Shown: positions 1 through 64,000 of the stretch, one piece after another | Layout: each line of letters opens with the position of its first letter | Numbering within the stretch: position 1 is the first letter of the stretch | NCBI GenBank assembly: GCA_945928865.1 | Contig: CAMENZ010000002.1 | Location: 1 to 64,000, forward strand | DNA length: 64,000 bases | Direction of reading: 5' to 3' | Source: an uncultured Clostridia bacterium | Lineage (GTDB): Bacteria; Bacillota; Clostridia; Peptostreptococcales; Anaerovoracaceae | Position numbers and translations under genes: made by a program | The notes under the pieces: model-generated | Seen by the model: only the letters and a program-made list of their open reading frames with translations | Told to the model about the DNA's origin: nothing | The model's database searches: none

Positions 1-180
1 TCCTGAAGTTGGTCTATTGATGCCATAAAGAATTTTCATCAACGTACTCTTTCCCGCACCATTTTCTCCTACCAGAGCAAATACCTCACCCTTTTTAATA
101 TTCAAGCTTACATCATCATTAGCTAAAACTCCCGGGAATTGCATTGAAACATTTTCAAATTTAATAATCGACTCTGTCAA
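1..180 (-). CDS. ABC importer ATPase, nucleoside type (5-prime part only)
   Basis: N-terminal 60 residues of an ATP-binding cassette protein; the rest lies beyond the window edge. Translation of the minus strand gives a usual ABC start ([19 protein letters not shown]) and a Walker A motif GENGAGKST followed by LMKILYG. It resembles the N-terminus of the ATPase at 58694-60235, so it is probably the energising subunit of the importer whose BMP lipoprotein lies just upstream (290-1306). The start is a TTG at 180 preceded by GGAGAGG at 7 nt; no ATG is suitably placed. Substrate is inferred as nucleosides from the BMP partner. Confidence 0.85.
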
Positions 181-225
181 AACAATACCTCTCCATCTAT
201 CTCCTATGAAAAATGTGAATAAGTC

Positions 226-261
226 GAAAAAAAGGCGTAGCGTTTAACAGCTACGCCTTTT
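226..261 (-). terminator. Intrinsic terminator between BMP gene and ABC ATPase
   Basis: Perfect 12-bp stem AAAAGGCGTAGC / GCTACGCCTTTT (arms 230-241 and 250-261) with an 8-nt loop, followed on the minus strand by a run of seven T. It lies after the lipoprotein gene and before the ATPase start, so it should cut transcription partly and leave binding protein in excess. Confidence 0.85.
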
Positions 262-289
262 AAGCGAATTTCTTTTTATAAACTATATC

Positions 290-1306
290 CTAGTTAGCTC
301 TAGTTGTATCAACTACGATTTCGCCACTAACAATTTTATCCTTAATACCATCGATTTCACTCTTTAACTCATCTGAAATCTGCTGAGTTGAATTTTCATC
401 TCCGTATACTAAGCTGATATATCCGTTTGCCATATCTGCAACCCAAGTAGTTCCACCATTGAAAGCTCCATCCTTAATGATACCGCTAACTGCATCATAG
501 ATAGAAGCTCCAACTTCTTTAAGCATGGAACAAATAATTACATCATCAAATTTTGCTGCTGTAATCTTCTGGTCTTGGTCTACGCCTATAGCATAGAAAC
601 CACTTTCCTTAGCTGCTTCAAAAACACCTGAGCCTGTATTTCCGGCTACCTGGAACACTACATCTGCCTTCTGATCATTTAAAGCCTGAGCCAATTCCTT
701 ACCTAAAGCAGGATTTTCATAATCTTCTGCATAGTTCTTTACAAATTTAATATCTGAATTAGCGTATTCAGCACCCTGCTTATAACCTACTAAGAAGTCA
801 TTTATAGTTTCTGAATCTTGACCGCCAACTGCACCGATAACTCCGGACTTTGACATCTTAGCTGCCGCAAAGCCTGCTAAGAAAGAACCTTCATTCTGTG
901 CATAAATAATATTGAGTAAGTTATCATGTGGCTTGGAAGTTTCGTTATCTACCCAGATAAACTTAACTTCAGGATAATCATCTACAACATCATCGATTTC
1001 CCAAAATTCCCAACCAACACAAACTACTACATTGGAAGTTTCTGCTGCATCCATAATGTGCTGCTTAAACTTCTCACCCTGACACTGAATAGTATTTAAT
1101 TCAATTCCATGATCTTCAACCAATTTGTCTACGCCGGCTTTAGCAGAGTCATTAAATGACTTGTCTCCAAAGCCTGAAGGTACTACTAATGTAACTTTCA
1201 GTTTAGTTTCAGCGTCCCCACCTTTGTCGGAACCCTTACAACCTACTAATGCAAACATGGATAAAATCAATGTAAGCACTAATAAAAGTGATAAACTTTT
1301 TTTCAT
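290..1306 (-). CDS. BMP-family nucleoside-binding lipoprotein
   Basis: Extracellular substrate-binding lipoprotein of a BMP (TmpC/PnrA) ABC importer, a family that captures purine and pyrimidine nucleosides. The 338-residue protein has a lipoprotein signal peptide with lipobox LVGC (Cys23), then the periplasmic-binding fold (VTLVVPSGFGDKSFNDSAKAG near the N-terminus; VFQVAGNTGSGVFEAAKE and IGVDQDQ in the second lobe). The start has GGAGGA 6 nt upstream. It has its own promoter (1351-1379) and a downstream terminator before the ATPase at 1-180. It is a paralogue of the protein at 60363-61475, only moderately similar, so the two importers may differ in specificity. Confidence 0.9.
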   Translation of the reverse strand: MKKSLSLLLVLTLILSMFALVGCKGSDKGGDAETKLKVTLVVPSGFGDKSFNDSAKAGVDKLVEDHGIELNTIQCQGEKFKQHIMDAAETSNVVVCVGWEFWEIDDVVDDYPEVKFIWVDNETSKPHDNLLNIIYAQNEGSFLAGFAAAKMSKSGVIGAVGGQDSETINDFLVGYKQGAEYANSDIKFVKNYAEDYENPALGKELAQALNDQKADVVFQVAGNTGSGVFEAAKESGFYAIGVDQDQKITAAKFDDVIICSMLKEVGASIYDAVSGIIKDGAFNGGTTWVADMANGYISLVYGDENSTQQISDELKSEIDGIKDKIVSGEIVVDTTRAN

Positions 1307-1350
1307 ATTTTTCCTCCACTCTTCATGTTAGAATTTTTTCATACCAGTGA

Positions 1351-1379
1351 ATTATACCACTATATAAAATATTTTGCAA
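1351..1379 (-). promoter_or_regulatory. Sigma-A promoter of BMP gene
   Basis: On the minus strand TTGCAA (1374-1379), a 17-nt spacer and a perfect TATAAT (1351-1356), 45 nt before the ATG at 1306. Confidence 0.75.
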
Positions 1380-1391
1380 GTTTTTGATATT

Positions 1392-2384
1392 TTATGCCTC
1401 TTCTACAGCTACAGCACAAGCCACGGTAGCTCCTACCATAGGATTGTTTCCCATACCTATATATCCCATCATTGCAACATGGGCAGGTACAGAAGATGAA
1501 CCTGCAAACTGGGCATCTGAATGCATTCTTCCCATAGTATCAGTCATTCCATAGGAGGCCGGACCTGCTGCCATATTATCCGGATGAAGAGTTCTACCGG
1601 TACCGCCGCCGGAAGCTACTGAAAAATATTTCTTTCCTTGTTCCATACATTCTTTTTTATAAGTTCCTGCTACAGGATGTTGGAATCTGGTTGGATTTGT
1701 GGAGTTACCTGTGATGGAAACATCCACACCTTCCTTATGCATTATAGCTACACCTTCCCTAACATCATCTGCACCATAACATCTTACTAAAGCTCTTTCA
1801 CCCTTAGAATATGCTTTTTCCTCTATAACATTAAGTTGTCCTGTGTAATAATCAAATTTAGTCTGAACATAGGTAAAGCCATTTATTCTTGAAATTATTT
1901 GAGCAGCATCCTTTCCCAAGCCGTTTAGAATAACCCTTAAAGGTTCTTTACGCACTTTGTTTGCAGATTTTGCGATACCGATAGCTCCCTCTGCCGCCGC
2001 AAAGCTTTCATGTCCTGCTAAGAAGGCAAAGCATTTAGTTTCCTCTCTTAAAAGCATGGCTGCCAAATTACCATGTCCTAAACCAACTTTTCTTTCCTCA
2101 GCTACAGAACCCGGTAAGCAGAAAGCTTGAAGTCCTATTCCTATAGCTTCAGCAGCTTCAGCAGCCTTGGTTATGCCCTTTTTAATAGCAATAGCAACTC
2201 CTGCCACATAAGCCCAACAAGCATCATCAAAACATATAGTCTGAATGGATTTTGCAATATTATAAGGATCTATGCCTTTAGCCTTACAAATTGTCTCTGC
2301 TTCAGCTAAATCCTTAATTCCAACTTCATTAAGTGCCTTATTTATTTTATCAATTTTTCTATCATAATTTTCAAAAGTAATCAT
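1392..2384 (-). CDS. GGGtGRT-family protein
   Basis: Member of the GGGtGRT family, named after a motif seen here at about residues 259-265 in the context SVASGGGTGRTLHPDN. About 330 residues, the usual family size, and glycine/alanine rich near the end. No enzymatic role has been established that I know of. It directly follows an iron-sulfur scaffold-like gene (12-nt gap), an arrangement that suggests a shared role in cluster or cofactor handling. The reading frame is open from a GTG at 2393, but AGAAGGTG sits 6 nt before the ATG at 2384, so that ATG is preferred. Confidence 0.85.
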   Translation of the reverse strand: MITFENYDRKIDKINKALNEVGIKDLAEAETICKAKGIDPYNIAKSIQTICFDDACWAYVAGVAIAIKKGITKAAEAAEAIGIGLQAFCLPGSVAEERKVGLGHGNLAAMLLREETKCFAFLAGHESFAAAEGAIGIAKSANKVRKEPLRVILNGLGKDAAQIISRINGFTYVQTKFDYYTGQLNVIEEKAYSKGERALVRCYGADDVREGVAIMHKEGVDVSITGNSTNPTRFQHPVAGTYKKECMEQGKKYFSVASGGGTGRTLHPDNMAAGPASYGMTDTMGRMHSDAQFAGSSSVPAHVAMMGYIGMGNNPMVGATVACAVAVEEA

Positions 2385-2396
2385 TCTAAGCACCTT

Positions 2397-3089
2397 CTAT
2401 TCCTTTCTAGGGTCAATTATTTTAACCCCTTCATCGAATCTGCCATACTTGCCGGAAGCCTTTGAAATAGCTTCCATAGGCTCCATATTAGCCTTAAGAT
2501 TGTCCATCATTTTACCCATATTTATATACTCATATCCTATGATACTTCCTTCTTCGTCTAAGGCAACATGGGTTATATAACCCTCTGCCAATTCTAAATA
2601 TCTAGGTCCCTTAGCCTTAGTGGAATAAATTGTTCCTATCTGAGAGCGGGTGCCCTTGCCTAAGTCTTCTAAACCTGCACCTATGGCTAATCCACCTTCT
2701 GAAAAGGCTGACTGAGTTCTGCCATAGACTATCTGCAAGAAAAGTTCTCTCATAGCAGTATTTATAGCATCACAAACCAAGTCCGTATTTAAAGCTTCTA
2801 AAAGAGTTTTTCCTGTTAAAATTTCCCCTGCCATAGCCGCTGAATGAGTCATACCTGAACATCCAATAGTTTCGATTAGGGCTTCTTCAATTATTCCGTT
2901 TTTAACATTCAAAGTGAGCTTACAAGCTCCCTGCTGAGGTGCACACCAACCCACTCCATGAGTAAGTCCTGAAATATCTCCAATTTCCTTCACCTGAACC
3001 CATTTCCCCTCTTCAGGAATAGGTGCAGGTCCATGATATGCTCCCTTATTTACAGGGCACATATTTTCGATTTCCTTTGTGTAAATCAT
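2397..3089 (-). CDS. NifU/IscU-like iron-sulfur scaffold-type protein
   Basis: 230-residue protein resembling clostridial iron-sulfur cluster assembly scaffold proteins. Conserved-looking cysteines occur at residues 11 (ENMCPVNKG), 49 and 56 (GWCAPQQGACKL) and 77 (TIGCSGMTHSAA); the last resembles the IscU/NifU GCxAS-type region. It lacks the usual IscU LPPVK ending, so it is a divergent scaffold rather than a housekeeping IscU/SufU. No cysteine desulfurase is nearby. A perfect AGGAGG lies 5 nt before the ATG. It precedes and is probably co-transcribed with the GGGtGRT gene. Cluster-binding function is inferred. Confidence 0.75.
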   Translation of the reverse strand: MIYTKEIENMCPVNKGAYHGPAPIPEEGKWVQVKEIGDISGLTHGVGWCAPQQGACKLTLNVKNGIIEEALIETIGCSGMTHSAAMAGEILTGKTLLEALNTDLVCDAINTAMRELFLQIVYGRTQSAFSEGGLAIGAGLEDLGKGTRSQIGTIYSTKAKGPRYLELAEGYITHVALDEEGSIIGYEYINMGKMMDNLKANMEPMEAISKASGKYGRFDEGVKIIDPRKE

Positions 3090-3204
3090 TTTTTCCTCCT
3101 AAGTAACTAAGTTATGAGAATTCGTTTCTCACATTTACTAAAATTTTATGACCATTATTTTATATCTTTTCAGATTTATATAAGCTATTATTAAACTTTT
3201 CCAT

Positions 3205-4515
3205 TTATAGTCCTATTATTTTTTTAATTAAAACAGGTCTTTCCACTTCTTCTTTTACTATAGTAAAAGCTTTTCTAGCTTCCTTCATACCATTTTCTAA
3301 TTTAGCCATATCATTGCCAAAAAATTCAGCTAAAACTTCGCCTTCCTTGACAAAATCGCCAACTTTCTTATGTAGATAAATTCCTGCTGATAAATCAATC
3401 TCAGCTTCCTTCGTAGCTCTACCGGCTCCTGTATGCTGAGACGCCAAACCTATGGTTTTAGCTTGAATTTGAGCAACATAGCCTGTTTCTTCTGCTAAGA
3501 GTTTCAAATTGTGTTTCGCTGTAGGGAAAATTGAATAATCCTCTACAACCTTTTCATCTCCACCCTGTGCCTTTATGAAAGACTTAAGCTTTTCTAAAGC
3601 TTTTCCACTAGTTAAAACATCTTTAGCTATTTCTATTCCTTTTTCATGACTATCTGCCTTACCGCCTAAATAAATCATAAGTCCACTTAATTGGATAGCC
3701 AGTTCGGTTATATCTTCAGGACCATTTCCCTTTAAAGTTTCGATTGCCTCAATTACTTCTAAGGCATTACCTACTGCCTTTCCTAAGGGCTGTCCCATTT
3801 CAGTTATGGCAGCTACGGTTCTTCTACCTGCGTCTGTGCCTATATCAACCATTAAATTAGCTAAAATCTGAGCGTTTTCCAAGTTTTCCATGAAAGCCCC
3901 ATCCCCTACTTTAACATCTAAAACTATAGCATCACTTCCTGCTGCTAATTTTTTAGACATAATTGATGAGGCAATTAAGCCGAAATTATCTACTGTTTGA
4001 GTAACATCTCTTAAAGCATATATTTTTTTATCTGCCGGTGTTATATGAGCAGTCTGTCCGATAACTGCCATCCCAACTTTATTTACCTGATTTAAAAATT
4101 CTTCCGGTTCTAAAGAAGTTCTAAAATTAGGAATACTTTCCATCTTATCTACTGTGCCACCTGTAAAACCTAAACCTCTTCCGGACATTTTAGCGATAGG
4201 TATGCCTGCGGCAGCTGCAATAGGTGCAACAATAAGAGTAGTTTTATCGCCTACTCCACCGGTAGAATGTTTGTCCACTTTAACGCCTTTTATGGTTGAC
4301 AAATCAATAGTATCACCGGAGTATCTCATAGCTTCCGTCAACTGAAAAGTTTCCTCTCTATTAAGCCCTTTAAAAAATATAGCCATCAAAAGAGCTGCTG
4401 CCTGATAATCAGGAATACTTCCATCTACATAGCCGGAAATAAAAAATTTTATTTCCTCTGCTGTGAGAGCCATTCCCTCTCTCTTTTTATATATAATTTC
4501 ACTCATATTTAGCAT
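3205..4515 (-). CDS. pdp: Pyrimidine-nucleoside phosphorylase
   Basis: Splits uridine, thymidine and deoxyuridine with phosphate to free base plus (deoxy)ribose-1-phosphate. The 436 residues match the family length. KHSTGGVGDKTTL (phosphate-binding) and the signature SGRGLGFTGGTVDKMES near residues 84-125 identify the thymidine/pyrimidine phosphorylase family. The start overlaps the deoB stop as TAATG, so the genes are translationally coupled: sugar-1-phosphate released here is the substrate of DeoB. GGAGGAG lies upstream of the ATG. The family also includes thymidine phosphorylase DeoA; the Firmicutes form is usually the broad-specificity Pdp. Confidence 0.93.
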   Translation of the reverse strand: MLNMSEIIYKKREGMALTAEEIKFFISGYVDGSIPDYQAAALLMAIFFKGLNREETFQLTEAMRYSGDTIDLSTIKGVKVDKHSTGGVGDKTTLIVAPIAAAAGIPIAKMSGRGLGFTGGTVDKMESIPNFRTSLEPEEFLNQVNKVGMAVIGQTAHITPADKKIYALRDVTQTVDNFGLIASSIMSKKLAAGSDAIVLDVKVGDGAFMENLENAQILANLMVDIGTDAGRRTVAAITEMGQPLGKAVGNALEVIEAIETLKGNGPEDITELAIQLSGLMIYLGGKADSHEKGIEIAKDVLTSGKALEKLKSFIKAQGGDEKVVEDYSIFPTAKHNLKLLAEETGYVAQIQAKTIGLASQHTGAGRATKEAEIDLSAGIYLHKKVGDFVKEGEVLAEFFGNDMAKLENGMKEARKAFTIVKEEVERPVLIKKIIGL

Positions 4516-5684
4516 TATAAAATCTCCTCCTTAAAGGATTTCCCCAGACCGGTGGATTTTGTTCCTAAGAAATCACAAATTGTCGCTCCTAAATCCGCAA
4601 AACTTTCTCTAATACCTAAGTCAATCCCTTGCTTAATGTTCTTTCCATATACCAGTAAAGGCACATATTCTCTAGTATGATCTGTACCCTTCGCTGTCGG
4701 ATCATTGCCGTGGTCAGCACATACCATCATTACATCCTCATCTCCTAAAGCCTGAATAATTTCCGGCAGCCTTTCATCGAAAGCCTCTATATTCTTACCA
4801 TATCCTTTAGGGTCTCTTCTGTGTCCATATTTAGCATCAAAATCAACTAAATTAGTAAATATTAGACCCTCAAAATCCATCTTCATTGCTTCTATGGTCT
4901 TATCTACACCATCCATATCACTTTTAGTCGGTGCTGAGTCTGTAATACCTTTACCGTTGAAAATATCACTGATCTTACCTACTGCATAAACCTTTTTGCC
5001 ATTGGCTTTAAGCAAATCCAAAATAGTATCCTCCGGTGGAGTTACGCTGTAATCATGTCTATCGGAGGTTCTCTCTCTCTTACCCTCTTCATTTATAATA
5101 TAAGGTCTTGCTATCACTCTGCCGCAAGCCCAATCATCTACTAAAAGTTCTCTAGCTATTTTACATATCTCATAGAGTCTCTCTAAACCGAATTTTCCAA
5201 CATTCATAGCAATCTGAAAAACCGAATCGGCAGATGTATATACAATAGGCTTTCCTGTAGCTTCATGTTCATCTCCCAGTTTTTCAATAATTTCAGTTCC
5301 TGATGCAGGATAATTACCTATACAACCTATACCAATTCTCTTTTCAAATTCTGCCATAAAATCAGCAGGAAAACCCTCAGGATAAGTTTTAAAAGGGACT
5401 TCCGTTCTAATACCTGCCAACTCCCAGTGACCTGTTGTAGTATCCTTTCCCATAGAAATTTCAGCCATCTTTCCATAACAGCCCTTAGGATTTTCTACAG
5501 CTAATTCTCCATCCATAAGACCTGTAATATTTCCCCAGCCTAAACTAAGCAGGTTAGGAATCTTAAGTCCTCCTGTAGATTTCCAAATATTAGCAAAGGT
5601 ATTCACTCCCTCATCATTATATAGTTTTGCATCCGGCATAGCTCCTACGCCTAAACTATCTGTAACTATTATAATTCCTTTCAT
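4515..5684 (-). CDS. deoB: Phosphopentomutase
   Basis: Interconverts (deoxy)ribose-1-phosphate and -5-phosphate, feeding nucleoside sugars into central metabolism. An alkaline-phosphatase-superfamily metalloenzyme: IIIVTDSLGVGAMPDA at the N-terminus supplies metal ligands, with TTGHWELAG, VCADHGNDPT and GTDHTREYVPLLVYG further on. 389 residues, the usual size. The frame is open from an ATG at 5696, but that codon overlaps the Shine-Dalgarno (ATGGGAGGTTTTATG); the ATG at 5684 is the likely start, giving MKGIIIVTDSLG. Overlaps pdp by one base. Confidence 0.94.
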   Translation of the reverse strand: MKGIIIVTDSLGVGAMPDAKLYNDEGVNTFANIWKSTGGLKIPNLLSLGWGNITGLMDGELAVENPKGCYGKMAEISMGKDTTTGHWELAGIRTEVPFKTYPEGFPADFMAEFEKRIGIGCIGNYPASGTEIIEKLGDEHEATGKPIVYTSADSVFQIAMNVGKFGLERLYEICKIARELLVDDWACGRVIARPYIINEEGKRERTSDRHDYSVTPPEDTILDLLKANGKKVYAVGKISDIFNGKGITDSAPTKSDMDGVDKTIEAMKMDFEGLIFTNLVDFDAKYGHRRDPKGYGKNIEAFDERLPEIIQALGDEDVMMVCADHGNDPTAKGTDHTREYVPLLVYGKNIKQGIDLGIRESFADLGATICDFLGTKSTGLGKSFKEEIL

Positions 5685-5772
5685 AAAACCTCCCATTAGC
5701 CAAAAAGCTATTTATTTAATATAATTACTATACTTACTTCTTAGACTTTCTCTCTTAGATTTTGTTAAATTA

Positions 5773-6486
5773 CTACAAAATCTGAAGAGGCATAGCCTCT
5801 ATATAATCCAAAGACACTAACTTATAATTAACGCCGTTTAAAATTCCCTGTATGCCGTTTTTAAAACCTTCTTTACCATGTAAATGACCGTATATACAGG
5901 TTTTCACTCCATATTTTGAAAAAAGCTCAGTAAAATCCGAAACTTGTTTTTTATCATTAGTCGGCGGATAATGAAGAACACCAACTATCTCATCAGGATT
6001 AGCTTCTGCCGCCTCTTTGAGAGACATTTCAAGCCTTAAAACCTCACGGTTATAAACCTTAAAATCCTGCTGAGTAAAGCCATCTGTTCCAGGACATATC
6101 CATCCTCTGGTACCGGCTATAGCTATTTTCTTGTCCTCTATATCTAAAAAAGCTGCATGATTTTGTAAAAAAATCATAGAACCATCATCATAAAGCTTAT
6201 TTAATCTATTAGTCGACTGCCACCATAAATCATGGTTACCCTTAAAAAGCAGTTTTTTTCCATTTAGGCTCTTAATCCAATCTAAATCCGCCATAGCTTC
6301 TTCCAGCTTCAGGCCCCAAGATATATCACCACAAATTATAATTACATCATCTTCTTTAATGTTTTCATCGAAATTTTTCTTTAGCTTTTCTGCATGACCT
6401 ACCCACTTATATCCAAAAATATCCATAGGTTTTTCAACTTTAGGATCCATGGAAAGATGTAAGTCACCAATTGCAAATAATTTCAA
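5773..6486 (-). CDS. Calcineurin-like metallophosphoesterase
   Basis: 237-residue dinuclear metal phosphoesterase. The family motifs occur in order: GDLHL (residues 7-11), GDISW, GNHDLWW, and GHLHG near the C-terminus, which together form the metal site. Substrate cannot be read from the sequence; several clostridial relatives are annotated only as metallophosphoesterases. Start is TTG at 6486 with GAGGTG 5-6 nt upstream; the next residues KLFAIGDLHL begin the first beta strand, so nothing is missing. It stands alone between deoB and rmuC on the same strand. Confidence 0.85.
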   Translation of the reverse strand: MKLFAIGDLHLSMDPKVEKPMDIFGYKWVGHAEKLKKNFDENIKEDDVIIICGDISWGLKLEEAMADLDWIKSLNGKKLLFKGNHDLWWQSTNRLNKLYDDGSMIFLQNHAAFLDIEDKKIAIAGTRGWICPGTDGFTQQDFKVYNREVLRLEMSLKEAAEANPDEIVGVLHYPPTNDKKQVSDFTELFSKYGVKTCIYGHLHGKEGFKNGIQGILNGVNYKLVSLDYIEAMPLQIL

Positions 6487-6537
6487 TTTTTCACCTCAAA
6501 TTCTTAAATTCAAAATCATAAAAAATTATCGAAGTAT

Positions 6538-7809
6538 TTAAAAGGATTCATCACCTTGTTCTAAAATTTCATAAGTTTTTTCCCCATCTATAGCTTCTAC
6601 ATCCTTTAATTTTCTTCCAATAGCTCTGCTTCTAACACCTATAAGTTTGTCTAAGTCCTCATCTGCCATTCTAAGTCTATTCCTAGCCGACTCCAGTACT
6701 CCTTCAAACTTACCGAATTCGTGCTTTACAGCTCCTAAAATTTCCCAAACCTTACTGGAATTTTTCTGTATGGCTAAGGTCCTAAATCCCATCTGTAATG
6801 AGTTTAAAAGTGCTGCCATAGTAGTAGGACCGGCAATATTAACCTTATAATCTCTCTGCAATACTTCCAAAAGACCTCTCTTAACAACTTCTGCATAAAG
6901 CCCCTCAAAAGGCAAGAACATTATAGCAAAATCTGTAGTATAAGGTACTGATATGTACTTAGTCTTTATATCTTTAGCTTCAGCTTTTAGAACTCTTTCC
7001 AATGCCTTATAAGCATCCTCTACTAAAGCCTTATCTCCTGTTTCATAGGCATTCATAAATTTGCCATAAGTTTCTCCCGGAAACTTTGAGTCAATAGGTA
7101 AATATACCGGTTTTTCCCCATCTCCAGGTAGTTTAACTGCAAACTCTACTCTTTCACTGCTATTCGGTACAGTGGCAATATTTTCTTCATACTGCTCAGG
7201 GCTTAAAATTTCTTCCAAAATCGCCCCCAGCTGAACTTCTCCTAAAATTCCTCTAGTCTTAACATTAGAAAGAACCTTTTTTAAATCTCCCACTCCATTA
7301 GCTAATGTTTTCATTTCTCCTAAACCTTCATACACTTGTTGAAGTCTTTCGGATACAAGCTTAAAGGATTGACCGATTCTATCTTCTAAAGTTTTCTGTA
7401 ATTTTTCATCTACAGTTTCCCTCATTCTCTCTAATTGCCTGCTGTTGTCCTCAGTTAAATCAGAAATTTTCTTTTCTACACCTAATCTGATATTTTCTAA
7501 CTTCTGCTCATTCTCTAAAGCCATATTAGATATACGATTATTCATATCAAAGAGCCTTTTGTCCATAGCTTCTCCATTTTCTTTAATACGCTTATCTAAA
7601 CTATCTGTAGAATCTTTCTGATTTCTTGAAATCATATTTCCAAAGGTATCAAAAGCACCTTGAATAGTTCTAACCATATTTTGATTTTCTTGTCTAAGGT
7701 CAGATACAGTACCTCTTAACCCTCTCATACTTATAAATAAAAATATTAAAACTATACCTAATATTGCTATTAAGAATAATAACAAATATATAACCGGATT
7801 ATCTCCCAT
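6538..7809 (-). CDS. rmuC: RmuC-family DNA recombination protein
   Basis: 423-residue RmuC homologue, a family that limits recombination at inverted repeats and carries a nuclease-like domain. An N-terminal membrane helix (about residues 3-28, PVIYLLLFLIAILGIV) is followed by a long coiled coil (to about residue 170) and then the RmuC domain, with LGEVQLGAILEEIL, LPIDSKFPGE and FLPFEGLYAE. The frame is open from 7830, but AAGGGGG lies 5 nt before the ATG at 7809, which is chosen. Not obviously in an operon. Confidence 0.88.
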   Translation of the reverse strand: MGDNPVIYLLLFLIAILGIVLIFLFISMRGLRGTVSDLRQENQNMVRTIQGAFDTFGNMISRNQKDSTDSLDKRIKENGEAMDKRLFDMNNRISNMALENEQKLENIRLGVEKKISDLTEDNSRQLERMRETVDEKLQKTLEDRIGQSFKLVSERLQQVYEGLGEMKTLANGVGDLKKVLSNVKTRGILGEVQLGAILEEILSPEQYEENIATVPNSSERVEFAVKLPGDGEKPVYLPIDSKFPGETYGKFMNAYETGDKALVEDAYKALERVLKAEAKDIKTKYISVPYTTDFAIMFLPFEGLYAEVVKRGLLEVLQRDYKVNIAGPTTMAALLNSLQMGFRTLAIQKNSSKVWEILGAVKHEFGKFEGVLESARNRLRMADEDLDKLIGVRSRAIGRKLKDVEAIDGEKTYEILEQGDESF

Positions 7810-7960
7810 ATATTCCCCCTTAAATTCCATAAAAGTCTATCTTATATTTTATCACACCCATCCTCTTAATCCTAGTAAATTTTAACTTTTTCATCATATT
7901 TTCAATAAACCGGGATGAGTGGATTTTGGTATACAGGAAATCCTATATATTTTGCATAAC

Positions 7961-7989
7961 AAAAAGCGGAAAACCTAAGTTCCCCGCTT
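7961..7989 (-). terminator. Terminator of the infC-rpmI-rplT operon
   Basis: Eleven-bp stem with two G-U pairs (AAGCGGGGAAC / GTTTTCCGCTT read on the minus strand, 7964-7989) followed by five T, 48 nt after the rplT stop. Confidence 0.8.
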
Positions 7990-8036
7990 ACTTTACACAT
8001 TTTGAATTTATTTTTAAATGAGTATCTATGTTTATA

Positions 8037-8393
8037 CTATTTAACTGCCTTCTTAGCTGTTTCGCAAAGGGTTGCAAAACCGGCTGCATCATAGATAGCC
8101 ATTTCTGAGAGCATCTTTCTGTTAATTTCAATACCGGATTTCTTTAATCCATTCATAAGCTGGCTGTAGCTAATTCCATTAACTCTTGCTCCTGCATTGA
8201 TTCTAGCAATCCACATCTGACGATATTGTCTCTTCTTAAGCTTTCTTCCTACATAAGCAGATCTTAAGGATCTCATAACTGCAGGATTAGCCGCCTTAAA
8301 TTGCTTGCTCTTTGCTCCGTAGAAGCCCTTTGCCAACTTTAATATTTTTTTATGTCTTTTGTGTGCGTTTACACCCTTTTTAACTCTTGCCAT
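8037..8393 (-). CDS. rplT: 50S ribosomal protein L20
   Basis: 118-residue L20, an early assembly protein of the large subunit that binds 23S rRNA. The N-terminus [20 protein letters not shown] and [12 protein letters not shown]-like segment ([13 protein letters not shown]) are typical, as is the length. In Firmicutes L20 also represses its own operon by binding the infC leader, and a matching leader is present here (9221-9342). Last gene of infC-rpmI-rplT, 23 nt after rpmI. Confidence 0.98.
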
Positions 8394-8416
8394 CTTTCTT
8401 ACCTCCTAATACTTTA

Positions 8417-8617
8417 CTATTTAGCCATTGATCTAAGCATTCTCTTTAAGTCTGCACTAGTCAATACAGTAGCCTTTCTTAAGCCTCTTTTTCTCTTTGC
8501 AGCCTTCTTAGTAAGGATATGGCTCTTATACGCCTTGTTTCTCTTCACCTTGCCGGAACCGGTTAAGTGTAATCTTTTACATGCTCCTCTATGGGATTTC
8601 ATCTTATTCTTTGCCAT
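8417..8617 (-). CDS. rpmI: 50S ribosomal protein L35
   Basis: 66-residue basic L35 with the family start [15 protein letters not shown] and [11 protein letters not shown] region. Middle gene of the conserved infC-rpmI-rplT operon; GGAGG lies upstream of its ATG. Regulated with the operon through the L20-type leader. Confidence 0.97.
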
Positions 8618-8686
8618 GATGATTTGTCCTCCTATTTCAAAATCTATAAATCTTTGTAACTTATTTATTGCAATACGGTTTAAGTA

Positions 8687-9202
8687 TTACTTATCTGTCT
8701 TTGGTGCAAGTACCATTGTAAGGCCTCTTCCCTCAGGAATAGGTTTCTTCTCTACTATGCAAGAATCAGCAAGACTCTCTGCGAAAGCTATCATAACATC
8801 TTTAGCTTTAGACGCATAGTCTCTTTCTCTTCCTCTAAGTCTTAGTGACACCTTTACCTTATCTCCACTCTTCAAGAATTTGCCGGCAGTTTTAGCCTTC
8901 ACCTGAATATCATGTTCCTCGATAAAAACTGAAAGTCTAACTTCTTTAATTTCAGTAGTCTTCTGTTTTTTCTTAGCTTCTTTTTCCCTTTTCTGCATTT
9001 CATAACGGTATTTACCGTAGTCTAAAATTTTACATACTGCAGGTTTTGCATTAGGCGAGATATTTACTAAATCCAGCTTTTTCTCATTTGCTAAATCCAT
9101 AGCTTCATCAATGGACATAACTCCTAGCATAGTGCCATCAGCATCAATGACTCTTACCTCTTTATCACGAATTTCTTCGTTAATTAGTGCTTCTTTACTA
9201 AT
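8687..9202 (-). CDS. infC: Translation initiation factor IF-3 (AUU start)
   Basis: IF-3 binds the 30S subunit, prevents 50S joining and rejects non-canonical start codons. The protein shows the two-domain layout: INEEIRDKEVRVIDADG at the start and the C-terminal RNA-binding domain from about residue 80 (KEVRLSVFIEEHDIQVKAKTA). About 171 residues. The start is instructive: AAGGAGG at 9211-9217 is followed after 8 nt by ATT at 9200-9202, giving (M)SKEALINEE. The upstream in-frame GTG (9209-9211) overlaps the Shine-Dalgarno and cannot serve. AUU initiation with IF-3 autocontrol is known for infC in other bacteria. First gene of its operon. Confidence 0.95.
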   Translation of the reverse strand: MSKEALINEEIRDKEVRVIDADGTMLGVMSIDEAMDLANEKKLDLVNISPNAKPAVCKILDYGKYRYEMQKREKEAKKKQKTTEIKEVRLSVFIEEHDIQVKAKTAGKFLKSGDKVKVSLRLRGRERDYASKAKDVMIAFAESLADSCIVEKKPIPEGRGLTMVLAPKTDK

Positions 9203-9220
9203 CTTGTACACCTCCTTAAG

Positions 9221-9342
9221 ATTAAAAAAAGGCGGATAAAATATCCGCCTTAATACACATAAACCGTGTAATTTTCAACATATCAACCTACACAAACGAC
9301 TGGGTCTGTTAGGTGAGAAGCGGATAACTTCTTCTTCGTTAC
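9221..9342 (-). promoter_or_regulatory. L20-type autoregulatory leader with attenuator (infC operon)
   Basis: A 5-prime leader of about 120 nt ends in an intrinsic terminator (arms GGCGGATA 9231-9238 and TATCCGCC 9242-9249, then seven T) placed just before the infC Shine-Dalgarno. An upstream TATCCGC (minus strand, 9320-9326) is exactly complementary to GCGGATA, the terminator arm transcribed second being its twin, so alternative pairing can build an antiterminator. This is the logic of the Firmicutes L20 leader, where L20 binding favours termination. Family assignment is by position and architecture; a covariance search was not possible. Confidence 0.85.
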
Positions 9343-9348
9343 CTTAGA

Positions 9349-9377
9349 ATAATAACACTGACCGCTTCATTTGTCAA
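9349..9377 (-). promoter_or_regulatory. Strong sigma-A promoter of infC-rpmI-rplT
   Basis: Minus-strand TTGACA (9372-9377), 17-nt spacer, TATTAT (9349-9354); transcription would start near 9342 at the head of the leader. Confidence 0.85.
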
Positions 9378-9484
9378 GAAAAATTTGTTGAAATCAATAT
9401 TTATTTTTGTATTTATTTTTATGTTTCTTGAATTGCAAAAGTGAAGTACCCACCTATAAAAACCGAAAAAGGTATTCATCTAAA

Positions 9485-9934
9485 TCAATATTCTATCCAT
9501 TGTTTAACTTTGGCTGTAATCTTATTTAAATCTTGAATGTTAGGATGATTCTTTGCTATTCCACCAATTTTAGATAGGAAACTATAAGTATCATATCCTC
9601 TACACCATGAATTACCAATATATTTCCCACCATTTCTCAATATATACTTACCTAGCTTGTTTGAATAATCCACATATCTAAATCCGCAAGTATATATTAT
9701 GCCAATTTCTTTATCTGTAATGTCTAAACTTTTTAGCCATTTCATTATACCTGCATGGACTTGGTTATAATAAATTCCCGATGCAAGAATAATCAAATCA
9801 AACTCTTTCAAATCTAAAGTGTCCACATCTTTTAATTTTAAAATTTTAATGGGTAGTTTTTCAGCAATATGGTTTATTACCTTCTCTGTGTTTTTATGAT
9901 GAATTGATTCATAAATTATTACTGTCCTTTTTAT
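9485..9934 (-). CDS. Flavodoxin-domain protein with apparent AUA start
   Basis: About 150 residues with a flavodoxin fold: the FMN phosphate-binding strand-loop is VIIYESIHHKNTEKV, followed by DLIILASGIYYNQVHAGIMKWL and IGIIYTCGFR. Such small flavodoxin-like proteins are common in Firmicutes as electron carriers or quinone-reductase relatives. No ATG, GTG or usable TTG starts it: AGGAGG (9944-9949) abuts TTG at 9943 with no spacer, while ATA at 9932-9934 lies 9 nt downstream and yields (M)KRTVIIYES, the usual family N-terminus. Either a rare AUA start or a recently lost ATG. It stands alone with no operon partner. Confidence 0.7.
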   Translation of the reverse strand: MKRTVIIYESIHHKNTEKVINHIAEKLPIKILKLKDVDTLDLKEFDLIILASGIYYNQVHAGIMKWLKSLDITDKEIGIIYTCGFRYVDYSNKLGKYILRNGGKYIGNSWCRGYDTYSFLSKIGGIAKNHPNIQDLNKITAKVKQWIEY

Positions 9935-10054
9935 ATCAATCAACCTCCTATATTTAATTTTATTCTAATATAAAGCCGTTCTTACGCCAACATAATCTCT
10001 ACCGCTACACCTCCGTAAGATATTCAATGGTTTATCCTACCATAGACACATAGC

Positions 10055-10167
10055 ACTGGTAATTTATTGTAAAAATTGCCTGATTTATTAAATACAGCTA
10101 TTTCAGACAACAAAATATGAAAAAAAGTTGTCCCTTTTTCTAAAAACAAAGAGTTGGGACAACTTTT
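10055..10167. repeat. GACAAC intergenic repeat, copy A
   Basis: Fills the middle of the 9935-10263 gene-free stretch. Positions 10055-10119 match copy B (51086-51150) without gaps at 54 of 65 bases, beginning ACTGGTAATTTAT and ending AGACAACAAAAT. It is followed by a 12-bp inverted repeat AAAAGTTGTCCC (10123-10134) / GGGACAACTTTT (10156-10167), which on the minus strand has a T run and could terminate transcription. GACAAC/GTTGTC occurs three times. The rest of the gap (9944-10054 and 10168-10263) shows no gene that I can support. Confidence 0.75.
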
Positions 10168-10263
10168 CAACAAATCTATTATATAATACTATTTGCAGAT
10201 TACAATAAGCCTGTTCAATTAATACTCTCCTGGAAATTAAAGGGAAACCACACAATATTCCTT

Positions 10264-10938
10264 TTAATTAAAATACCTGAACACACCCTTTACCTTGCCT
10301 ATAATCTTTACATCATCTACTATTATAGGGCTCATGGTGTGGTTCTCCGGTTGTAATCTTATATGATCTTTTTCTTTATAAAAAGTCTTAACAGTAGCTT
10401 CTGTTTCAAAACCGTCTATCATGGCTACAACCATATCACCGTTATTAGCATCTTCCGCTTTTTGAACCAAAATCAAATCTCCATCCATAATGCCGGCTTC
10501 TATCATGCTTTCGCCTTTGACCTTAAGCATATAGCTAATTCCCTTCGGTACATATCTTTCCGGCATAGGAAAAGTATCTTCTACATTTTCTTCAGCTAAA
10601 ATAGGTGTACCCGCTGCAACTCTTCCAATAATAGGAATCTCTACTAGACCTTCCATATTTGATGAAATTCCGCTCTTACCACCTCTATTTTCTCCAAAAT
10701 CCGCACCGCCAGCCTTACTGACAACTTCATCCTTATCCACAACCATTAAGGCTCTTGTCTTAGAGGGATCTTTCTTCAAATAACCTTGTCTAACTAAATT
10801 TTCAATATCCTTATGAGCTGTAGATGTGGATTTAATACCTATAGCATTACAAATTTCTCTAACAGTAGGCGGATAACCTTTAACCCTAATCTCAGATTTC
10901 ATATATTCTAAAATTCGTCTCTCTCTATCCTTTAACAT
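10264..10938 (-). CDS. lexA: LexA repressor
   Basis: SOS master repressor and self-cleaving serine protease. The N-terminal winged helix carries GYPPTVREICNAIGIKSTSTAHKDIENL; the C-terminal domain has the Ala-Gly cleavage site in VAAGTP (A109-G110), nucleophile Ser144 in GESMIE and general base Lys184 in ATVKTF. A glycine-rich linker (about 76-92) joins them. 224 residues from the ATG at 10938, preferred over an upstream in-frame GTG because GAGGG lies 5 nt before it. A LexA-box-like operator overlaps its promoter, implying autoregulation. Confidence 0.96.
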   Translation of the reverse strand: MLKDRERRILEYMKSEIRVKGYPPTVREICNAIGIKSTSTAHKDIENLVRQGYLKKDPSKTRALMVVDKDEVVSKAGGADFGENRGGKSGISSNMEGLVEIPIIGRVAAGTPILAEENVEDTFPMPERYVPKGISYMLKVKGESMIEAGIMDGDLILVQKAEDANNGDMVVAMIDGFETEATVKTFYKEKDHIRLQPENHTMSPIIVDDVKIIGKVKGVFRYFN

Positions 10939-10963
10939 AGTATCCCTCACTTTCTTTTTTAAT

Positions 10964-11001
10964 ACTATATCATAAAAAGAACAAAAAGTAAACAGATGTT
11001 T
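10964..11001 (-). promoter_or_regulatory. lexA promoter with overlapping LexA-type operator
   Basis: Minus-strand TTTACT (10987-10992), 17-nt spacer, TATAGT (10964-10969). The palindrome AAACAGATGTTT (10990-11001) overlaps the -35 element and fits the Gram-positive LexA pattern GAAC-N4-GTTC with one change per half. A second, wider-spaced dyad GAACAATCCCTTGTTC lies at 11011-11026. Confidence 0.7.
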
Positions 11002-11104
11002 GTAATTATTAGAACAATCCCTTGTTCCTTTGTTCCTTTATTAAATCAAATAAATTTCTTCCTACATATTTCCTACATATTTTACCATATTTTTTATTTT
11101 TTTC

Positions 11105-11134
11105 TTGACATCCTACCCCTTTTTCATTTAAACT
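11105..11134 (+). promoter_or_regulatory. Promoter of uraA-pyrR
   Basis: TTGACA (11105-11110), 18-nt spacer, TAAACT (11129-11134), just upstream of the PyrR-type leader. Confidence 0.65.
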
Positions 11135-11159
11135 AATTTATGAAAAAGAACATCTTTAA

Positions 11160-11252
11160 TTCGGTACAGAGAGACCGACAAGATTAAATATATTTTCTAA
11201 GTAATTTAATTTAGAGCTATTTGGTCGGTCTTGCTATGCAAGGCTTTTTTTG
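11160..11252 (+). promoter_or_regulatory. PyrR-dependent attenuator
   Basis: The hairpin CGGT-ACAGAGAG-ACCG (11162-11177) carries the CAGAGAG loop typical of PyrR binding loops. Its 3-prime side GACCGAC (11173-11179) can instead pair with GTCGGTC (11224-11230) as antiterminator, which excludes the terminator GTCTTGC-TAT-GCAAGGC (11228-11244) with T7. UMP-loaded PyrR should stabilise the first hairpin and cause termination; pyrR itself is in the operon. Confidence 0.88.
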
Positions 11253-11295
11253 ATGGTCTGAGAAATTTTATTAAAATTTTTAGGAGGAGATTTCA

Positions 11296-12603
11296 ATGGA
11301 AAATCATGAAGTTATTACAGATGCCCGCAAATTAGGGCTACCTAAAATGCTTATTTTAGGACTACAGCATACCTTTGCTATGTTTGGAGCTACAGTATTA
11401 GTTCCTATTTTGACAGGTTTACCCGTTTCAACTACCTTGCTATTTGCAGGTATAGGAACTTTACTGTTCCATCTTTTAACTAAGGGAAAAGTTCCTGCCT
11501 TCTTAGGTTCTTCCTTTGCTTTCTTAGGTGGATATGCAGCTGTTGCGCCTTTACTGGATGGCGGGAAATCAAATATTGAAATGTTGCCTTATGCTTGCGG
11601 CGGCGTATTTTGCGCAGGGCTTCTTTATCTAGTCCTAGCTGCTTTTATGAAAGCCTTTGGTGCTAATAAAGTAATGCGTTTTTTCCCGCCTGTAGTTACA
11701 GGGCCTATAATAATTTCCATAGGACTTATTTTAGCTCCGACTGCTATTAACAACTGTGCTACTAACTGGGTAGTTGCTATCGTTGCCTTAGCTACAGTTA
11801 TTTTCTTTAATATATGGGGATTCGGAATGTTAAAAATCATCCCTATTCTATTAGGTGTCATCGTTTCTTACGCAGTGGCAGCAGCTATGGGAGAAGTTGA
11901 TTGGTCAAATATGGCAGAGGTTAGTTATTTAGGTATGCCTCAACTCACAATGATGAAATTTGACCTTTCTGCCATCATAACTATTATGCCGCTGGCTCTT
12001 GCTACTATGATGGAGCATATCGGTGATATTTCAGCAATAGGTGCTACTACAGGTAAAAACTACATTGCAGAGCCAGGCCTTCACAGAACATTAATCGGTG
12101 ATGGTTTAGCAAGCTGTCTTGCTGCTGCCTTCGGAGCTCCTGCAAACACTACTTACGGCGAAAACACCGGTGTTTTAGCTTTAACTAAGGTTCACGATCC
12201 AAGAGTTATGAGAATTGCCGCAGTATTTGCTATTATCATTTCCTGTGTTCCAAAGGTTGCATACATAATCGAAGCCGTTCCAACAGCTACAATTGGTGGA
12301 ATTTCCTTCTTGCTATACGGTATGATTTCCGCCATTGGAGTTAGAAATGTAGTAGAAAACAGAGTAGATTTCACACGCTCCAGAAACCAAATTATAGCAG
12401 CCGTTATCTTAGTTTCAGCCTTGGGATTCAACGCCATAGGCGGTATCTCCTTCCAAGTTGCCAGTGCTACTATCAGCCTTTCCGGATTAGCTATAGCTTC
12501 TTTATTAGGAATCATCTTAAATGCGGTTCTACCTGGAAATGAGTATGAGTTCATAGAAGATGTTACAGAAGAAAAGGATAAATTCCAAACTTACAATGTT
12601 TAA
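11296..12603 (+). CDS. uraA: Uracil permease (NCS2 family)
   Basis: 435-residue integral membrane uracil:proton symporter with about 14 hydrophobic segments. Family features include LGLQHTFAMFGATVLVPILTG near the N-terminus, the QHIGD-like MEHIGDISAIG and GAPANTTYGENTGVLALTK in the substrate region. GGAGGAG precedes the ATG. First gene of a two-gene operon with pyrR, behind the PyrR attenuator, so uptake is shut down when UMP is high. The same gene is called pyrP in Bacillus. Confidence 0.94.
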   Translation: MENHEVITDARKLGLPKMLILGLQHTFAMFGATVLVPILTGLPVSTTLLFAGIGTLLFHLLTKGKVPAFLGSSFAFLGGYAAVAPLLDGGKSNIEMLPYACGGVFCAGLLYLVLAAFMKAFGANKVMRFFPPVVTGPIIISIGLILAPTAINNCATNWVVAIVALATVIFFNIWGFGMLKIIPILLGVIVSYAVAAAMGEVDWSNMAEVSYLGMPQLTMMKFDLSAIITIMPLALATMMEHIGDISAIGATTGKNYIAEPGLHRTLIGDGLASCLAAAFGAPANTTYGENTGVLALTKVHDPRVMRIAAVFAIIISCVPKVAYIIEAVPTATIGGISFLLYGMISAIGVRNVVENRVDFTRSRNQIIAAVILVSALGFNAIGGISFQVASATISLSGLAIASLLGIILNAVLPGNEYEFIEDVTEEKDKFQTYNV

Positions 12604-12618
12604 TAGAAGGATAAAATT

Positions 12619-13173
12619 ATGAATTTAAAAGCAGAACTTATGACCGGTGCCGATATGCATCGCGCTCTAAAGCGTATTGCCCACCAAATATTAGAACATA
12701 ATTCAGGAGCTGAAAATTTAGTGCTTCTGGGTATTCGCCGTCGAGGCGTTCCCCTTGCTCATATTTTGGCAGAAAATATAAAAATTATAGAAAATTTCAA
12801 GGTACCTGTTGGAGAACTGGATATTACTTTTTATAGAGATGACCTAAGTCCTGTAAAATCCACCGCCTCCGACCCTACCGTAAACCTTGACCCGTCTACC
12901 CGCCTACCTTTTGACATTACAGACAAGGATGTCATACTTGTAGACGATGTTATATACACCGGTAGAACCGTCAGAGCTGCACTGGATGCCTGTGCTACAT
13001 ACGGCAGAGCTAAAACCATTCAACTAGCCTGCCTAATAGATAGAGGTCATAGGGAATTACCCATCAGGGCAGATTATATCGGTAAAAATGTTCCTACATC
13101 AAAATCCGAACGCATATCAGTTGAGGTTATGCCTATAGATAATTGTGAAGGTGTGAAAATTTTTGAAATCTAA
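12619..13173 (+). CDS. pyrR: PyrR, pyrimidine attenuation regulator / uracil phosphoribosyltransferase
   Basis: 184-residue bifunctional PyrR: binds pyr leader RNA when charged with UMP or UTP and also converts uracil plus PRPP to UMP. The PRPP-binding motif is VILVDDVIYTGRTVRAAL; RRGVPLA and ELDITFYRDDL are further family features. AGAAGGAT lies before the ATG. Co-transcribed with uraA (15-nt gap), whose leader contains its predicted target. Followed by a strong terminator. Confidence 0.96.
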   Translation: MNLKAELMTGADMHRALKRIAHQILEHNSGAENLVLLGIRRRGVPLAHILAENIKIIENFKVPVGELDITFYRDDLSPVKSTASDPTVNLDPSTRLPFDITDKDVILVDDVIYTGRTVRAALDACATYGRAKTIQLACLIDRGHRELPIRADYIGKNVPTSKSERISVEVMPIDNCEGVKIFEI

Positions 13174-13215
13174 CATCTTATATGAACATTTTGAAGAAAA
13201 TCAAACAAATAACCT

Positions 13216-13235
13216 TTGAGCCAAATTTGGTTCAA
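13216..13235. promoter_or_regulatory. 20-bp palindrome, candidate activator site
   Basis: Near-perfect dyad TTGAGCC-AAATTT-GGTTCAA (one mismatched pair) about 200 bp upstream of the sigma-54 promoter at 13435. Spacing suits an upstream activator sequence for an enhancer-binding protein. It could instead be an RNA hairpin at the end of the pyrR transcript. Confidence 0.35.
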
Positions 13236-13249
13236 GATTTGCTAACATC

Positions 13250-13309
13250 ATACCATTTTAGGTTTTTTTATCAATATATTTGAAATCTAAAATGGTATTT
13301 TATTTTTTA
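13250..13309 (+). terminator. Terminator of uraA-pyrR
   Basis: Perfect 12-bp inverted repeat ATACCATTTTAG (13250-13261) / CTAAAATGGTAT (13287-13298), 25-nt loop, then TTTATTTTTTA. Confidence 0.75.
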
Positions 13310-13434
13310 CTTTTACATATAAATCTTCATTTTATAGCAGTTACTTGGTCAAACCCCAACCTTTTATGTCTACAAATTATATTCTCATTAACTGAATCAT
13401 ATTTTTTTATAAAAATTTATTGCTTAAATAAAAC

Positions 13435-13450
13435 TTGGCACACTTTATGC
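13435..13450 (+). promoter_or_regulatory. Sigma-54 (-24/-12) promoter
   Basis: TTGGCACACTTTATGC: full TGGCAC -24 element, GG-to-GC distance exact, -12 element ATGCT against consensus TTGCW. It faces the small gene at 13512, which begins about 60 nt downstream. A sigma-54 activator is encoded next door at 13905-15983. Confidence 0.75.
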
Positions 13451-13511
13451 TTTAGATATAGTTGTAAACAAATTAAAGGACAAATATTCAATATTTTATG
13501 GAGGAATCAAG

Positions 13512-13754
13512 ATGTATAGTAAGAAAAACTTTTTAGATTTTGCTTTTGAAGAAGCAATCACCAGCGTAAATATTTCATCAATACCGGAAGAAGCAATTAT
13601 GGATACTTTAATTACAGGTATGCACGCTTACGCAGATAGAGTTGGTCAGACTTTCACAGAAGAAGAAATGAAAGCAACTATTATAGCCGGTTTAGAAACT
13701 TTAAAAAAAGCCGGAACAGATTTTAGTTTTCAGAATTGGACAATGCCTAGATAA
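13512..13754 (+). CDS. 80-residue protein of unknown function behind a sigma-54 promoter
   Basis: Not recognised. A soluble, probably all-helical acidic-to-neutral protein of 80 residues (MYSKKNFLDFAFEEAITSVN at the start, FQNWTMPR at the end), with no signal peptide, cysteine or membrane segment. TGGAGGA lies 7 nt before the ATG, a strong ribosome binding site, which with its own promoter and terminators argues that it is real. The other frames here are poor. It sits tail-to-tail with the sigma-54 activator, its likely regulator. It might be a small regulator or an enzyme accessory; this is not decided by sequence. Confidence 0.7.
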   Translation: MYSKKNFLDFAFEEAITSVNISSIPEEAIMDTLITGMHAYADRVGQTFTEEEMKATIIAGLETLKKAGTDFSFQNWTMPR

Positions 13755-13770
13755 TAAGGTAAGATCAAAA

Positions 13771-13800
13771 TAGGCTAAATCCAAATTTAGATTTAGCCTA
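13771..13800 (+). terminator. Hairpin after the 80-residue gene
   Basis: Perfect 11-bp stem TAGGCTAAATC / GATTTAGCCTA with 8-nt loop, 16 nt after the stop. No strong T run on the plus strand; the minus side has TTTT. Confidence 0.55.
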
Positions 13801-13845
13801 CTGTAAAGGATACTTCTTAAGTATTAAGTTAAATAAATAAAAGTA

Positions 13846-13894
13846 GAGAAAGGGCTTAATCATGGTTTATAAAACTATGATTAAGCCCTTTCTC
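13846..13894 (-). terminator. Terminator of the sigma-54 activator gene
   Basis: Perfect 18-bp stem (arms 13846-13863 and 13877-13894, core AAAGGGCTTAATCAT) with a 13-nt loop between convergent genes; T-rich sequence follows on the minus strand. Long enough to block both strands. Confidence 0.75.
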
Positions 13895-13904
13895 AATTAT
13901 ATAA

Positions 13905-15983
13905 TTACAATCCGTACTTAATTTTCTTTCTAGCTAATGTAGTCTGAGGTAAGCCCAAAAACTCAGCAGCCTTTCTCGTAGTACCCTCTTTCTTTAAAGC
14001 ATACTCAATTAGGCGTTTCTCCTGTTTTTCAATAATAGAAGTGAAATCCACAGCTTCATTTCTCTTAAATTCTTTTCTAATATCTAAGAGGGTGTCTTCA
14101 AACATATTATCATTTAACAGAACATCTACTGTATACTCATTTATTACATCCGTCTTTTCACTTATGTATAATCTATGAACTACATTTTCCAATTCCCTGA
14201 CATTACCCGGCCAATGATATGCTTCCAGCTGTTTATACGCATCAGCTGAAAACATCTTTATTCTGCCATATTTTGCACTATAATTATCTATAAATAACTT
14301 AGCCAAGCAGGTAATATCTTCTTTTCTCATTCTAAGAGGTGGTACAGTTATCTGACAGATATTAAGTCTATAATAAAGGTCTTCCCTAAACTTTCCCTCG
14401 TCTACCAATTTTTTAAGAGGTACATTATTAGCACATATAACCCTAACATTCACATGTTTTGAAGTAGTACCACCTACCTTATAATATGTGTTTTCTTGAA
14501 GTACCCTTAATAATTTTGACTGCATATTCAGAGATAAAGCCCCTATCTCATCTAAAAACAAGGTTCCATTATTCGCCATTTCGAAATAGCCTTCTTTACC
14601 GGAAGTTTGAGCACCGGTAAAAGCACCTTTTTCATATCCAAAGAACTCTGATTCAGCCAAACTTTCCTGTATAGTAGCACAGTTTATCTTAATGCAAGGT
14701 TTATCTCTTCTCTGGCTATTTTGGTGTAATAAATTAAAGATTTTTTCTTTTCCTACGCCTGTTTCCCCTTGTATAATAACACTGCAATCATATTGAGCCA
14801 CATTTAAAACTTCTTCTACCATATTAGCAGTTATAGGACTCATAAAAGCAAAATCATCCACCTTCTGTGGTACTTTGCTATGAGATATTTTAACATTGCT
14901 TAAATTTGTATAATTTTTGCTAAAGGATTTTTTAAGGTCATCTAATTTAGAAAAAGCCTCTTTAGTGTCTTCTAAAAGCTTAAGAGCAAAATTAAAAGTC
15001 CCTGATATAAAACCGTCTAAAGCATAGTTTATGATACTTTTTCCTAATGAGTCAGAAACTAAAAGTCCCAGATTGTATCTATTAGCCATGCTGGTATAAA
15101 AGACCATTCCATCATCTTTTACAATTAAGGAACTTAAACTTTCACTTCCCTTAATATTTTCCATATTTATAACTACATCAATAGGCTCTCTGCCATTTAG
15201 TTCTAAAAAGCTTTCAGCTGCCAAAACCGGATTACTCAAATCTACAAAACAAATTTCTCTTACTAAATTCCCAAATATATTGGCTAAAGTTTTTTTAGGA
15301 AATAGCTGTGCATAAGCTGAATCACATATTAACATTACATCCGTATCCGGATTCATTCCCATCAAAAGCCCTGCATATAATATGGTTTCCGCCATATTGC
15401 TCCCTATTATAACTGCTCTCTTAGCTTTAAAATCCTCCAGCTGCCCTGCGATACCACAAAAGTTACCCTCTTCTTCTAAAGCTCTCAGTAGATGAACAGA
15501 TTCTTTTTCTTCCACCCTATTTGTTTTAATAAGATGATTGGCCTCAAAAACTATGGCATAGCCTTCACATTCTATGGCCCCGTAAAAAAGGTCTACACTC
15601 TTGATTTTATCAATATAAAGAGGTATTCCCGCCATAGGTGCCATACATATAACTTCATCACCCTTTTCTAAGTCTCTATTAGCTAGCTCTTCTAAACTAA
15701 AAGCTTCCTCAACAGTTCCCTGAATTAAACCGCTGCTTTCTGTATAAGGGTTATGTAATTTTCCTCTCTTCTGGACTATATTATAAAGTCTTTCCTTTAT
15801 TCCCTCCACATCAAAATCTGCCAAGCTGGCAATTTGCCCTAAATTTTCTCTTTCAAATACAATTCTGCGCAACTTAATTCTAAGTTCACCTTTTTTTAAC
15901 TTCTTAGAATTATCCAATTTCCAACTTGTAACCGGCATGTGGTTTTTAGGCTCTACAACCCTACTTAATCCAAAATCTTTCAT
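13905..15983 (-). CDS. Sigma-54 activator with 3,5-diaminohexanoate-dehydrogenase-like sensor domain
   Basis: 692-residue bacterial enhancer-binding protein. Residues about 1-340 form a domain resembling L-erythro-3,5-diaminohexanoate dehydrogenase of lysine fermentation: RVVEPKN and KLDNS at the start, GLIQGTVEE, GDEVICMAPMAGIPLYIDKI, DGMVFYTSMA. The nucleotide-binding loop is altered (IIGSNMAET at 192-200, where the enzyme has a glycine-rich GxGxxG type loop), suggesting a ligand sensor rather than an enzyme. Then the AAA+ domain: Walker A GETGVGK (406-412), GAFTGA (453-458, contacts sigma-54), Walker B TLFLDEIG (474-481); and a C-terminal Fis-type helix-turn-helix (668-690). GGAGA precedes the ATG. 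It follows an exporter gene on the same strand. The ligand is inferred, perhaps a lysine-pathway intermediate. Confidence 0.88.
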   Translation of the reverse strand: MKDFGLSRVVEPKNHMPVTSWKLDNSKKLKKGELRIKLRRIVFERENLGQIASLADFDVEGIKERLYNIVQKRGKLHNPYTESSGLIQGTVEEAFSLEELANRDLEKGDEVICMAPMAGIPLYIDKIKSVDLFYGAIECEGYAIVFEANHLIKTNRVEEKESVHLLRALEEEGNFCGIAGQLEDFKAKRAVIIGSNMAETILYAGLLMGMNPDTDVMLICDSAYAQLFPKKTLANIFGNLVREICFVDLSNPVLAAESFLELNGREPIDVVINMENIKGSESLSSLIVKDDGMVFYTSMANRYNLGLLVSDSLGKSIINYALDGFISGTFNFALKLLEDTKEAFSKLDDLKKSFSKNYTNLSNVKISHSKVPQKVDDFAFMSPITANMVEEVLNVAQYDCSVIIQGETGVGKEKIFNLLHQNSQRRDKPCIKINCATIQESLAESEFFGYEKGAFTGAQTSGKEGYFEMANNGTLFLDEIGALSLNMQSKLLRVLQENTYYKVGGTTSKHVNVRVICANNVPLKKLVDEGKFREDLYYRLNICQITVPPLRMRKEDITCLAKLFIDNYSAKYGRIKMFSADAYKQLEAYHWPGNVRELENVVHRLYISEKTDVINEYTVDVLLNDNMFEDTLLDIRKEFKRNEAVDFTSIIEKQEKRLIEYALKKEGTTRKAAEFLGLPQTTLARKKIKYGL

Positions 15984-16018
15984 AACTTTTCTCCGATTCC
16001 TTACCTTTTACCAAATAC

Positions 16019-16486
16019 CTACACCATAGAAGATATTCCGTATGTGAAAAACGACACTATACAACCTGCTATAACAACCCCTATAAAAATAGCCGATAAA
16101 GCTCTCTTAAGCTGCATATCCAACATAGCCGCCACCAAAGCACCTGTCCAAGCACCCGTTCCGGGTAAGGGAATTGCAACTAAAATCATAAGACCTAGAA
16201 CTTCATATTTTAAGACTCTATCCTTCTTTGCATTTGCCCTCTTTTCCAAACCCTCTGCAAAATCTGTAAGCCATTGATTTTTTGTCTTGGCCCAAGTCAA
16301 AATATTTCTTATAAATACAATTATAAAGGGTACAGGCACCATATTCCCAATAATAGCAATAATTGTGGATGTAGATACACTAAGCCCCCCAATTACTCCC
16401 GCAGGAATAGCAGCTCTCAATTCTAAAATAGGAACCATTGATATTAAAAATGTCATTGATATTGCTTTTAGGATTGCACCCCTCAT
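16019..16486 (-). CDS. Small multidrug export protein family (COG2426-type)
   Basis: 155-residue membrane protein with about four hydrophobic segments (ISMTFLISMVPILELRAAIP, TIIAIIGNMVPVPFIIVFI, LGLMILVAIPLPGTGAWTGA, SAIFIGVVIAGCIVSFF). PxPELRxAIP and IPLPGTGAWTG match the putative small multidrug export family; transport function has little direct proof. GGAG precedes the ATG. It lies between the ppdK terminator and the sigma-54 activator (35-nt gap), so the two may be co-transcribed. Confidence 0.82.
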   Translation of the reverse strand: MRGAILKAISMTFLISMVPILELRAAIPAGVIGGLSVSTSTIIAIIGNMVPVPFIIVFIRNILTWAKTKNQWLTDFAEGLEKRANAKKDRVLKYEVLGLMILVAIPLPGTGAWTGALVAAMLDMQLKRALSAIFIGVVIAGCIVSFFTYGISSMV

Positions 16487-16504
16487 TAAATCTATCTCCT
16501 TTTC

Positions 16505-16532
16505 AAAAAGTGGCGCCTAAAAAAGACGCCAC
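16505..16532 (-). terminator. Terminator of ppdK
   Basis: Eight-bp GC-rich stem GTGGCGTC / GGCGCCAC (one G-U pair), 7-nt loop, then five T on the minus strand, directly after the ppdK stop at 16546. Confidence 0.85.
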
Positions 16533-16545
16533 CATTCATATATCC

Positions 16546-19179
16546 CTATTCTATCGGGTTTTTAACTGCAGCCTGTGCCGCCGCCAATTTAGCAATAGGC
16601 ACTCTAAATGGAGAGCAGGATACATAATTTAGTCCTACCTTATGGCAAAACTCTATGGATTTCGGATCGCCTCCATGTTCTCCACATATACCTAATTTAA
16701 TCTTAGGTCTTGTCTGCTTTCCTAAGGCTACTGCCATTTCTACCAGCTTTCCTACACCATTCACATCAATAGTCTGGAAAGGATCGTTTTCTAAAATTTT
16801 CTTATCAACATAATTGGTAATCAGTTTTCCCGTATCATCTCTGGAAAGACCTAAAGTCATCTGAGTAAGGTCATTAGTACCAAAGGAGAAGAATTCAGCC
16901 TCCTTGGCAATTTCATCAGCTGTCAAAGCCGCTCTTGGAATTTCAATCATAGTGCCTACTAAATATTCCAACTCTATGCCTGACTCTGCAATTAATCTAT
17001 CTGCTGTCTCAACTACTGTAGCCTTAACATTAGAAAGTTCTTCAACCTCACCTACTAACGGAATCATAATCTCAGGCAGTATATCTATGTCCTCTTCCTT
17101 TTTAATTTCAATAGCTGCTCCGATTATAGCTTCTGTCTGCATAACTGCTATTTCAGGATATGAAACAGCCAATCTACAGCCTCTATTTCCAAGCATAGGG
17201 TTTAGTTCATGAAGTTCTAAAACCTTAGCTTTCAATCTGTCAAAGGAAACTCCCATCATATCAGCTAACTGAGAAATTTCATCATCTTCACTAGGTAAAA
17301 ATTCATGAAGAGGTGGATCCAGTAATCTAATAGTTACAGGTCTTTCTTTCATAACTTGATAGATACCCTTAAAATCACCTTGTTGGAAAGGTTTAAGGAC
17401 TTCTAAAGCCTTAACTCTTTCTTCCACAGTATCGGACAAAATCATTCTTCTAATAGCCGGGATTCTCTTTTCCTCAAAGAACATATGCTCAGTTCTGCAA
17501 AGACCAATTCCTTCTGCACCAAAGCTTAAGGCCTGTGCCGCATCCTTAGGATTATCAGCATTAGCTCTAACCTTAAGTTCTCTTATTTCATCTGCCCACT
17601 GCATCAAAGTAGCAAAATCTCCGGAAACCTCAGGTTCTACTGTTTTAATAGCACCTCTATAAACCTTACCTGTAGAACCATCTATGGAAATAAAATCTCC
17701 TTCATTATAGATAGTTCCATTTTTAGCAGTTATGGTCTTAGTTTTTTCAGAAACATTGATTTCTGAACAACCGGCAACACAACATTTACCCATACCTCTA
17801 GCTACTACTGCCGCATGGGAAGTCATACCGCCTCTGGCAGTTAAAATGCCCTCTGCAGCCACCATGCCTGCTAAATCTTCCGGAGAGGTTTCTTCACGAA
17901 CTAAAAGTACCTTTTCTCCATTTTCTGCCGCTTTAACAGCATCTTCAGCAGTAAAGTATACCTTACCGGAGGCTGCTCCCGGAGAAGCCGGTAGACCTGA
18001 AGCGGTTAAATCCGCTTTCTTTAATTCTTCAGCATCGAAAGTAGGATGTAAAAGCTGATCTATCTGAGATGGCTCTAACCTTAATATAGCAGTTTTCTTA
18101 TCAATAAGTCCCTCATTAGTCATATCCACAGCAATTTTTACAGCTGCTTGAGCTGTACGCTTGCCGTTTCTAGTTTGGAGCATATATAACTTATTTCTTT
18201 CAACTGTAAACTCCATATCCTGCACATCTTTATAATGTTTTTCTAAAAGGTCTGCAATTTTAAGGAATTCCTTATAAGCTTCAGGGAAAGCCTGCTCCAT
18301 ATTCTCAATATTTATAGGAGTTCTAACACCTGCAACTACATCTTCTCCCTGTGCATTCACTAAGAATTCACCGAATATTTTATTTTCGCCTGTAGCCGGA
18401 TTTCTAGTAAAGGCAACACCTGTTCCTGAAGTATCGCCCATGTTACCAAAGACCATAGACTGAACATTTACAGCTGTTCCTAAACTGTCAGGAATTTCAT
18501 TGAGCTTTCTGTAAAGAATAGCTCTTTCATTATTCCAAGATCTAAACACAGCCTTGATTGCCTCTACCAGCTGAACTTTAGGGTCTTGCGGGAAATCTTT
18601 TCCTGTATGTTCTTTTATAATACCTTTGTATTTTACAATAATTTCTTCTAAATCTTCAGCAGTCAGTTCTACATCGTACTTTACACCCTTTTCAAGTTTC
18701 TTACCGTCGAATACTACATCAAAGGCAGATTTTGAAATTTCTAAAACCACATCACCAAACATCTGTATAAAACGACGATAGCTATCCATGGCAAAACGAC
18801 GATTAGCAGTAAGTTCTGCTAATCCCTCTACAGACTGGTCGTTTAAGCCGAGGTTTAAGATTGTGTCCATCATGCCCGGCATTGAAAATACTGAGCCTGA
18901 ACGAACAGAAACCAATAAAGGGTTTTCCTGTGAACCAAATTTTTTACCTGTCACATTTTCCAGCTCAAGAATTTTTTCATTAACATCATCAATAATATCT
19001 TGAGCTACAGTCTCTTTTTCTTCATAATACCTATTACATGCCTCTGTTGTAATAGTAAAACCAAAAGGAACCGGAAGACCGATACGAGTCATTTCAGCTA
19101 AATTAGCCCCCTTGCCTCCTAAAAGGTCCTTCATTTCTTTTGAGCCTTCGTTAAAAGAGTAAACGAATTTCTTTTCCAT
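16546..19179 (-). CDS. ppdK: Pyruvate, phosphate dikinase
   Basis: Interconverts pyruvate, ATP and phosphate with PEP, AMP and pyrophosphate; in anaerobes it often runs in glycolysis or gluconeogenesis. 877 residues, the family length. The N-terminal nucleotide-binding domain (GGKGANLAEM), the swivelling phosphohistidine domain (GGMTSHAAVVARGMGK, His near 455) and the C-terminal PEP-binding TIM barrel (GLCRTEHMFF; GTNDLTQM; GICGEHGGDP) are all present. The frame is open 40 codons further upstream, but AGGAGG lies 5 nt before the ATG at 19179 and the family starts at MEKKFVYSF, so that start is used. Follows glyS by 40 nt, a neighbourhood common in clostridia, here without the usual PPDK regulatory protein gene. 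Confidence 0.96.
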   Translation of the reverse strand: MEKKFVYSFNEGSKEMKDLLGGKGANLAEMTRIGLPVPFGFTITTEACNRYYEEKETVAQDIIDDVNEKILELENVTGKKFGSQENPLLVSVRSGSVFSMPGMMDTILNLGLNDQSVEGLAELTANRRFAMDSYRRFIQMFGDVVLEISKSAFDVVFDGKKLEKGVKYDVELTAEDLEEIIVKYKGIIKEHTGKDFPQDPKVQLVEAIKAVFRSWNNERAILYRKLNEIPDSLGTAVNVQSMVFGNMGDTSGTGVAFTRNPATGENKIFGEFLVNAQGEDVVAGVRTPINIENMEQAFPEAYKEFLKIADLLEKHYKDVQDMEFTVERNKLYMLQTRNGKRTAQAAVKIAVDMTNEGLIDKKTAILRLEPSQIDQLLHPTFDAEELKKADLTASGLPASPGAASGKVYFTAEDAVKAAENGEKVLLVREETSPEDLAGMVAAEGILTARGGMTSHAAVVARGMGKCCVAGCSEINVSEKTKTITAKNGTIYNEGDFISIDGSTGKVYRGAIKTVEPEVSGDFATLMQWADEIRELKVRANADNPKDAAQALSFGAEGIGLCRTEHMFFEEKRIPAIRRMILSDTVEERVKALEVLKPFQQGDFKGIYQVMKERPVTIRLLDPPLHEFLPSEDDEISQLADMMGVSFDRLKAKVLELHELNPMLGNRGCRLAVSYPEIAVMQTEAIIGAAIEIKKEEDIDILPEIMIPLVGEVEELSNVKATVVETADRLIAESGIELEYLVGTMIEIPRAALTADEIAKEAEFFSFGTNDLTQMTLGLSRDDTGKLITNYVDKKILENDPFQTIDVNGVGKLVEMAVALGKQTRPKIKLGICGEHGGDPKSIEFCHKVGLNYVSCSPFRVPIAKLAAAQAAVKNPIE

Positions 19180-19219
19180 ATTTTCCTCCTGTTTCTGAGG
19201 AGCCTTCACATTATATATC

Positions 19220-20623
19220 TTAGAAGGATAGTCTCTCCTCAATATAAGCACGGACTTCAGATACAGGAATTCTAACTTGTTCCATTGTGTCTCTATCACG
19301 AATAGTTACACAACCGTCAGTTTCAGTATCAAAGTCTACGCAAATGCAAAATGGAGTTCCGATTTCGTCTTCTCTTCTATATCTCTTTCCGATTGAACCC
19401 GCTGCATCATAGTCAACCATAAAGTACTTAGAAAGTTCTTCATGAATTGGCTCTGCCACTGGTGATAACTTCTTAGCAAGAGGAAGTACAGCCGCCTTAA
19501 ATGGAGCTAAAGCAGGGTGGAATTTCATTACCACTCTTGTATCTTCTTTACCATTAGCATCTGTTAAAACCTCTTCGTTATATGCATCAACTAAGAATGC
19601 CAACGCTACACGGTCAGCACCTAAAGATGGCTCTATTACATAAGGAATGTACTTATCTCCATTTTCAGAATCTACATAAGATAAATCCTGTCCGGAAACA
19701 TTTACATGCTGAGTTAAGTCAAAATCTGTTCTATCAGCAATTCCCCATAATTCTCCCCAACCAAATGGGAATAAATATTCTATATCAGTAGTAGCATTAG
19801 AATAGTGAGATAATTCCTCCTGTTCATGGTCACGAGTACGGAGATTTTCCATATTCATACCTAAATTCTTAAGGAAATTAACACAATATGTTTTCCAATA
19901 GTCAAACCATTCTAAATCAGTTCCCGGCTTGCAAAAGAATTCTAATTCCATCTGTTCAAATTCTCTGGTTCTAAATGTAAAATTACCGGGTGTAATTTCG
20001 TTTCTAAAGGATTTACCTATCTGAGCTATACCAAAAGGCACTTTCTTTCTGGCAGATCTCTGCACATTTCTAAAGTTTACGAAGATTCCCTGAGCAGTTT
20101 CAGGTCTTAAATAAATTTCCGCCTTAGAATCTTCTGTAACACCCTGGAAAGTTTTAAACATTAAGTTAAACTGTCTAATACCTGTAAAATCAGTTTTGCC
20201 ACATTCAGGACAACAAATACCTTGTTCCTTAACATATTCTTCTAATTTTTCATTAGACCAGCCATCTACTACAATCTGCTCCATTCCCTTAGCTGTATGC
20301 CAATCTTCTATGAGCTTATCCGCCCTAAATCTTGACTTACAAGACTTACAGTCAATAAGTGGATCTGAGAAGCCTCCCACATGACCGGATGCAATCCATG
20401 TTTTAGGGTTCATAAGAATTGCTGCATCAAGACCAACATTATATTTACTTTCCTGAACAAATTTTTTCCACCAAGCTTTTTTTACATTGTTCTTAAATTC
20501 AACTCCTAGAGGACCATAATCCCATGTATTAGCTAAACCGCCATATATTTCTGAACCAGGAAAAACAAAACCTCTGTTTTTCGCTAGTGCCACTACTTTT
20601 TCCATCGTTACTTCTCTTGCCAT
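19220..20623 (-). CDS. glyS: Glycyl-tRNA synthetase (alpha2 type)
   Basis: 467-residue class II synthetase of the single-chain homodimeric type, unlike the alpha/beta GlyQS enzyme. Motifs: [26 protein letters not shown] at the N-terminus, FNLMFKT, class II motif 2 [25 protein letters not shown], motif 3 [14 protein letters not shown], and a C-terminal anticodon-binding domain ([22 protein letters not shown]). A zinc-type CKSC and CPEC pair is visible in the insertion. No T-box leader is seen upstream. Sits between the DUF4342 gene and ppdK. Confidence 0.96.
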
Positions 20624-20662
20624 CTTATCTAACCTTTCTATCCTCTTGTTTATCCTTTTTAT

Positions 20663-21535
20663 TTATTTTCTATGAAATATACTGAATTTCTTAGTACCTT
20701 CCTGAACTTCTTCAGTAGCTTCTACTATTTCTTCACCTAAGTTAATTTCAATTTCTTCCATACTTTCTTCTACAGTGTCAAATACTTCCTGTATCTTCTC
20801 AGAAGCTTCTTTAATACCTTCCTCTGTGTTAAGATCTGCATCAATCTTTACATCTACATCAAAGGACTCTTCTTCATCTTCCTCATCTAAAATATCGTCA
20901 AATATATCATCCATATCTGATTCTTCGTAGATTCTGTCCTTTTTGCTCATCATTTCATTGTACTTTTCTGTAGCGGTATCCTTAATAGAATTAAAAGCAT
21001 CTACTCCCTTAACCTTCACTTCTTCCCAAGTTTCCGGTGCTTTTTCCTTAAGGTCATTAAAAGTTTCTGTACCTCTTGCTACCACTTCATCTACAACTAC
21101 GGAACCCTTTTCTTTAACAGTAGTGATAACCCCTTCCGCCTTTTCAGAAATATCTATTATTTTCCCTTCATCTGTGGTAAGTTCGATTTTGCACTTAAGC
21201 CCAAAAGCTGCAATCGTTGCAAACAACGCACCCCATGGAGCCCAAATAAGTCCTATCACACCTAAACTTAAAGGAATATTTAATATAACCTCATCATCCT
21301 TCTTAACAGCTATTTTAGATATGTTTCCCTTCTTAACTAATTCCTTAATTTTACCTACTGTTTCCTCTGCAAAGGCATTAGCCTTACCGGTTCTCTTTAC
21401 ATCTACAGTTTCTTCAATAGAAATAATAGCATCTACCACATTACCTTCTGCTTTTTCTAAAGCGTCTTTGGCTTCCTTATAGGATACACCTGTTCTATCC
21501 TTTACTAATTCGATTTTCTCTAATGTAATTTCCAT
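20663..21535 (-). CDS. UBA-like / DUF4342 protein with acidic C-terminal tail
   Basis: 290 residues in three parts: a UBA/TS-N-like helical bundle (1-45, MEITLEKIELVKDRTGVSYKEAKDALEKAEGN region), a DUF4342 domain with a hydrophobic beta/membrane-like stretch (about 55-125, NIPLSLGVIGLIWAPWGALFATIAAFG), and a long charged tail (125-290) rich in Glu, Asp and Lys with amphipathic helix repeats and an acidic run DDIFDDILDEEDEEE. Function unknown. The frame is open from 21565, but AAGGAGG lies 6 nt before the ATG at 21535. That ATG follows the recO stop by one base, so translation is coupled. Sits between recO and glyS, where many clostridia have only regulators. Confidence 0.75.
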   Translation of the reverse strand: MEITLEKIELVKDRTGVSYKEAKDALEKAEGNVVDAIISIEETVDVKRTGKANAFAEETVGKIKELVKKGNISKIAVKKDDEVILNIPLSLGVIGLIWAPWGALFATIAAFGLKCKIELTTDEGKIIDISEKAEGVITTVKEKGSVVVDEVVARGTETFNDLKEKAPETWEEVKVKGVDAFNSIKDTATEKYNEMMSKKDRIYEESDMDDIFDDILDEEDEEESFDVDVKIDADLNTEEGIKEASEKIQEVFDTVEESMEEIEINLGEEIVEATEEVQEGTKKFSIFHRK

Positions 21536-21536
21536 T

Positions 21537-22322
21537 TTATACCTCCTTAAAATCAAAGTCTTCACTCTTCAATTTACCAACATCCAAATGATACCTCATA
21601 TACTCCCTCAAAATCCGCCTAATCAGCCTCGCTTGTTCATCATCTAAGCCAATTTTTTCAAAGGTTTTAAAGGACTCCTCTTTGAAATATCTAATTATAC
21701 TTACTATACCAAAATTTATGCTATAAATCAATGGTTCATTATGGACTCTTTCTATAGATTTAGCACATTTTTCACATATAAGACTACCCTCTACTATAGA
21801 AAAACCTAAGGTCATATTTCCGTTTTCCTGTTTTTTTATTTCTTTACTACAAGAACTACAATACTGTAAGTCCGGCATAACCCCCATAACATCTAAAAGT
21901 TTAACCATGTAAGCTAAAACTAAGGTATCCTGTTTCCTAGTCCTCTTCTCTAGTGCTTCCAGAAATTCTATTAAAATATTGAAAAGCTTAGGTTGAGAAA
22001 TTTCATCACCTAAGACCTTTTCTGTCAGCTCCAGCACATAGGATGCTGCCATATAACTATCTAAGTTTTCACCGATTTTATAATAACTCTTAATGACCTG
22101 CCCTGAATTCATATTATATGTATCACGACCTTTATAGAGTTCATATTTTCCATAGGTAAAAGGGCGTATTGCCAAGGCGGATTTTGTCTTACCACCTTCG
22201 GTTATACCTGTGCCTACAGAAATCTTTCCTAATTTTCTGGAAAACAAAAGTATCATTCGTCTTCCATTTGCAGCCTTAGTTTGTCTAAAGACAATCCCCT
22301 CTGTATCTGCTATCAAAGGCAC
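21537..22322 (-). CDS. recO: DNA repair protein RecO
   Basis: 261-residue RecF-pathway mediator that loads RecA on SSB-coated DNA. The N-terminal OB fold (ADTEGIVFRQTKAANGRRMILLFSRKLGKISV) is followed by a helical domain and a CxxC...CxxC zinc site (CSSC near 159, CEKC near 185). Usual length. Thirty nt after era on the same strand, the common era-recO order. Confidence 0.93.
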   Translation of the reverse strand: MPLIADTEGIVFRQTKAANGRRMILLFSRKLGKISVGTGITEGGKTKSALAIRPFTYGKYELYKGRDTYNMNSGQVIKSYYKIGENLDSYMAASYVLELTEKVLGDEISQPKLFNILIEFLEALEKRTRKQDTLVLAYMVKLLDVMGVMPDLQYCSSCSKEIKKQENGNMTLGFSIVEGSLICEKCAKSIERVHNEPLIYSINFGIVSIIRYFKEESFKTFEKIGLDDEQARLIRRILREYMRYHLDVGKLKSEDFDFKEV

Positions 22323-22352
22323 AGCCTCCCTTCTACTTAAAATTTTTTTTAT

Positions 22353-23252
22353 TTATTCCTTATATCCAAAATTAGATAAGGCAAAATCTGAATCTCTCCA
22401 ATTTTCTTTCACCTTAACCCATAATTCTAAAAACACTTTTGTACCTAAAAGACCTTCTATTTCTAATCTTGCAGCCTTTCCTATGCCCTTAAGTTTTTTA
22501 CCTTCTTTGCCGATAATAATTCCTTTATGAGATTTTCTTTCACAATAAATTACAGCACCAATCTTTATAATGTTTTTTCCTTCTTTATAGGACTCTATTT
22601 CAATAGCGACACCATGAGGAACCTCTTCACTTAAATATAAAAGAAGTTTTTCTCTAATAATTTCACTGACAATAAAGCGTTCAGGATGATCTGTTACCAA
22701 TCCGTCAGGGAAATACATAGGGCCTTCTTCTAAAAATTCCTCAATTCTATTCATAAGTTCCGGAACATTCTTCCCCTTCAAAGCTGAGGTGCCGAATATA
22801 TCATCAAATATTTCCATCTGACTATATTCTTCATATATCTCTTTGAAAGCCTCCGGCTCTTGACTATCTATTTTATTTATAACTAAAATCTTAGGTGTGG
22901 AAACATTTTTAAGCATTTCTACAATATACTTATCGCCGCCGCCCTTACCAAATTTTTCATCTACTAAAAACAAAATCAAATCCACTTCATTAAAGGTGGA
23001 AATGGCAGATTCAGCCATAAACTCTCCTAACTTATTATGAGGTTTATGGATTCCTGGAGTATCTAAAAATATCATCTGTACCCCTGTGTTTTTTTCAGCA
23101 TCATCTATTCTAGTATAAATTCCTCTTATATTATTTCTGGTAGTTTGGGGTTTATCTGTTGTAATAGCAATCTTTTCCCCTAACATAGTATTCATCAATG
23201 TAGATTTACCTACATTAGGTCTGCCCACAATTCCTATAAATCCTGTTTTCAT
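22353..23252 (-). CDS. era: GTPase Era
   Basis: 299-residue GTPase needed for 30S subunit maturation; binds 16S rRNA near its 3-prime end. G1 GRPNVGKST, G3 DTPG (FLDTPGIHKPH), G4 NKID, then a C-terminal KH domain with GKEGKKLKGIGKAARLEIE. Its ATG overlaps the cdd stop. Part of phoH-ybeY-cdd-era-recO. Confidence 0.97.
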   Translation of the reverse strand: MKTGFIGIVGRPNVGKSTLMNTMLGEKIAITTDKPQTTRNNIRGIYTRIDDAEKNTGVQMIFLDTPGIHKPHNKLGEFMAESAISTFNEVDLILFLVDEKFGKGGGDKYIVEMLKNVSTPKILVINKIDSQEPEAFKEIYEEYSQMEIFDDIFGTSALKGKNVPELMNRIEEFLEEGPMYFPDGLVTDHPERFIVSEIIREKLLLYLSEEVPHGVAIEIESYKEGKNIIKIGAVIYCERKSHKGIIIGKEGKKLKGIGKAARLEIEGLLGTKVFLELWVKVKENWRDSDFALSNFGYKE

Positions 23253-23632
23253 TATAACTTAAAACCCTCCGGTAACATTTCATCCATGGTATAACTTCTA
23301 ATTGAATCCCTATCTTTAGCTGTCATAATTACAAAATCATCTTCGCAAAACTCCTTCATAAACTGTCTGCATATACCACAAGGCCATGCCTCTCCACCAC
23401 TGGAAACAATAATTATTTTTTCAAAATCTCTCTCTCCACAGGATATGGCTTTTACAAAGGCTGTTCTCTCTGCACAAATAGTTCCACCGTAAGAAGAATT
23501 TTCAACATTACAACCTGTATATACCTTTCCTTCCTTAGTTAAAAGAGCAGCTCCTACTCTAAATTTGCTAAAGGGTGCATAAGAAAACTCCAGCATCTTT
23601 ATAGCAATATCATATAATTCTTTATTATCCAT
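23252..23632 (-). CDS. cdd: Cytidine deaminase
   Basis: 126-residue zinc enzyme converting cytidine and deoxycytidine to uridine forms. Zinc and catalytic motifs: CAERTA (Glu is the proton shuttle) and PCGICRQ. FSKFRVGAALL is the substrate-binding start. Overlaps era by a base. Its uridine product can be split by Pdp (3205-4515), linking this cluster to nucleoside salvage. The diacylglycerol kinase gene often found between ybeY and cdd is absent. Confidence 0.96.
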   Translation of the reverse strand: MDNKELYDIAIKMLEFSYAPFSKFRVGAALLTKEGKVYTGCNVENSSYGGTICAERTAFVKAISCGERDFEKIIIVSSGGEAWPCGICRQFMKEFCEDDFVIMTAKDRDSIRSYTMDEMLPEGFKL

Positions 23633-23647
23633 TATATTTTTATTCCT

Positions 23648-24118
23648 TTACCTTTCTAAACCTATAGATGTCATGGTTTCTTCTTCTCTTTCCCTCATGA
23701 CAGCCTTTTCCTCTTCATCCATGTGATCATAACCTAAAAGATGAAGTATACTATGAGTGAATAAATATACCAATTCTCTATCAAAACTATGGCCAAATTC
23801 TTCAGCCTGCTCTCTAACCTTATCTAAACATATAACCACATCGCCTAAAATCATTTCCCCTATATCGCTTACATCTTCTAAAGCTTCAAATTGTGGGAAC
23901 GATAACACATCAGTAGGTCTGTCTACATTTCTATATTCCAAGTTAAGTTGATGAATTTCTTCTAAATCCACCAAAGTAAGACTTACTTCTAATTTACTTA
24001 TATCCAAATCTAAATTTTTACGCCGGCATTCCATTAAAACAACATGGTCTCCGGCCTCTTTTATCTTTCCCAGTAAATCCTTTGAAAGTTCCAAACCTTC
24101 ATCTAAAATAATTTCCAT
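23648..24118 (-). CDS. ybeY: Endoribonuclease YbeY
   Basis: 156-residue metal-dependent RNase for 16S rRNA 3-prime maturation and ribosome quality control. The HxxxHxxxxxH zinc motif is HSILHLLGYDH near residue 122; RNVDRPTDVLSFPQ is the other conserved stretch. Fifteen nt before cdd, about 100 nt after phoH. Confidence 0.96.
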   Translation of the reverse strand: MEIILDEGLELSKDLLGKIKEAGDHVVLMECRRKNLDLDISKLEVSLTLVDLEEIHQLNLEYRNVDRPTDVLSFPQFEALEDVSDIGEMILGDVVICLDKVREQAEEFGHSFDRELVYLFTHSILHLLGYDHMDEEEKAVMREREEETMTSIGLER

Positions 24119-24221
24119 AAAATATCATCCTTATTTCTAAAAATAATATGTATATTATACACCAATTTACAACTAGGGGCAAGTTTCCTATAATATAAAT
24201 CCCCTCCTAAAAGATATTATT

Positions 24222-25253
24222 TTATTCCCCTATTTCCTCAGGGTGTTTTCTATAATAATGGTCATAAGCATTAATAATTTTCTTTACTAACTCATGACGC
24301 ACTACATCCTTATCATTCAAATAACAAAATCCAATATCCCTGACATTTTTCAAAATCTTTTCCGCTTCAATCAAGCCGGATTTTTTCCCTTTAGGCAAGT
24401 CCACCTGTGTAATATCACCTGTTATAACAACTTTGGAACCGAAGCCCATTCTGGTTAAAAACATCTTCATCTGTTCTTTTGTGGTATTTTGTGCCTCATC
24501 TAAAATAATGAAAGAATTATCTAAAGTCCTACCTCTCATATAAGCTAAGGGAACCACTTCTATTGCCTCTTTTTCCTTAAGCCTAGCTGCCGCATCTCTG
24601 CCTAATACATCAAAAAGAGCATCATATAAAGGTCTTAAATAGGGATCTACCTTCTCCTGTAAATCCCCCGGTAAGAATCCCAACCTTTCTCCTGCTTCCA
24701 CTGCAGGTCTTGCTAAAACAATTTTCTGAACTTCCTTGTTTTTAAAAGCATTTATGGCCATCGCAACTGCTATATAAGTTTTACCTGTACCTGCAGGTCC
24801 AATTCCAAATACTATATCTTTCTTTCTAATAGTGTCCACATAAGATTTCTGACCTAAGGTTTTAGGTTTCAAAGGTTTTCCCTTGTGAGTAAAACAAATA
24901 ACTTCCTTGCCTAGTTGCCCTTCATTATAAGACAATCCATCTTCTTTAAGACTTATAATATACGAAACCTTTTGACTATTGAGATTTTCTCCTCTTATAA
25001 GGGTTTCCATCATTTCTTCTAATATTTCACCTGCCACCTGAATTTTTTGATTTTGGAAATCTTCTTCTAAAAGGTTTAACTCTTTACCTGCTTTTAAGGT
25101 AAACTGGTCATCCCTCTCAAAAATTTCCACTCCTGTGGCCTCTGATATTAATCTAAGATGCTCATCTAAATTTCCCATAAGCTCTCTTCTATCTATATTT
25201 TCTATTAACTGAATTTTATTCTTAAGACTCAAAATCCGACTCCTTCCAAACAT
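24222..25253 (-). CDS. phoH: PhoH-family ATPase
   Basis: 343-residue P-loop protein related to helicase domains, usually next to ybeY as here. Walker [10 protein letters not shown] (about 155-163), Walker [10 protein letters not shown], and [14 protein letters not shown]. An N-terminal region of about 120 residues precedes the ATPase core. AAAGGA lies before the ATG. Role in RNA metabolism is inferred from the family and neighbourhood. First gene of the phoH-ybeY-cdd-era-recO run. Confidence 0.93.
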
Positions 25254-25317
25254 TTAAGATCCTTTATATTATATTTTCTTTATGGAAAATTTTCAACTAT
25301 GTTATTAAAATGTCACA

Positions 25318-25345
25318 TTGCAAATTTCTATTACTATGTTATAAT
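25318..25345 (+). promoter_or_regulatory. Promoter of fprA
   Basis: TTGCAA (25318-25323), 16-nt spacer, TATAAT (25340-25345). A short hairpin GCCCT-CA-AGGGC follows in the leader at about 25387-25398. Confidence 0.65.
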
Positions 25346-25431
25346 AGGGTACAAGAATTTAATCAATAATTTAATTAAATACAATCGCCCTCAAGGGCTA
25401 TCTTTAGCAATTTACAAGGAGACCAACTAAA

Positions 25432-26598
25432 ATGTACATATCTGACGATATTAAATATGTAGGGGTCAATGACCACGATTTAGATTTATTTGAAGGTCAT
25501 TACCATGTGCCTCATGGTATGGCATATAATTCCTATATTATCTTAGATGAAAAAATTGCCATAATGGATTCTGTGGAAACTAATTTCAAAGATGAATGGC
25601 TAAGAAATATTAAAGAGGAATTAAAGGGAAAAACTCCCGACTACCTGGTAGTCCACCACATGGAACCGGATCATTCTTCTAATATTTTAAGTTTAATGGA
25701 AACATATCCTACCACTAAGGTTGTAGCTTCGGCTCAGGCCTTTAACATGATGAAAAACTTTTTCGGCGAAGATTTTGCTGAAAATAGAATTATAGTAAAG
25801 AACGGTGATAAATTAAACTTAGGCAAACACAATTTAACTTTCTTTACAGCAGCTATGGTTCACTGGCCGGAAGTGATTTCTTCCTACGAAGAAACAGATG
25901 GGGTTTTATTCTCAGCTGATGCTTTCGGTAAATTCGGTGCTAACGATTTTGAAGAGGCTTGGGATGAGGAAGCTAGAAGATATTTTATAGGAATCGTAGG
26001 TAAATACGGTCAGCAAGTTCAAATGCTTTTAAAGCAGCTTGAAAACCTTAAAATTAAAACTATATGCCCACTTCATGGACCTGTAATTTCTGAAAACTTA
26101 AATCACTGTGTGGATTTATACAACAAATGGTCCGGCTATAAAGTAGAAGAAGATGGCATCTTAATAGCCTACACCTCTGTATATGGCCATACAAAAGAAG
26201 CTGTAGAAATTTTAGCAAATAAATTAAAAGCCTATGGTTGTCCTAAAGTTATAGTTAGAGATTTAGCCAGAAGTGATATTTCCTATGCAGTATCCGATGC
26301 CTTTAGATTTGGTAAAGTAGTATTAGCTACGACAACTTTTAACGGAGATATTTTCCCTTATATGAAGGAATTTATCCACTGTCTAATGGAGAGAAATTAT
26401 CAAAATCGCCGCATAGGAATTATTGAAAATGGTAGCTGGGCACCTGCTGCTAAAAAAGTTATACAATCCATGTTTGAAAGCTGCACTAATATTAGATTTA
26501 CAGAAAATTCTGTTACTATTAAGTCGGCTTTAAATGAAAATTCCTTAAATGAGATAGATGCTTTATCCAAAGAACTATGCCTTTGCTATAGCAAATAG
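25432..26598 (+). CDS. fprA: A-type flavoprotein (FprA, oxygen/nitric oxide reductase)
   Basis: 388-residue diiron flavoprotein that reduces O2 to water (and in some members NO), protecting anaerobes. The N-terminal metallo-beta-lactamase-like domain holds the diiron ligands HHMEPDHSSN (79-88), HWPEVI, SADAFG and CPLHGP; the C-terminal flavodoxin domain begins near 243 (ILIAYTSVYGHTKEAVEILA). No rubredoxin domain is fused, so a separate electron donor is needed. AAGGAG lies 10 nt before the ATG. Single gene with its own promoter. Confidence 0.94.
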   Translation: MYISDDIKYVGVNDHDLDLFEGHYHVPHGMAYNSYIILDEKIAIMDSVETNFKDEWLRNIKEELKGKTPDYLVVHHMEPDHSSNILSLMETYPTTKVVASAQAFNMMKNFFGEDFAENRIIVKNGDKLNLGKHNLTFFTAAMVHWPEVISSYEETDGVLFSADAFGKFGANDFEEAWDEEARRYFIGIVGKYGQQVQMLLKQLENLKIKTICPLHGPVISENLNHCVDLYNKWSGYKVEEDGILIAYTSVYGHTKEAVEILANKLKAYGCPKVIVRDLARSDISYAVSDAFRFGKVVLATTTFNGDIFPYMKEFIHCLMERNYQNRRIGIIENGSWAPAAKKVIQSMFESCTNIRFTENSVTIKSALNENSLNEIDALSKELCLCYSK

Positions 26599-26619
26599 AA
26601 ATATATATAAGAATTTTCT

Positions 26620-26648
26620 TGATTATACTAGAAAAAAGTAGTATAATA
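26620..26648 (+). promoter_or_regulatory. Promoter of rpsU-yqeY with overlapping dyad
   Basis: TTGATT (26620-26625), 17-nt spacer, TATAAT (26643-26648). A perfect 9-bp inverted repeat ATTATACTA (26623-26631) / TAGTATAAT (26640-26648) covers the spacer and -10 box. Confidence 0.7.
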
Positions 26649-26714
26649 TACAATGCACGAATTGAATACTGTTCTAAAGCGTGAATATTTCATTTTAGTC
26701 AGGAGGTGAAATGT

Positions 26715-26894
26715 ATGGCAACAGTTATCGTTAGAGATAATGAAAGTTTAGAGTCTGCTCTTAAGAGATTTAAGAGAAGCTGTGCCAGAGATGGCGTTAT
26801 GAGCGAACTTAGAAAGAGAGAGCATTACGAAAAACCAAGCGTAAAGAGAAAGAAAAAATCTGAAGCTGCAAGAAAAAAGGCTAAGAAATATTAA
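26715..26894 (+). CDS. rpsU: 30S ribosomal protein S21
   Basis: 59-residue basic S21 ([21 protein letters not shown]), important for initiation on the 30S subunit. AGGAGG at 26701-26706 lies 8 nt before this ATG; an upstream in-frame GTG overlaps the Shine-Dalgarno and is rejected. The lysine/arginine-rich tail is typical. Followed by yqeY, the usual Firmicutes pair. Confidence 0.97.
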
Positions 26895-26912
26895 TACCAG
26901 AAGGTGATCAAA

Positions 26913-27362
26913 ATGACAATCAAAGAGAGATTGATGGCAGATTTCAAAGAAGCCATGAAAGCTCGTGATGAAGTCAGTAAAAACACTATAAGTTTTGCAC
27001 GAGCTGCTATTAAACAATATGAAGTAGATAACCGTGAAGAGCTTGATGATGAAGGCATTATTGCTATTTTAGTAAAGCAAGTTAAAATGAGAAAAGATGC
27101 CCTCGCTGATTTTGAAAAGGCTAACAGAACAGATTTAATAGATTCCTATACTGCTGAAATCGAAGTTCTAAAAAAATATCTTCCGGAACAACTTTCCGAA
27201 GATAAAATCAGAGAAATCATTTCAGGAATTGCCAATGACCTTGGCATTGAAGGCGGTATGAATAACATGGGCAAACTCATGGGTCCGGTAATGGCTAAAC
27301 TTAAGGGTTTGGCTGATGGTAATATGGTTAAATCCCTTGTGGAGGAATTTTTAAAAAAATAA
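26913..27362 (+). CDS. yqeY: GatB/YqeY-domain protein
   Basis: 149-residue protein related to the tail domain of GatB, which contacts tRNA in amidotransferases; the free-standing form has no settled function. Features: MTIKERLMADFKEAMKARD, VKQVKMRKDALADFEKANR, YLPEQLSE, and the C-terminal GPVMAKLKGLADGNMV. AGAAGG lies 8 nt before the ATG; an in-frame GTG at 26904 is less well placed. Co-transcribed with rpsU. Confidence 0.93.
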   Translation: MTIKERLMADFKEAMKARDEVSKNTISFARAAIKQYEVDNREELDDEGIIAILVKQVKMRKDALADFEKANRTDLIDSYTAEIEVLKKYLPEQLSEDKIREIISGIANDLGIEGGMNNMGKLMGPVMAKLKGLADGNMVKSLVEEFLKK

Positions 27363-27390
27363 TATAGGTTTGTATTATTACATAATCGCA

Positions 27391-27442
27391 ACTTTTCTTC
27401 CGGAAGAGGATTCTTTATGGTTTCTCCTTCGGAAGTTTTTTT
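27391..27442 (+). terminator. Terminator of rpsU-yqeY
   Basis: Stem CTTCCG...CGGAAG (27397-27402 / 27430-27435), extended inward with a bulge (GAAGAGGA against TCTCCTT), then seven T. Confidence 0.8.
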
Positions 27443-27535
27443 ATGATTCTTTTTTTACATTCCCGTATAAATTATCTCAAAGTTAAACCCATAATTTAAG
27501 GTTACAGAATAGTTTTGTTTCAGCGAGGTATAGAC

Positions 27536-28459
27536 ATGAAAATGAAAATTAAAAAACTAATAAAAAATAAACCGGCAAGTACATTCAAAAAATTCACCCA
27601 AAACCACCATGGTTTTACACTGTTAGAATTACTGACAGTAATTGCCATAATAGCTATTCTAATTGCTATTTCTTTACCTCTATTCAATTCAGTTTTAGAA
27701 AAAGCCAAACAGAGAACAGATGTAGCAAACGAAAGAAATGCTAAGGCCTTAGCTACAGTAACCTATCTATCCGATGGGCTATCTAATGAACAAACCTATT
27801 ACTTTGATGCTGAATCTGGAACCCTTAAAAAAACCGTTCCGGAATTTAAATATGGTCAATCTAAGCAACTGGCTAAAGATACTCTTGTTACAGATAAATC
27901 AAAATCTACTGTACCCTATAAGGGATATATATACTTAAAAGTTTCAGAATCTGCTACTAAGGACCTTAGTATTCAGCTGCTTTGGGGCGGTGGCGAAGGT
28001 TCTGCTTCATCCATTCCAACTAATGAAATTGATAATAATTTATTGAAAGGCGGAATGTTTGATAAAGATTATGCCGAAATTCATGGAACAACCACCATTA
28101 AATTCTTCAAAAATGAGTGGCAAGTATTAAATATAGATAAAGCCGCACATCAGAAACTCAAAGGTGTATTAAACCTAGATCCGAAATTCGTAAATATACA
28201 GCATTATGCTTTTGAAAAATGCACAGGCATTACTGAAATAAATCTGCCTTCTACCTTAAGAAGAGTTGAAAAATACGCCTTTGAAGGAATGACCGGCTTA
28301 GAAAAAATAAGTTTTTATAACACAACCTACTTTCAAATTCCGGAAATGCTAAGTAGCTGTAAAAACCTAAAAACCATAGAGTTCCACGGCACTGAACAGC
28401 AGTGGAAAAATCTTAATTTAAAAATACCTTCAGGAGCTAATGTTCGATTTATACCTTAG
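27536..28459 (+). CDS. Pseudopilin with BspA-type leucine-rich-repeat domain
   Basis: 307-residue protein with a type IV prepilin-like N-terminus: basic leader, then HHG|FTLLELLTVIAIIAILIAISLP, with cleavage after Gly26 and the conserved Glu at +5. After a variable middle (50-215, glycine-rich WGGGEGSAS) the C-terminus (about 215-307) carries BspA/LRR_5-type repeats: YAFEKCTGITEINLPSTLRRVEKYAFEGMTGLEKISF. GAGGT lies before the ATG at 27536; a TTG at 27515 is also in frame but lacks a ribosome site. No pilus ATPase, peptidase or platform gene is near. Likely a minor pilin or surface adhesin exported by a type IV pilus or competence system elsewhere. Confidence 0.82.
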   Translation: MKMKIKKLIKNKPASTFKKFTQNHHGFTLLELLTVIAIIAILIAISLPLFNSVLEKAKQRTDVANERNAKALATVTYLSDGLSNEQTYYFDAESGTLKKTVPEFKYGQSKQLAKDTLVTDKSKSTVPYKGYIYLKVSESATKDLSIQLLWGGGEGSASSIPTNEIDNNLLKGGMFDKDYAEIHGTTTIKFFKNEWQVLNIDKAAHQKLKGVLNLDPKFVNIQHYAFEKCTGITEINLPSTLRRVEKYAFEGMTGLEKISFYNTTYFQIPEMLSSCKNLKTIEFHGTEQQWKNLNLKIPSGANVRFIP

Positions 28460-28481
28460 CTCAACTAAATAAAGACATTTT

Positions 28482-28509
28482 AAAAGGACAGTCTTCACTG
28501 TCCTTTTTT
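28482..28509 (+). terminator. Bidirectional terminator, pseudopilin / HIT gene
   Basis: Eleven-bp stem AAAAGGACAGT-CTTC-ACTGTCCTTTT followed by T on both strands, between convergent genes. Confidence 0.88.
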
Positions 28510-28510
28510 A

Positions 28511-28852
28511 TCAGCCCGGTGGCCATGTAAGTTTTCTCTTGCCTAAAATATGGAAATGTAAGTGCTTAACTGTTTGAAAAGCATCTTCTCCATTATTAGA
28601 TACTACCCTATATCCATTTTCTAATTCTAAAGCCTTAGCAATATCCTTAATCTTCAGCATCATATTGCCTATAACTTCCTTATCTTCCTGTTTTAAATCA
28701 TCAATACAGGTGATATGTTTTTTAGGAATTAAAAGCACATGAACCGGTGCCTGTGGATCTACATCATGGAAACAAAACATTTCTTCATCTTCATAGACCA
28801 CATTAGTTGGTATTTCACCATTAGCCAACTTACAAAAAATACAATCACTCAT
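28511..28852 (-). CDS. HIT-family nucleotide-binding protein
   Basis: 113-residue histidine-triad hydrolase of the Hint/PKCI type, acting on adenosine 5-prime phosphoramidates. The triad is HLHFHILG near residue 97; CIFCKLANGEIP at the start holds the zinc-type cysteines. Overlaps mtaB by 8 nt, so the two are co-translated. Confidence 0.94.
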   Translation of the reverse strand: MSDCIFCKLANGEIPTNVVYEDEEMFCFHDVDPQAPVHVLLIPKKHITCIDDLKQEDKEVIGNMMLKIKDIAKALELENGYRVVSNNGEDAFQTVKHLHFHILGKRKLTWPPG

Positions 28853-30194
28853 TAACTATTTCTCCTTTCATACCATCTTCATATATTTCTAACAATCTAA
28901 CCTTAACCAAAGAATTTAACAAACCGGAATTTTCATCTTCTATAGAGCAATATACCTTAATATAGTTTTCGCTATACCCGGATATAACCCCTTCTTTGAT
29001 TTCCTCAAAAAGAACAGTTCTTATCTGCCCCTTTAAACTATCTAAAAAAGCATTAGCAGATTCTATGGATACTTTACTCATTTCCTTACTTCTATCTGCT
29101 TTAAGGCTATCAGAAACCTGTCCTTTCATCTTAGCAGCCTTAGTGCCGGTTCTCTTAGAATATTTAAAAATATGAACTTTTGAAAATCCCACTTCTTTTA
29201 TTAAGTCCAAAGAATCTTGAAAGTCTTCATCTTCCTCTGTAGGAAAGCCTACTATAATATCCGTAGTAATACCATAGCCCTCATCAAAGCTTCTCAAAGC
29301 CTTAACAATTCCTAAGTATTCTTCTCTGGTATAATGCCTATTCATGGCTTTAATAATCTTATTACTACCGCTTTGCACAGATAAATGTAAATGAGGACAC
29401 AGCTTTTCATATTTCAAAACACGCTTAACATAAGCCTCATCCACCACAGTCGGTTCCATAGAACTCAATCGAATTCTAAAATCCCCTTCCAAACTATTTA
29501 TACGCTTAATTATAATTTCGATACCCCTCATTCCCACTTCGTCTTCCATAAGTTGAAATGGGAAATCTGCTTCCATTCCATAAAGAGCTGTATTTATACC
29601 GGTTAAAACTAACTCTTTAAACCCTTTATCAACTAGAGCTTTCGCTTCTAACAAAATTTCTTCCGGAGATCTGGATCTAACATGACCTCTTGCAAAGGGA
29701 ATCATACAATAAGAGCAAAATCTATCACAGCCTTCTTGGATTTTGATGTAAGCTCTAGTCCTCGTATCCATAGAAGTTATTATTCCTCTATCATTATAAG
29801 TCCTAAGTTCATCATAAGGAAGTACACAAGTTATATCTTCCCTTTCTTTCTGCTCCAATGCCTTTAAAACATACTCTATAAGTTTTCCCTTTTCACCGTT
29901 ACCTGTGACTATATTAACCTCTTCCATAGCACTAAGCTCCTCAGGCTTAACCTGAGAATAGCACCCTGTAACTGCCACTAAAGCTTCCGGGGATACCCTC
30001 TTCATCCTTCTAATATATTGGCGTGATTTTCTATCCGCCAAATTTGTCACCGTACAGGTGTTTATTATATATACATCTGCAAAATCTTCTTCCCCAACTA
30101 CTTCGAAGCCCTTAGCTCTGAATTGTTCCTTCATAGCCTCTGTTTCATATTGGTTTACCTTGCAGCCTAATGTGTGAAATGCTACCTTTGACAT
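28845..30194 (-). CDS. mtaB: tRNA t6A37 methylthiotransferase MtaB
   Basis: 449-residue radical-SAM methylthiotransferase converting t6A to ms2t6A at position 37 of ANN-decoding tRNAs. Order: N-terminal UPF0004 domain with cluster cysteines (TLGCKVNQYETEAM; NTCTVT; VTGCYSQ), radical SAM CxxxCxxC in EGCDRFCSYCMIPFARG (about 155-165), and a C-terminal TRAM-like domain. Upstream of and overlapping the HIT gene. Confidence 0.94.
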   Translation of the reverse strand: MSKVAFHTLGCKVNQYETEAMKEQFRAKGFEVVGEEDFADVYIINTCTVTNLADRKSRQYIRRMKRVSPEALVAVTGCYSQVKPEELSAMEEVNIVTGNGEKGKLIEYVLKALEQKEREDITCVLPYDELRTYNDRGIITSMDTRTRAYIKIQEGCDRFCSYCMIPFARGHVRSRSPEEILLEAKALVDKGFKELVLTGINTALYGMEADFPFQLMEDEVGMRGIEIIIKRINSLEGDFRIRLSSMEPTVVDEAYVKRVLKYEKLCPHLHLSVQSGSNKIIKAMNRHYTREEYLGIVKALRSFDEGYGITTDIIVGFPTEEDEDFQDSLDLIKEVGFSKVHIFKYSKRTGTKAAKMKGQVSDSLKADRSKEMSKVSIESANAFLDSLKGQIRTVLFEEIKEGVISGYSENYIKVYCSIEDENSGLLNSLVKVRLLEIYEDGMKGEIVNE

Positions 30195-30259
30195 AACTCC
30201 TCCTTAACCCTAAGTTTAACATATTTTTATAAAATTTTGAAGTAAAAACTAAAACTTAA

Positions 30260-30289
30260 TTGTCAATCTACTTATTTATATGATAAAAT
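30260..30289 (+). promoter_or_regulatory. Promoter of bioY
   Basis: TTGTCA (30260-30265), 18-nt spacer, TAAAAT (30284-30289). No clear BirA palindrome is seen around it. Confidence 0.55.
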
Positions 30290-30339
30290 AAGTGAGTGCC
30301 TTAGGGCATAATAAAATTTCATTGATAGGAGAAAATATT

Positions 30340-30885
30340 ATGGAGAAAAAATCAATACTAACAGTGAAAGATATGACTATGATAGGGCTTTTAACTGCTA
30401 TTATCGTAATTTGTTCATGGATTTCACTACCTTTTACAGTACCGTTTACTTTACAAACCTTTGCTATCATGACCGCTATAGGTCTTTTAGGACGAAGGAA
30501 CGGAACCATAAGCATATTAATATATGTGCTTTTAGGAGCAGTAGGACTTCCGGTGTTTGCCGGTTTTAAAGGTGGGCTTTCAGCCTTAATGGGACCTACA
30601 GGCGGATATATCATAGGGTTTATCTTTAGTGGAATACTGACAGGAACCTTAATTCAAAAATTCGGGTCTTCATTCAAAAGCCTATTTATATCTATGATTT
30701 CAGGTCTGGTAATTTGCTACATTTTCGGAACCGGCTGGTTCATGTATATCTACACAAAAAATGTAGGCGCTGTGGGACTTATGACCGTCTTAAGCTGGTG
30801 TATCTTCCCATTCATTATACCGGATTTGGCTAAACTCGCCCTTTCATCAGCGATAGTTATTAAATTAAAAAAAGTATTAAAATAA
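30340..30885 (+). CDS. bioY: Biotin ECF transporter S component BioY
   Basis: 181-residue membrane protein with six hydrophobic segments, substrate-binding subunit for biotin. FTLQTFAIMTAIGLLGRRNGTISILIYVLLGAVGLPVFAGFKGGLSALMGPTGGYIIGF is a typical BioY core. AGGAG lies 8 nt before the ATG at 30340; the frame opens further upstream without a ribosome site. No EcfA, EcfA' or EcfT gene is near, so it probably shares a common energising module. Single-gene unit with its own promoter and terminator. Confidence 0.92.
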   Translation: MEKKSILTVKDMTMIGLLTAIIVICSWISLPFTVPFTLQTFAIMTAIGLLGRRNGTISILIYVLLGAVGLPVFAGFKGGLSALMGPTGGYIIGFIFSGILTGTLIQKFGSSFKSLFISMISGLVICYIFGTGWFMYIYTKNVGAVGLMTVLSWCIFPFIIPDLAKLALSSAIVIKLKKVLK

Positions 30886-30895
30886 TGTTCATAAG

Positions 30896-30933
30896 AAAAA
30901 GGACTTTCAGGGTTTCCCCTTCAAGTCCTTTTT
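30896..30933 (+). terminator. Terminator of bioY (bidirectional with tsf)
   Basis: Perfect 11-bp stem AAAAAGGACTT (30896-30906) / AAGTCCTTTTT (30923-30933); 18 nt beyond lies the tsf stop on the other strand. Confidence 0.85.
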
Positions 30934-30950
30934 AATTTACTGTTTTTTAA

Positions 30951-31865
30951 TTAATTTCCCATCTGCTTTGCAACTTCTTCTGCAAAGTTTTCTTCTTTCT
31001 TTTCAATTCCTTCGCCAACTTCGAATCTTACCATTTCTACAACCTTCATGGATTTTCCGATTTCCTTAGCAACAGAATTTACATATTCTTCTACAGTAAC
31101 ATCACCATTCTTAACGAATTTCTGGTCAACTAAGCAAACTTCTTTCTTAATTGCCTTGATCTTACCTGGGATAATTCTTTCTAACATAGCTTCAGGCTTA
31201 CCTTCTTCAAGAAGTTGCTGCTTAGCAATTTCAGTTTCTCTTTCAAGCCATTCTGCATCTACCTGAGACTCATTAACAAAGTTAGGATTCATAGAAGCAA
31301 CCTGCATAGCTACATCCTTAGCACATACAGCGATTTCTTCATAAGTAGCTTCAGTTTCAATACCAACTAAAACACCAATCTGACCTCCGTTGTGAACATA
31401 TCCTGTGTAAACAACACCTGGAGTAGCCATTTTCTGAATTCTTCTAACATTCATATTTTCGCCAATCTTAGCGATCTTTGTATTAAGTGCATCTTGTACA
31501 GTTTCATTACCTTCAAAAGTCATAGCTTTGAAAGCTTCGATATCGTTATTCTCAACAGTTAACGCTAACTGAGCTAAAGCATCTACGAATTCAACGAATT
31601 CTTCATTCTTAGATACGAAGTCAGTTTCAGAGTTTACTTCTACAACAGATGCAACCTTATTTCCATCTTTAAATGCAAGCTTTACAAGACCTTCAGCAGC
31701 AATTCTTCCAGCCTTCTTTGCAGCCTTAGCTAAACCCTTTTCTCTTAAAAAGTCTACCGCTTTATCCATATCACCGTCGCATTCTACTAATGCCTTTTTA
31801 CAGTCCATCATTCCGGCACCGGTCATTTCTCTTAATTCTTTAACCATCTGAGCAGTTACAGCCAT
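30951..31865 (-). CDS. tsf: Elongation factor Ts
   Basis: 304-residue nucleotide exchange factor for EF-Tu. N-terminal UBA-like domain (TAQMVKELREMTGAGMMDCKKAL) and the signature VNSETDFVSKNEEF near residue 80 are clear, followed by the dimerisation domain. Downstream of rpsB with a 100-nt gap, the universal order. Confidence 0.98.
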   Translation of the reverse strand: MAVTAQMVKELREMTGAGMMDCKKALVECDGDMDKAVDFLREKGLAKAAKKAGRIAAEGLVKLAFKDGNKVASVVEVNSETDFVSKNEEFVEFVDALAQLALTVENNDIEAFKAMTFEGNETVQDALNTKIAKIGENMNVRRIQKMATPGVVYTGYVHNGGQIGVLVGIETEATYEEIAVCAKDVAMQVASMNPNFVNESQVDAEWLERETEIAKQQLLEEGKPEAMLERIIPGKIKAIKKEVCLVDQKFVKNGDVTVEEYVNSVAKEIGKSMKVVEMVRFEVGEGIEKKEENFAEEVAKQMGN

Positions 31866-31965
31866 TTTATTCCTCCTATTATATAATAAAATATTATTAA
31901 ACCTTAGTAATAGCCTTCCTCAAAATCTAAAAATCCGGCTCCTACTAATTCCAATTTACTATAAA

Positions 31966-32715
31966 TTATTCTTCTGTTTCAGCCACTTCTTCAGCTTCTA
32001 CTTCGCTAGCAGCAGGACCTTCGTCAAAAGATTCTCCCTGATTAGCTTCGATAACAGCATCTGCCATTCTTCCTGCAATTAACTTTACAGCACGAATAGC
32101 ATCATCATTAGCAGGGATAATGTAATCTACATCATCCGGATCACAGTTTGTATCTACGATACCGATAATAGGAATACCAAGAATTCTTGCTTCCTTAACT
32201 GCAATTCTTTCTTTCTTAGGGTCTACGATGAATAATGCACCCGGCATTTCCGGCATAGTCTTAATTCCACCTAAGAACTTTTCTAACTTTTCAGCTTCTG
32301 CTTTTAACTTGATAACTTCCTTCTTAGAAAGCTTTTCAAAAGTTCCATCTTCTTCCATAGCTGTTATTTCGTTTAATCTCTTAATACGAGTAGAGATAGT
32401 CTTGTGGTTTGTAAGCATTCCACCTAACCATCTTTCTGCTACGAAATACTGTCCACATCTGTTAGCTTCATCAACGATAGCCTGCTGAGCCTGCTTCTTA
32501 GTTCCTACGAAAAGAATTGGCTTACCTGTGTCAGCAATAGACTTCATAAAGTCATAAGCTTCATCGATTTTCTTAACTGTCTTCTGTAAATCTATAATAT
32601 AGATTCCATTTCTTTCTGTGAAGATATAAGGAGCCATCTTAGGGTTCCATCTTCTTGTCTGGTGTCCAAAATGTACACCTGCTTCTAGTAATTGTTTCAT
32701 TGAAATTACTGCCAT
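31966..32715 (-). CDS. rpsB: 30S ribosomal protein S2
   Basis: 249-residue S2: [27 protein letters not shown] at the start, [24 protein letters not shown] and [12 protein letters not shown]. An acidic C-terminal tail is present. Upstream of tsf and preceded by a structured leader (32740-32810). CAGGAGG lies before the ATG. Confidence 0.98.
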
Positions 32716-32739
32716 TTTTATTTTCCTCCTGGTTTTCTC

Positions 32740-32810
32740 CTCATCACTCGACTGTTCACGCTTCGTGCCCTTATTTCAGGGTTCACAGCAACCATACATA
32801 AGGTGATGAG
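32740..32810 (-). promoter_or_regulatory. Structured leader of rpsB, candidate S2 autoregulatory element
   Basis: Leader closed by an 8-bp stem CTCATCAC / GTGATGAG (32803-32810 with 32740-32747) ending just before the Shine-Dalgarno. Inside are two small hairpins (CCCT...AGGG near 32768-32782 and CACG-CTTCG-TG near 32757-32767). Position and shape suit feedback by S2, as known for rpsB leaders in other bacteria. A possible promoter TTGTAT (32864-32869) - 17 nt - TATTTT (32841-32846) lies upstream. Assignment is inferred. Confidence 0.5.
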
Positions 32811-32870
32811 TTTAATAAATATATTTTTTATGAAATACTCAAAATATTTCATACCCATCTACTATACAAC

Positions 32871-32896
32871 AAAACCCTTGCAAATGCAAGGGTTTT
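32871..32896 (-). terminator. Terminator of thrS
   Basis: Perfect 12-bp stem AAAACCCTTGCA / TGCAAGGGTTTT with a 2-base centre, T-rich on both sides, 20 nt after the thrS stop. Confidence 0.8.
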
Positions 32897-32916
32897 TATA
32901 AAGTTTTTTTGTTTTT

Positions 32917-34662
32917 TTACATTGCCTTAGTAGCAATTTCTTCAAGAAGCTTTTCAATAAATTCTTCCACAGTCATTTCTCCTAGCTCACCCGCTTTAGA
33001 AGATCTAACAGTAACAGTACCTGCCTCTTTTTCTTTCTCTCCTATTATACAGATATAGTTATCCCTAGCATTTCTAGCTTCTCTAAGTTTATAACCTATC
33101 TTTTCGTTTCTTACATCTAACTCAACCCTTAAACCCAGTGCATCTAATTTAGCCTTTATTTCTTCAGCATAAGGAGCGAATTTCTCAGTAACAGTTAAAA
33201 GCTTAACCTGTACCGGTGCCAACCATAATGGAAACTTACCTGCACAATGTTCAGTTAAAATACCGATGAATCTTTCAATTGAACCAAATATTACTCTATG
33301 AATCATAATCGGTCTATGTTTTTCTCCATCAGAGCCTACATAAGTTAAATCAAAACGCTGAGGCATCTGTAAATCCAACTGAATTGTTCCGCACTGCCAA
33401 GTTCTTCCTAAGGAATCTTGTAAGTGGAAATCTAGCTTAGGACCATAGAATGCACCATCACCTTCATTTATAACATAAGGCACATTCATAGCTTCAATAG
33501 CGGCCTTTAAAGCACCTTCTGCCATAGCCCATTCTTCATCAGTACCCATAGAGTCTTCAGGTCTAGTGGACAATTCTACATGGTATTCAAAGCCAAACAT
33601 TTTGTAAACATCATCACAAAGTCTTGCTACACCAACTATCTCTTCCTGTACCTGCTCAGGTAACATGAAAATATGTGCATCATCCTGTGTGAAAGTTCTT
33701 ACTCTCATAAGTCCATGTAATGCTCCTGAAAGCTCATGTCTATGTACCTGACCTAATTCTCCACATCTAATAGGAAAATCTCTATAGGACCACATTTTAC
33801 GCTTATAAACAAGCATGGAACCTGGACAGTTCATAGGCTTAATAGCATAATCCTCTTCATCAATCTTTGTAAAGTACATATTATCTTTATAGTGATCCCA
33901 GTGTCCTGAAGTCCTCCAAAGTTGTTCATTTAAAATTAATGGAGTCTTAATTTCTTCATAACCCTTTTTTCTATGAACTTCACGCCAAAAGGTTTCCAAA
34001 CCATTTCTGATTACCATTCCCTTTGGTAAAAAGAACGGGAATCCCGGACCTTCATCATTTATCATAAATAAGTCCATTTCCTTACCGATTTTACGATGGT
34101 CTCTTTTCTTAGCCTCTTCAATCTTAGCAATATATTCATCTAATTCTTCCTGAGTAGGGAAAGCTGTCGCATAAATTCTCTGAAGCATCTGTCTATCAGA
34201 GTCACCCCTCCAATAAGCTCCTGCTACTGACATAAGCTTAAATGCCTTAATTTTTCCGGTGCTTTCCATGTGAGGGCCGGCACAAAGGTCTACGAAATCC
34301 CCCTGCTTATAGAAGGATATAACTTCATCTTCCGGTAAATCTCTAATCAATTCAACCTTATAAGGTTCATTTTTTTCTTCCATAAATTTAATAGCTTCTT
34401 CTCTTGGAAGTTCAAATCTTTCCATAGGATAATTTGCTTGAGAAATCTTCTTCATTTCTTTCTGAATTTTAAGAAAATCCTCTTCTACAAATCTATGCTC
34501 GGATTCTACATCATAATAAAAACCATTATCTATTGACGGACCTATAGCCAATTTAGTATCCGGCCAAAGGTTCTTAATCGCCTGTGCCATTATATGTGAC
34601 GCTGTATGTCTATAGGCATGTCTTATATTTTCATCTTCCCAATTTAATTTTTCTTTTGCCAT
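32917..34662 (-). CDS. thrS: Threonyl-tRNA synthetase lacking the TGS domain
   Basis: 581 residues rather than the usual 630-645: it starts directly at the editing domain. Editing residues are present (HTASH near 16-20; CAGPH near 127-131). The class II catalytic core follows: motif 2 region RCGELGQVHRHELSGALHGLMRVRTFTQDD, motif 3 SIERFIGILTEH, zinc ligands (NCPGSM; DDAHIF; IMIHR), then the anticodon-binding domain. The missing part is the N-terminal TGS domain of about 60 residues. The ATG has a good GAGGAG and no upstream frame restores it. No T-box is seen. Confidence 0.94.
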   Translation of the reverse strand: MAKEKLNWEDENIRHAYRHTASHIMAQAIKNLWPDTKLAIGPSIDNGFYYDVESEHRFVEEDFLKIQKEMKKISQANYPMERFELPREEAIKFMEEKNEPYKVELIRDLPEDEVISFYKQGDFVDLCAGPHMESTGKIKAFKLMSVAGAYWRGDSDRQMLQRIYATAFPTQEELDEYIAKIEEAKKRDHRKIGKEMDLFMINDEGPGFPFFLPKGMVIRNGLETFWREVHRKKGYEEIKTPLILNEQLWRTSGHWDHYKDNMYFTKIDEEDYAIKPMNCPGSMLVYKRKMWSYRDFPIRCGELGQVHRHELSGALHGLMRVRTFTQDDAHIFMLPEQVQEEIVGVARLCDDVYKMFGFEYHVELSTRPEDSMGTDEEWAMAEGALKAAIEAMNVPYVINEGDGAFYGPKLDFHLQDSLGRTWQCGTIQLDLQMPQRFDLTYVGSDGEKHRPIMIHRVIFGSIERFIGILTEHCAGKFPLWLAPVQVKLLTVTEKFAPYAEEIKAKLDALGLRVELDVRNEKIGYKLREARNARDNYICIIGEKEKEAGTVTVRSSKAGELGEMTVEEFIEKLLEEIATKAM

Positions 34663-34743
34663 TTCTTTCTCCTCTTCAATTTAAGCCTAAAATCTCTTAA
34701 ACTCTATCAAAATATTTTAAGACAAAATCTGTCTCTCCTTAAC

Positions 34744-36180
34744 TTATTTTCCTCCTGGATTTTGTTCGCCGGCTCCAGTACCGTTATCGGTGCCAGGTGA
34801 AGGCGTTCCTCCCGTCTCCCCCGTTCCTGCACCATTATTAGGATCCGGCGTTTCCGGATTTACCGGAACATTAGGAGTTTCAGGTTCTGCCGGTGTATTC
34901 GGTTTTTCTACCTCACCATTTTCCTTAGGTGTATCTGTATTAGGTTTTTCTGTACCGCTCTTAGGTTCTTCCTTAGGATTTTCTACAGCAGGCTTAGTTT
35001 CAGTCGGTTTAGTAACTTGACTTGTACCTGCCTTTTCACCTGTAATAGTATTAGAAGCCCTTGCACTATCTAACCTGCTTATTATAGTATTTCCAATCTC
35101 ATTAACCGTCGCAGAAGGAGTATACTCTGTATTTCCAAATACTTCCTTGTGGAAATCTACAGTATTTTTAATCATATTAGCAGGGAATACATAAGATACC
35201 TTATTAAGTAAACCACAGGTCCAATTATATGGCCAACCACTGCCGGACTTTATGCTGTACTTAGGTAATTTTAACCCTAACGCCAAAATATCATTCATCT
35301 TTAGATTAGTTTTAACCTGAGGAATCATCATATCTACAATATCTTTTATTTCACCAAAGGACATTTTCTTAAGCTTGCCAAGAACCTTAGAAACTACTAT
35401 ACGCATTCTCTCTGTTCTCTTGAAATCATCTCCTACGCCCTTTCTTATTCTTCCATAAGAAACAGCCTGTACACCTTCCAACTTCTGCTTTCCGGCTTCT
35501 GTTACAAGTTTATACTTTTTCCTGCCTATATTTCTTGCAGTCTGCTTAGTATATTTATTTAGCTGCTGAATTTCTCCCTGCTGAATATCCACTTTAATTC
35601 CGCCAACAGCATCTACTACATCAGCCACAGCTTTAAAGTTAACTATTGCAAAATTTTCCAAATCTATATCCATAGCTTGATTTAATGACTTCATAGTCAT
35701 CTCAGGTCCACCATAAACACAGGCATGGGTAATTTTATCATAGGTAGTAGTATCCCCTAATTTCAAATAGGTATCTCTATAAATAGATGTAAGAGTTACA
35801 TCATTAGTTTCTGTATTTATACTTGCTACCATAATCATATCACTTCTGGTACCCTTAATATTATTCATATCACGGCTATCTACACCTAAAAGTAAAAGAT
35901 TTATGTAACCATCCACCGGTTGAATCGACAAGTCATAATTTTCCGGTATATCCTCATTCAAATCATTCATTTTATCTACGGCGGATTTAAAATATCCATA
36001 TACCATAGTTCCTACAATACCGCCTACAACAAGGCATATCATAAGTACCAAAATCGTAATCTTCTGCCAAGTCTTTAAGTTTTTAATCTTTGTTCCTAAT
36101 TTTTTAAATCCTTGAAACTTACTGCCCTTATTGCTAAAAATAGGTGCAGCCTTTTTTTCTCTTCTTCTGTCACTTCTCAT
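34744..36180 (-). CDS. LytR-CpsA-Psr (LCP) glycopolymer ligase
   Basis: 478-residue membrane-anchored enzyme that transfers undecaprenyl-linked wall polymers to peptidoglycan. A basic cytoplasmic segment (1-40), one membrane helix (about 41-62, ITILVLMICLVVGGIVGTMV), then the LCP domain: LLLGVDSRDMNNIKGTRSDMIMVASINTETN, TSIYRDTYL, ITHACVYGGPEMTMKSLN, and VSYGRIRKGVGDDFKRTERMR with the lipid-phosphate arginines. Residues about 385-478 are a low-complexity Pro/Thr/Glu/Asn/Gly tail likely to span the wall. Follows the TagH gene by 2 nt, tying it to this polymer locus. Confidence 0.92.
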   Translation of the reverse strand: MRSDRRREKKAAPIFSNKGSKFQGFKKLGTKIKNLKTWQKITILVLMICLVVGGIVGTMVYGYFKSAVDKMNDLNEDIPENYDLSIQPVDGYINLLLLGVDSRDMNNIKGTRSDMIMVASINTETNDVTLTSIYRDTYLKLGDTTTYDKITHACVYGGPEMTMKSLNQAMDIDLENFAIVNFKAVADVVDAVGGIKVDIQQGEIQQLNKYTKQTARNIGRKKYKLVTEAGKQKLEGVQAVSYGRIRKGVGDDFKRTERMRIVVSKVLGKLKKMSFGEIKDIVDMMIPQVKTNLKMNDILALGLKLPKYSIKSGSGWPYNWTCGLLNKVSYVFPANMIKNTVDFHKEVFGNTEYTPSATVNEIGNTIISRLDSARASNTITGEKAGTSQVTKPTETKPAVENPKEEPKSGTEKPNTDTPKENGEVEKPNTPAEPETPNVPVNPETPDPNNGAGTGETGGTPSPGTDNGTGAGEQNPGGK

Positions 36181-36182
36181 AA

Positions 36183-37070
36183 TTAAAATAACCCCTCATA
36201 ATTTTGACTATCATTTGTTCCATAATAACCGCCCATTCCATCATACTCTTCAGTAGAATTTCCTGCTCTCTCTTCCAACACCTGCTGATCAACTAGTGAC
36301 ACTTCGTCATCTTTTGTTTCAGTTTCCTGAATTTTCTTTTTATCTGAAATAGATTCCTTATAAAGTTCAATAGCCTTTTCTATATCTCCGTCAAAGATTA
36401 TTTTTCCATCCTGTAAAAAAATACCTCTCTCACAAAACTTTTTAGCAGTGCCTGATGTATGAGTTACAAAAAGGAAGGTAATATTATCCTTTTCCGTCAG
36501 CTTCCTAATCTTTTTAAGGCATTTCTTCTTAAAAGGTGCATCTCCCACACTTAAAACTTCATCGGCAATGATAACCTCCGGCTTAAGGCTTACATTTATA
36601 GCAAATCCAAGCTTCATTCTCATACCGTTTGTATAAGTTCTAACCGGCTGGTCTATATAATAACCCAGCTCTGCAAAATCTATAACCTCTTGCTCTATTT
36701 CTCTAATCTCATCATCTGTCATTCCATAAAGCTGACATCTAAACCAAATATTTTCCCTGCCGGTAAATTCCGAGTCAAATCCCACCTGTAATTCCTGAAT
36801 AGCCGAAAGTTTACCCCTAACTTTAATTTCCCCTTCCGTAGGATAACAAACTCCGGTAATCATCTTAAGAATCGTGGTCTTTCCAGCTCCATTCTTACCT
36901 ATAATCGCAACCCTTTCTCCCTTATTAATGGAAAAGGACACATTATCTACAGCCACTTTTTTTCTGCATTTAACATTGCGATTAAAAAGAAAAATTATTC
37001 TCTGACCTTCACCCCTAAAAAGTCTAAACCTTTTAGTTACATTTTTAAATTCAATTATTGGTTTTCCCAT
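36183..37070 (-). CDS. tagH: Wall-polymer exporter ATPase (TagH-like)
   Basis: 295-residue ABC ATPase of the teichoic acid / O-antigen exporter type. Walker A GKNGAGKTT, a divergent signature region TYTNGMRMKLGFAI, Walker B VIIADEVLSVGD; the ADEVLSVGD form is typical of this subfamily. The C-terminal 50 residues are acidic and not part of the core. The frame opens at a GTG at 37079, but AAGGTG lies 6 nt before the ATG at 37070. Pairs with the permease at 37160-37969. Confidence 0.9.
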   Translation of the reverse strand: MGKPIIEFKNVTKRFRLFRGEGQRIIFLFNRNVKCRKKVAVDNVSFSINKGERVAIIGKNGAGKTTILKMITGVCYPTEGEIKVRGKLSAIQELQVGFDSEFTGRENIWFRCQLYGMTDDEIREIEQEVIDFAELGYYIDQPVRTYTNGMRMKLGFAINVSLKPEVIIADEVLSVGDAPFKKKCLKKIRKLTEKDNITFLFVTHTSGTAKKFCERGIFLQDGKIIFDGDIEKAIELYKESISDKKKIQETETKDDEVSLVDQQVLEERAGNSTEEYDGMGGYYGTNDSQNYEGLF

Positions 37071-37159
37071 AATTTTCACCTTAATAATTTCACAAAATCT
37101 GCCTATCCGACCTATCTTGTATATCTTACTTTACATAAATTCACCAATTTATGCAAGCC

Positions 37160-37969
37160 CTAAAGCATATCCGGTATATCTTTTTTTAACTTTCCATAAG
37201 CTCTTAAAGCTAATATAAGCATTATGGTATACACAATCACAAAGTTTCTCAAGGCTCTAGGAGACTCCCAAATCCATACATGTTTAATAAATACATTTCT
37301 ATAACCTGTAGCTATAATAGTCACCGGATTAAACATCAATAATCTTCGTATCCATATTGTGTTTATGCCTTCAGCATTATAAATAATACCCGACATCCAA
37401 AATAAAGCCTGAGTCAAAGCTCTAACTAAATTCAAGAAGTCTCTGCTTACAGCTGATACCATACCTGAAAATATGCCCCAAGTTTGAAAAAACATAAACA
37501 TCATAAGAGTATAAATAGGCAGCTGTAATATATGCCATGTAGGCATATATCCAAAGGACATAAATATTAAAATCATAATAAGAATTAAGCCCAAATGAGT
37601 TGCCATATTAGATAAACTTATAATCGTAGGAATAGTAGAAACCGGATATTTAATTTTAGTAACTAAATACTTGTACTTTCTAATACAGCCGGCACCACCT
37701 GATACCATATCTCTCATATAGAACCAAGGTATCATACCTGTAATAAGCCAAAGAAAGAAAGGATACCCATCTATATCTCTTCCCTTTCTAAGTCCGAAGG
37801 TAAACCCAAACCAAAAGACAAATATAACTATGGCAGGTCTTATTATAGCCCATGCTATACCTAACACCGACCCTTTATACTGTTTGTCCAGGTCAGATTT
37901 TGCTAACTTAATAAGTTGGCGTCTATACTTTATATGTTCTTTTACAATTTCTTTGAAGGTTTTTAACAT
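37160..37969 (-). CDS. tagG: Wall-polymer exporter permease (TagG-like, ABC-2)
   Basis: 269-residue membrane protein with six hydrophobic segments. KSDLDKQYKGSVLGIAWAIIRPAIVIFVFWFGF is the usual N-terminus of polysaccharide ABC-2 permeases, and MIPWFYMRDMVSGGAGCIRKY.YLV matches the conserved loop. With the TagH-like ATPase it should flip the lipid-linked polymer outwards. Lies between tagH and the tandem ATP-grasp gene. Confidence 0.9.
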   Translation of the reverse strand: MLKTFKEIVKEHIKYRRQLIKLAKSDLDKQYKGSVLGIAWAIIRPAIVIFVFWFGFTFGLRKGRDIDGYPFFLWLITGMIPWFYMRDMVSGGAGCIRKYKYLVTKIKYPVSTIPTIISLSNMATHLGLILIMILIFMSFGYMPTWHILQLPIYTLMMFMFFQTWGIFSGMVSAVSRDFLNLVRALTQALFWMSGIIYNAEGINTIWIRRLLMFNPVTIIATGYRNVFIKHVWIWESPRALRNFVIVYTIMLILALRAYGKLKKDIPDML

Positions 37970-37992
37970 CTCTTCGAAATCTATCCTTTCAT

Positions 37993-40236
37993 CTATCTTT
38001 TAGGTAGATGCACTAAAGTTTTATTAGGTTTCACATCATAGCCAAAGGCTCTTTTCTTAGCCTCAAGCCTATCTAAAAGATATTCTCTTGTATGTTTTGT
38101 GTACTTTTCTACCGCAGGAAAATCAGGGAATCTGTTGATTTCCGGAAATTTAATACCCTCATTAGTAACCGCTAAGTCTACCCCAAACCATTCCAACTGC
38201 TTTATAGATTTTGTAACTGCCAAAACATCTTCTTTTACCTGCTGCCAATGTGGAAGATAGCCGTCAATCGGAACTCCCGTATCCGGATGAATAGGACAAT
38301 CTTCGATAGAGTTTTGCATAACAATCTTTGCATCATGGAAATGACCTGTTTCTACATCAATAGTAGCCGTCATTCCGCCAGCCCCTACATTATCCACAGC
38401 ACCTGTTTTCTTAGAACCGAATCTTATATAGGCATTGCCTATTTCAGGATTTTTTCCATCCTTCTTAAACACGATCATTCTAACTGTGTTTACAGCTCCA
38501 TCATATACAGCCTTAAGTTCATCACACATATTTATATATTCTGTAATTAAATACTGGTTCTTTACATCTTCCAATATTTTTAGAACATCTTCTTTAGTAA
38601 CATCCTCATAGTTTAATTGATATTTGCCATTTTCACAAGTGAACTTGTAGAAACCGTCTCCGTGAGAACCCTCATCAGGTTTAAGTGCTAAAACGCCCTT
38701 TTCTTCAACTAATCTAAATATCTCATCAAAAGTGTTTATATATCCATCCGGTAAATCCATCATAGAGATTACCTTATTATTTCCATTTTTGCATATAACA
38801 TGAAAGTAATATTCAGGGAAACAGTGATTATAGTCAGAACAAACATACTTAACTGTAATCTTATCTTCCATCCACTTTCTATACTTAGGATTTATATGTC
38901 TGAGCCATTTATATTCAAAATCAGAAATATATTCGTTATAGTTGCTTTCATTTATACCATACTGAACTAATCTGTAGGAAAGGAAACCATGCCTATATGC
39001 CCAAATTTTCTGCTTGAAAGTAGTATCCTTGCAAGTCCTAAAGTCTTTCCAAACATCTCCTAACCATCTAAGGCTTAAGTATGGTTTGAGTCCCTGAGGG
39101 AAAAACATCTTGGCAAATCTTGCTCTAATTTTAAGTCTTGCCTTTTCTGAACCTCTTCTTCTTCTAATCTTTATATCAGAATAAGCTTCTTTTTTCTGCT
39201 CAACCTTTCTCATTAAATAAGCTGAGGTTTCCTTACTGAAAGGCTTACATGTAGGATACTTAGGATGATTTAAAAGACGAGTAATTTTAAAGCCTTCTTC
39301 ATTTATAACTATCTGTGCCCCAAAGAATTCCAGCTGCGGCACAAATAAACAAATTTGCTTTAAAACTTTAATCATCTCATCCCAATAAGGAATGTTATTA
39401 TTTCTCCAAGTTCCATTTTTTATATCTAAAGGCTCAGTGCTTTCATCTTGAAGTATGTTATCAATTGCATCTTCTTCCTCTTCTAAACCTTCTTCTGTTT
39501 CATCTCTAAACGCAGCCATGCTTACGGTCTGATACTTACCAAAAGTAATAAATCCGTCACCAATTACAGGATTATCTCCAAATTCATTGAAAATTACTAA
39601 GTTTAGTACTCCGTTTTCTAAAGAATTATTAGGCACGATTTTTTCCTTAATTACCATTGCTGCCTTATACGCACAGAGTCTATCAACAATCTCCTTTTCT
39701 GTAATCTCTACATCATCAGCAAAATATGTTCCATCAACATATTTTAAAGTAGTTTCTGTAACCCCATTAGCCGGTTCCAGACTCACACAGCCCTTTTCTC
39801 TTATAAGTCTAAAAATATCTTCAAAGGTATCTCCTGCATTTTCGTCATATAAAGGGATTACCGTAGTCTCATCAAATCTTTTAGAAAGCTGAAAATATAT
39901 TCTAGGCATATTATCTCTAAAAGGTTTAAATATGGTATGTATAGTCACCTTATCTGTTATCCATTTTCTATAGGTTCCATTTAAAGGTCTGAGATAAGCA
40001 TAATCCTTAGCAGAAATATAGTCCTTATAATTTTCCTCTGTTATACCTAAGGCATCTACCTGCTCCGGCATAAATCCATGCTTAATAGCCCATTTGGTTT
40101 GTTCTCTTGTATATCCGAAATCTTTGGTTTTATGGCGATAAACTTTTCTAATCCAAGCTCTTGCCTCACTTCCTGTAAATCCCCTTGATGTAGGTTTAAG
40201 AGCCAAAGCATTTAAAACCAACTTTTTTAATCCCAT
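37993..40236 (-). CDS. Tandem sugar-transfer-associated ATP-grasp protein, first half degenerate
   Basis: 747 residues made of two homologous halves, each a helical lead-in (Y.EYIS...YRKW..DK pattern at 70-96 and 433-460) plus an ATP-grasp domain of the sugar-transfer-associated type. The second half looks active: KPDEGSHGDGFYKF (519-532), NTVR (583-586), and FPEIN with E699 and N701 for metal binding. The first half has lost these: EPANGVTETT (154-163) replaces the glycine loop and its lysine, NLVI replaces NTVR, and L321 replaces the glutamate. So it is a duplication with one probable pseudo-domain. Substrate unknown; family members occur in glycopolymer loci. Starts with a one-base overlap on the nucleotidyltransferase stop. 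Confidence 0.82.
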   Translation of the reverse strand: MGLKKLVLNALALKPTSRGFTGSEARAWIRKVYRHKTKDFGYTREQTKWAIKHGFMPEQVDALGITEENYKDYISAKDYAYLRPLNGTYRKWITDKVTIHTIFKPFRDNMPRIYFQLSKRFDETTVIPLYDENAGDTFEDIFRLIREKGCVSLEPANGVTETTLKYVDGTYFADDVEITEKEIVDRLCAYKAAMVIKEKIVPNNSLENGVLNLVIFNEFGDNPVIGDGFITFGKYQTVSMAAFRDETEEGLEEEEDAIDNILQDESTEPLDIKNGTWRNNNIPYWDEMIKVLKQICLFVPQLEFFGAQIVINEEGFKITRLLNHPKYPTCKPFSKETSAYLMRKVEQKKEAYSDIKIRRRRGSEKARLKIRARFAKMFFPQGLKPYLSLRWLGDVWKDFRTCKDTTFKQKIWAYRHGFLSYRLVQYGINESNYNEYISDFEYKWLRHINPKYRKWMEDKITVKYVCSDYNHCFPEYYFHVICKNGNNKVISMMDLPDGYINTFDEIFRLVEEKGVLALKPDEGSHGDGFYKFTCENGKYQLNYEDVTKEDVLKILEDVKNQYLITEYINMCDELKAVYDGAVNTVRMIVFKKDGKNPEIGNAYIRFGSKKTGAVDNVGAGGMTATIDVETGHFHDAKIVMQNSIEDCPIHPDTGVPIDGYLPHWQQVKEDVLAVTKSIKQLEWFGVDLAVTNEGIKFPEINRFPDFPAVEKYTKHTREYLLDRLEAKKRAFGYDVKPNKTLVHLPKR

Positions 40237-40826
40237 TATTTAGCCAACCTCCTGTTGTAGTCTTCCGGAGAATTAAAATCCTCTGTATCATCTTTTAATA
40301 AAACAAAATTTTCTCTAATCTTCTTTTCCATAAAAGGTAAACCCACTAAGGACTGGTATACTTGCCATCCTATGCATTTGGGGATTTTGCCCTCTAAAAA
40401 TAATTGTCTGACCCTATCCACATGATGCTTAAATAAAGCCCCATCTGCCACCTTGACAGCAACTATGGATTTTTCATTTCCAAAGAACAAAACACTATCT
40501 GTATTTTGACTTTGAATTTCCTTAATAGCCGCCTCTGAATAATAAGTGTCCCCATACAAAAAACACACTTCATCAGCTATAAGTTCTTCTGTAAATCTAT
40601 CAATTTCCAAATTATTGTTAAGTGGCTCATAACGAGTAGCCCCTGAAATTTCATACCTTTCATCATGAGAAGTTATAATAACCTGCCCTGTTTCATCCCC
40701 TTCATTTAAGAGACGAACGGTTCTCGCAATTAAAGTTTCATCCTTAATTTTGATGAAATGCTTCGGTATGTCCTGATAATTTTTCCAACGGGTACCTTTC
40801 CCATCAGCCATAATAATATACTTCAT
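40236..40826 (-). CDS. Sugar-phosphate nucleotidyltransferase-like protein
   Basis: 196-residue NTP-transferase (GT-A-like fold). The signature is MADGKGTRWKNYQDIPKHFI near the N-terminus, with the G-x-G-T-R...PK nucleotide and phosphate contacts; LYGDTYYS carries the metal-binding Asp. Short for a GlmU or RfbA type enzyme and closer in size to MobA-like or choline/polyol cytidylyltransferases. It probably activates the polymer precursor (sugar, polyol or amino-alcohol); which one cannot be read. Overlaps the tandem ATP-grasp gene and follows the other ATP-grasp gene by 13 nt. Confidence 0.75.
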   Translation of the reverse strand: MKYIIMADGKGTRWKNYQDIPKHFIKIKDETLIARTVRLLNEGDETGQVIITSHDERYEISGATRYEPLNNNLEIDRFTEELIADEVCFLYGDTYYSEAAIKEIQSQNTDSVLFFGNEKSIVAVKVADGALFKHHVDRVRQLFLEGKIPKCIGWQVYQSLVGLPFMEKKIRENFVLLKDDTEDFNSPEDYNRRLAK

Positions 40827-40839
40827 TTTCTATTATATC

Positions 40840-41901
40840 CTACTTTTTGATAACTCTGTGATATCTATAAAAATCACCTAATTCTTTTTTTCTTTGTCCA
40901 CCCCAAAGCTGAATAATATTAACTCCGGAAGAAGTATTAGCTTCAATAATACAATGACCTTCTTCTGTAACTAATATATCCCAAGCTATAAAATGCATAT
41001 AAGGAAGCTTCTCTGCTAATTTAAGCATTTCTTCCTTCATTTTATTCCAATTAGGAATTATCACACCTTCTATCGGTGCCCCTGAATCAGGATGCACCTT
41101 GTAAACATTTCGGTTATGCAAGCATCTTGCCTCGCTTAACTGACCTGTTTCTAAATCTATATTCGCTACCAGACCACCCCTGCTACCATTATCCACAGGA
41201 ATAGTATCCTTAGTACCTATTCTCTGAACCGCAAAAAACACTTTAATCTTTCCTGTTTCAGGTTCTTTTAAAGTAATAAATCTAATGGTATTTACGGTTT
41301 TATCATATATGGCATCTAAATATGAATGTTGCTTCATAGCTTCCGATAAAAACCAATCATCCGCTTTTCTTAAATAGTCTAAAAAATCAGCCTTTGATAT
41401 GGGTTTAAGGTCTATACAAGGCATATCTTTTTCATAGTCATAGGTCATAATCACAACCCCTGTACCCTTACCTTTTCCGTAAGGCTTGAAAAACATCTTT
41501 CCCTTTTCTTTTAAAAGTCTTAAACCATCTTCATATGTCATAGATACACTTTCAAAACTGGTTAAATGCCCTTTGTTTTTAATCATATAGCTTTCCGGAA
41601 CCCGTACATACTGTTTCAAAATCTCTGCTGAAGCGATTTTGTTATTACACACGAAGTCGAAGGGTTCATTTATATATCTGGATCTATACCAGTCAAATTC
41701 TGACAAATACTCCTTTCTATCATTATGATCAAAATCATAAAGCTTCCACTGGTCTGCTGTAAAGCCGCCTAAAATATTTGCTTTCAATTTAGTATAAAAA
41801 GAACACTTAAAATGATTCTTTGCGAAAACTATTCTTCTCCAATAAAGTAAAAACAATTTCAACTTTCTAATTGTCCATCTAACTATCTTAAAAAAATCCA
41901 T
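40840..41901 (-). CDS. Sugar-transfer-associated ATP-grasp protein
   Basis: 353 residues, one ATP-grasp domain related to the second half of the 747-residue protein. FFKPYGKGKGTGVVIM (about 140-155) is the ATP-binding glycine loop, followed by LSEAMKQHSYLDAIYDKTVNTIRFITL, the VDNGSRGGLVANID segment and the C-terminal metal motif IIEANTSSG. All key positions seem intact. ATP-grasp enzymes join a carboxylate to an amine, thiol or hydroxyl through an acyl phosphate; here the acceptor may be a wall-polymer unit, an inference from context. Confidence 0.82.
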   Translation of the reverse strand: MDFFKIVRWTIRKLKLFLLYWRRIVFAKNHFKCSFYTKLKANILGGFTADQWKLYDFDHNDRKEYLSEFDWYRSRYINEPFDFVCNNKIASAEILKQYVRVPESYMIKNKGHLTSFESVSMTYEDGLRLLKEKGKMFFKPYGKGKGTGVVIMTYDYEKDMPCIDLKPISKADFLDYLRKADDWFLSEAMKQHSYLDAIYDKTVNTIRFITLKEPETGKIKVFFAVQRIGTKDTIPVDNGSRGGLVANIDLETGQLSEARCLHNRNVYKVHPDSGAPIEGVIIPNWNKMKEEMLKLAEKLPYMHFIAWDILVTEEGHCIIEANTSSGVNIIQLWGGQRKKELGDFYRYHRVIKK

Positions 41902-41954
41902 TACATCTATCTCCCATAAGGCTAGTTCAAATAAATTTCAAAATCCGCCTAACC

Positions 41955-43106
41955 CTACATATTTTCTAAAATCAAATCAACTATTTTTTCTGTAGATTCA
42001 CCTAAATCTTCAGGCAAGTATTTTTCTCTGTACTCCTTAAGAGTTTCCGAATCATAACCACCTGATTTCAAATTCTCCACCAAAGCGCTCGCATCTCTAA
42101 AGGAAACCTTAGGCAATTCCTTCATTAAATCCAGATTCATACCATTTTTATCTATATATTCTTCATAATCATATAGAAAATAATAAGTCGGTACACTTAA
42201 TATTGCTCCTTCAATAGCTATGGCAGAATAATCCGTTACTAAATAATCAGCCACTGCTAAAATGTCCACCGCCTTAAATTCCTCACATTCATAAACACCT
42301 AAGGCTTTCATTTTTTCAGTAACTGTTAACTTCTGATTAGGATGGCTTTTAACAATCAATGCAAATTCGGGGTTTGCTTCATCCTTAAACAATTCTTCCA
42401 CTAAAGTTTCCCACTGAGCATTAACATTTGCCGTCATATTTTTTCTGAAAGTTGGAGCATATAAGATGATTTTTTTCCCCTCCAACTCCCTATAAGTTTC
42501 AAAAAACTTTTTCCTATTTTCAGACTCACTTTCCAATAAAAAATCTATTCTGGGAAGTCCAAAGTTTCTAAGTTTATTTTCTTCAACATCAAAAGATTGG
42601 CAATAATAAGGGTTCCAAGCCCTGCCTCCGGCGATTATGAAATCATAGCCCCTGTGCATATTCATCAGTTTAGCAATTTCCTTACCTCTACCTGATTCCT
42701 TACACAAGGTTTGATAGCCTGATTGTTTTATCTTCCCTAAAGCATGCCAAATCTGAATAACCTTTAGCCCCTTTTTATGTTTCAAAATCGAAACAGCCGG
42801 CCAATAGGCATCCAAAATCACTACCTTAGCTTTAACCATATAGTACATACTCTTTAAGGTGGCTAAAGTGAACTGGACCAATTTACCAAATCCTGATTTT
42901 TCACCTTCAAGTCTACAACATACTGAAAATATTTTTACCTGAGAATTTCTAGCTTTTAATTCTTCCTGTAACATGAAAAAGTCTAAAGAAATATCATTAG
43001 ACTGTCTACTTAAAAAAACTATCCTATCATCTCTTGGCAACAATTTCATAAATCCATATATTAAATTGAGGAAAAATTTCACTACTAAAATAGCTAATTT
43101 CGTCAT
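41955..43106 (-). CDS. CDP-glycerol:glycerophosphotransferase family (TagB/TagF-like)
   Basis: 383-residue peripheral enzyme that adds glycerol- or ribitol-phosphate type units to a lipid-linked acceptor. A hydrophobic amphipathic N-terminus precedes IQIWHALGKIKQSGYQ, NFGLPRIDFLL, ILYAPTFRKN, VKSHPN and YLVTDYSAIAIEGA, the GT-B-like motifs of this family (catalytic His in WHA and SHP). Only one such gene is present, with no second polymerase domain, so it may prime or build a simple polymer. About 120 nt after the SDR gene. Confidence 0.88.
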   Translation of the reverse strand: MTKLAILVVKFFLNLIYGFMKLLPRDDRIVFLSRQSNDISLDFFMLQEELKARNSQVKIFSVCCRLEGEKSGFGKLVQFTLATLKSMYYMVKAKVVILDAYWPAVSILKHKKGLKVIQIWHALGKIKQSGYQTLCKESGRGKEIAKLMNMHRGYDFIIAGGRAWNPYYCQSFDVEENKLRNFGLPRIDFLLESESENRKKFFETYRELEGKKIILYAPTFRKNMTANVNAQWETLVEELFKDEANPEFALIVKSHPNQKLTVTEKMKALGVYECEEFKAVDILAVADYLVTDYSAIAIEGAILSVPTYYFLYDYEEYIDKNGMNLDLMKELPKVSFRDASALVENLKSGGYDSETLKEYREKYLPEDLGESTEKIVDLILENM

Positions 43107-43228
43107 TTCTGCCTATGCCCCCACCTTAATTTCATCCTAATAGTTTATCACATTTATTATACTTTGTAAATCCTGAAGTGGTGGATTTTGAACAATTTTA
43201 TATTAATTATGCCCTGTTTTTATGTAAT

Positions 43229-44047
43229 TTAGGCATATAATTTCCTGAGTAAATAATTTGCAATTCTACAAGGCAAAAGCTTGACCAATACACAGACTGC
43301 TTTGTAAGAAAATCCTATAGCATATAAAGGCTTTACCCTGTTTTTCATGGCGATTTTGCAAATATATTTTCCTGCAACCTCCGGACTCATACCATTTATT
43401 TCGTCCTTTTCCATTTTATTTACACTATTAGAAATACGATTTCCATATTCTTCATCACCCTTAAAAGATTTTTCCCTAAGGGTTGTAAAATTTGTCTTAA
43501 TATCCCCCGGCATAATTGCAGTAGCTGTAATACCATAAGGATGAACTTCATTGGCAAGAGCTGCCGTATAAGTGTTGATGGCAGATTTTGAAACTGAATA
43601 ATAAGCCTGAAAAGGTATGGAACATATTGCTGCCACAGAACTTATATTTATAATTCTACCTTTATTAGCAGCTCTCATATATGGAAGAACTGCTCTGCAC
43701 ACATTGGTCATTCCAAAAAAATTTACATCTAATTGCTTCTTAGCTTCAGCCTCTTCTGTAAACTCTATAGCCCCCGAAATTCCAAAACCTGCGCAGTTAA
43801 CTAAAAGGTCTATCCTACCTTCCATATCAAAAACTTTCTTTACAGAATTTTCTACAACCTTGAAATCTGTTACATCAGTTTTAATTCTAGTGCCTAAAGC
43901 CTTAATTTCATCTCTTCTACTAAAATCATATACCTTGAAGCCGGATTTATATAGCTCCTTAACAACACAAGCACCTATGCCGGAGCTTCCACCGGTCACA
44001 ATAGCTACCTGTTGATTTAGAGGAATTTCATTCTTTTTATTTACCAT
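43229..44047 (-). CDS. Short-chain dehydrogenase/reductase
   Basis: 272-residue SDR: TGGSSGIG cofactor loop (residues 19-26), NCAG, active-site Ser in NISSVAA and YxxxK in YYSVSKSA. The basic position after the second strand (DFSRRDE) suggests NADP(H). A C-terminal extension of about 40 hydrophobic residues may touch the membrane. SDRs make polyol precursors such as ribitol phosphate in some polymer pathways, so it may supply the substrate of the transferase downstream; a lipid substrate is also possible. Confidence 0.85.
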   Translation of the reverse strand: MVNKKNEIPLNQQVAIVTGGSSGIGACVVKELYKSGFKVYDFSRRDEIKALGTRIKTDVTDFKVVENSVKKVFDMEGRIDLLVNCAGFGISGAIEFTEEAEAKKQLDVNFFGMTNVCRAVLPYMRAANKGRIINISSVAAICSIPFQAYYSVSKSAINTYTAALANEVHPYGITATAIMPGDIKTNFTTLREKSFKGDEEYGNRISNSVNKMEKDEINGMSPEVAGKYICKIAMKNRVKPLYAIGFSYKAVCVLVKLLPCRIANYLLRKLYA

Positions 44048-44129
44048 AACTTTAGTACCCTCTTTGCTTAAATTATCATATATTATATACCCTTTTTATA
44101 TTAACCATCAATAATAAAATATAGTTTAT

Positions 44130-44252
44130 TTATCTCCTGCGCTTAAAATCCCTATAGGATTTCCTTCCCAAAGGAGATTCTCCTTTATAAAAAAGATAAA
44201 ACCCTATGGTTATATTTAATATAACCATGCCATATACTATATACCTCTCCAT
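44130..44252 (-). CDS. 40-residue membrane peptide at the head of the polymer locus
   Basis: Small frame: MERYIVYGMVILNITIGFYL, then FYKGESPLGRK and a basic end FKRRR. One membrane helix (about residues 4-23) with a positively charged cytoplasmic tail. AAGGAAGG lies 12 nt before the ATG (44250-44252), and a consensus promoter (44295-44323) sits about 40 nt upstream. It is the first gene after that promoter, 82 nt before the SDR gene. No family recognised; it may be a small scaffold of the polymer machinery. Confidence 0.5.
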   Translation of the reverse strand: MERYIVYGMVILNITIGFYLFYKGESPLGRKSYRDFKRRR

Positions 44253-44294
44253 CTTATTTCGATCCTTCCTTGTTTTAATTATCTTTTATGGAAA

Positions 44295-44323
44295 ATTTTA
44301 CCATTTTAATCTTCCTATGTCAA
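44295..44323 (-). promoter_or_regulatory. Promoter of the wall-polymer locus
   Basis: Minus-strand TTGACA (44318-44323), 17-nt spacer, TAAAAT (44295-44300). Divergent from the riboswitch promoter about 50 bp away. Confidence 0.75.
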
Positions 44324-44369
44324 AGAGAAAATTATATACATCAATACATCAATATGTAGATTTTGTGTC

Positions 44370-44398
44370 TTGACTATGTACTTTTAAAGTGCTAAAAT
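44370..44398 (+). promoter_or_regulatory. Promoter upstream of cobalamin riboswitch
   Basis: TTGACT (44370-44375), 17-nt spacer, TAAAAT (44393-44398); RNA would start about 30 nt before the aptamer. Confidence 0.7.
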
Positions 44399-44438
44399 AA
44401 GTCTGTTAATGATATTAACATACAATTAAATCAAACTA

Positions 44439-44588
44439 CTATGTCTACTCGGAAGAGTAGCTAAGAGGGAAACAGGTTAAAGTCCTGTGCGGTCCCGCCA
44501 CTGTAAGTATGGAGCTGTTGCCGTTATCCACTGGGAAACTGGGAAGGAGGCTGACAGCGTTGAAATACAAGCCAGGAGACCTACATAG
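44439..44588 (+). ncRNA. Cobalamin (B12) riboswitch aptamer
   Basis: Closing stem CTATGT (44439-44444) / ACATAG (44583-44588). A hairpin CTACTC-GGAA-GAGTAG follows, then the conserved core: AGAGGGAAACAGGTTAAAGTC, the box GGTCCCGCCACTGTAAG (about 44481-44497), and GCCAGGAGACC near the 3-prime side. All are hallmarks of the cobalamin class. An intrinsic terminator follows at 44673-44700, so adenosylcobalamin or a relative should switch transcription off. The regulated gene is an SseB-domain protein. Confidence 0.95.
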
Positions 44589-44672
44589 ATAGAAATTTTG
44601 CAATTTGGCGAGGTATCGAATATGCTTAAATCAAAATTTTTTCCTTAATTTTTTGTGCAGTAAAAACGGGTG

Positions 44673-44700
44673 CTGTAGTCAATCTGACTACGGTTTTTTT
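44673..44700 (+). terminator. Expression-platform terminator of the cobalamin riboswitch
   Basis: Eight-bp stem CTGTAGTC-AATCT-GACTACGG (one G-U pair) followed by seven T, 28 nt before the sseB-like ATG. A further inverted repeat AAATTTTG (44592-44599) / CAAAATTT (44632-44639) lies between aptamer and terminator. Confidence 0.85.
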
Positions 44701-44728
44701 ATTGATTTGAAAAGAGAGGAAATGTAAC

Positions 44729-45157
44729 ATGAAAAAAATTTTATATGACAATGAAGTAATTGAAGCTGCAATTTCAGATTACAAAAATGACCCCTGCGAA
44801 GAAACTGTTCAGAGAGTAATGAGTGCTATAGGTTCTAGAATAATAGCAGATGGAAAATATCTAGTCCCTTTAGAAATTTTAAACAAAGAAGCTGCTAAAC
44901 AGGGAAACTGTAATCTTCCCCTTAGAACCATCAGTTTTTCCGGTGGAAAAAAGGCTATGCCTGTTTTTACCACTGAAGAAGAAATGAAAAAAGAAAATGT
45001 AACCTCTGCTGTACAGTTAAACATTAGAGAACATTTAAGGTTGGTAACAGAAATGGAAGAAATTACAGGAATAGTAATCAACCCTTTCGGCAATTATATG
45101 ATTTTACCTATAGGAATTTTGAAAATGATATTAACAGCTAATAAGATGATTTGTTAA
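44729..45157 (+). CDS. SseB-domain protein under cobalamin riboswitch control
   Basis: 142-residue protein whose second half matches the SseB N-terminal domain: DGKYLVPLEI, KKAMPVFTTEEEMKK, and TGIVINPFGNYMILPIGIL. SseB was named for enhanced serine sensitivity when overproduced; biochemical role unknown, and the domain also occurs in type VII secretion and immunity-like proteins. No signal peptide or membrane segment. GAGAGG lies 9 nt before the ATG. The riboswitch and terminator stand directly upstream with no other gene between, so it should be made only when B12 is scarce. The next gene, maf, has a 138-nt gap. Confidence 0.82.
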   Translation: MKKILYDNEVIEAAISDYKNDPCEETVQRVMSAIGSRIIADGKYLVPLEILNKEAAKQGNCNLPLRTISFSGGKKAMPVFTTEEEMKKENVTSAVQLNIREHLRLVTEMEEITGIVINPFGNYMILPIGILKMILTANKMIC

Positions 45158-45295
45158 TTTGTCAATATGCTAAGCCCTTAATAAGCTAACTAACTAAATT
45201 ATCTGTTAAAATTTTCAAAATTTTTACAAATATTTTTCATTTCTCCTTTTATTTACATTGAAAGTATGATATAACTTTAATTGAGGAGAATTTCT

Positions 45296-45904
45296 ATGAA
45301 GAATAAATATAAACTTATACTTGCATCCGGTTCACCAAGGCGAATCAATATGATGAAAGAGCATGGCTTAGATCCAATTGTTTTTCCCGCTGACATTGAA
45401 GAAAATCCACCCTTAAAAAAAGGTATGAATGAAACAGTAATGTTTTTAGCTCTTAAAAAAGCTTTAAATGTGGAAAAATCTTGGTTAAAAAACAACCCTG
45501 AATCAGAAAATCATATTATAATCGCTGCTGATACTATAGTATATCATGACGGAGAAATAATGGGTAAACCGGCAGATTTTGAAGATGGAAAAAGAATGCT
45601 TTTAAAGCTAAAAAACACTTTTCACTATGTTGTCACCGGTGTAGCCCTCGTAGAAGCAGGTGTAAACCACAAAAAAGTATTCGTAGAAACTACTAAGGTC
45701 TTCTTTAAGGATTATACAGAAGCAGAATTGGAGGAATATTTAAGAACTGATGAGGCATACGATAAAGCCGGTGCCTATGCTATTCAAGGATATTTTTCAA
45801 AATATGTGAGTCGCATTGAAGGTGATTACAACACTGTCGTGGGCTTTCCGTGGGACAGAATCCAAAAAGAATTGAATAATTTTATCGGAGGAAAGAATAT
45901 ATGA
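45296..45904 (+). CDS. maf: Maf-family nucleotide pyrophosphatase
   Basis: 202-residue Maf/YhdE house-cleaning enzyme that hydrolyses non-canonical or dTTP/UTP-type nucleotides. LILASGSPRR at the N-terminus, AADTIV (catalytic Asp), GKPAD, and YDKAGAYAIQG are the family motifs. GAGGAG lies 7 nt before the ATG at 45296; a TTG at 45281 overlaps the ribosome site and is rejected. Overlaps mscL by 4 nt (ATGA). Confidence 0.93.
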   Translation: MKNKYKLILASGSPRRINMMKEHGLDPIVFPADIEENPPLKKGMNETVMFLALKKALNVEKSWLKNNPESENHIIIAADTIVYHDGEIMGKPADFEDGKRMLLKLKNTFHYVVTGVALVEAGVNHKKVFVETTKVFFKDYTEAELEEYLRTDEAYDKAGAYAIQGYFSKYVSRIEGDYNTVVGFPWDRIQKELNNFIGGKNI

Positions 45905-46293
45905 AAAAATTTTTAACAGAATTTAAGGAATTCATTGCTAAGGGAAATGTAATGAATATGGCAGTAGGTATCATTATAGGTGCTGCATTCACAGCAATCG
46001 TTAATTCATTGGTTGCTGATATAATTACACCAATCTTAGGTTTAATAATTGGTGGTCTTGATTTTTCAACCCTTTCATTTGGAATTGGCGAAGCAAACAT
46101 TATGTATGGTAACTTTATTCAAGCTATCATTACATTCCTATTAACCGCTCTTGTAATTTTCTGGATTATGAAAGCTATCAATAAGATGATGACTATGAAC
46201 AAAAAAGAAGAAGCTCCAGAACCGGAAGCTGAACCTGAGCCAACAAATGAAGAAAAGCTTTTAGCTGAAATAAGAGATTTATTAAAGAAATAG
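45901..46293 (+). CDS. mscL: Large-conductance mechanosensitive channel MscL
   Basis: 130-residue channel that opens on osmotic downshock. Two membrane helices (NMAVGIIIGAAFTAIVNSLV, about 18-45; FIQAIITFLLTALVIFWIM, about 72-92), the N-terminal amphipathic KEFIAKGN, and a C-terminal helical bundle EEKLLAEIRDLLKK after a Glu/Pro linker. Co-translated with maf through ATGA. Confidence 0.96.
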   Translation: MKKFLTEFKEFIAKGNVMNMAVGIIIGAAFTAIVNSLVADIITPILGLIIGGLDFSTLSFGIGEANIMYGNFIQAIITFLLTALVIFWIMKAINKMMTMNKKEEAPEPEAEPEPTNEEKLLAEIRDLLKK

Positions 46294-46318
46294 TAAATTT
46301 TATTTAAATATGTAAACT

Positions 46319-46354
46319 AAAACCTCTTTGAAATTATTTTTCAAAGAGGTTTTT
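46319..46354 (+). terminator. Bidirectional terminator, mscL / coaX
   Basis: Perfect 15-bp stem AAAACCTCTTTGAAA (46319-46333) / TTTCAAAGAGGTTTT (46339-46353), 5-nt loop, between convergent genes. Confidence 0.88.
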
Positions 46355-46382
46355 AATACATTCATTTAATAAGCATTCAAGT

Positions 46383-47150
46383 CTATACTCTATTTTTATC
46401 ATATATAACCTTGAGTCCATGCATCACTAATTTTTCATTTATGATAATTTCATGTCTGCAAAGAGGAATAACCTTAGTAGCAAAGCTTCCTGTAGCAACA
46501 CATTTTGCCTTATATCCCAGTTCTTCTTCAACCCTATCTATCATTCCGTCTATAGTACAAGCAGCACCTAAAAGTAAACCGCTATTTAAACTGTCTATAG
46601 TGTTTTTACCTATTGCCTTAACAGGAGTATCCATAGATACTCTATAAAGTTGATCCGCCTTAGCGGCTAAAGCTTCCATGGAAAGCCGTACTCCCGGTGA
46701 AATACTACCACCTATATAACAATTACTTTTGTCTACAACAGAAATAGTATTAGCCGTTCCCAAATCTATTAAAATCAAAGGTCCTCCGTAATAGTTAATG
46801 GCGGATACTGCCCCAACTATTAAATCACTGCCTATAGACTTAGGATCATCCATCTTTATATTCAACCCTGTCTTTATTCCGGGTCCTACAACTAAAGGTG
46901 TTTTTCCAATAGTTTTTTCCACGCCCTTGACTAACTCCTGAGTCAAAGGGGGTACTACAGATGAAAGAATGGCTCCTTCTATATCTAATAGTGAAATATT
47001 ATAAAGTTCTAAAACTGTTTTAAAATTTACAGCATATTCTAAGGCGGTTTTGGACTTATCCGTAGAAATTCGCTCCACAAAAACTGTCCTATCCCCCTCT
47101 AAACAACCAATTGAAATATGGCTGTTACCCATATCTATAGCTAATATCAC
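46383..47150 (-). CDS. coaX: Type III pantothenate kinase
   Basis: 255-residue acetate-kinase-superfamily enzyme for the first step of CoA synthesis, insensitive to CoA feedback. AIDMGNSHISIG (phosphate loop), GSDLIVGAVSAI, LIDLGTANTISVVD and GGSISPGVRLS are the family motifs. Start is GTG at 47150 with AGAGGC about 7 nt upstream. Lies 46 nt after an ECF S component that probably imports its substrate. Confidence 0.95.
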   Translation of the reverse strand: MILAIDMGNSHISIGCLEGDRTVFVERISTDKSKTALEYAVNFKTVLELYNISLLDIEGAILSSVVPPLTQELVKGVEKTIGKTPLVVGPGIKTGLNIKMDDPKSIGSDLIVGAVSAINYYGGPLILIDLGTANTISVVDKSNCYIGGSISPGVRLSMEALAAKADQLYRVSMDTPVKAIGKNTIDSLNSGLLLGAACTIDGMIDRVEEELGYKAKCVATGSFATKVIPLCRHEIIINEKLVMHGLKVIYDKNRV

Positions 47151-47195
47151 TTTATTGCCTCTTATTTTTTCCAGACTCTAACTTGAATTATAATC

Positions 47196-47810
47196 TTATC
47201 TATTTCCTATTAATTTAGCTTTATACATTGCAAAACCTACAGCACCAACTACCAATGTAGAAATTACTATTTCAGCAATTGCATTTACAGCTACCAATAA
47301 GAACAATGATGGAAGCAGACCTAAACCTTCTTTAGTCATACCTCTAACTATGTCAGTATTTCCGAAAAGAAGTGCTAATGTAGTCATAAATAAAATAGTA
47401 TTTAAAGCTGCTGCTAAAAATCCTGCAAGAGAAATGTTTAGACTTACAGGTGCCTTATGTCTTAGCGCTTCATAAATTAAACCTACAGCCAAGCCTGCTA
47501 ATAATCTTGTTATTACACAAACTATAAAAGTATATATAGGGTTAATTCCAAGTAAAGCTGCACCAAAAGCATCTCCTCCTGCGATTCCTAAGCACTTTAA
47601 AAAGCTGGTTAATCCGAAAACGGCTCCTATGGCAGCTCCGCCTTTAGGTCCTAAGGAAATAGCAGCTATAGCTACCGGAATCATATTCATAGTAATAGCT
47701 AATGGTCCGATTTGTAAATATCCAATCGGTGTGTACATCATAAGAAGTAAGATGGCAATCAATAGTGCCATAATAGTCATATTACGTACATTAAAAGACT
47801 TTGAATTCAT
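47196..47810 (-). CDS. ECF transporter S component, probably pantothenate (PanT-like)
   Basis: 204-residue protein with six hydrophobic segments. The N-terminus NVRNMTIMALLIAILLLMMYTPIGYL and the AISLGPKGGAAIGAVFGLTSF segment are typical of ECF S components. It is followed by coaX, so pantothenate is the likely ligand; this rests on context. No EcfAA'T genes nearby. Perfect AGGAGG lies before the ATG. Confidence 0.85.
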   Translation of the reverse strand: MNSKSFNVRNMTIMALLIAILLLMMYTPIGYLQIGPLAITMNMIPVAIAAISLGPKGGAAIGAVFGLTSFLKCLGIAGGDAFGAALLGINPIYTFIVCVITRLLAGLAVGLIYEALRHKAPVSLNISLAGFLAAALNTILFMTTLALLFGNTDIVRGMTKEGLGLLPSLFLLVAVNAIAEIVISTLVVGAVGFAMYKAKLIGNR

Positions 47811-47887
47811 TTTTTACCTCCTGTTATCGCTCCTATATTTAGCACCGCCGTCAAAGCATCAACAGTGCAGGATGCAATACAGAAAGT

Positions 47888-47916
47888 ATGATAACAAAAT
47901 AACATAAAAAAATCAA
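47888..47916 (-). promoter_or_regulatory. Promoter of panT-coaX
   Basis: Minus-strand TTGATT (47911-47916), 17-nt spacer, TATCAT (47888-47893). TGTTATC at the -10 has an exact inverted partner GATAACA just before the Shine-Dalgarno, about 60 nt on. Confidence 0.6.
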
Positions 47917-47980
47917 GAGGTATTCTTTAGTTATCTTTATTATTTTAATAAGTTTAATAAAAAAACTATTATAAATTCAA

Positions 47981-48844
47981 TCACAAATCTTTTTTATCTA
48001 AAAGCTTATTATCCACCAAGGTATAAGTTAACACTGCTCCAATAATTAAAATTCCACCTGTCATCGCCCATTTACCCGGTATTTCATTGTAGAACAGGGC
48101 AACCCATATAGGATTCAAGACCGGTTCAATCATACTAATTAAAGACACTTCCACTCCACTAATCATAGCAGAAGCTCTACCATAAAGTGCGTAAGGAATT
48201 CCCATCTGAACAAAGCCTAAAAGGAAAATGAGCATTATAGACACACTATTAATCTGAGTAAAGTCTGTAAAACAAAGTCCTAAAGGTATTCCTAAAAGGG
48301 CTAAAGACAAATGCCCTATAACTAAACCGGATATCCTTTCTCCGCTGTCCTTCACTTCTCCTGTAAAAGCATACATAAGTCCCATAAAAAATCCTGAAAT
48401 AGTTGCAAAAATATTGCCAAGCATTCCATCACTGCTCATCTTATCCACAAAAAACAATACCATTCCGGAAGATGCCACCAGAACAGTTAAAATTTGGTGA
48501 ATCTTAAGCTTCCTTTTCAAAACTATGGTAGTTATAATCAAAACAAAAACCGGTGCTGTGTATTGCAATACAATAGCATTAGCCGCTGTAGTAAGTTTAT
48601 TCGAAGCCACAAAAAATAATACATTTATGAAAGTTAACGCAGCTATTCCTAAAGACTGTTTAGTAAATTTAAGACTATAGCCCGACATTCTCATAGATAC
48701 AAAAATAACTAAGGCAGAGAGTAAACCTCTGCCTCCTGATATTAAAAATGGACTCCAATTTATAAACTTCATTACAAGTCCGCTTATGCTCCAAAGCACT
48801 GCACAGACCACCATCATCAATTCGCCTTTTCGCTTATCTGCCAT
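47981..48844 (-). CDS. EamA-family (DMT) transporter
   Basis: 287 residues, ten hydrophobic segments in two five-helix repeats (GELMMVVCAVLWSISGLVMK at the start; ISLISMIEPVLNPIWVALFYNEIP in the second). The EPVLxPxW motif is typical of EamA domains. Substrate unknown; relatives export amino acids or metabolites. Overlaps the end of the secreted-protein gene upstream by 11 nt, so it is co-translated with it. Confidence 0.88.
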   Translation of the reverse strand: MADKRKGELMMVVCAVLWSISGLVMKFINWSPFLISGGRGLLSALVIFVSMRMSGYSLKFTKQSLGIAALTFINVLFFVASNKLTTAANAIVLQYTAPVFVLIITTIVLKRKLKIHQILTVLVASSGMVLFFVDKMSSDGMLGNIFATISGFFMGLMYAFTGEVKDSGERISGLVIGHLSLALLGIPLGLCFTDFTQINSVSIMLIFLLGFVQMGIPYALYGRASAMISGVEVSLISMIEPVLNPIWVALFYNEIPGKWAMTGGILIIGAVLTYTLVDNKLLDKKDL

Positions 48845-49550
48845 CTTTTACCTTCTTAACATCGCTTCCATCTACTTTGCATGAATATTTTTCCAGAATA
48901 CATTTATCACCATCGCAGCTCACAACACGGTAATAAATCCTATCATTTTTAAATTCATAATCTAAAGCTTCAATAATCTTTTTCTTACCGCTACCGTCAA
49001 AATTAAAGGAATACACTTTACTGTTTCTTACATCAGTCTTATGCTCTATAGTATATATCTTCTCTCCTACAATCTTTACTTCGCCAACCATCTTTGTCAT
49101 TAAAGTCTTAGATTTAGCTGTCAAGTCATAAACATAAAGGTTCCTAGCACCCCACCTTTCTTGATCAGCCGGAGTATTTCCGTAATAAACATAATTGCCT
49201 ATAGCATTAAACACATAAAGCTTCTTGCCGGTAAACAAAACCTTCTTTTTTTTAGTTGTAAGATTCAATCTACAAAGTCCCTGCTTGCCGAATTTTGTCC
49301 TCTTAACATAAAACACATAATTTCCAGCACCTGATATACCACGATTCCTATAAACCTTCTTATCCAAAATCTGTTTATTCTGACCCTTATCTACCACCAG
49401 CTTGCTATTTTTAATATAATATTCGTCATTACCTATGGTCAAATGCCCCATCTTTTCCTTTGCAAAAACGGATAAACTAAGGCTGCCTGCCAAAAGGATA
49501 CCGGTTAAGGTAACACACATAAATTTCTTAAACCTATTTATATTTTTCAT
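48834..49550 (-). CDS. Secreted beta-propeller-like protein (DUF5050-like)
   Basis: 238 residues with a signal peptide (MKNINRFKKFMCVTLTGILL, cleavage near SVFA|KE). The mature part has repeats of the DUF5050/propeller kind: YVFYVKRTKFGKQGLCRLNL, YVYYGNTPADQERWGARNLY, KIYTIEHKTDVRNSKVYSFN, RIYYRVVSCDGDKCILEKYS, each a tyrosine-rich strand then a loop. The frame opens at 49604, but AAGGAGG lies 6 nt before the ATG at 49550. Function unknown; probably a wall- or surface-associated domain. Confidence 0.72.
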   Translation of the reverse strand: MKNINRFKKFMCVTLTGILLAGSLSLSVFAKEKMGHLTIGNDEYYIKNSKLVVDKGQNKQILDKKVYRNRGISGAGNYVFYVKRTKFGKQGLCRLNLTTKKKKVLFTGKKLYVFNAIGNYVYYGNTPADQERWGARNLYVYDLTAKSKTLMTKMVGEVKIVGEKIYTIEHKTDVRNSKVYSFNFDGSGKKKIIEALDYEFKNDRIYYRVVSCDGDKCILEKYSCKVDGSDVKKVKDGR

Positions 49551-49607
49551 AACTTTCCTCCTTGAAGTTTTCATTTGCAATAAAGGCTTCGTATTTTCAT
49601 ACAAAAT

Positions 49608-50096
49608 CTAAATTTCTACTATATTAGCCGGCTGTCCAATATTATCTAAAAATTTTATCAAATCACCGGTCTTAATAAAAATCGTTTTTTCATTAGTACT
49701 AGGATGAAATGACATTCTATCCTCATTTATAATTTCTTTGTCAATATATACTTTGATGTCTTTATCCTCATTATTCAAAAGTCCGAAAGGAGACACCACA
49801 CCCGGCGGCAGCATCATTTTTTCCATTAAACTATTTTCTGAAGCCATTTTAATCTGCTTTTGTTCCACGATTTCTTTAAATCTATCCATATCTAAGCGTT
49901 TCATATCATCCATAATGAGCAAATAAAATTCGTTTTTTTTCTTATTAGTGAGAAACATAGTCTTAGTTCTCACCCCTTCAATACCTTCGATAAAACTGTC
50001 TGCCTGCTCTGTAGTTAAGGCAGGCTCATGTTCTACTAACTCAAAATTCATACCTAATTCTTTTAATTTTTCTTCCACTTTGAAATATAAATCCAT
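49608..50096 (-). CDS. YbaK/ProX-type aminoacyl-tRNA deacylase
   Basis: 162-residue editing-domain protein of the YbaK/PrdX/ProXp-ala family, which hydrolyses mischarged tRNA such as Ala-tRNA(Pro). The N-terminal FELVEHEPALTTEQADSF, TKTMFLTNKKKNEFYLLIM and PPGVVSPFGLLNNEDKDI segments are typical. GGAGGC precedes the ATG. Specificity within the family is not clear; PrdX-like proteins are common in proline-fermenting clostridia. Confidence 0.85.
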   Translation of the reverse strand: MDLYFKVEEKLKELGMNFELVEHEPALTTEQADSFIEGIEGVRTKTMFLTNKKKNEFYLLIMDDMKRLDMDRFKEIVEQKQIKMASENSLMEKMMLPPGVVSPFGLLNNEDKDIKVYIDKEIINEDRMSFHPSTNEKTIFIKTGDLIKFLDNIGQPANIVEI

Positions 50097-50258
50097 AATT
50101 CTGCCTCCTATATAAAATTAGTTAATATCGCTATTATTATATCATAATATAAAAAAGCCCTGCAAGTTGAAAATTGCCGAAATTGTCCTATTAGCAAATC
50201 CTTAAGAAATTTCATAACCATTATTATAACTATGACAAAAAAATATTTTTCAAATCTC

Positions 50259-50289
50259 TTGACTCTAACCTTAGGTAATAGTTTATACT
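50259..50289 (+). promoter_or_regulatory. MerR-type promoter with 19-bp spacer
   Basis: TTGACT (50259-50264), 19-nt spacer, TATACT (50284-50289). The spacer holds a dyad ACCTTAGGT. The long spacing is the hallmark of promoters activated by MerR proteins; the gene behind it is one, so autoregulation is likely. Confidence 0.75.
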
Positions 50290-50313
50290 GGATCATATCA
50301 GGAGGTACAAACA

Positions 50314-51039
50314 ATGATGACAGTAAATGATGTGAGTAAATTAAGCGGTGTAAGTATAAAAACGCTGCAGTACTACGATAAAATAGGTCTATTAAAACCA
50401 AAAGCCTATAGCAGTGCCGGCTATAGACTCTATGATGAAGAAAATCTAGAAAAGCTACAGCAAATTTTGTTTTTTAAAGAACTGGAATTCCCTCTAAAAG
50501 AAATCAAAAAAATTTTATCGAACCCTAATTTTGATAAAACTGAAGCGATTAAGCAGCAGATAAAATTGTTAGAATTGAAAAAAGAACATATTGATAATTT
50601 AATACTTTTTGCAAAAGGAGTGAACTTAATGGGAACTAAAAACTTAAATTTTGAAGTATTCGATACAAAGAAAATTGATGAATATGCATTAGAAGCTAAG
50701 ACAAAATGGGGAAACACCCCTGAATTTAGGGAATTTGAGGAAAAGAGCAAAAACCGTGATAGGAAAGAAATAAAAAACCTAAACCAACAACTCATGCAAC
50801 ATTTTGTTGAATTCGGTCAAATTAAAGACCAGTCTCCAAAATCTCCAAATGCACAAGACTTAGTAAAAAAACTACAGGAATTTATAACAGAAAACTTTTA
50901 TACCTGCTCCAACCAAATCCTATCCTGTTTAGGTAAAATGTATGGAGGAAACGGAGATTTTGCTAAAAATATAGATAATGCAGGTGGCGAAGGCACTGCA
51001 GCTTTTGCATCAAAGGCTATAACAGAATATTGTAAATAA
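50314..51039 (+). CDS. MerR-family regulator with TipAS effector domain
   Basis: 241 residues: a MerR winged helix (TVNDVSKLSGVSIKTLQYYDKIGLLKP, 3-70), a coiled-coil dimer helix (about 75-110), and a TipAS-type domain (about 115-241) ending YGGNGDFAKNIDNAGGEGTA, the fold that binds thiopeptide or other drugs in TipA, Mta and SkgA. MGTKNLNF at the join could be an internal start of a TipAS-only form. AGGAGG precedes the ATG. No efflux pump is adjacent; it probably controls itself and distant genes. Confidence 0.88.
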   Translation: MMTVNDVSKLSGVSIKTLQYYDKIGLLKPKAYSSAGYRLYDEENLEKLQQILFFKELEFPLKEIKKILSNPNFDKTEAIKQQIKLLELKKEHIDNLILFAKGVNLMGTKNLNFEVFDTKKIDEYALEAKTKWGNTPEFREFEEKSKNRDRKEIKNLNQQLMQHFVEFGQIKDQSPKSPNAQDLVKKLQEFITENFYTCSNQILSCLGKMYGGNGDFAKNIDNAGGEGTAAFASKAITEYCK

Positions 51040-51085
51040 ACTGTAGATTTTAAAATTTTGATTTTGTTGTGATAGAGACTAACCT

Positions 51086-51293
51086 AACTGGTAATTTATG
51101 GTAAAAGTTGGCTAATTATTGAAATTTAGCTATTTGAGACAACAAAATCTGCTTGAACTTAGGTATTTCTTCTTAAAAATCCTTAAAATCTTTCCAAAGT
51201 TGTCTGAAATTGCTAAAATATCAAAATCGGACAACAAAAAATCAAAAAAAGTTGTCAGATTTAGCTATAATCATTGTTTCGGACAACTTTTTT
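51086..51293. repeat. GACAAC intergenic repeat, copy B
   Basis: Longer copy of the element at 10055-10167. Bases 51086-51150 align with copy A at 54 of 65 positions. The rest adds more GACAAC/GTTGTC boxes (51139, 51199, 51230, 51251, 51282) and ends in a 12-bp stem AAAAAAGTTGTC (51245-51256) / GACAACTTTTTT (51282-51293). On the minus strand this stem with its T run is a good terminator for the tRNA-Arg gene. Nothing else is visible in the 51040-51342 interval except the T-arm-like sequence below. Confidence 0.75.
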
Positions 51294-51308
51294 CGGCGAT
51301 GCCCTCTC

Positions 51309-51323
51309 GGGTTCGAGTTCCCT
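51309..51323 (+). repeat. Inverted copy of the tRNA-Arg T-arm
   Basis: GGGTTCGAGTTCCCT is the reverse complement, at 14 of 15 bases, of the tRNA T-arm at 51354-51368, and lies 20 nt beyond the tRNA 3-prime end. It is followed on the plus strand by CTTTCGGGTGCA, reminiscent of a tRNA 3-prime end, but no tRNA body precedes it. Possibly a tRNA relic or an att remnant. Confidence 0.5.
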
Positions 51324-51342
51324 CTTTCGGGTGCATTTTTCT

Positions 51343-51418
51343 TGGTGTCCTGCAGGGGACTCGAACCCCCAGCCTTCTGATTCGGAGTCAGACGCTCTAT
51401 CCTTTGAGCTAACAAGAC
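51343..51418 (-). tRNA. tRNA-Arg (anticodon CCG)
   Basis: 76 nt folding as a full cloverleaf: acceptor GTCTTGT / GCAGGAC (with G-U pairs), D-arm GCTC...GAGC, anticodon stem TCTGA / TCAGA with loop CTCCGAA (anticodon CCG, codon CGG), T-arm GGGGG-TTCGAGT-CCCCT, and encoded CCA. Translated frames across it are artefacts. Terminated by the hairpin in repeat copy B. Confidence 0.95.
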
Positions 51419-51425
51419 AGATTTT

Positions 51426-51452
51426 GGGCAAAGGTTTAATCCTTTTTTGCCC
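51426..51452 (-). terminator. Hairpin between methyltransferase gene and tRNA-Arg
   Basis: Minus-strand GGGCAAAAAAGG / CCTTTGCCC, a 9-bp stem with a bulge of A, 14 nt after the methyltransferase stop. No T run follows, so it may be a weak terminator or a processing site before the tRNA. Confidence 0.4.
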
Positions 51453-51465
51453 ATATATGAATTTT

Positions 51466-52773
51466 TTACAATTCAACATTCTTTTCCTCTATAGTATAAT
51501 TGCCTAAAACATCAAGGATTTCTAAGCGGATTTTGAAATGCTGATCCTCTTCTAGAGGTTCTACATCTATTTCCCAATTTTGAATCAAAGATATAGGATT
51601 ATCTTTAATAATTTTCTCTGCGGTTTGCAAATCCCTCTTATCAATTTCTTCTTCATAAGCCTTTAGCTCATAAGCATTTATTTGTGTTTCAACTTGAATT
51701 TCATCATCTTCTATGTTTCGTAAAACCTTTGCCGACCAATCCACTTTAGCCTTAGACATTTCTATAGATTTATCAACGAACAGTTGAAATCCACCTTTAC
51801 TGCAACCATCTTCCTTAAAACCGTTACCCTTAAGCCTTTCATAACTCTTAGCGAAGGAGATTTTGCCCTTATCACAGACTACAAAATCTCTGCCTAAGGC
51901 TGCAGCTGTTTTCGCTAAAGTTCCTGAACCCGAGAAAAAATCCCCACACAAATCACCCTCTTCAGTTGCCGCTAAAACAATACGCCTAAGAAGGCTTTCA
52001 GGTTTCTGCGTCGCATATCCATTCCTCTCCGAAGAAGTCCTGCCAACCATATCTAAAGTCCAGACATCTTTCATATTCACTAAAGTATACCAGCCCAACT
52101 CATCTTCGTATTCCTGAACATCTTTGAACTTATAGGCTTTGTAGCCCCTGTTATAGGACTTCTCCTTAGGAATATCTATGTAATATTTTTTAGTTTTACC
52201 ATAGACTAAAATAGTGTCATGCTTTCTGGCAAAATGCCTATTACTGCTTCCGCCCGATTTATACTGCCAAATAATTTCATTAATAAAATTTTCTTCCCCG
52301 AAAATCTCATCCATTAAAAGCTTAACATAATGACTGCTATGCCAATCCAGATGAACCCAAATAGTCCCATCTTCTTTAAGCAAATCCTTCATAAAAAAAA
52401 GTCTCACAGCCAGCATTTCCAAATATTCAGCCGAATCCCCATCCCAGCTGTCTTCATAGGCTCTATGCCTTAAACTGACTTTATTTTTCTTACCGTCATC
52501 TGCTTCTAAATTAACATTGATAACCGCATCATAATTAGCCTTGCTGTTAAAAGGCGGGTCTATGTATATCAGCTTAAATTTTTCTGCAAAATCCCCCGCT
52601 GCCAGCATATCCCTCATGCAAGCCCCATTATCACCGTAATAAAGTCGGGAATTTTTATTCTCCCCAACACTTTTAACAAGGCTAAAAGCAGGTGCTTCCT
52701 TCGTTCTTAAAATCTTTTCATATTCTTCCCTGCTCTTCGTCAGTATGTCCGAAAGTTTATAAATCAATCCCAT
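51466..52773 (-). CDS. Orphan adenine-specific DNA methyltransferase (beta-type)
   Basis: 435 residues. The catalytic motif DPPF (IDPPFNSKANYDAVI, about 90-105) precedes the SAM motif DFFSGSGTLAKTAA (about 265-280), the beta-class order of N6-adenine or type III Mod-like enzymes. A target-recognition stretch lies between (KSGGSSNRHFARKHDTILVYG). The C-terminal third (300-435) is not recognised. No restriction gene is near, so it looks solitary, perhaps epigenetic or a remnant. AGGTG precedes the ATG. It sits beside tRNA-Arg, a usual insertion spot. Confidence 0.85.
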   Translation of the reverse strand: MGLIYKLSDILTKSREEYEKILRTKEAPAFSLVKSVGENKNSRLYYGDNGACMRDMLAAGDFAEKFKLIYIDPPFNSKANYDAVINVNLEADDGKKNKVSLRHRAYEDSWDGDSAEYLEMLAVRLFFMKDLLKEDGTIWVHLDWHSSHYVKLLMDEIFGEENFINEIIWQYKSGGSSNRHFARKHDTILVYGKTKKYYIDIPKEKSYNRGYKAYKFKDVQEYEDELGWYTLVNMKDVWTLDMVGRTSSERNGYATQKPESLLRRIVLAATEEGDLCGDFFSGSGTLAKTAAALGRDFVVCDKGKISFAKSYERLKGNGFKEDGCSKGGFQLFVDKSIEMSKAKVDWSAKVLRNIEDDEIQVETQINAYELKAYEEEIDKRDLQTAEKIIKDNPISLIQNWEIDVEPLEEDQHFKIRLEILDVLGNYTIEEKNVEL

Positions 52774-52816
52774 TTCACACCTACTTTTTAATATTTTTCA
52801 ATATAATTCTTATGGA

Positions 52817-54541
52817 TTAACTAACCGTAAACCACATTTCATTATCCTTATTAGCGTTAATTTTTTCTACCTCCGGTTTACGCTTAACCTTCTGAGTAGT
52901 AGTCTTTATCATACCTTCAGTATCTAAAATAAAGTGTTTAACACTCTTATATGATGGCATAGTATCATTGATTTTTCCTAAATCTTCAGACACTCTTTTA
53001 GCAAAATCTTCAAATTCTAAACTTTCCTCTTCTAAAAATTCAGGTCTATACACAATCTTTGCCCACAACACATGCTCATTATGCTTATCTCTAGTAAAAA
53101 TCATATTTTCAGCTACATACGGAAGTAAGCCTATATTTTCTTCAATTTCTTCCGGGAACACATTTTTACCGTTCTTCATTACGATAACATTTTTCTTTCG
53201 TCCCATAATCCATAGATGACCCTTATTATCGAATTTTCCTAAATCTCCTGTATGGAATCTTCCGTCTATGATTACCTCATTAGTTTCTTCTTCTTGATCC
53301 ATATATCCTAACATAACATTAGGTCCCTTAGCTACAATTTCGCCTATGCCGTTTTCATCTTTTTCTTCAATAGTAATTTCTATGCCCGGAAGAGGTTTTC
53401 CAACGGATCCTGCACATAAAACATGAGGTGCCTCCGCTGCTAAAACCGGTGAAGTTTCTGTAAGTCCATAGCCTTGAAGAAGAGTTATACCAAAGTTATT
53501 AAACCCATTAGCCACTTCTGGCGCTAAGGGTGCAGCTCCGGAAATAATAAGTCTAAGCTTACCACCTAACTTATCTATAATTTCTTTGAATATCTTTCTT
53601 CTTGCATCAATTCCCACAGCTCTTAAAATCTTAGAAAGTTTAATACCCATATTAACCTTTCCTTCTAAACCGGATTTCTTAACCTGTATTTTAATCTTCT
53701 TATACATGCTTTCTACCAGTAAAGGCACTCCAACGAATACAGTTACACCGTATTCCTCTAAGTTCTTAGTAACATATTTTAATCCATCACAGAACACATT
53801 ACATGCACCGGAAGCCAGGAAGACTAAAACTCCAACTAATCCAAAACTATGATGGAAAGGTAAGAAAGCAATATTAACATCTTGATTATAAAAGCTTTCA
53901 TAATTCTGCATAGCTTCTATGTTACTTGTAATATTTCTATTAGATAACATAACAGCCTTTGAACTACTTGTAGTTCCTGAAGTAAATAAAATTACCGCCT
54001 TAGCATTTTCATCAATTTTAACTTCATCGAAAGCCTTATCCCCTGCTAAAAGTTTAGCCTTGCCGGCTTCTCTTAAATTATTCAGCTCAGAATTTTCACT
54101 ATTTATTACAAATCTTTTGATTTCAGATGATTCCGGATATTCTTCCTTTAAGAGTGAAAAAGCTCCATTTACTAAATTACTATGACCTTCATCATGGAAA
54201 ATAGCCTTAAGTCTACTTCTCTTAATACAAGAAGCTAATTCTTCTTCTGTAAATCCCTTATCAAAAGGAACAGCTATAGCACCACTTGATGCTATACCTA
54301 AAAATACATTAAACCATTCATAGCTATTTTCACCTATGATTCCTATAGGCTCATTTCCTAAACCTAAGGCTAACATTTCCGTTCCCAGATTCCTAATATC
54401 CTCTGTTAAAGCTTTGTATGAAATAGAAGAAATTTCTTTCTTCTTATTTTTTACCTTAAAGGCTGAATTTTCAGGAAATTCTAAAGTTGTTCGCTTAATT
54501 AATTCTCTTATAGTTCTCCCACAATTAATAAACTTCTTCAT
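52817..54541 (-). CDS. AMP-dependent acyl-CoA synthetase (long-chain type)
   Basis: 574-residue adenylating enzyme. A3 loop LFTSGTTSSSKAVMLS, A5 GYGLTETSPVLA, A8 GRFHTGDLGKFDNKGHLWIMGRKK; the final catalytic Lys lies in KTTTQKVKRKP. Closest in look to long-chain fatty acid:CoA ligases of clostridia. AAAGGA lies 9 nt before the ATG at 54541; the frame opens at a TTG at 54562 that lacks one. Between ygiQ and the methyltransferase on the same strand. Confidence 0.9.
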   Translation of the reverse strand: MKKFINCGRTIRELIKRTTLEFPENSAFKVKNKKKEISSISYKALTEDIRNLGTEMLALGLGNEPIGIIGENSYEWFNVFLGIASSGAIAVPFDKGFTEEELASCIKRSRLKAIFHDEGHSNLVNGAFSLLKEEYPESSEIKRFVINSENSELNNLREAGKAKLLAGDKAFDEVKIDENAKAVILFTSGTTSSSKAVMLSNRNITSNIEAMQNYESFYNQDVNIAFLPFHHSFGLVGVLVFLASGACNVFCDGLKYVTKNLEEYGVTVFVGVPLLVESMYKKIKIQVKKSGLEGKVNMGIKLSKILRAVGIDARRKIFKEIIDKLGGKLRLIISGAAPLAPEVANGFNNFGITLLQGYGLTETSPVLAAEAPHVLCAGSVGKPLPGIEITIEEKDENGIGEIVAKGPNVMLGYMDQEEETNEVIIDGRFHTGDLGKFDNKGHLWIMGRKKNVIVMKNGKNVFPEEIEENIGLLPYVAENMIFTRDKHNEHVLWAKIVYRPEFLEEESLEFEDFAKRVSEDLGKINDTMPSYKSVKHFILDTEGMIKTTTQKVKRKPEVEKINANKDNEMWFTVS

Positions 54542-54592
54542 ATTTAAGATTCCTTTCTCCAAAACACTTAGTACATGGTTAGCTAAACTTCT

Positions 54593-56422
54593 TTATCTTC
54601 TATACACTCTGCTCTTTTCGCCTCTACCTAACAAAACAGGTATTAAATCATCTCTATCTGCTTTTTTCAAGGCCTTAATTACAGTATTTCTATTTTCTTT
54701 TTTATTATAATGCATCAAAGCTCTCTGCATTTTCTTTTCTTCCATATCCTTAGCCACATAGACCTTCTCCATAGTAAAAGGGTCTATTTCTGTGTAATAT
54801 TCACAAGTCGCCAAAGTCCCCGGTGTAGGATAAAAATCCTGTACTTGATCCGGTATGAATCCATATTCCTTTAAAAACACAGCCAACTCTATAGCATCTT
54901 CCAAAGTACTGCCCGGATGACTGGAAATCAAATAGGGAATCAAGTACTGTTTCAGTCCCAATCTCTCATTAGTCCTGCGATATTTTTTCTCAAAATTCAA
55001 AAATACATCCTTAGAAGGTTTTTTCATATGATATAAAACTCTATCAGATATATGCTCAGGAGCCACCTTTAAGGTGCCACTTATATGATATTTACAAATT
55101 TCCTCTATGAACTCATCGCCCTTCTTATCCGCCATTACATAGTCATATCTTATACCGGATCTGATAAATACCTTCTTTATTCCTTCAATCTTCCTAAGAT
55201 TTCTAAGAAGTTCTAAATAATCCGTATGACTGACGCTCATCTGACTGCATACATTAGGATACATACAATCTTTATTAGAACAAACTCCACTCTTTAGTTG
55301 CTTTTTACAAGCAGGACCTCTGAAGTTTGCCGTAGGTCCTCCTACATCATGAATATATCCCTTAAAATCTTCCTTCTTAATAAGTTCCTTAACTTCACTT
55401 AATATGGATTCCTTGCTTCTGCTTCTAACTTGCCTTCCTTGATGATAGGTCAATGCGCAAAATCCACAACCTCCAAAGCACCCTCTAGAGCTGACTACAC
55501 TGAACTTAATCTCCCTAAAAGCAGGAATTCCGCCCTTATTATCGTAAATAGGATGCCACTCGTTTTCAAAAGGCAGGGCGTACAAGTCATCTAATTCATT
55601 TCGCTCTAAAGGCGGCTGCGGCGGATTTTGAACTACATAAATTCTATCACCATACTGCTCAGCTAAAGTCTGCGCAGATATGCTGTCATGATTTTTATAC
55701 TGAATTAAAAAGCTCTCACTGTAAGCTTTTCGTCCTTCTATGGAATCCTCTGAAATTTCTGAGAAACTAGGTAAAATCACATTATCTTCTCTCTTGAAAA
55801 TTTCGATTTCCTCTTCTGTAGCCGTCTTCCAACAAGTACCGCGAATCCAAGTAATATCCTTAGCTGCTATTCCCCCGTCTAAAGCCTCTGCAATTTCTAA
55901 AATAGCCCGTTCTCCCATGCCGTAAACTAAGAGATCAGCCTTAGAATCCAGTAAAATAGACCGCCTAACCTTATCACTCCAATAATCATAATGCCCTAAT
56001 CTTCTTAAAGACGCTTCCAGACCTCCGATTATTATAGGCACATCTTTGTATGCTTCTCTAGCCCTATTTGCATAAACAATTACTGCTCTATCAGGTCGAT
56101 TTCCTGCCTTTCCTGCAGGTGCATACTCATCGACTCTTCTTCTATGCTTAAAAACTGAATAGTTGTTCACCATAGAGTCTACAACCCCACTGTTTATTAA
56201 AAATCCTAAACGGGGCTTACCAAACTCTTTAAAGGCATCACAGCTTTTAAAATTCGGTTGTGGTAAAACACCAACTTTATATCCATAAGACTCTAAAAGC
56301 CTTCCAATTATAGCTGTTCCGAAAGAGTGATGATCCACATAAGCATCTCCTGTAACCAGTACAAAATCCACCTGTTCCCAGCCTCTTTCTTTAGCCTCTT
56401 TTAATGTAATAGGTAAAAACAT
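54593..56422 (-). CDS. YgiQ-family radical SAM protein
   Basis: 609 residues. N-terminal cobalamin-binding-like domain (VLVTGDAYVDHHSFGTAIIGRLLE, GYKVGVLPQPN), then a radical SAM core with CFGGCGFCALTYHQGRQVRSRS (about 320), and a C-terminal part with VAPEHISD and DFYPTPGTLATCEYYT. The family is widespread and its reaction unknown. AAGGA lies 5-6 nt before the ATG at 56422, which fits MFLPITLKEAKERGW as the family start; an in-frame TTG at 56440 lacks a ribosome site. Confidence 0.9.
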   Translation of the reverse strand: MFLPITLKEAKERGWEQVDFVLVTGDAYVDHHSFGTAIIGRLLESYGYKVGVLPQPNFKSCDAFKEFGKPRLGFLINSGVVDSMVNNYSVFKHRRRVDEYAPAGKAGNRPDRAVIVYANRAREAYKDVPIIIGGLEASLRRLGHYDYWSDKVRRSILLDSKADLLVYGMGERAILEIAEALDGGIAAKDITWIRGTCWKTATEEEIEIFKREDNVILPSFSEISEDSIEGRKAYSESFLIQYKNHDSISAQTLAEQYGDRIYVVQNPPQPPLERNELDDLYALPFENEWHPIYDNKGGIPAFREIKFSVVSSRGCFGGCGFCALTYHQGRQVRSRSKESILSEVKELIKKEDFKGYIHDVGGPTANFRGPACKKQLKSGVCSNKDCMYPNVCSQMSVSHTDYLELLRNLRKIEGIKKVFIRSGIRYDYVMADKKGDEFIEEICKYHISGTLKVAPEHISDRVLYHMKKPSKDVFLNFEKKYRRTNERLGLKQYLIPYLISSHPGSTLEDAIELAVFLKEYGFIPDQVQDFYPTPGTLATCEYYTEIDPFTMEKVYVAKDMEEKKMQRALMHYNKKENRNTVIKALKKADRDDLIPVLLGRGEKSRVYRR

Positions 56423-56461
56423 TTCATTCCTTAAATCCAAATTAATTTTATATTATAACTT

Positions 56462-56481
56462 AGGAGAGCATAAGCTCTCCT
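56462..56481 (-). terminator. Hairpin after the nucleoside permease genes
   Basis: Perfect 8-bp stem AGGAGAGC-ATAA-GCTCTCCT, 10 nt after the permease stop. The following minus-strand sequence is only moderately T-rich. Confidence 0.5.
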
Positions 56482-56490
56482 TAAAAATAC

Positions 56491-57501
56491 TTATCTGGCT
56501 CCCTTATCGTAAGGAATACCTTCCGCCTTTGGTACTCTAGAATTCTTAGAAGTAAAAGCTAAAATAATCAAAGTAATTAAATATGGTAAAAGTCTATAAA
56601 CATAAGAACTTATACCAATTTCTGCTAATAAACATACACCATCACCGTTTATGTCCAAAGTAGCATAAGTAGCTGCTATACACTTAAACAAACCGAACAG
56701 AATGCCTCCTACAGCTATATTAAGCGGTGTCCAGTTACCAAATATCATAACAGCTAACGCAAGGAAACCATAACCTGCTACCTGACCTGTTGAAGAACAG
56801 TTACTTGTAGTTAAAGCAAAGGTAAATCCTCCCATACCTGCTAAAAATCCGGAAAGAGTAACGCCTGCATATCTCATCTTATATACATTTATTCCTAAGG
56901 AATCTGAAGCATGAGGGTTTTCTCCACAGGATCTAAGCCTTAATCCAAATCTTGTCTTATAAAGAATAATAGATACTATAACGAATACTATCATACATAT
57001 ATAAGTAGCTAAATAAACCTTATTTATGAAAAGGTCTATAAAAGCTCCCCAGCTATGATCATTAGGTAAGCCAAAAGTTGAAGGTTTAATCATGAACCAG
57101 CTTGCAGCTCCACCCTTTGCCATCATAAGTGCATTCTGCTGAGCAATAATATTGATAAAGAACAATACTATAGCAGGAGAAAGCATATTAAGAGCTGTAC
57201 CGCCTATAGTCTGATCAGCTTTTAAGTTTATAGCTGAAAAAGCAAGTAATAAAGAGAATATTGCTCCACAAATAGAAGCTGTAAGTAAGGCAAGAATCAT
57301 CAGTAGTTGACCACTTTCTTGACCGAAAAGGTTATTCTCCTGCATTGTTCTAATAAATAAAACTCCTACGAAGGCACCGAATATCATAATACCCTCTAAG
57401 GCTAAGTTAATAATTCCTGAACGCTCTGCACAAACTCCTGCAAGAGCCACAATCATCAGAGGGACAGCATATAACATTGTCTGTTGAATTAAAAACACCA
57501 T
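56491..57501 (-). CDS. Nucleoside ABC importer permease 2 (NupQ/YufQ-like)
   Basis: 336-residue membrane protein with about nine hydrophobic segments, of the branched-chain/ribose-type permease fold used with BMP proteins. GVCAERSGIINLALEGIMIFGAFVGV near the N-terminus and LRSCGENPHASDSLGINVYKMRYAGV are characteristic of the second permease in this system. Start overlaps the end of the first permease by one base. Confidence 0.92.
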   Translation of the reverse strand: MVFLIQQTMLYAVPLMIVALAGVCAERSGIINLALEGIMIFGAFVGVLFIRTMQENNLFGQESGQLLMILALLTASICGAIFSLLLAFSAINLKADQTIGGTALNMLSPAIVLFFINIIAQQNALMMAKGGAASWFMIKPSTFGLPNDHSWGAFIDLFINKVYLATYICMIVFVIVSIILYKTRFGLRLRSCGENPHASDSLGINVYKMRYAGVTLSGFLAGMGGFTFALTTSNCSSTGQVAGYGFLALAVMIFGNWTPLNIAVGGILFGLFKCIAATYATLDINGDGVCLLAEIGISSYVYRLLPYLITLIILAFTSKNSRVPKAEGIPYDKGAR

Positions 57502-58694
57502 TAGATTTTCCCTCCTTTTTTATGCTTTCTTCCATTCATTATTTCCTTAAAGAACATTGAAAAAGCACTTAAGTAAACAATCACAGCTATAATAATGTCT
57601 GCTATATATTCATTATATGCAGTTAAAGTCTTTAACTGCAATCCTGCAATATTCAGCATTGCCATAAATAATCCTGATAAAATTACTCCTATTGGGTGAT
57701 TAGCCGCTAATAAAGCAACCGGTATGCCGTTAAATCCATCTGCCGGTAAGGTCTGATATGTTGACCAGAAAAATTCTGTGTTTCCTGATAGCCAATAAAG
57801 AGAAGCACCTGCTGCAGCTAAACCTCCGGCTATTGCCATAGATAAAATCTGATTTCTCTTACTGTTTATACCTGCATATTTTGTTGCATGCATATTTGAA
57901 CCACAGGCTTTAAGTTCATATCCAAAAGTTGTCTTACTCATAACGATATATACAACTATAGCAATTATGATAGCAATTATAATTCCGCCATTAGCTTGAG
58001 AGCCTTTAAAAATAACATCCATACCCATTCTTGGGGTTACCACATCAACATTGCTAAGTGGAATTGTATATCCTACTTTACCACCATCAGCTCCATTTTT
58101 AAACTGATCATTTATATCAAAGAACCATGTAACCAAATTAGCTGCAATCCAGTTTGTCATAATACAAGTAATTACTTCATTGATATTTAGGAAAGCCTTA
58201 AAAGCACCGGGAATACAACCCCATAAAGCTCCTAAAACTACACCTGCCGTGAAAGCTAATATCCAAACTATGAAAGATGGTATGCCTGAATTACCAAGGG
58301 TTAAAGCAACAGATATAGTACCCATGGTACCCATAAGATATTGTCCTGCCGCACCTATATTAAATAATCCGGTTTTAAAGGCAACTGCTACCGAAAGACC
58401 TGCCATAATAAGAGGTGTCCCTCTAAATAGCATATTACCTATATTTACAGGGTTAAAGCCAAAAGTTACAGCCCCTGCTGCTCTACCTGTGCTGAACACT
58501 CCCAAGAAAACTATCTTAATACCTTCCATAATACCCTTTGTAGATATTTCAGGTTTTGCAAGTCCTACTAAGATAATAATTATCATTCCCACACACATAC
58601 CTATAAGTATGGAAACTAAAGCAGAAGCAATCGATTTAGTGCCTTCGTTTTTATACCACTTGGCTTTACCTGTTTCAGAATCTAATCTTAACAT
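57501..58694 (-). CDS. Nucleoside ABC importer permease 1 (NupP/YufP-like)
   Basis: 397-residue permease with about ten hydrophobic segments. FKTGLFNIGAAGQYLMGTMG and ELKACGSNMHATKYAGINSKRNQILSMAIAGGLAAAGA match the first permease of BMP systems. Overlaps the ATPase stop by one base and is followed at once by permease 2, so the three are translationally coupled. Confidence 0.92.
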   Translation of the reverse strand: MLRLDSETGKAKWYKNEGTKSIASALVSILIGMCVGMIIIILVGLAKPEISTKGIMEGIKIVFLGVFSTGRAAGAVTFGFNPVNIGNMLFRGTPLIMAGLSVAVAFKTGLFNIGAAGQYLMGTMGTISVALTLGNSGIPSFIVWILAFTAGVVLGALWGCIPGAFKAFLNINEVITCIMTNWIAANLVTWFFDINDQFKNGADGGKVGYTIPLSNVDVVTPRMGMDVIFKGSQANGGIIIAIIIAIVVYIVMSKTTFGYELKACGSNMHATKYAGINSKRNQILSMAIAGGLAAAGASLYWLSGNTEFFWSTYQTLPADGFNGIPVALLAANHPIGVILSGLFMAMLNIAGLQLKTLTAYNEYIADIIIAVIVYLSAFSMFFKEIMNGRKHKKGGKI

Positions 58695-60235
58695 TACACC
58701 TGCTCCCTTCCCTGCTTCTTAGCTCCGGACATATAAAGTCCCAACTCTTCAGCTGTAGTTTCTTTCGGATCTAATTCTCCTACAATTTCGCCTTCATACA
58801 TTACTAAAATTCTGTCTGCAAGGCTCATAACTTCATCTAACTCAAGGGAAACAAGTAAAATTCCTTTCCCCTTATCTCTTTCAGCTATAAGCTGACTGTG
58901 AATATGTTCAATAGCTCCTACATCCAAACCTCTAGTAGGCTGTACTGCTATTATAAGTTCTTTATTTCTGTCTAATTCTCTGGCAATAATTGCCTTTTGC
59001 TGATTTCCACCGGACATGGATCTTGCAATCGTTATAGGTCCCTGTCCTGAACGAACATCATAATCCTCAATAAGCCTTAAAGCATAATTTCTAATAGCAT
59101 CAAACTTTATAAACCCCTTATTGTGGAATTCTTTTTCTTTAAATCTTTGAAGCACTAAATTTTGCTCTAGGGTAAAAGGTAAAACTAAACCATGTTTATG
59201 CCTATCTTCCGGTATATGACTCATACCGGCTTCATTTCTCACCTTAACACTTCCATGGGAAATATCTTTTCCGCAAAGAGTAACCTTCCCCGAAGTAGCC
59301 TTTTCTAAACCTGTCAAGCCATAGATAAGCTCAGTTTGACCGTTACCGTCAATTCCTGCTATACAAAGAATTTCTCCCTGTCTAACCTTAAAAGAAACAT
59401 TATTAACTGCTTCCTTTTTATGAATTTTTGACATTACAGTTAAACCCTCTACTTCTAAAATTGTATCCTTAGGCTTAGCAACATCTTTTACAATTTCTAA
59501 TTGTACAGGTCTTCCTACCATCATATTAGAAAGTTCCTGTTTTGTAACATCTTTAGTATTAACAGTACCTATGTACTTACCCTTTCTTAAAACTGTAACT
59601 CTATCGGATACTGCCATTATTTCATTTAATTTATGCGTAATAAACAAGATGGATTTGCCTTCTCTAGCAAAACCTCTCATAATTTCCATAAGTTCATCTA
59701 TCTCCTGTGGAGTTAAAACTGCTGTAGGTTCATCAAAAATAAGTATCTCATTTTCTCTGTAAAGCATTTTCAAAATCTCTACACGCTGCTGCATACCTAC
59801 TGTAATATCTTCCACTTTTGCGTCTACATCTATATGTAAACCATATTTTTCAGACAAGTCTATAACTTTCTTCCTTGCCTCTTTTTTCTTAAGGAAACCT
59901 AATTTTCCTGTAGTTTCCGCTCCCAATATAATATTATCAAGAACTGTAAAAACATCAATAAGTTTAAAATGTTGATGCACCATACCTATACCTAAAGCAG
60001 TTGCATCATTAGGGTTGTTAATTTTTACTTCTTCTCCATTTTTCTTTATTTGACCTGCTTCAGGCTGATAAAGTCCAAAAAGTACACTCATTAGAGTGGA
60101 TTTTCCTGCGCCATTTTCTCCCAATAAAGCATGAATCTCCCCTTTTTTCAATTGTAAAGTTATGTCATCGTTTGCAACGATACCAGGGAATTCTTTCCTT
60201 ATGTGGTTCATTTCGATTATATATTCCGGTGCCAT
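58694..60235 (-). CDS. Nucleoside ABC importer ATPase (NupO/YufO-like)
   Basis: 513-residue protein with two fused ABC domains, as in sugar- and nucleoside-type importers. First domain: Walker [10 protein letters not shown] (about 37-45), signature VGMQQRVEI, Walker B ILIFDEPTA. Second domain: degenerate Walker A GIDGNGQTE, signature SGGNQQK, Walker B IIAVQPTRGLD, so one site is likely catalytic and one structural. Preceded by a terminator that separates it from the BMP gene. Confidence 0.94.
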   Translation of the reverse strand: MAPEYIIEMNHIRKEFPGIVANDDITLQLKKGEIHALLGENGAGKSTLMSVLFGLYQPEAGQIKKNGEEVKINNPNDATALGIGMVHQHFKLIDVFTVLDNIILGAETTGKLGFLKKKEARKKVIDLSEKYGLHIDVDAKVEDITVGMQQRVEILKMLYRENEILIFDEPTAVLTPQEIDELMEIMRGFAREGKSILFITHKLNEIMAVSDRVTVLRKGKYIGTVNTKDVTKQELSNMMVGRPVQLEIVKDVAKPKDTILEVEGLTVMSKIHKKEAVNNVSFKVRQGEILCIAGIDGNGQTELIYGLTGLEKATSGKVTLCGKDISHGSVKVRNEAGMSHIPEDRHKHGLVLPFTLEQNLVLQRFKEKEFHNKGFIKFDAIRNYALRLIEDYDVRSGQGPITIARSMSGGNQQKAIIARELDRNKELIIAVQPTRGLDVGAIEHIHSQLIAERDKGKGILLVSLELDEVMSLADRILVMYEGEIVGELDPKETTAEELGLYMSGAKKQGREQV

Positions 60236-60283
60236 TATAATTCCTGCCCTCTATATTACTCTGTAAATTACTTCCATTATCCT

Positions 60284-60314
60284 AAAAAAAGGGGGAAAAT
60301 TTCAATTTTCCCCC
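60284..60314 (-). terminator. Intrinsic terminator between second BMP gene and ATPase
   Basis: Perfect 10-bp stem GGGGGAAAAT / ATTTTCCCCC (60291-60300, 60305-60314), 4-nt loop, then seven T on the minus strand. Same position as in the first importer. Confidence 0.9.
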
Positions 60315-60362
60315 AAATTGATTTTTTCTGAATATTAATTACTCAAAATTTGCTTTTAAAAA

Positions 60363-61475
60363 TTAGTCAATATATTCTACTTTAATGTTCTTCCAAGTTA
60401 CATCGTTAGGGTTAGTATATAAAGTTGCATCAACCTTTAATTCACCACTCTTAACCTTTTCAAACATTGCCTGATAATCTTCTACTGCCCAATTTTCAAG
60501 CTGCCATGTATCTGTAGGAATTCCTACGCAATCTTCCTTAGCTCCTAATACTGTAACTCCTGTCCACTGCTTACCTTCATAGTATGCAGCTAAGCACTGC
60601 TGTACAGATCCTGCTAAGTCCTTCATAGCGGAAGTAATAACTGTATCTGACTGTCCGCTCTGGTCAACGTCAACACCGATAATCTTTCCATCGTTAGATT
60701 CAGCAGCTGCTACTCCTGACTGGAACATAGAACCACCGCACATGAATACAACCTTTGTACCTGACTGGAACCAACCATTAAGCATAGCCTGTAAGTCATC
60801 AGATGCAGAGAAGTTAGAACCATATAACCAGCTATATCTGATGTTTACTTCTGTTTCTTTAACAGCTGCAGCTGCTTCTGCACCCTGTAAGAAACCATAT
60901 CCGTATTTCTGACAAGCAGGGTTTGTTCCGCCACCACCACCGGAGAAGCCTAATTCTGTAATACCTTCCATTACAGCAGCATATCCTGCAAAGTAACCTG
61001 CCTGTTCTTCGTTATAAGAAATAGAAGCTACATTATCAAGTCCTAATTCCCAACCATCAACGAATACAAAGTGTACATCCGGATACTTCTTAGCAGCTTT
61101 CTCAAGTGCTGATGCCTGCATGAATCCTGCAGCTACAACAACTTTAGCGCCAGCTTCTGCTGCATCCGCCATAGCTTTGTATCTGTCATCATCAGTAGCA
61201 TTGCTTGCATTAGCCGGCTGATAATACTTATAAGTTAAGCTGTTATCAGAAGCATACTTCTTAACACCGTTCCAAGTAAACTGGTTAAAAGAACCGTCCT
61301 TAAGTTGTCCTACGTCTGTAACGAAAGCTAATTCATAAGTTCCGTCTTCTGATTCACTTGTATCAGAAATTTTATCAAAGATAGAAACTTCTTTTTCATC
61401 TGTGTCGCCACCGCCACATGCTGCAAGGCTAAATACCATTGCAAGGCAAAGTAATAATGCTAATAATTTTTTCAT
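60363..61475 (-). CDS. BMP-family nucleoside-binding lipoprotein, second paralogue
   Basis: 370-residue lipoprotein: signal peptide with lipobox LAAC (Cys20), then the BMP domain (YELAFVTDVGQLKDGSFNQFTWNGVKKY; VVVAAGFMQASALEKAAKKYPDVHFVFVDGWE; FSGGGGGTNPACQKYGYGFLQGAEAAA; GVDVDQSGQSDTVITSAMKDL). Longer than the first paralogue (338 residues). First gene of a complete importer, binding protein, ATPase and two permeases. AGGAGG precedes the ATG. Confidence 0.93.
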   Translation of the reverse strand: MKKLLALLLCLAMVFSLAACGGGDTDEKEVSIFDKISDTSESEDGTYELAFVTDVGQLKDGSFNQFTWNGVKKYASDNSLTYKYYQPANASNATDDDRYKAMADAAEAGAKVVVAAGFMQASALEKAAKKYPDVHFVFVDGWELGLDNVASISYNEEQAGYFAGYAAVMEGITELGFSGGGGGTNPACQKYGYGFLQGAEAAAAVKETEVNIRYSWLYGSNFSASDDLQAMLNGWFQSGTKVVFMCGGSMFQSGVAAAESNDGKIIGVDVDQSGQSDTVITSAMKDLAGSVQQCLAAYYEGKQWTGVTVLGAKEDCVGIPTDTWQLENWAVEDYQAMFEKVKSGELKVDATLYTNPNDVTWKNIKVEYID

Positions 61476-61614
61476 TTTATTCCTCCTAAATGAATAATAG
61501 AACTAATTTCAATATAATTATAATACAAAACGGGGAAAAATAAAAGTCTTTTCTTATTTTTTTACCATGCTATACTGATAAATATAGTAAATATTTTTAA
61601 TTAAAGAGGGTATT

Positions 61615-62223
61615 ATGACAAATAAGGAAAACCTGTTGAAAAAACTGGCTGATAGACCTATCGGTGTAGTAGGTAAACAAAAAGAATATGCTGTGATGAT
61701 TTTGCTCACAGAAACAGATGAAGGCTTAAGCTTTATATATGAAAAACGATCAGAATTTGTAAAACAGTCGGGAGATATTTGCTTCCCCGGAGGCCGAATT
61801 GAAGAAGGGGAAAGCATAATTAACTGCGCCTTAAGAGAAACAGAAGAAGAAATAGGTATACCCATAGAAAAAATAGAAATTCTAGGTCAGTTTGATTCCA
61901 TATTAGAAGTAAACAGACTGAGAATTCATACAGTTGTAGCCTATGTAGATAAGTCCGGTTTAGACAGCCTAGATTTATCCGAGTGCGAAGTTGCACAAGT
62001 TTTTACTGTACCTGTGAATTTTTTCAAAGAAAAAAAACCTCATACATTTCATAACAAAATATATCAGGATACTAAAGATTTCCCCTATGAGCTTACCGGT
62101 ATTTCTCCGGATTATAATTGGCGAATCGGAAGCCAAACCATATACATATATCACTATATGAATCACATTATCTGGGGTATTACAGCAGAAATTTCTAAAT
62201 GGTTTGTGGAGGAGCTGTTATAA
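61615..62223 (+). CDS. Nudix hydrolase, CoA pyrophosphatase type
   Basis: 202 residues. Nudix box GGRIEEGESIINCALRETEEEIG (about 60-82, key residues Gly60, Glu77, Glu80, Glu81) is complete. The sequence before it, IYEKRSEFVKQSGDICFPGG, fits the CoA-pyrophosphatase (NudL) motif, so the likely reaction is CoA or acyl-CoA to 3-prime,5-prime-ADP plus phosphopantetheine. AAGAGGG precedes the ATG. Divergent from the second importer. Confidence 0.88.
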   Translation: MTNKENLLKKLADRPIGVVGKQKEYAVMILLTETDEGLSFIYEKRSEFVKQSGDICFPGGRIEEGESIINCALRETEEEIGIPIEKIEILGQFDSILEVNRLRIHTVVAYVDKSGLDSLDLSECEVAQVFTVPVNFFKEKKPHTFHNKIYQDTKDFPYELTGISPDYNWRIGSQTIYIYHYMNHIIWGITAEISKWFVEELL

Positions 62224-62266
62224 AGCTCCCCCACAGAAATGAAAAAGAATATTTTCAAGAGAATAT

Positions 62267-63574
62267 TTAAATTCTCTTATATTTGCTCCAATTTCCGTAA
62301 ACCTTCTCACCATTTACAACCTTAAAGGCTCTAATCCTATAATAGTGCTTAATCCCAGCCTTGACTTTTAAAAGTTTTGTTGAAGGTTTTTCATTCATCA
62401 CAGTGGCAACAACGATTTTTTTACTTTTGTATAAGCTTCTTGAAATTTCATATCCGTCAACTCCATCAAGCCTACTCCAGATAATACGAATCTTATTACT
62501 ACTCAATCTACTAACTTTATTTATTTTCAAAGCCTCCATCAAGTTAATCAGATAGGCTTCATCATCACCCTTTTCACTTACCTGTTGTTCTTCATCAGGT
62601 TTATCCTCACCTATATCTTTAACCTCAACCTTTATTTCTTTTTTTATTTCAAAAGGAAGATTTTCACATAATAAAACAGTTTCTCCTTTAGACTTACCAA
62701 TAACCTTGCCATCTTCTATTATAGCCACTTCAGGGTTCGCCGAACTCCAATTTAGAGTCAAAGCCCCTTCTCTCATCTTACTATTAGGCGCAATTTTTGC
62801 ATTGTTAAACTTAACTATAGCTTTCGGTAACTTAACCGGTTCCCCCTTTATAATTAAGCTCTCTTTGCTAAATTTAACACTCTGAACATTAATGTTTTCA
62901 TCTAAAAAGTTTACTATTCTTTCATCATAGGCATTAAACGCTCCATCATCAACTTCGTTTGAGTTTCCTTTTGTTAAAACTTGAACCCAATATGTAATCC
63001 CATCCACCTTAACACTGGCTATACCAATAGAATCGAAGTTTGGATTAAGCATATTTCTTCTATGGCCTTGACCTGAATAAGGTCTGTTTTCCTCTCTCCA
63101 CAGATTGAAAGCATCACTACTTTTTGCTAGAAAATCCCCTGAACCCCAAGCAATATTTTCCCCTCCTGCGGTAGCTCCCTCTGGCAACATCTTAAATACT
63201 GTTCCACCACTGGGTCTATTATGATCCCAATATACAGCCGTTTCCATAGCTCTCTGCATAGCTATTTTTTCCAAACCATAATCATATTTTAAAGGATTTA
63301 ATCCCGAAACAGTTCTTTTCGTAGTATTGTCAGAGTTCCAACACCAAGTGTCCGAAGTTCTGAAATCGTTTAACTCATCCAACATATTCCGAGCTTCTTT
63401 TTGATTAAAAACTCCGCCTATGGTAAGCTCTTTATTAGAAAGCCCATATACTTTAGAAATACCCTCAACCATACCACAATCCACTTTTACAGGCAAGCTA
63501 CCCCATAAAAAAGGTAAACTCAATACTGCGGTAAGGGTTAAAACCAATATTTTAGTTATTTTGCTATTTTTCAT
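62267..63574 (-). CDS. Secreted CAP-domain protein with C-terminal Ig/FN3-like modules
   Basis: 435 residues. Signal peptide MKNSKITKILVLTLTAVLSL. A CAP/SCP-PR1 domain lies about 50-215: EARNMLDELNDFRTSD, AMETAVYWDHNRPSG, AGGENIAWGSG, GQGHRRNMLNPNFDSIGIA, so the His-Glu-His cavity residues are present. A Big2-like domain (about 245-325) and an FN3-like module (about 355-435, WSRLDGVDGYEISRS) follow. GGAGGA lies before the ATG at 63574; the frame opens at 63622. Extracellular; role unknown. Confidence 0.85.
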   Translation of the reverse strand: MKNSKITKILVLTLTAVLSLPFLWGSLPVKVDCGMVEGISKVYGLSNKELTIGGVFNQKEARNMLDELNDFRTSDTWCWNSDNTTKRTVSGLNPLKYDYGLEKIAMQRAMETAVYWDHNRPSGGTVFKMLPEGATAGGENIAWGSGDFLAKSSDAFNLWREENRPYSGQGHRRNMLNPNFDSIGIASVKVDGITYWVQVLTKGNSNEVDDGAFNAYDERIVNFLDENINVQSVKFSKESLIIKGEPVKLPKAIVKFNNAKIAPNSKMREGALTLNWSSANPEVAIIEDGKVIGKSKGETVLLCENLPFEIKKEIKVEVKDIGEDKPDEEQQVSEKGDDEAYLINLMEALKINKVSRLSSNKIRIIWSRLDGVDGYEISRSLYKSKKIVVATVMNEKPSTKLLKVKAGIKHYYRIRAFKVVNGEKVYGNWSKYKRI

Positions 63575-63620
63575 ACTTTTCCTCCTTAAAAGGTTATATC
63601 GAACCGCCTTTATAATATGC

Positions 63621-63648
63621 AAAAAGGCGATGGAATCCCACCGCCTTT
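63621..63648 (-). terminator. Terminator between P-loop-like gene and CAP gene
   Basis: Minus-strand stem AAGGCGGTGG-GATT-CCATCGCCTT (one G-U pair) followed by five T, 17 nt after the upstream stop. Confidence 0.8.
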
Positions 63649-63664
63649 ATATAGTCTCATTATA

Positions 63665-64000
63665 TTAATTTAAAATCTGACAGCCTTCAAAATCTACACC
63701 GATCATTTCCTCTTTTTCTGCACTTAAGGAAACTACGAAGTCCATACCATAATTTTTAGAAATGTCTTTTAATCTTTCTACGAATTCAGGTAAATCACCT
63801 AAAGTGAAATCTGCATGTTTTAAAATACTATCGATAAAAATAGTTTCAATGTCGTGATCAGAACTGATAATTCCATAAAGGAAACCGATATATTCATCAC
63901 AATTTGTAATGTGTTCAAAATCTTCCATACAAATTACTCTTATTCTATATTTAAGGTCATACATTAATCTCTGATTTTTATTTATAAAAATTATGCTTCC
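63665..64000 (-). CDS. C-terminal part of a P-loop/RecA-like protein (gene runs off the window)
   Basis: The frame is open to the window edge with no stop, giving GSIIFINKNQRLMYDL ahead of the first ATG (63964), which has no convincing ribosome site. So this is the 3-prime end of a longer gene. The visible 111 residues have alternating strands and helices (IETIFIDSILK; MDFVVSLSAEKEE) like the later strands of a RecA-type ATPase core; the Walker A part would lie beyond the window. Function unknown. Confidence 0.6.
   Translation of the reverse strand, partial: GSIIFINKNQRLMYDLKYRIRVICMEDFEHITNCDEYIGFLYGIISSDHDIETIFIDSILKHADFTLGDLPEFVERLKDISKNYGMDFVVSLSAEKEEMIGVDFEGCQILN

Follow-up and report, generated by a model that had tools for sequence, protein, structure and literature searches.

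Seven genes on the minus strand at 34744-43106 of the window (the whole stretch of 64,000 nucleotides analysed here, from an uncultured Clostridia bacterium) would, we judge with somewhat better than even confidence, make, export and anchor a phosphate-linked secondary cell-wall polymer with amide bonds formed by two active ATP-grasp domains. Protein family, shared gene order, retained active-site residues and modeled fold gave good support to a locus for a wall polymer with enzymes of the amide (carboxylate-amine) ligase type. Key genes of ordinary teichoic acid synthesis were missing from the genome, so the chemistry of the polymer has probably not been described before. Gene content, conserved order, retention and loss of residues, and genome-wide absences are direct observations. 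In order of transcription, the region contained the following features:

43229-44047, minus strand: SDR, matching the expected Pfam family
43107-43228, minus strand: intergenic gap ahead of the conserved cluster, with a promoter-like site (43170-43142; consensus match only)
41955-43106, minus strand: TagB/TarL-like phosphoalditol transferase of the CDP-glycerol glycerophosphotransferase family (PF04464, E 1.8e-56)
40840-41901, minus strand: ATPg1, a single ATP-grasp protein (PF14397, E 2.9e-36)
40236-40826, minus strand: NTPt, a short IspD/NTP_transf_3-like nucleotidyltransferase (IspD, E 8.3e-6; NTP_transf_3, E 6.2e-4)
37993-40236, minus strand: ATPg2, a double ATP-grasp protein (PF14397, E 3e-38)
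37160-37969, minus strand: TagG-like ABC-2 export permease (PF01061, E 5.1e-13)
36183-37079, minus strand: TagH-like export ATPase (NCBIfam teichoic acid export ATPase, E 9.3e-62, below the equivalog cut-off)
34744-36180, minus strand: LCP (LytR-CpsA-Psr) ligase (PF03816, E 4.7e-35)
32917-34662, minus strand: thrS, after the LCP gene in transcription order

The intergenic spacing inside the seven-gene cluster was -1 to 80 bases, and 122 bases separated the SDR gene from the cluster. An earlier note on this DNA had placed LCP, TagGH-like exporter, TagB-like transferase, nucleotidyltransferase and SDR genes in one locus at 34744-44323. All of these genes were present on the minus strand, confirming the gene content; the upper limit, however, was not a gene. 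A promoter-like site ahead of the SDR gene starts at position 44323; it agreed with 11 of 12 consensus positions, and such matches were no more frequent in the region than in shuffled sequence. The SDR itself fell outside the conserved unit: the related loci that were fetched contained no homolog of it, and the 122-base gap with its promoter-like site lay between it and the cluster. It was therefore rejected as a member of the pathway.

On the plus strand, opposite to the cluster, a cobalamin riboswitch (106.6 bits) was found at 44424-44602 ahead of a 142-aa ORF (44729-45157), with a terminator-like hairpin between the two (44672-44694). A ribosomal protein L20 leader was present at 9218-9342 on the minus strand, ahead of an infC-like ORF (8687-9211).

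When ATPg2 was used as the query against the genome_contigs collection (84,980 species genomes), nine loci were recovered in eight related MAGs, several of them from ruminant gut. The order TagB, ATPg1, NTPt, ATPg2, TagG, TagH, LCP, thrS was kept in these MAGs as far as the contigs extended, which is more than chance would produce; in one MAG the cluster was divided between two contigs. The seven cluster proteins shared roughly 50-86% identity with their counterparts, and the TagG-like permease was 65-68% identical across the related clusters. In a 391-genome sample of the class, the window genome shared clear orthologs of NTPt with just two others, the more distant G154 and G366, and in each the gene lay beside ATPg1 and a TagB-like gene. 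ATPg1 orthologs were restricted in the same way, showing that the core triad (TagB-like, ATP-grasp, nucleotidyltransferase) was retained at this distance. No relatives of NTPt were found among plasmids. The named relatives were all MAGs, where absences may partly be assembly gaps.

The double ATP-grasp protein was missing from G154, where TagG, TagH, a PGA_cap protein, two MurF-like proteins and a Ddl-like protein lay alongside the triad, followed by an LCP gene with thrS. In G366, a PGA_cap/ATP-grasp fusion stood ahead of the cluster. These amino-acid ligase types (MurF-like, Ddl-like, PGA_cap) beside the triad were counted in favor of an amide-bearing polymer. As to their architecture, the two large MurF-like proteins of G154 (locus L081, 1414-4371 and 11137-13887) flanked the cluster genes, and each carried a C-terminal BspA-type leucine-rich repeat. 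The fusion in G366 (locus L080, 3676-6906), directly upstream of the cluster, was a 1076-aa protein combining PGA_cap, a leucine-rich repeat and ATPgrasp_ST.

The tie between the ATP-grasp proteins and a polymer locus held for direct orthologs, which were inside the cluster at every locus seen. By contrast, it did not extend to the ATPgrasp_ST family at large, whose neighbors were mixed in 15 sampled loci outside the cluster, with sugar-polymer genes in only some. A third ATPgrasp_ST protein of the same genome (contig C8, locus L025, 9603-12703) was located beside GATase_3 and Mur-ligase-like proteins resembling GatD/MurT, and may belong to a peptidoglycan-modification context.

ATPg1 and ATPg2 both belonged to Pfam ATPgrasp_ST (PF14397), scoring 132.1 and 125.5 bits against a cut-off of 31.4; Pfam names this family 'Sugar-transfer associated ATP-grasp'. 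They share membership with the rest of the family, but differ in that one is a double protein with a degenerate domain and in their fixed clustering with NTPt, TagB and TagGH. In ATPg1, Lys139, Glu187, Arg207, Asp308, Glu320 and Asn322 were retained in 11 of 11 orthologs compared. Within ATPg2, the two halves aligned as homologs from end to end (hhalign E 3e-45). The Lys that binds nucleotide and the Asp, Glu and Asn that bind metal were retained in ATPg1 and in the C half of ATPg2; these two domains look active, with residue roles assigned by analogy or homology with ATP-grasp enzymes. In the N half of ATPg2, however, Lys, Glu and Asn were lost in every ortholog with readable positions. Identity to orthologs was 55-61% for this half versus 77-84% for the C half. 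The earlier count of three ATP-grasp domains in two proteins was correct, but three active domains were rejected, since the N half of ATPg2 looks dead. That it has been kept despite faster evolution suggests a non-catalytic role, probably structural or acceptor-binding.

No convincing solved relatives of the ATP-grasp proteins were found by sequence, and fold models were built on shallow alignments and were of moderate to low confidence. The nearest folds to the ATPg1 model (mean pLDDT 64) were RimK/ArgX at Z about 10; with Ddl, glutathione synthetase and cyanophycin synthetase included, the best matches had Z 9-10 and rmsd 4-5 over some 175-215 aligned residues, and the match list also contained carbamoyl phosphate synthetase and pyruvate carboxylase. 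The full-length ATPg2 model was of low confidence (pLDDT 57) and matched TTL-like ATP-grasp folds on its N half; with Z about 8, these matches were too weak and were rejected as a guide to function. The fold and residues of ATPg1 support, but do not prove, carboxylate-amine ligation. The amide chemistry of the cluster enzymes is a prediction from family, active-site residues and modeled fold.

ATP-grasp folds are also found in kinases and carboxylases, and some ATP-grasp enzymes are kinases. Instead of forming amides, the two cluster proteins might then act as kinases or phosphotransferases of another kind and supply NTPt with its phosphorylated substrate; the ATP-grasp genes directly flank the NTPt gene, and the cluster has no separate kinase. 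We regard this as quite unlikely, as the nearest structural neighbors were mostly carboxylate-amine ligases and the only NCBIfam match of the ATP-grasp proteins, a weak one of 36 bits, was to an alpha-L-glutamate ligase-like family.

Ligase activity could also serve a different product. Teichuronopeptide synthesis in alkaliphilic Bacillus involves TupA, and amino-acid ligase chemistry on a wall polymer, predicted here, would be common to both systems. In a polymer of that kind, the ATP-grasp enzymes would build a short poly-amino-acid side chain (e.g., glutamate) on a phosphate-linked glycan. RimK, the closest fold to ATPg1, is a poly-glutamate ligase, and PGA_cap (capsule, poly-glutamate type) and Mur-ligase-like genes occurred in or beside the cluster of the two distant relatives, both of which favor such a side chain. 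However, the cluster was phosphotransferase-based and had no uronic-acid genes, and a Pfam scan of its proteins to E 0.1 matched the ATP-grasp proteins to ATPgrasp_ST and not to TupA. Further, the sole PGA_cap gene of the window genome was unlinked, lying beside guaA and metK. A teichuronopeptide-like polymer is on balance unlikely, and amide bonds on or within a phosphate-linked polymer are the preferred reading.

Amidation of a surface polymer by an ATP-grasp enzyme is a known principle. In the Campylobacter jejuni capsule, the TupA-like C-terminal domain of Cj1438 amidates glucuronic acid (PMC11800379), and this ATP-grasp enzyme of a surface-polymer pathway places an amide on a polymer unit, as is predicted here (PMC11800379). 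Cj1438 differs in being TupA-like and fused to GT2, whereas the present cluster has ATPgrasp_ST proteins, a genome without GT2, and Gram-positive-type export and anchoring. A literature search combining ATP-grasp with wall glycopolymer or LCP yielded nothing beyond a review on lactic acid bacteria, in which the ATP-grasp enzyme is the peptidoglycan D-Asp ligase, and the name ATPgrasp_ST was not found in the open literature searched. The earlier proposal of a polymer with an amide- or ester-linked group was supported as to an amide-ligase-type locus (family, gene order, residues, fold), but the link between ATP-grasp enzymes and a surface polymer is not itself new. What is new is the gene combination and its genomic background.

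That background bears on whether the locus makes an ordinary wall teichoic acid with an extra tailoring step. The TagB-like transferase, TagG/TagH exporter and LCP attachment enzyme are the components shared with the tagBGH and LCP locus of Bacillus and Staphylococcus, and they favor this reading. LCP membership was clear (LytR_cpsA_psr, PF03816, 121 bits against a cut-off of 24.6), and the genome encoded two LCP proteins including this one. However, no cluster protein reached an NCBIfam teichoic-acid equivalog cut-off; the best match of the TagB-like protein was TarB at 129.5 bits, far below the cut-off of 500. The locus had been described as having no TagO, TagA, TarI or TarJ, and for TagA and TagD the absence extended to the whole genome (1.55 Mb assembly, 99% complete). 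TagA/WecG (PF03808) had no match there, while 7 of 14 control genomes were positive, Bacillus subtilis among them. The three CTP_transf_like proteins were of NadD, CoaD and RibF type, as assigned by length and score, and no TagD-like enzyme was found genome-wide. The cluster protein was the sole PF04464 (TagB/F-type) member, leaving no second transferase or polymerase. Glycosyltransferases of family 2, the family covered by the genome-wide search, were not detected, and all 14 control genomes had them. A TagO-type gene did exist elsewhere: MraY was present, as was an unlinked TagO/WecA-like Glycos_transf_4 protein (C4:75146; WecA-like, 140 bits, below the equivalog cut-off), which again would suit an ordinary teichoic acid. 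Compared with the Bacillus and Staphylococcus systems, this genome lacked TagA and TagD-like enzymes, had one TagB/F-type enzyme, and added two ATP-grasp proteins and a short nucleotidyltransferase. With TagA, a TagD-like enzyme, GT2 and a second TagB/F-type enzyme missing and the TagO/WecA-like gene unlinked, a canonical wall teichoic acid is unlikely. The earlier suggestion that the polymer is possibly undescribed agrees with the absence of TagA, a TagD-like enzyme and family-2 glycosyltransferases.

Synthesis of CDP-glycerol by TagD or of CDP-ribitol by TarI was likewise not found in the genome, and a donor of either kind made by known routes is unlikely for the TagB-like enzyme, judging from gene content. 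IspD matches numbered two, a full-length IspD and the short enzyme of the cluster. Because no TagD-like enzyme and no further IspD-like protein were found, the strongest candidate for donor synthesis is the nucleotidyltransferase of the cluster. Its IspD and NTP_transf_3 matches were both below the curated Pfam cut-offs, its motifs GxGTR..PKH and GD were conserved, and PDB sequence matches bearing on its substrate were weak (best E 0.004).

We infer the reactions, nucleotide, substrates and attachment site of the following pathway from these genes. The nucleotidyltransferase would activate a phosphorylated building block, probably to a CDP derivative, and the TagB-like enzyme would move the activated block, as a phosphodiester-linked unit, to a lipid-linked acceptor plausibly initiated by the unlinked TagO/WecA-like enzyme. 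A source for the acceptor or for the phosphorylated block was not found. Amide bonds on the unit, or inside it, would come from the two ATP-grasp domains that look active, which would couple a carboxylate to the amine of an amino acid or amino alcohol. TagGH would then export the polymer, and the LCP enzyme would link it to peptidoglycan. A bolder version, which we consider quite unlikely, is that the cluster alone builds a backbone alternating phosphodiester bonds (TagB-like enzyme) and amide bonds (two ATP-grasp ligases), a teichoic acid-peptide hybrid whose assembly would call for hardly any glycosyltransferases, or none; the lineage would have lost most of its other surface-polymer enzymes.

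The cluster provides a defined set for assigning substrates to ATPgrasp_ST enzymes. If the proposed pathway is true, uncultured gut bacteria would have a class of wall polymer in whose assembly amide ligases take part, and the gene signature (TagB-like, ATP-grasp and short nucleotidyltransferase) could be used for finding and testing such polymers.

Follow-up and report, generated by a model that had tools for sequence, protein, structure and literature searches.

Why does a cobalamin riboswitch stand directly before a gene of the SseB family in an uncultured Clostridia bacterium of the family Anaerovoracaceae? SseB is a family without established function, and a riboswitch of known ligand, together with neighbours for B12 capture and synthesis, gives it a physiological context that can be tested. 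The locus lies in a stretch of 64,000 nucleotides (the window; contig CAMENZ010000002.1, positions 1 to 64,000), where a reading of the sequence alone had noticed the arrangement and proposed for SseB a role linked to a lack of B12. The target classes given in a survey of cobalamin-riboswitch regulons are the synthesis and transport of B12, the transport of cobalt, and isozymes of B12-dependent enzymes; SseB is not named in its main text (PMC3766115), which bears out the view of the sequence-only reading that SseB lies outside the usual targets. An earlier report of a link between SseB and B12 was not found in the open-licence literature, which is weak as evidence of absence.

Is the leader a normal cobalamin leader? 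Its parts and the genes that follow are collected in Table 1. The aptamer scores far over the curated RF00174 cut-off of 31.5 bits and covers model positions 1-189 in full, ruling out a chance match; it begins upstream of 44439, where the sequence-only reading had placed its start, but the full aptamer claimed there is present. Aptamers were detected with Rfam and an nhmmer profile, a regular expression for the B12 box having been dropped because it missed most known aptamers. The 1.55 Mb genome to which the window belongs holds seven cobalamin matches, six of them above the cut-off, and the window aptamer has the top score. The seventh (C2:200434-200579) reaches 29 bits, below threshold, and has no clear target gene. 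The predicted intrinsic terminator is likewise where it was claimed, before the gene, and is the only terminator-like site on the plus strand between 44050 and 46400. Among the cobalamin leaders examined in this genome and its relatives, a terminator lies between aptamer and first gene in 13 of 13, and 12 of these terminators start with A(A/T)ACGG; the window leader is a normal member of this set. Promoter-like sites turn up just as often in shuffled sequence as in this region, so the one upstream of the aptamer counts as a consensus match only. Elsewhere in the window, a ribosomal protein L20 leader (9218-9342, minus strand) is ordinary.

Table 1. Leader elements and genes at the SseB locus, in window coordinates.
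Feature	Position	Strand	Basis
Sigma-70-like promoter, TTGACT-17-TAAAAT, TG before second hexamer	44370..44398	+	Consensus match 10/12
Cobalamin riboswitch aptamer	44424..44602	+	RF00174, 106.6 bits, E 1.1e-25, complete
Aptamer 3' strand GACCUACA, proposed antiterminator strand	44578..44585	+	Complementary with one bulge to 44674-44680; inferred
Intrinsic terminator with T tract	44672..44700	+	10-pair stem 44672-44694, about -12 kcal/mol, T run in sequence
Likely ribosome binding site AGAGAGGA	44713..44720	+	Read from sequence, 8 bases before ATG
SseB N-domain protein, 142 aa	44729..45157	+	PF07179, 56.2 bits; ORF
maf-like gene, possible read-through	45296..45904	+	PF02545; no plus-strand terminator-like site after SseB
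mscL, possible read-through	45901..46293	+	PF01741

How might such a leader act? The aptamer 3' strand and the terminator 5' arm UGUAGUC form a computed duplex of -6.2 kcal/mol with one bulge, and their ability to pair points to a leader that is switched OFF at B12 sufficiency. We propose that it is a riboswitch of the adenosylcobalamin type that works by transcription attenuation. With the cofactor bound, the aptamer would retain GACCUACA, the terminator would form and SseB would be off; with the cofactor absent, the same strand would pair with the 5' arm and SseB would be transcribed. Minimum-free-energy folding of the full leader did not give two clean states, though the terminator is complementary to the aptamer 3' strand.

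What is the gene behind the switch? The PF07179 match spans residues 11-124 and stands well above the cut-off of 21 bits, a score that rules out a misread identity, while the second domain of the family, SseB_C (PF14581), is absent by Pfam. The gene begins within 30 bases of the terminator and has its own ribosome binding site. No plus-strand ORF of at least 60 aa occurs between aptamer and SseB; a transporter gene hidden there is thus ruled out, and the claim that SseB follows directly, with no corrinoid gene between, stands. No enzyme domain was found in the protein (PF07179 is the sole Pfam match, and NCBIfam gives none), and a sequence search of solved structures returned no significant relative. 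A structure predicted for the protein alone had a pLDDT of 35.5, too low for a fold search. A plasmid search gave no match, and a contig scan of genomes with the single window protein gave one weak relative, which lacks an aptamer.

Does the pairing of aptamer and SseB recur? PF07179 was sought in 350 genomes of the bacterial family (297 in a first pass), 70 of which were positive, and the regions upstream of about 75 SseB genes, all but a few second-pass matches, were scanned with Rfam. Fifteen of these genes encode a two-domain protein (SseB plus SseB_C) and form one clade in the N-domain tree, with support of 96/94. An aptamer lies upstream on the same strand in 9 of the 15 (genomes G163, G188, G216, G127, G092, G094 and G152, and twice in G235) versus 1 of the remaining 61 or so SseB genes, the single case being the window gene (Fisher p 3.2e-7, with relatedness ignored). 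The riboswitch label requires at least five changes on the N-domain tree. None of the nine has a transporter between aptamer and SseB: the first gene is SseB itself or, in three loci (G152, G092 and one of the two in G235), a protein of 95-98 aa and then SseB. A B12 transporter inserted in relatives, which the sequence-only reading had held out as evidence against its proposal, was therefore not encountered, and the link it proposed to B12 shortage is strengthened by the recurrence. Its concern that the gene might be a solitary case has a divided answer, as the wiring is recurrent for two-domain SseB and solitary for the N-domain-only type of the window. A search widened to the order and class turned up more distant SseB proteins of the two-domain type in other families, with no cobalamin aptamer in the flanks that were read; one of these (G536) has a gene for an exported-type protein two genes on.

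The recurrence also bears on the genes downstream. Could maf and mscL be the true regulated genes, with SseB merely the first gene of the unit? Both lie on the same strand, with no terminator-like site between, and so might be reached by read-through. Yet a gap of 139 bases separates SseB from maf, neither gene has a known B12 link, and the relatives wire SseB to an aptamer without maf or mscL. We consider this the least probable of the explanations weighed here, hardly a credible one. On the minus strand beyond, a type III pantothenate kinase gene adjoins that of an ECF transporter substrate component (window 46383-47810), plausibly for pantothenate.

Where does the window protein fall? In the N-domain tree it groups with a different subclade from the two-domain clade, although its placement inside that clade is not firmly excluded by the AU test (p 0.089). 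No aptamer was found before the other genes of its subclade that were checked, which leaves the window gene, within the family sample, as the one riboswitch-linked member of its subclade. The family search brought up no further genome from the window's genus. Fusions with ADP-ribosylglycohydrolase, Macro or HD domains are common among sampled members of the subclade (as at L046, L049, L087 and L039), and they suggest an accessory or binding domain. The window's own genome also encodes a two-domain SseB, with SseB_C present, which has no aptamer and stands directly behind pcrA-ligA (L020:4271-8991). An island of B12 genes and SseB in G095 (L169:1-5220) adjoins pcrA-ligA as well, and the aptamer-less gene may be a remnant of an island of that type.

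Did a rearrangement then simply bring the riboswitch in front of an unrelated N-domain SseB, for instance through loss of a former target, with no B12 role for the gene? The isolation of the window gene in its subclade, the two-domain SseB of the same genome without an aptamer, and neighbours (maf and mscL) without a B12 link would all fit such a capture. Against it, the aptamer, the strongest of the genome, is intact, as is the terminator, and SseB sits close behind the latter with its own binding site. With two-domain SseB recurrently wired to an aptamer in this family, it would also take a coincidence for the captured gene to be an SseB. We therefore judge capture unlikely, while still giving it appreciable weight.

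What company do the two-domain genes keep? By reading, genes for exported proteins with signal-peptide-like starts flank 10 of the 15. Several of these neighbours carry DUF4430, Big, SLH or toroid domains by Pfam, and others carry none; the toroid (prenyltransferase-like) matches fall below the curated cut-off. A toroid together with DUF4430 is the layout of intrinsic factor. In vertebrate transcobalamins, DUF4430 is the C-terminal domain (PMC4350170). The SseB gene of G095 comes after an island holding cbiC, a CobQ-type gene and cbiB. Elsewhere in the window's own genome, cobalamin aptamers stand before a binding-protein ABC transporter and before DUF4430 proteins, and B12-binding, aminomutase-type proteins are encoded, from which it follows that the organism uses B12. 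Several loci (L161, L159, L156, L053 and L058) have groups of two or three cobalamin aptamers inside 1-2 kb, and every aptamer of such a group precedes a different gene.

The 95-98 aa protein deserves mention in its own right. It has no Pfam or NCBIfam name, occurs in 66 of 297 family genomes, and in 17 of the 29 loci read is preceded by a cobalamin aptamer at a distance of 94-304 bases (sites at L015:3419-3706, which is C1:154256-154543 of the window's own genome, and at loci L137-L166). This family is an unexplained member of the B12 regulon, and a stronger one than SseB.

These neighbours bear on two kinds of role. The sequence-only reading had offered a bypass as an example, in which SseB would replace or compensate a B12-dependent reaction in serine/methionine metabolism or acyl transfer. 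The name SseB derives from serine sensitivity in E. coli, which can be counted for a bypass. Isozymes of B12-dependent enzymes are, moreover, a known class of cobalamin-riboswitch target (PMC3766115). However, SseB shows no enzyme domain, and the invariant columns of the two-domain proteins are mostly L, P, F and G plus one E, residues that look structural, with no catalytic-looking set. The neighbours, too, are genes of corrinoid capture, salvage and synthesis and not metabolic isozymes. A bypass enzyme is thus very improbable, and because the neighbours belong to capture, uptake and synthesis and the invariant residues do not look catalytic, an accessory role is favoured over it. A corrinoid chaperone, which had also been suggested, is possible.

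Together, the recurrent wiring and the neighbours place SseB in the B12-scarcity regulon of this family. On balance, we think it probable, by a modest measure, that the leader is an attenuation leader of the adenosylcobalamin type and that SseB is a scarcity regulon member, most likely a non-catalytic accessory of corrinoid acquisition. Such a protein would be small and cytoplasmic; we favour a partner of exported transcobalamin-like corrinoid binders, and it might alternatively handle corrinoid after uptake. Counting against this reading as a whole are the lack of the C domain in the window SseB and its position in an otherwise riboswitch-free subclade, the riboswitch-free two-domain SseB behind ligA, and the folding, which gave no clean two-state switch. 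More tentatively, and with slightly less than even confidence, we suggest that SseB and its 95-98 aa companion are unrecognised parts of scarcity-induced corrinoid acquisition around exported proteins with DUF4430 and a toroid, and that the shorter SseB took the riboswitch slot in the window species. The hint is that one bacterial family uses intrinsic-factor-like corrinoid capture with accessory proteins not described in the literature searched.

How does the locus compare with known systems? With RF00174 attenuation riboswitches it shares a full aptamer, a terminator downstream and a gene immediately after; it differs in its target, SseB. With the SseB family (PF07179 plus PF14581, as in E. 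coli SseB) the window protein shares the N domain, but it consists of that domain only, whereas the recurrent riboswitch-linked relatives have both. Two papers describe BtuG and DUF4465 proteins of Bacteroides as corrinoid binders that B12 scavengers export or display at the surface (PMC6143338, PMC13398666). The likeness to these proteins and to vertebrate transcobalamin is that of exported or surface corrinoid binders; the proteins and the lineage are different, and the operons described here add SseB and the 95-98 aa protein.
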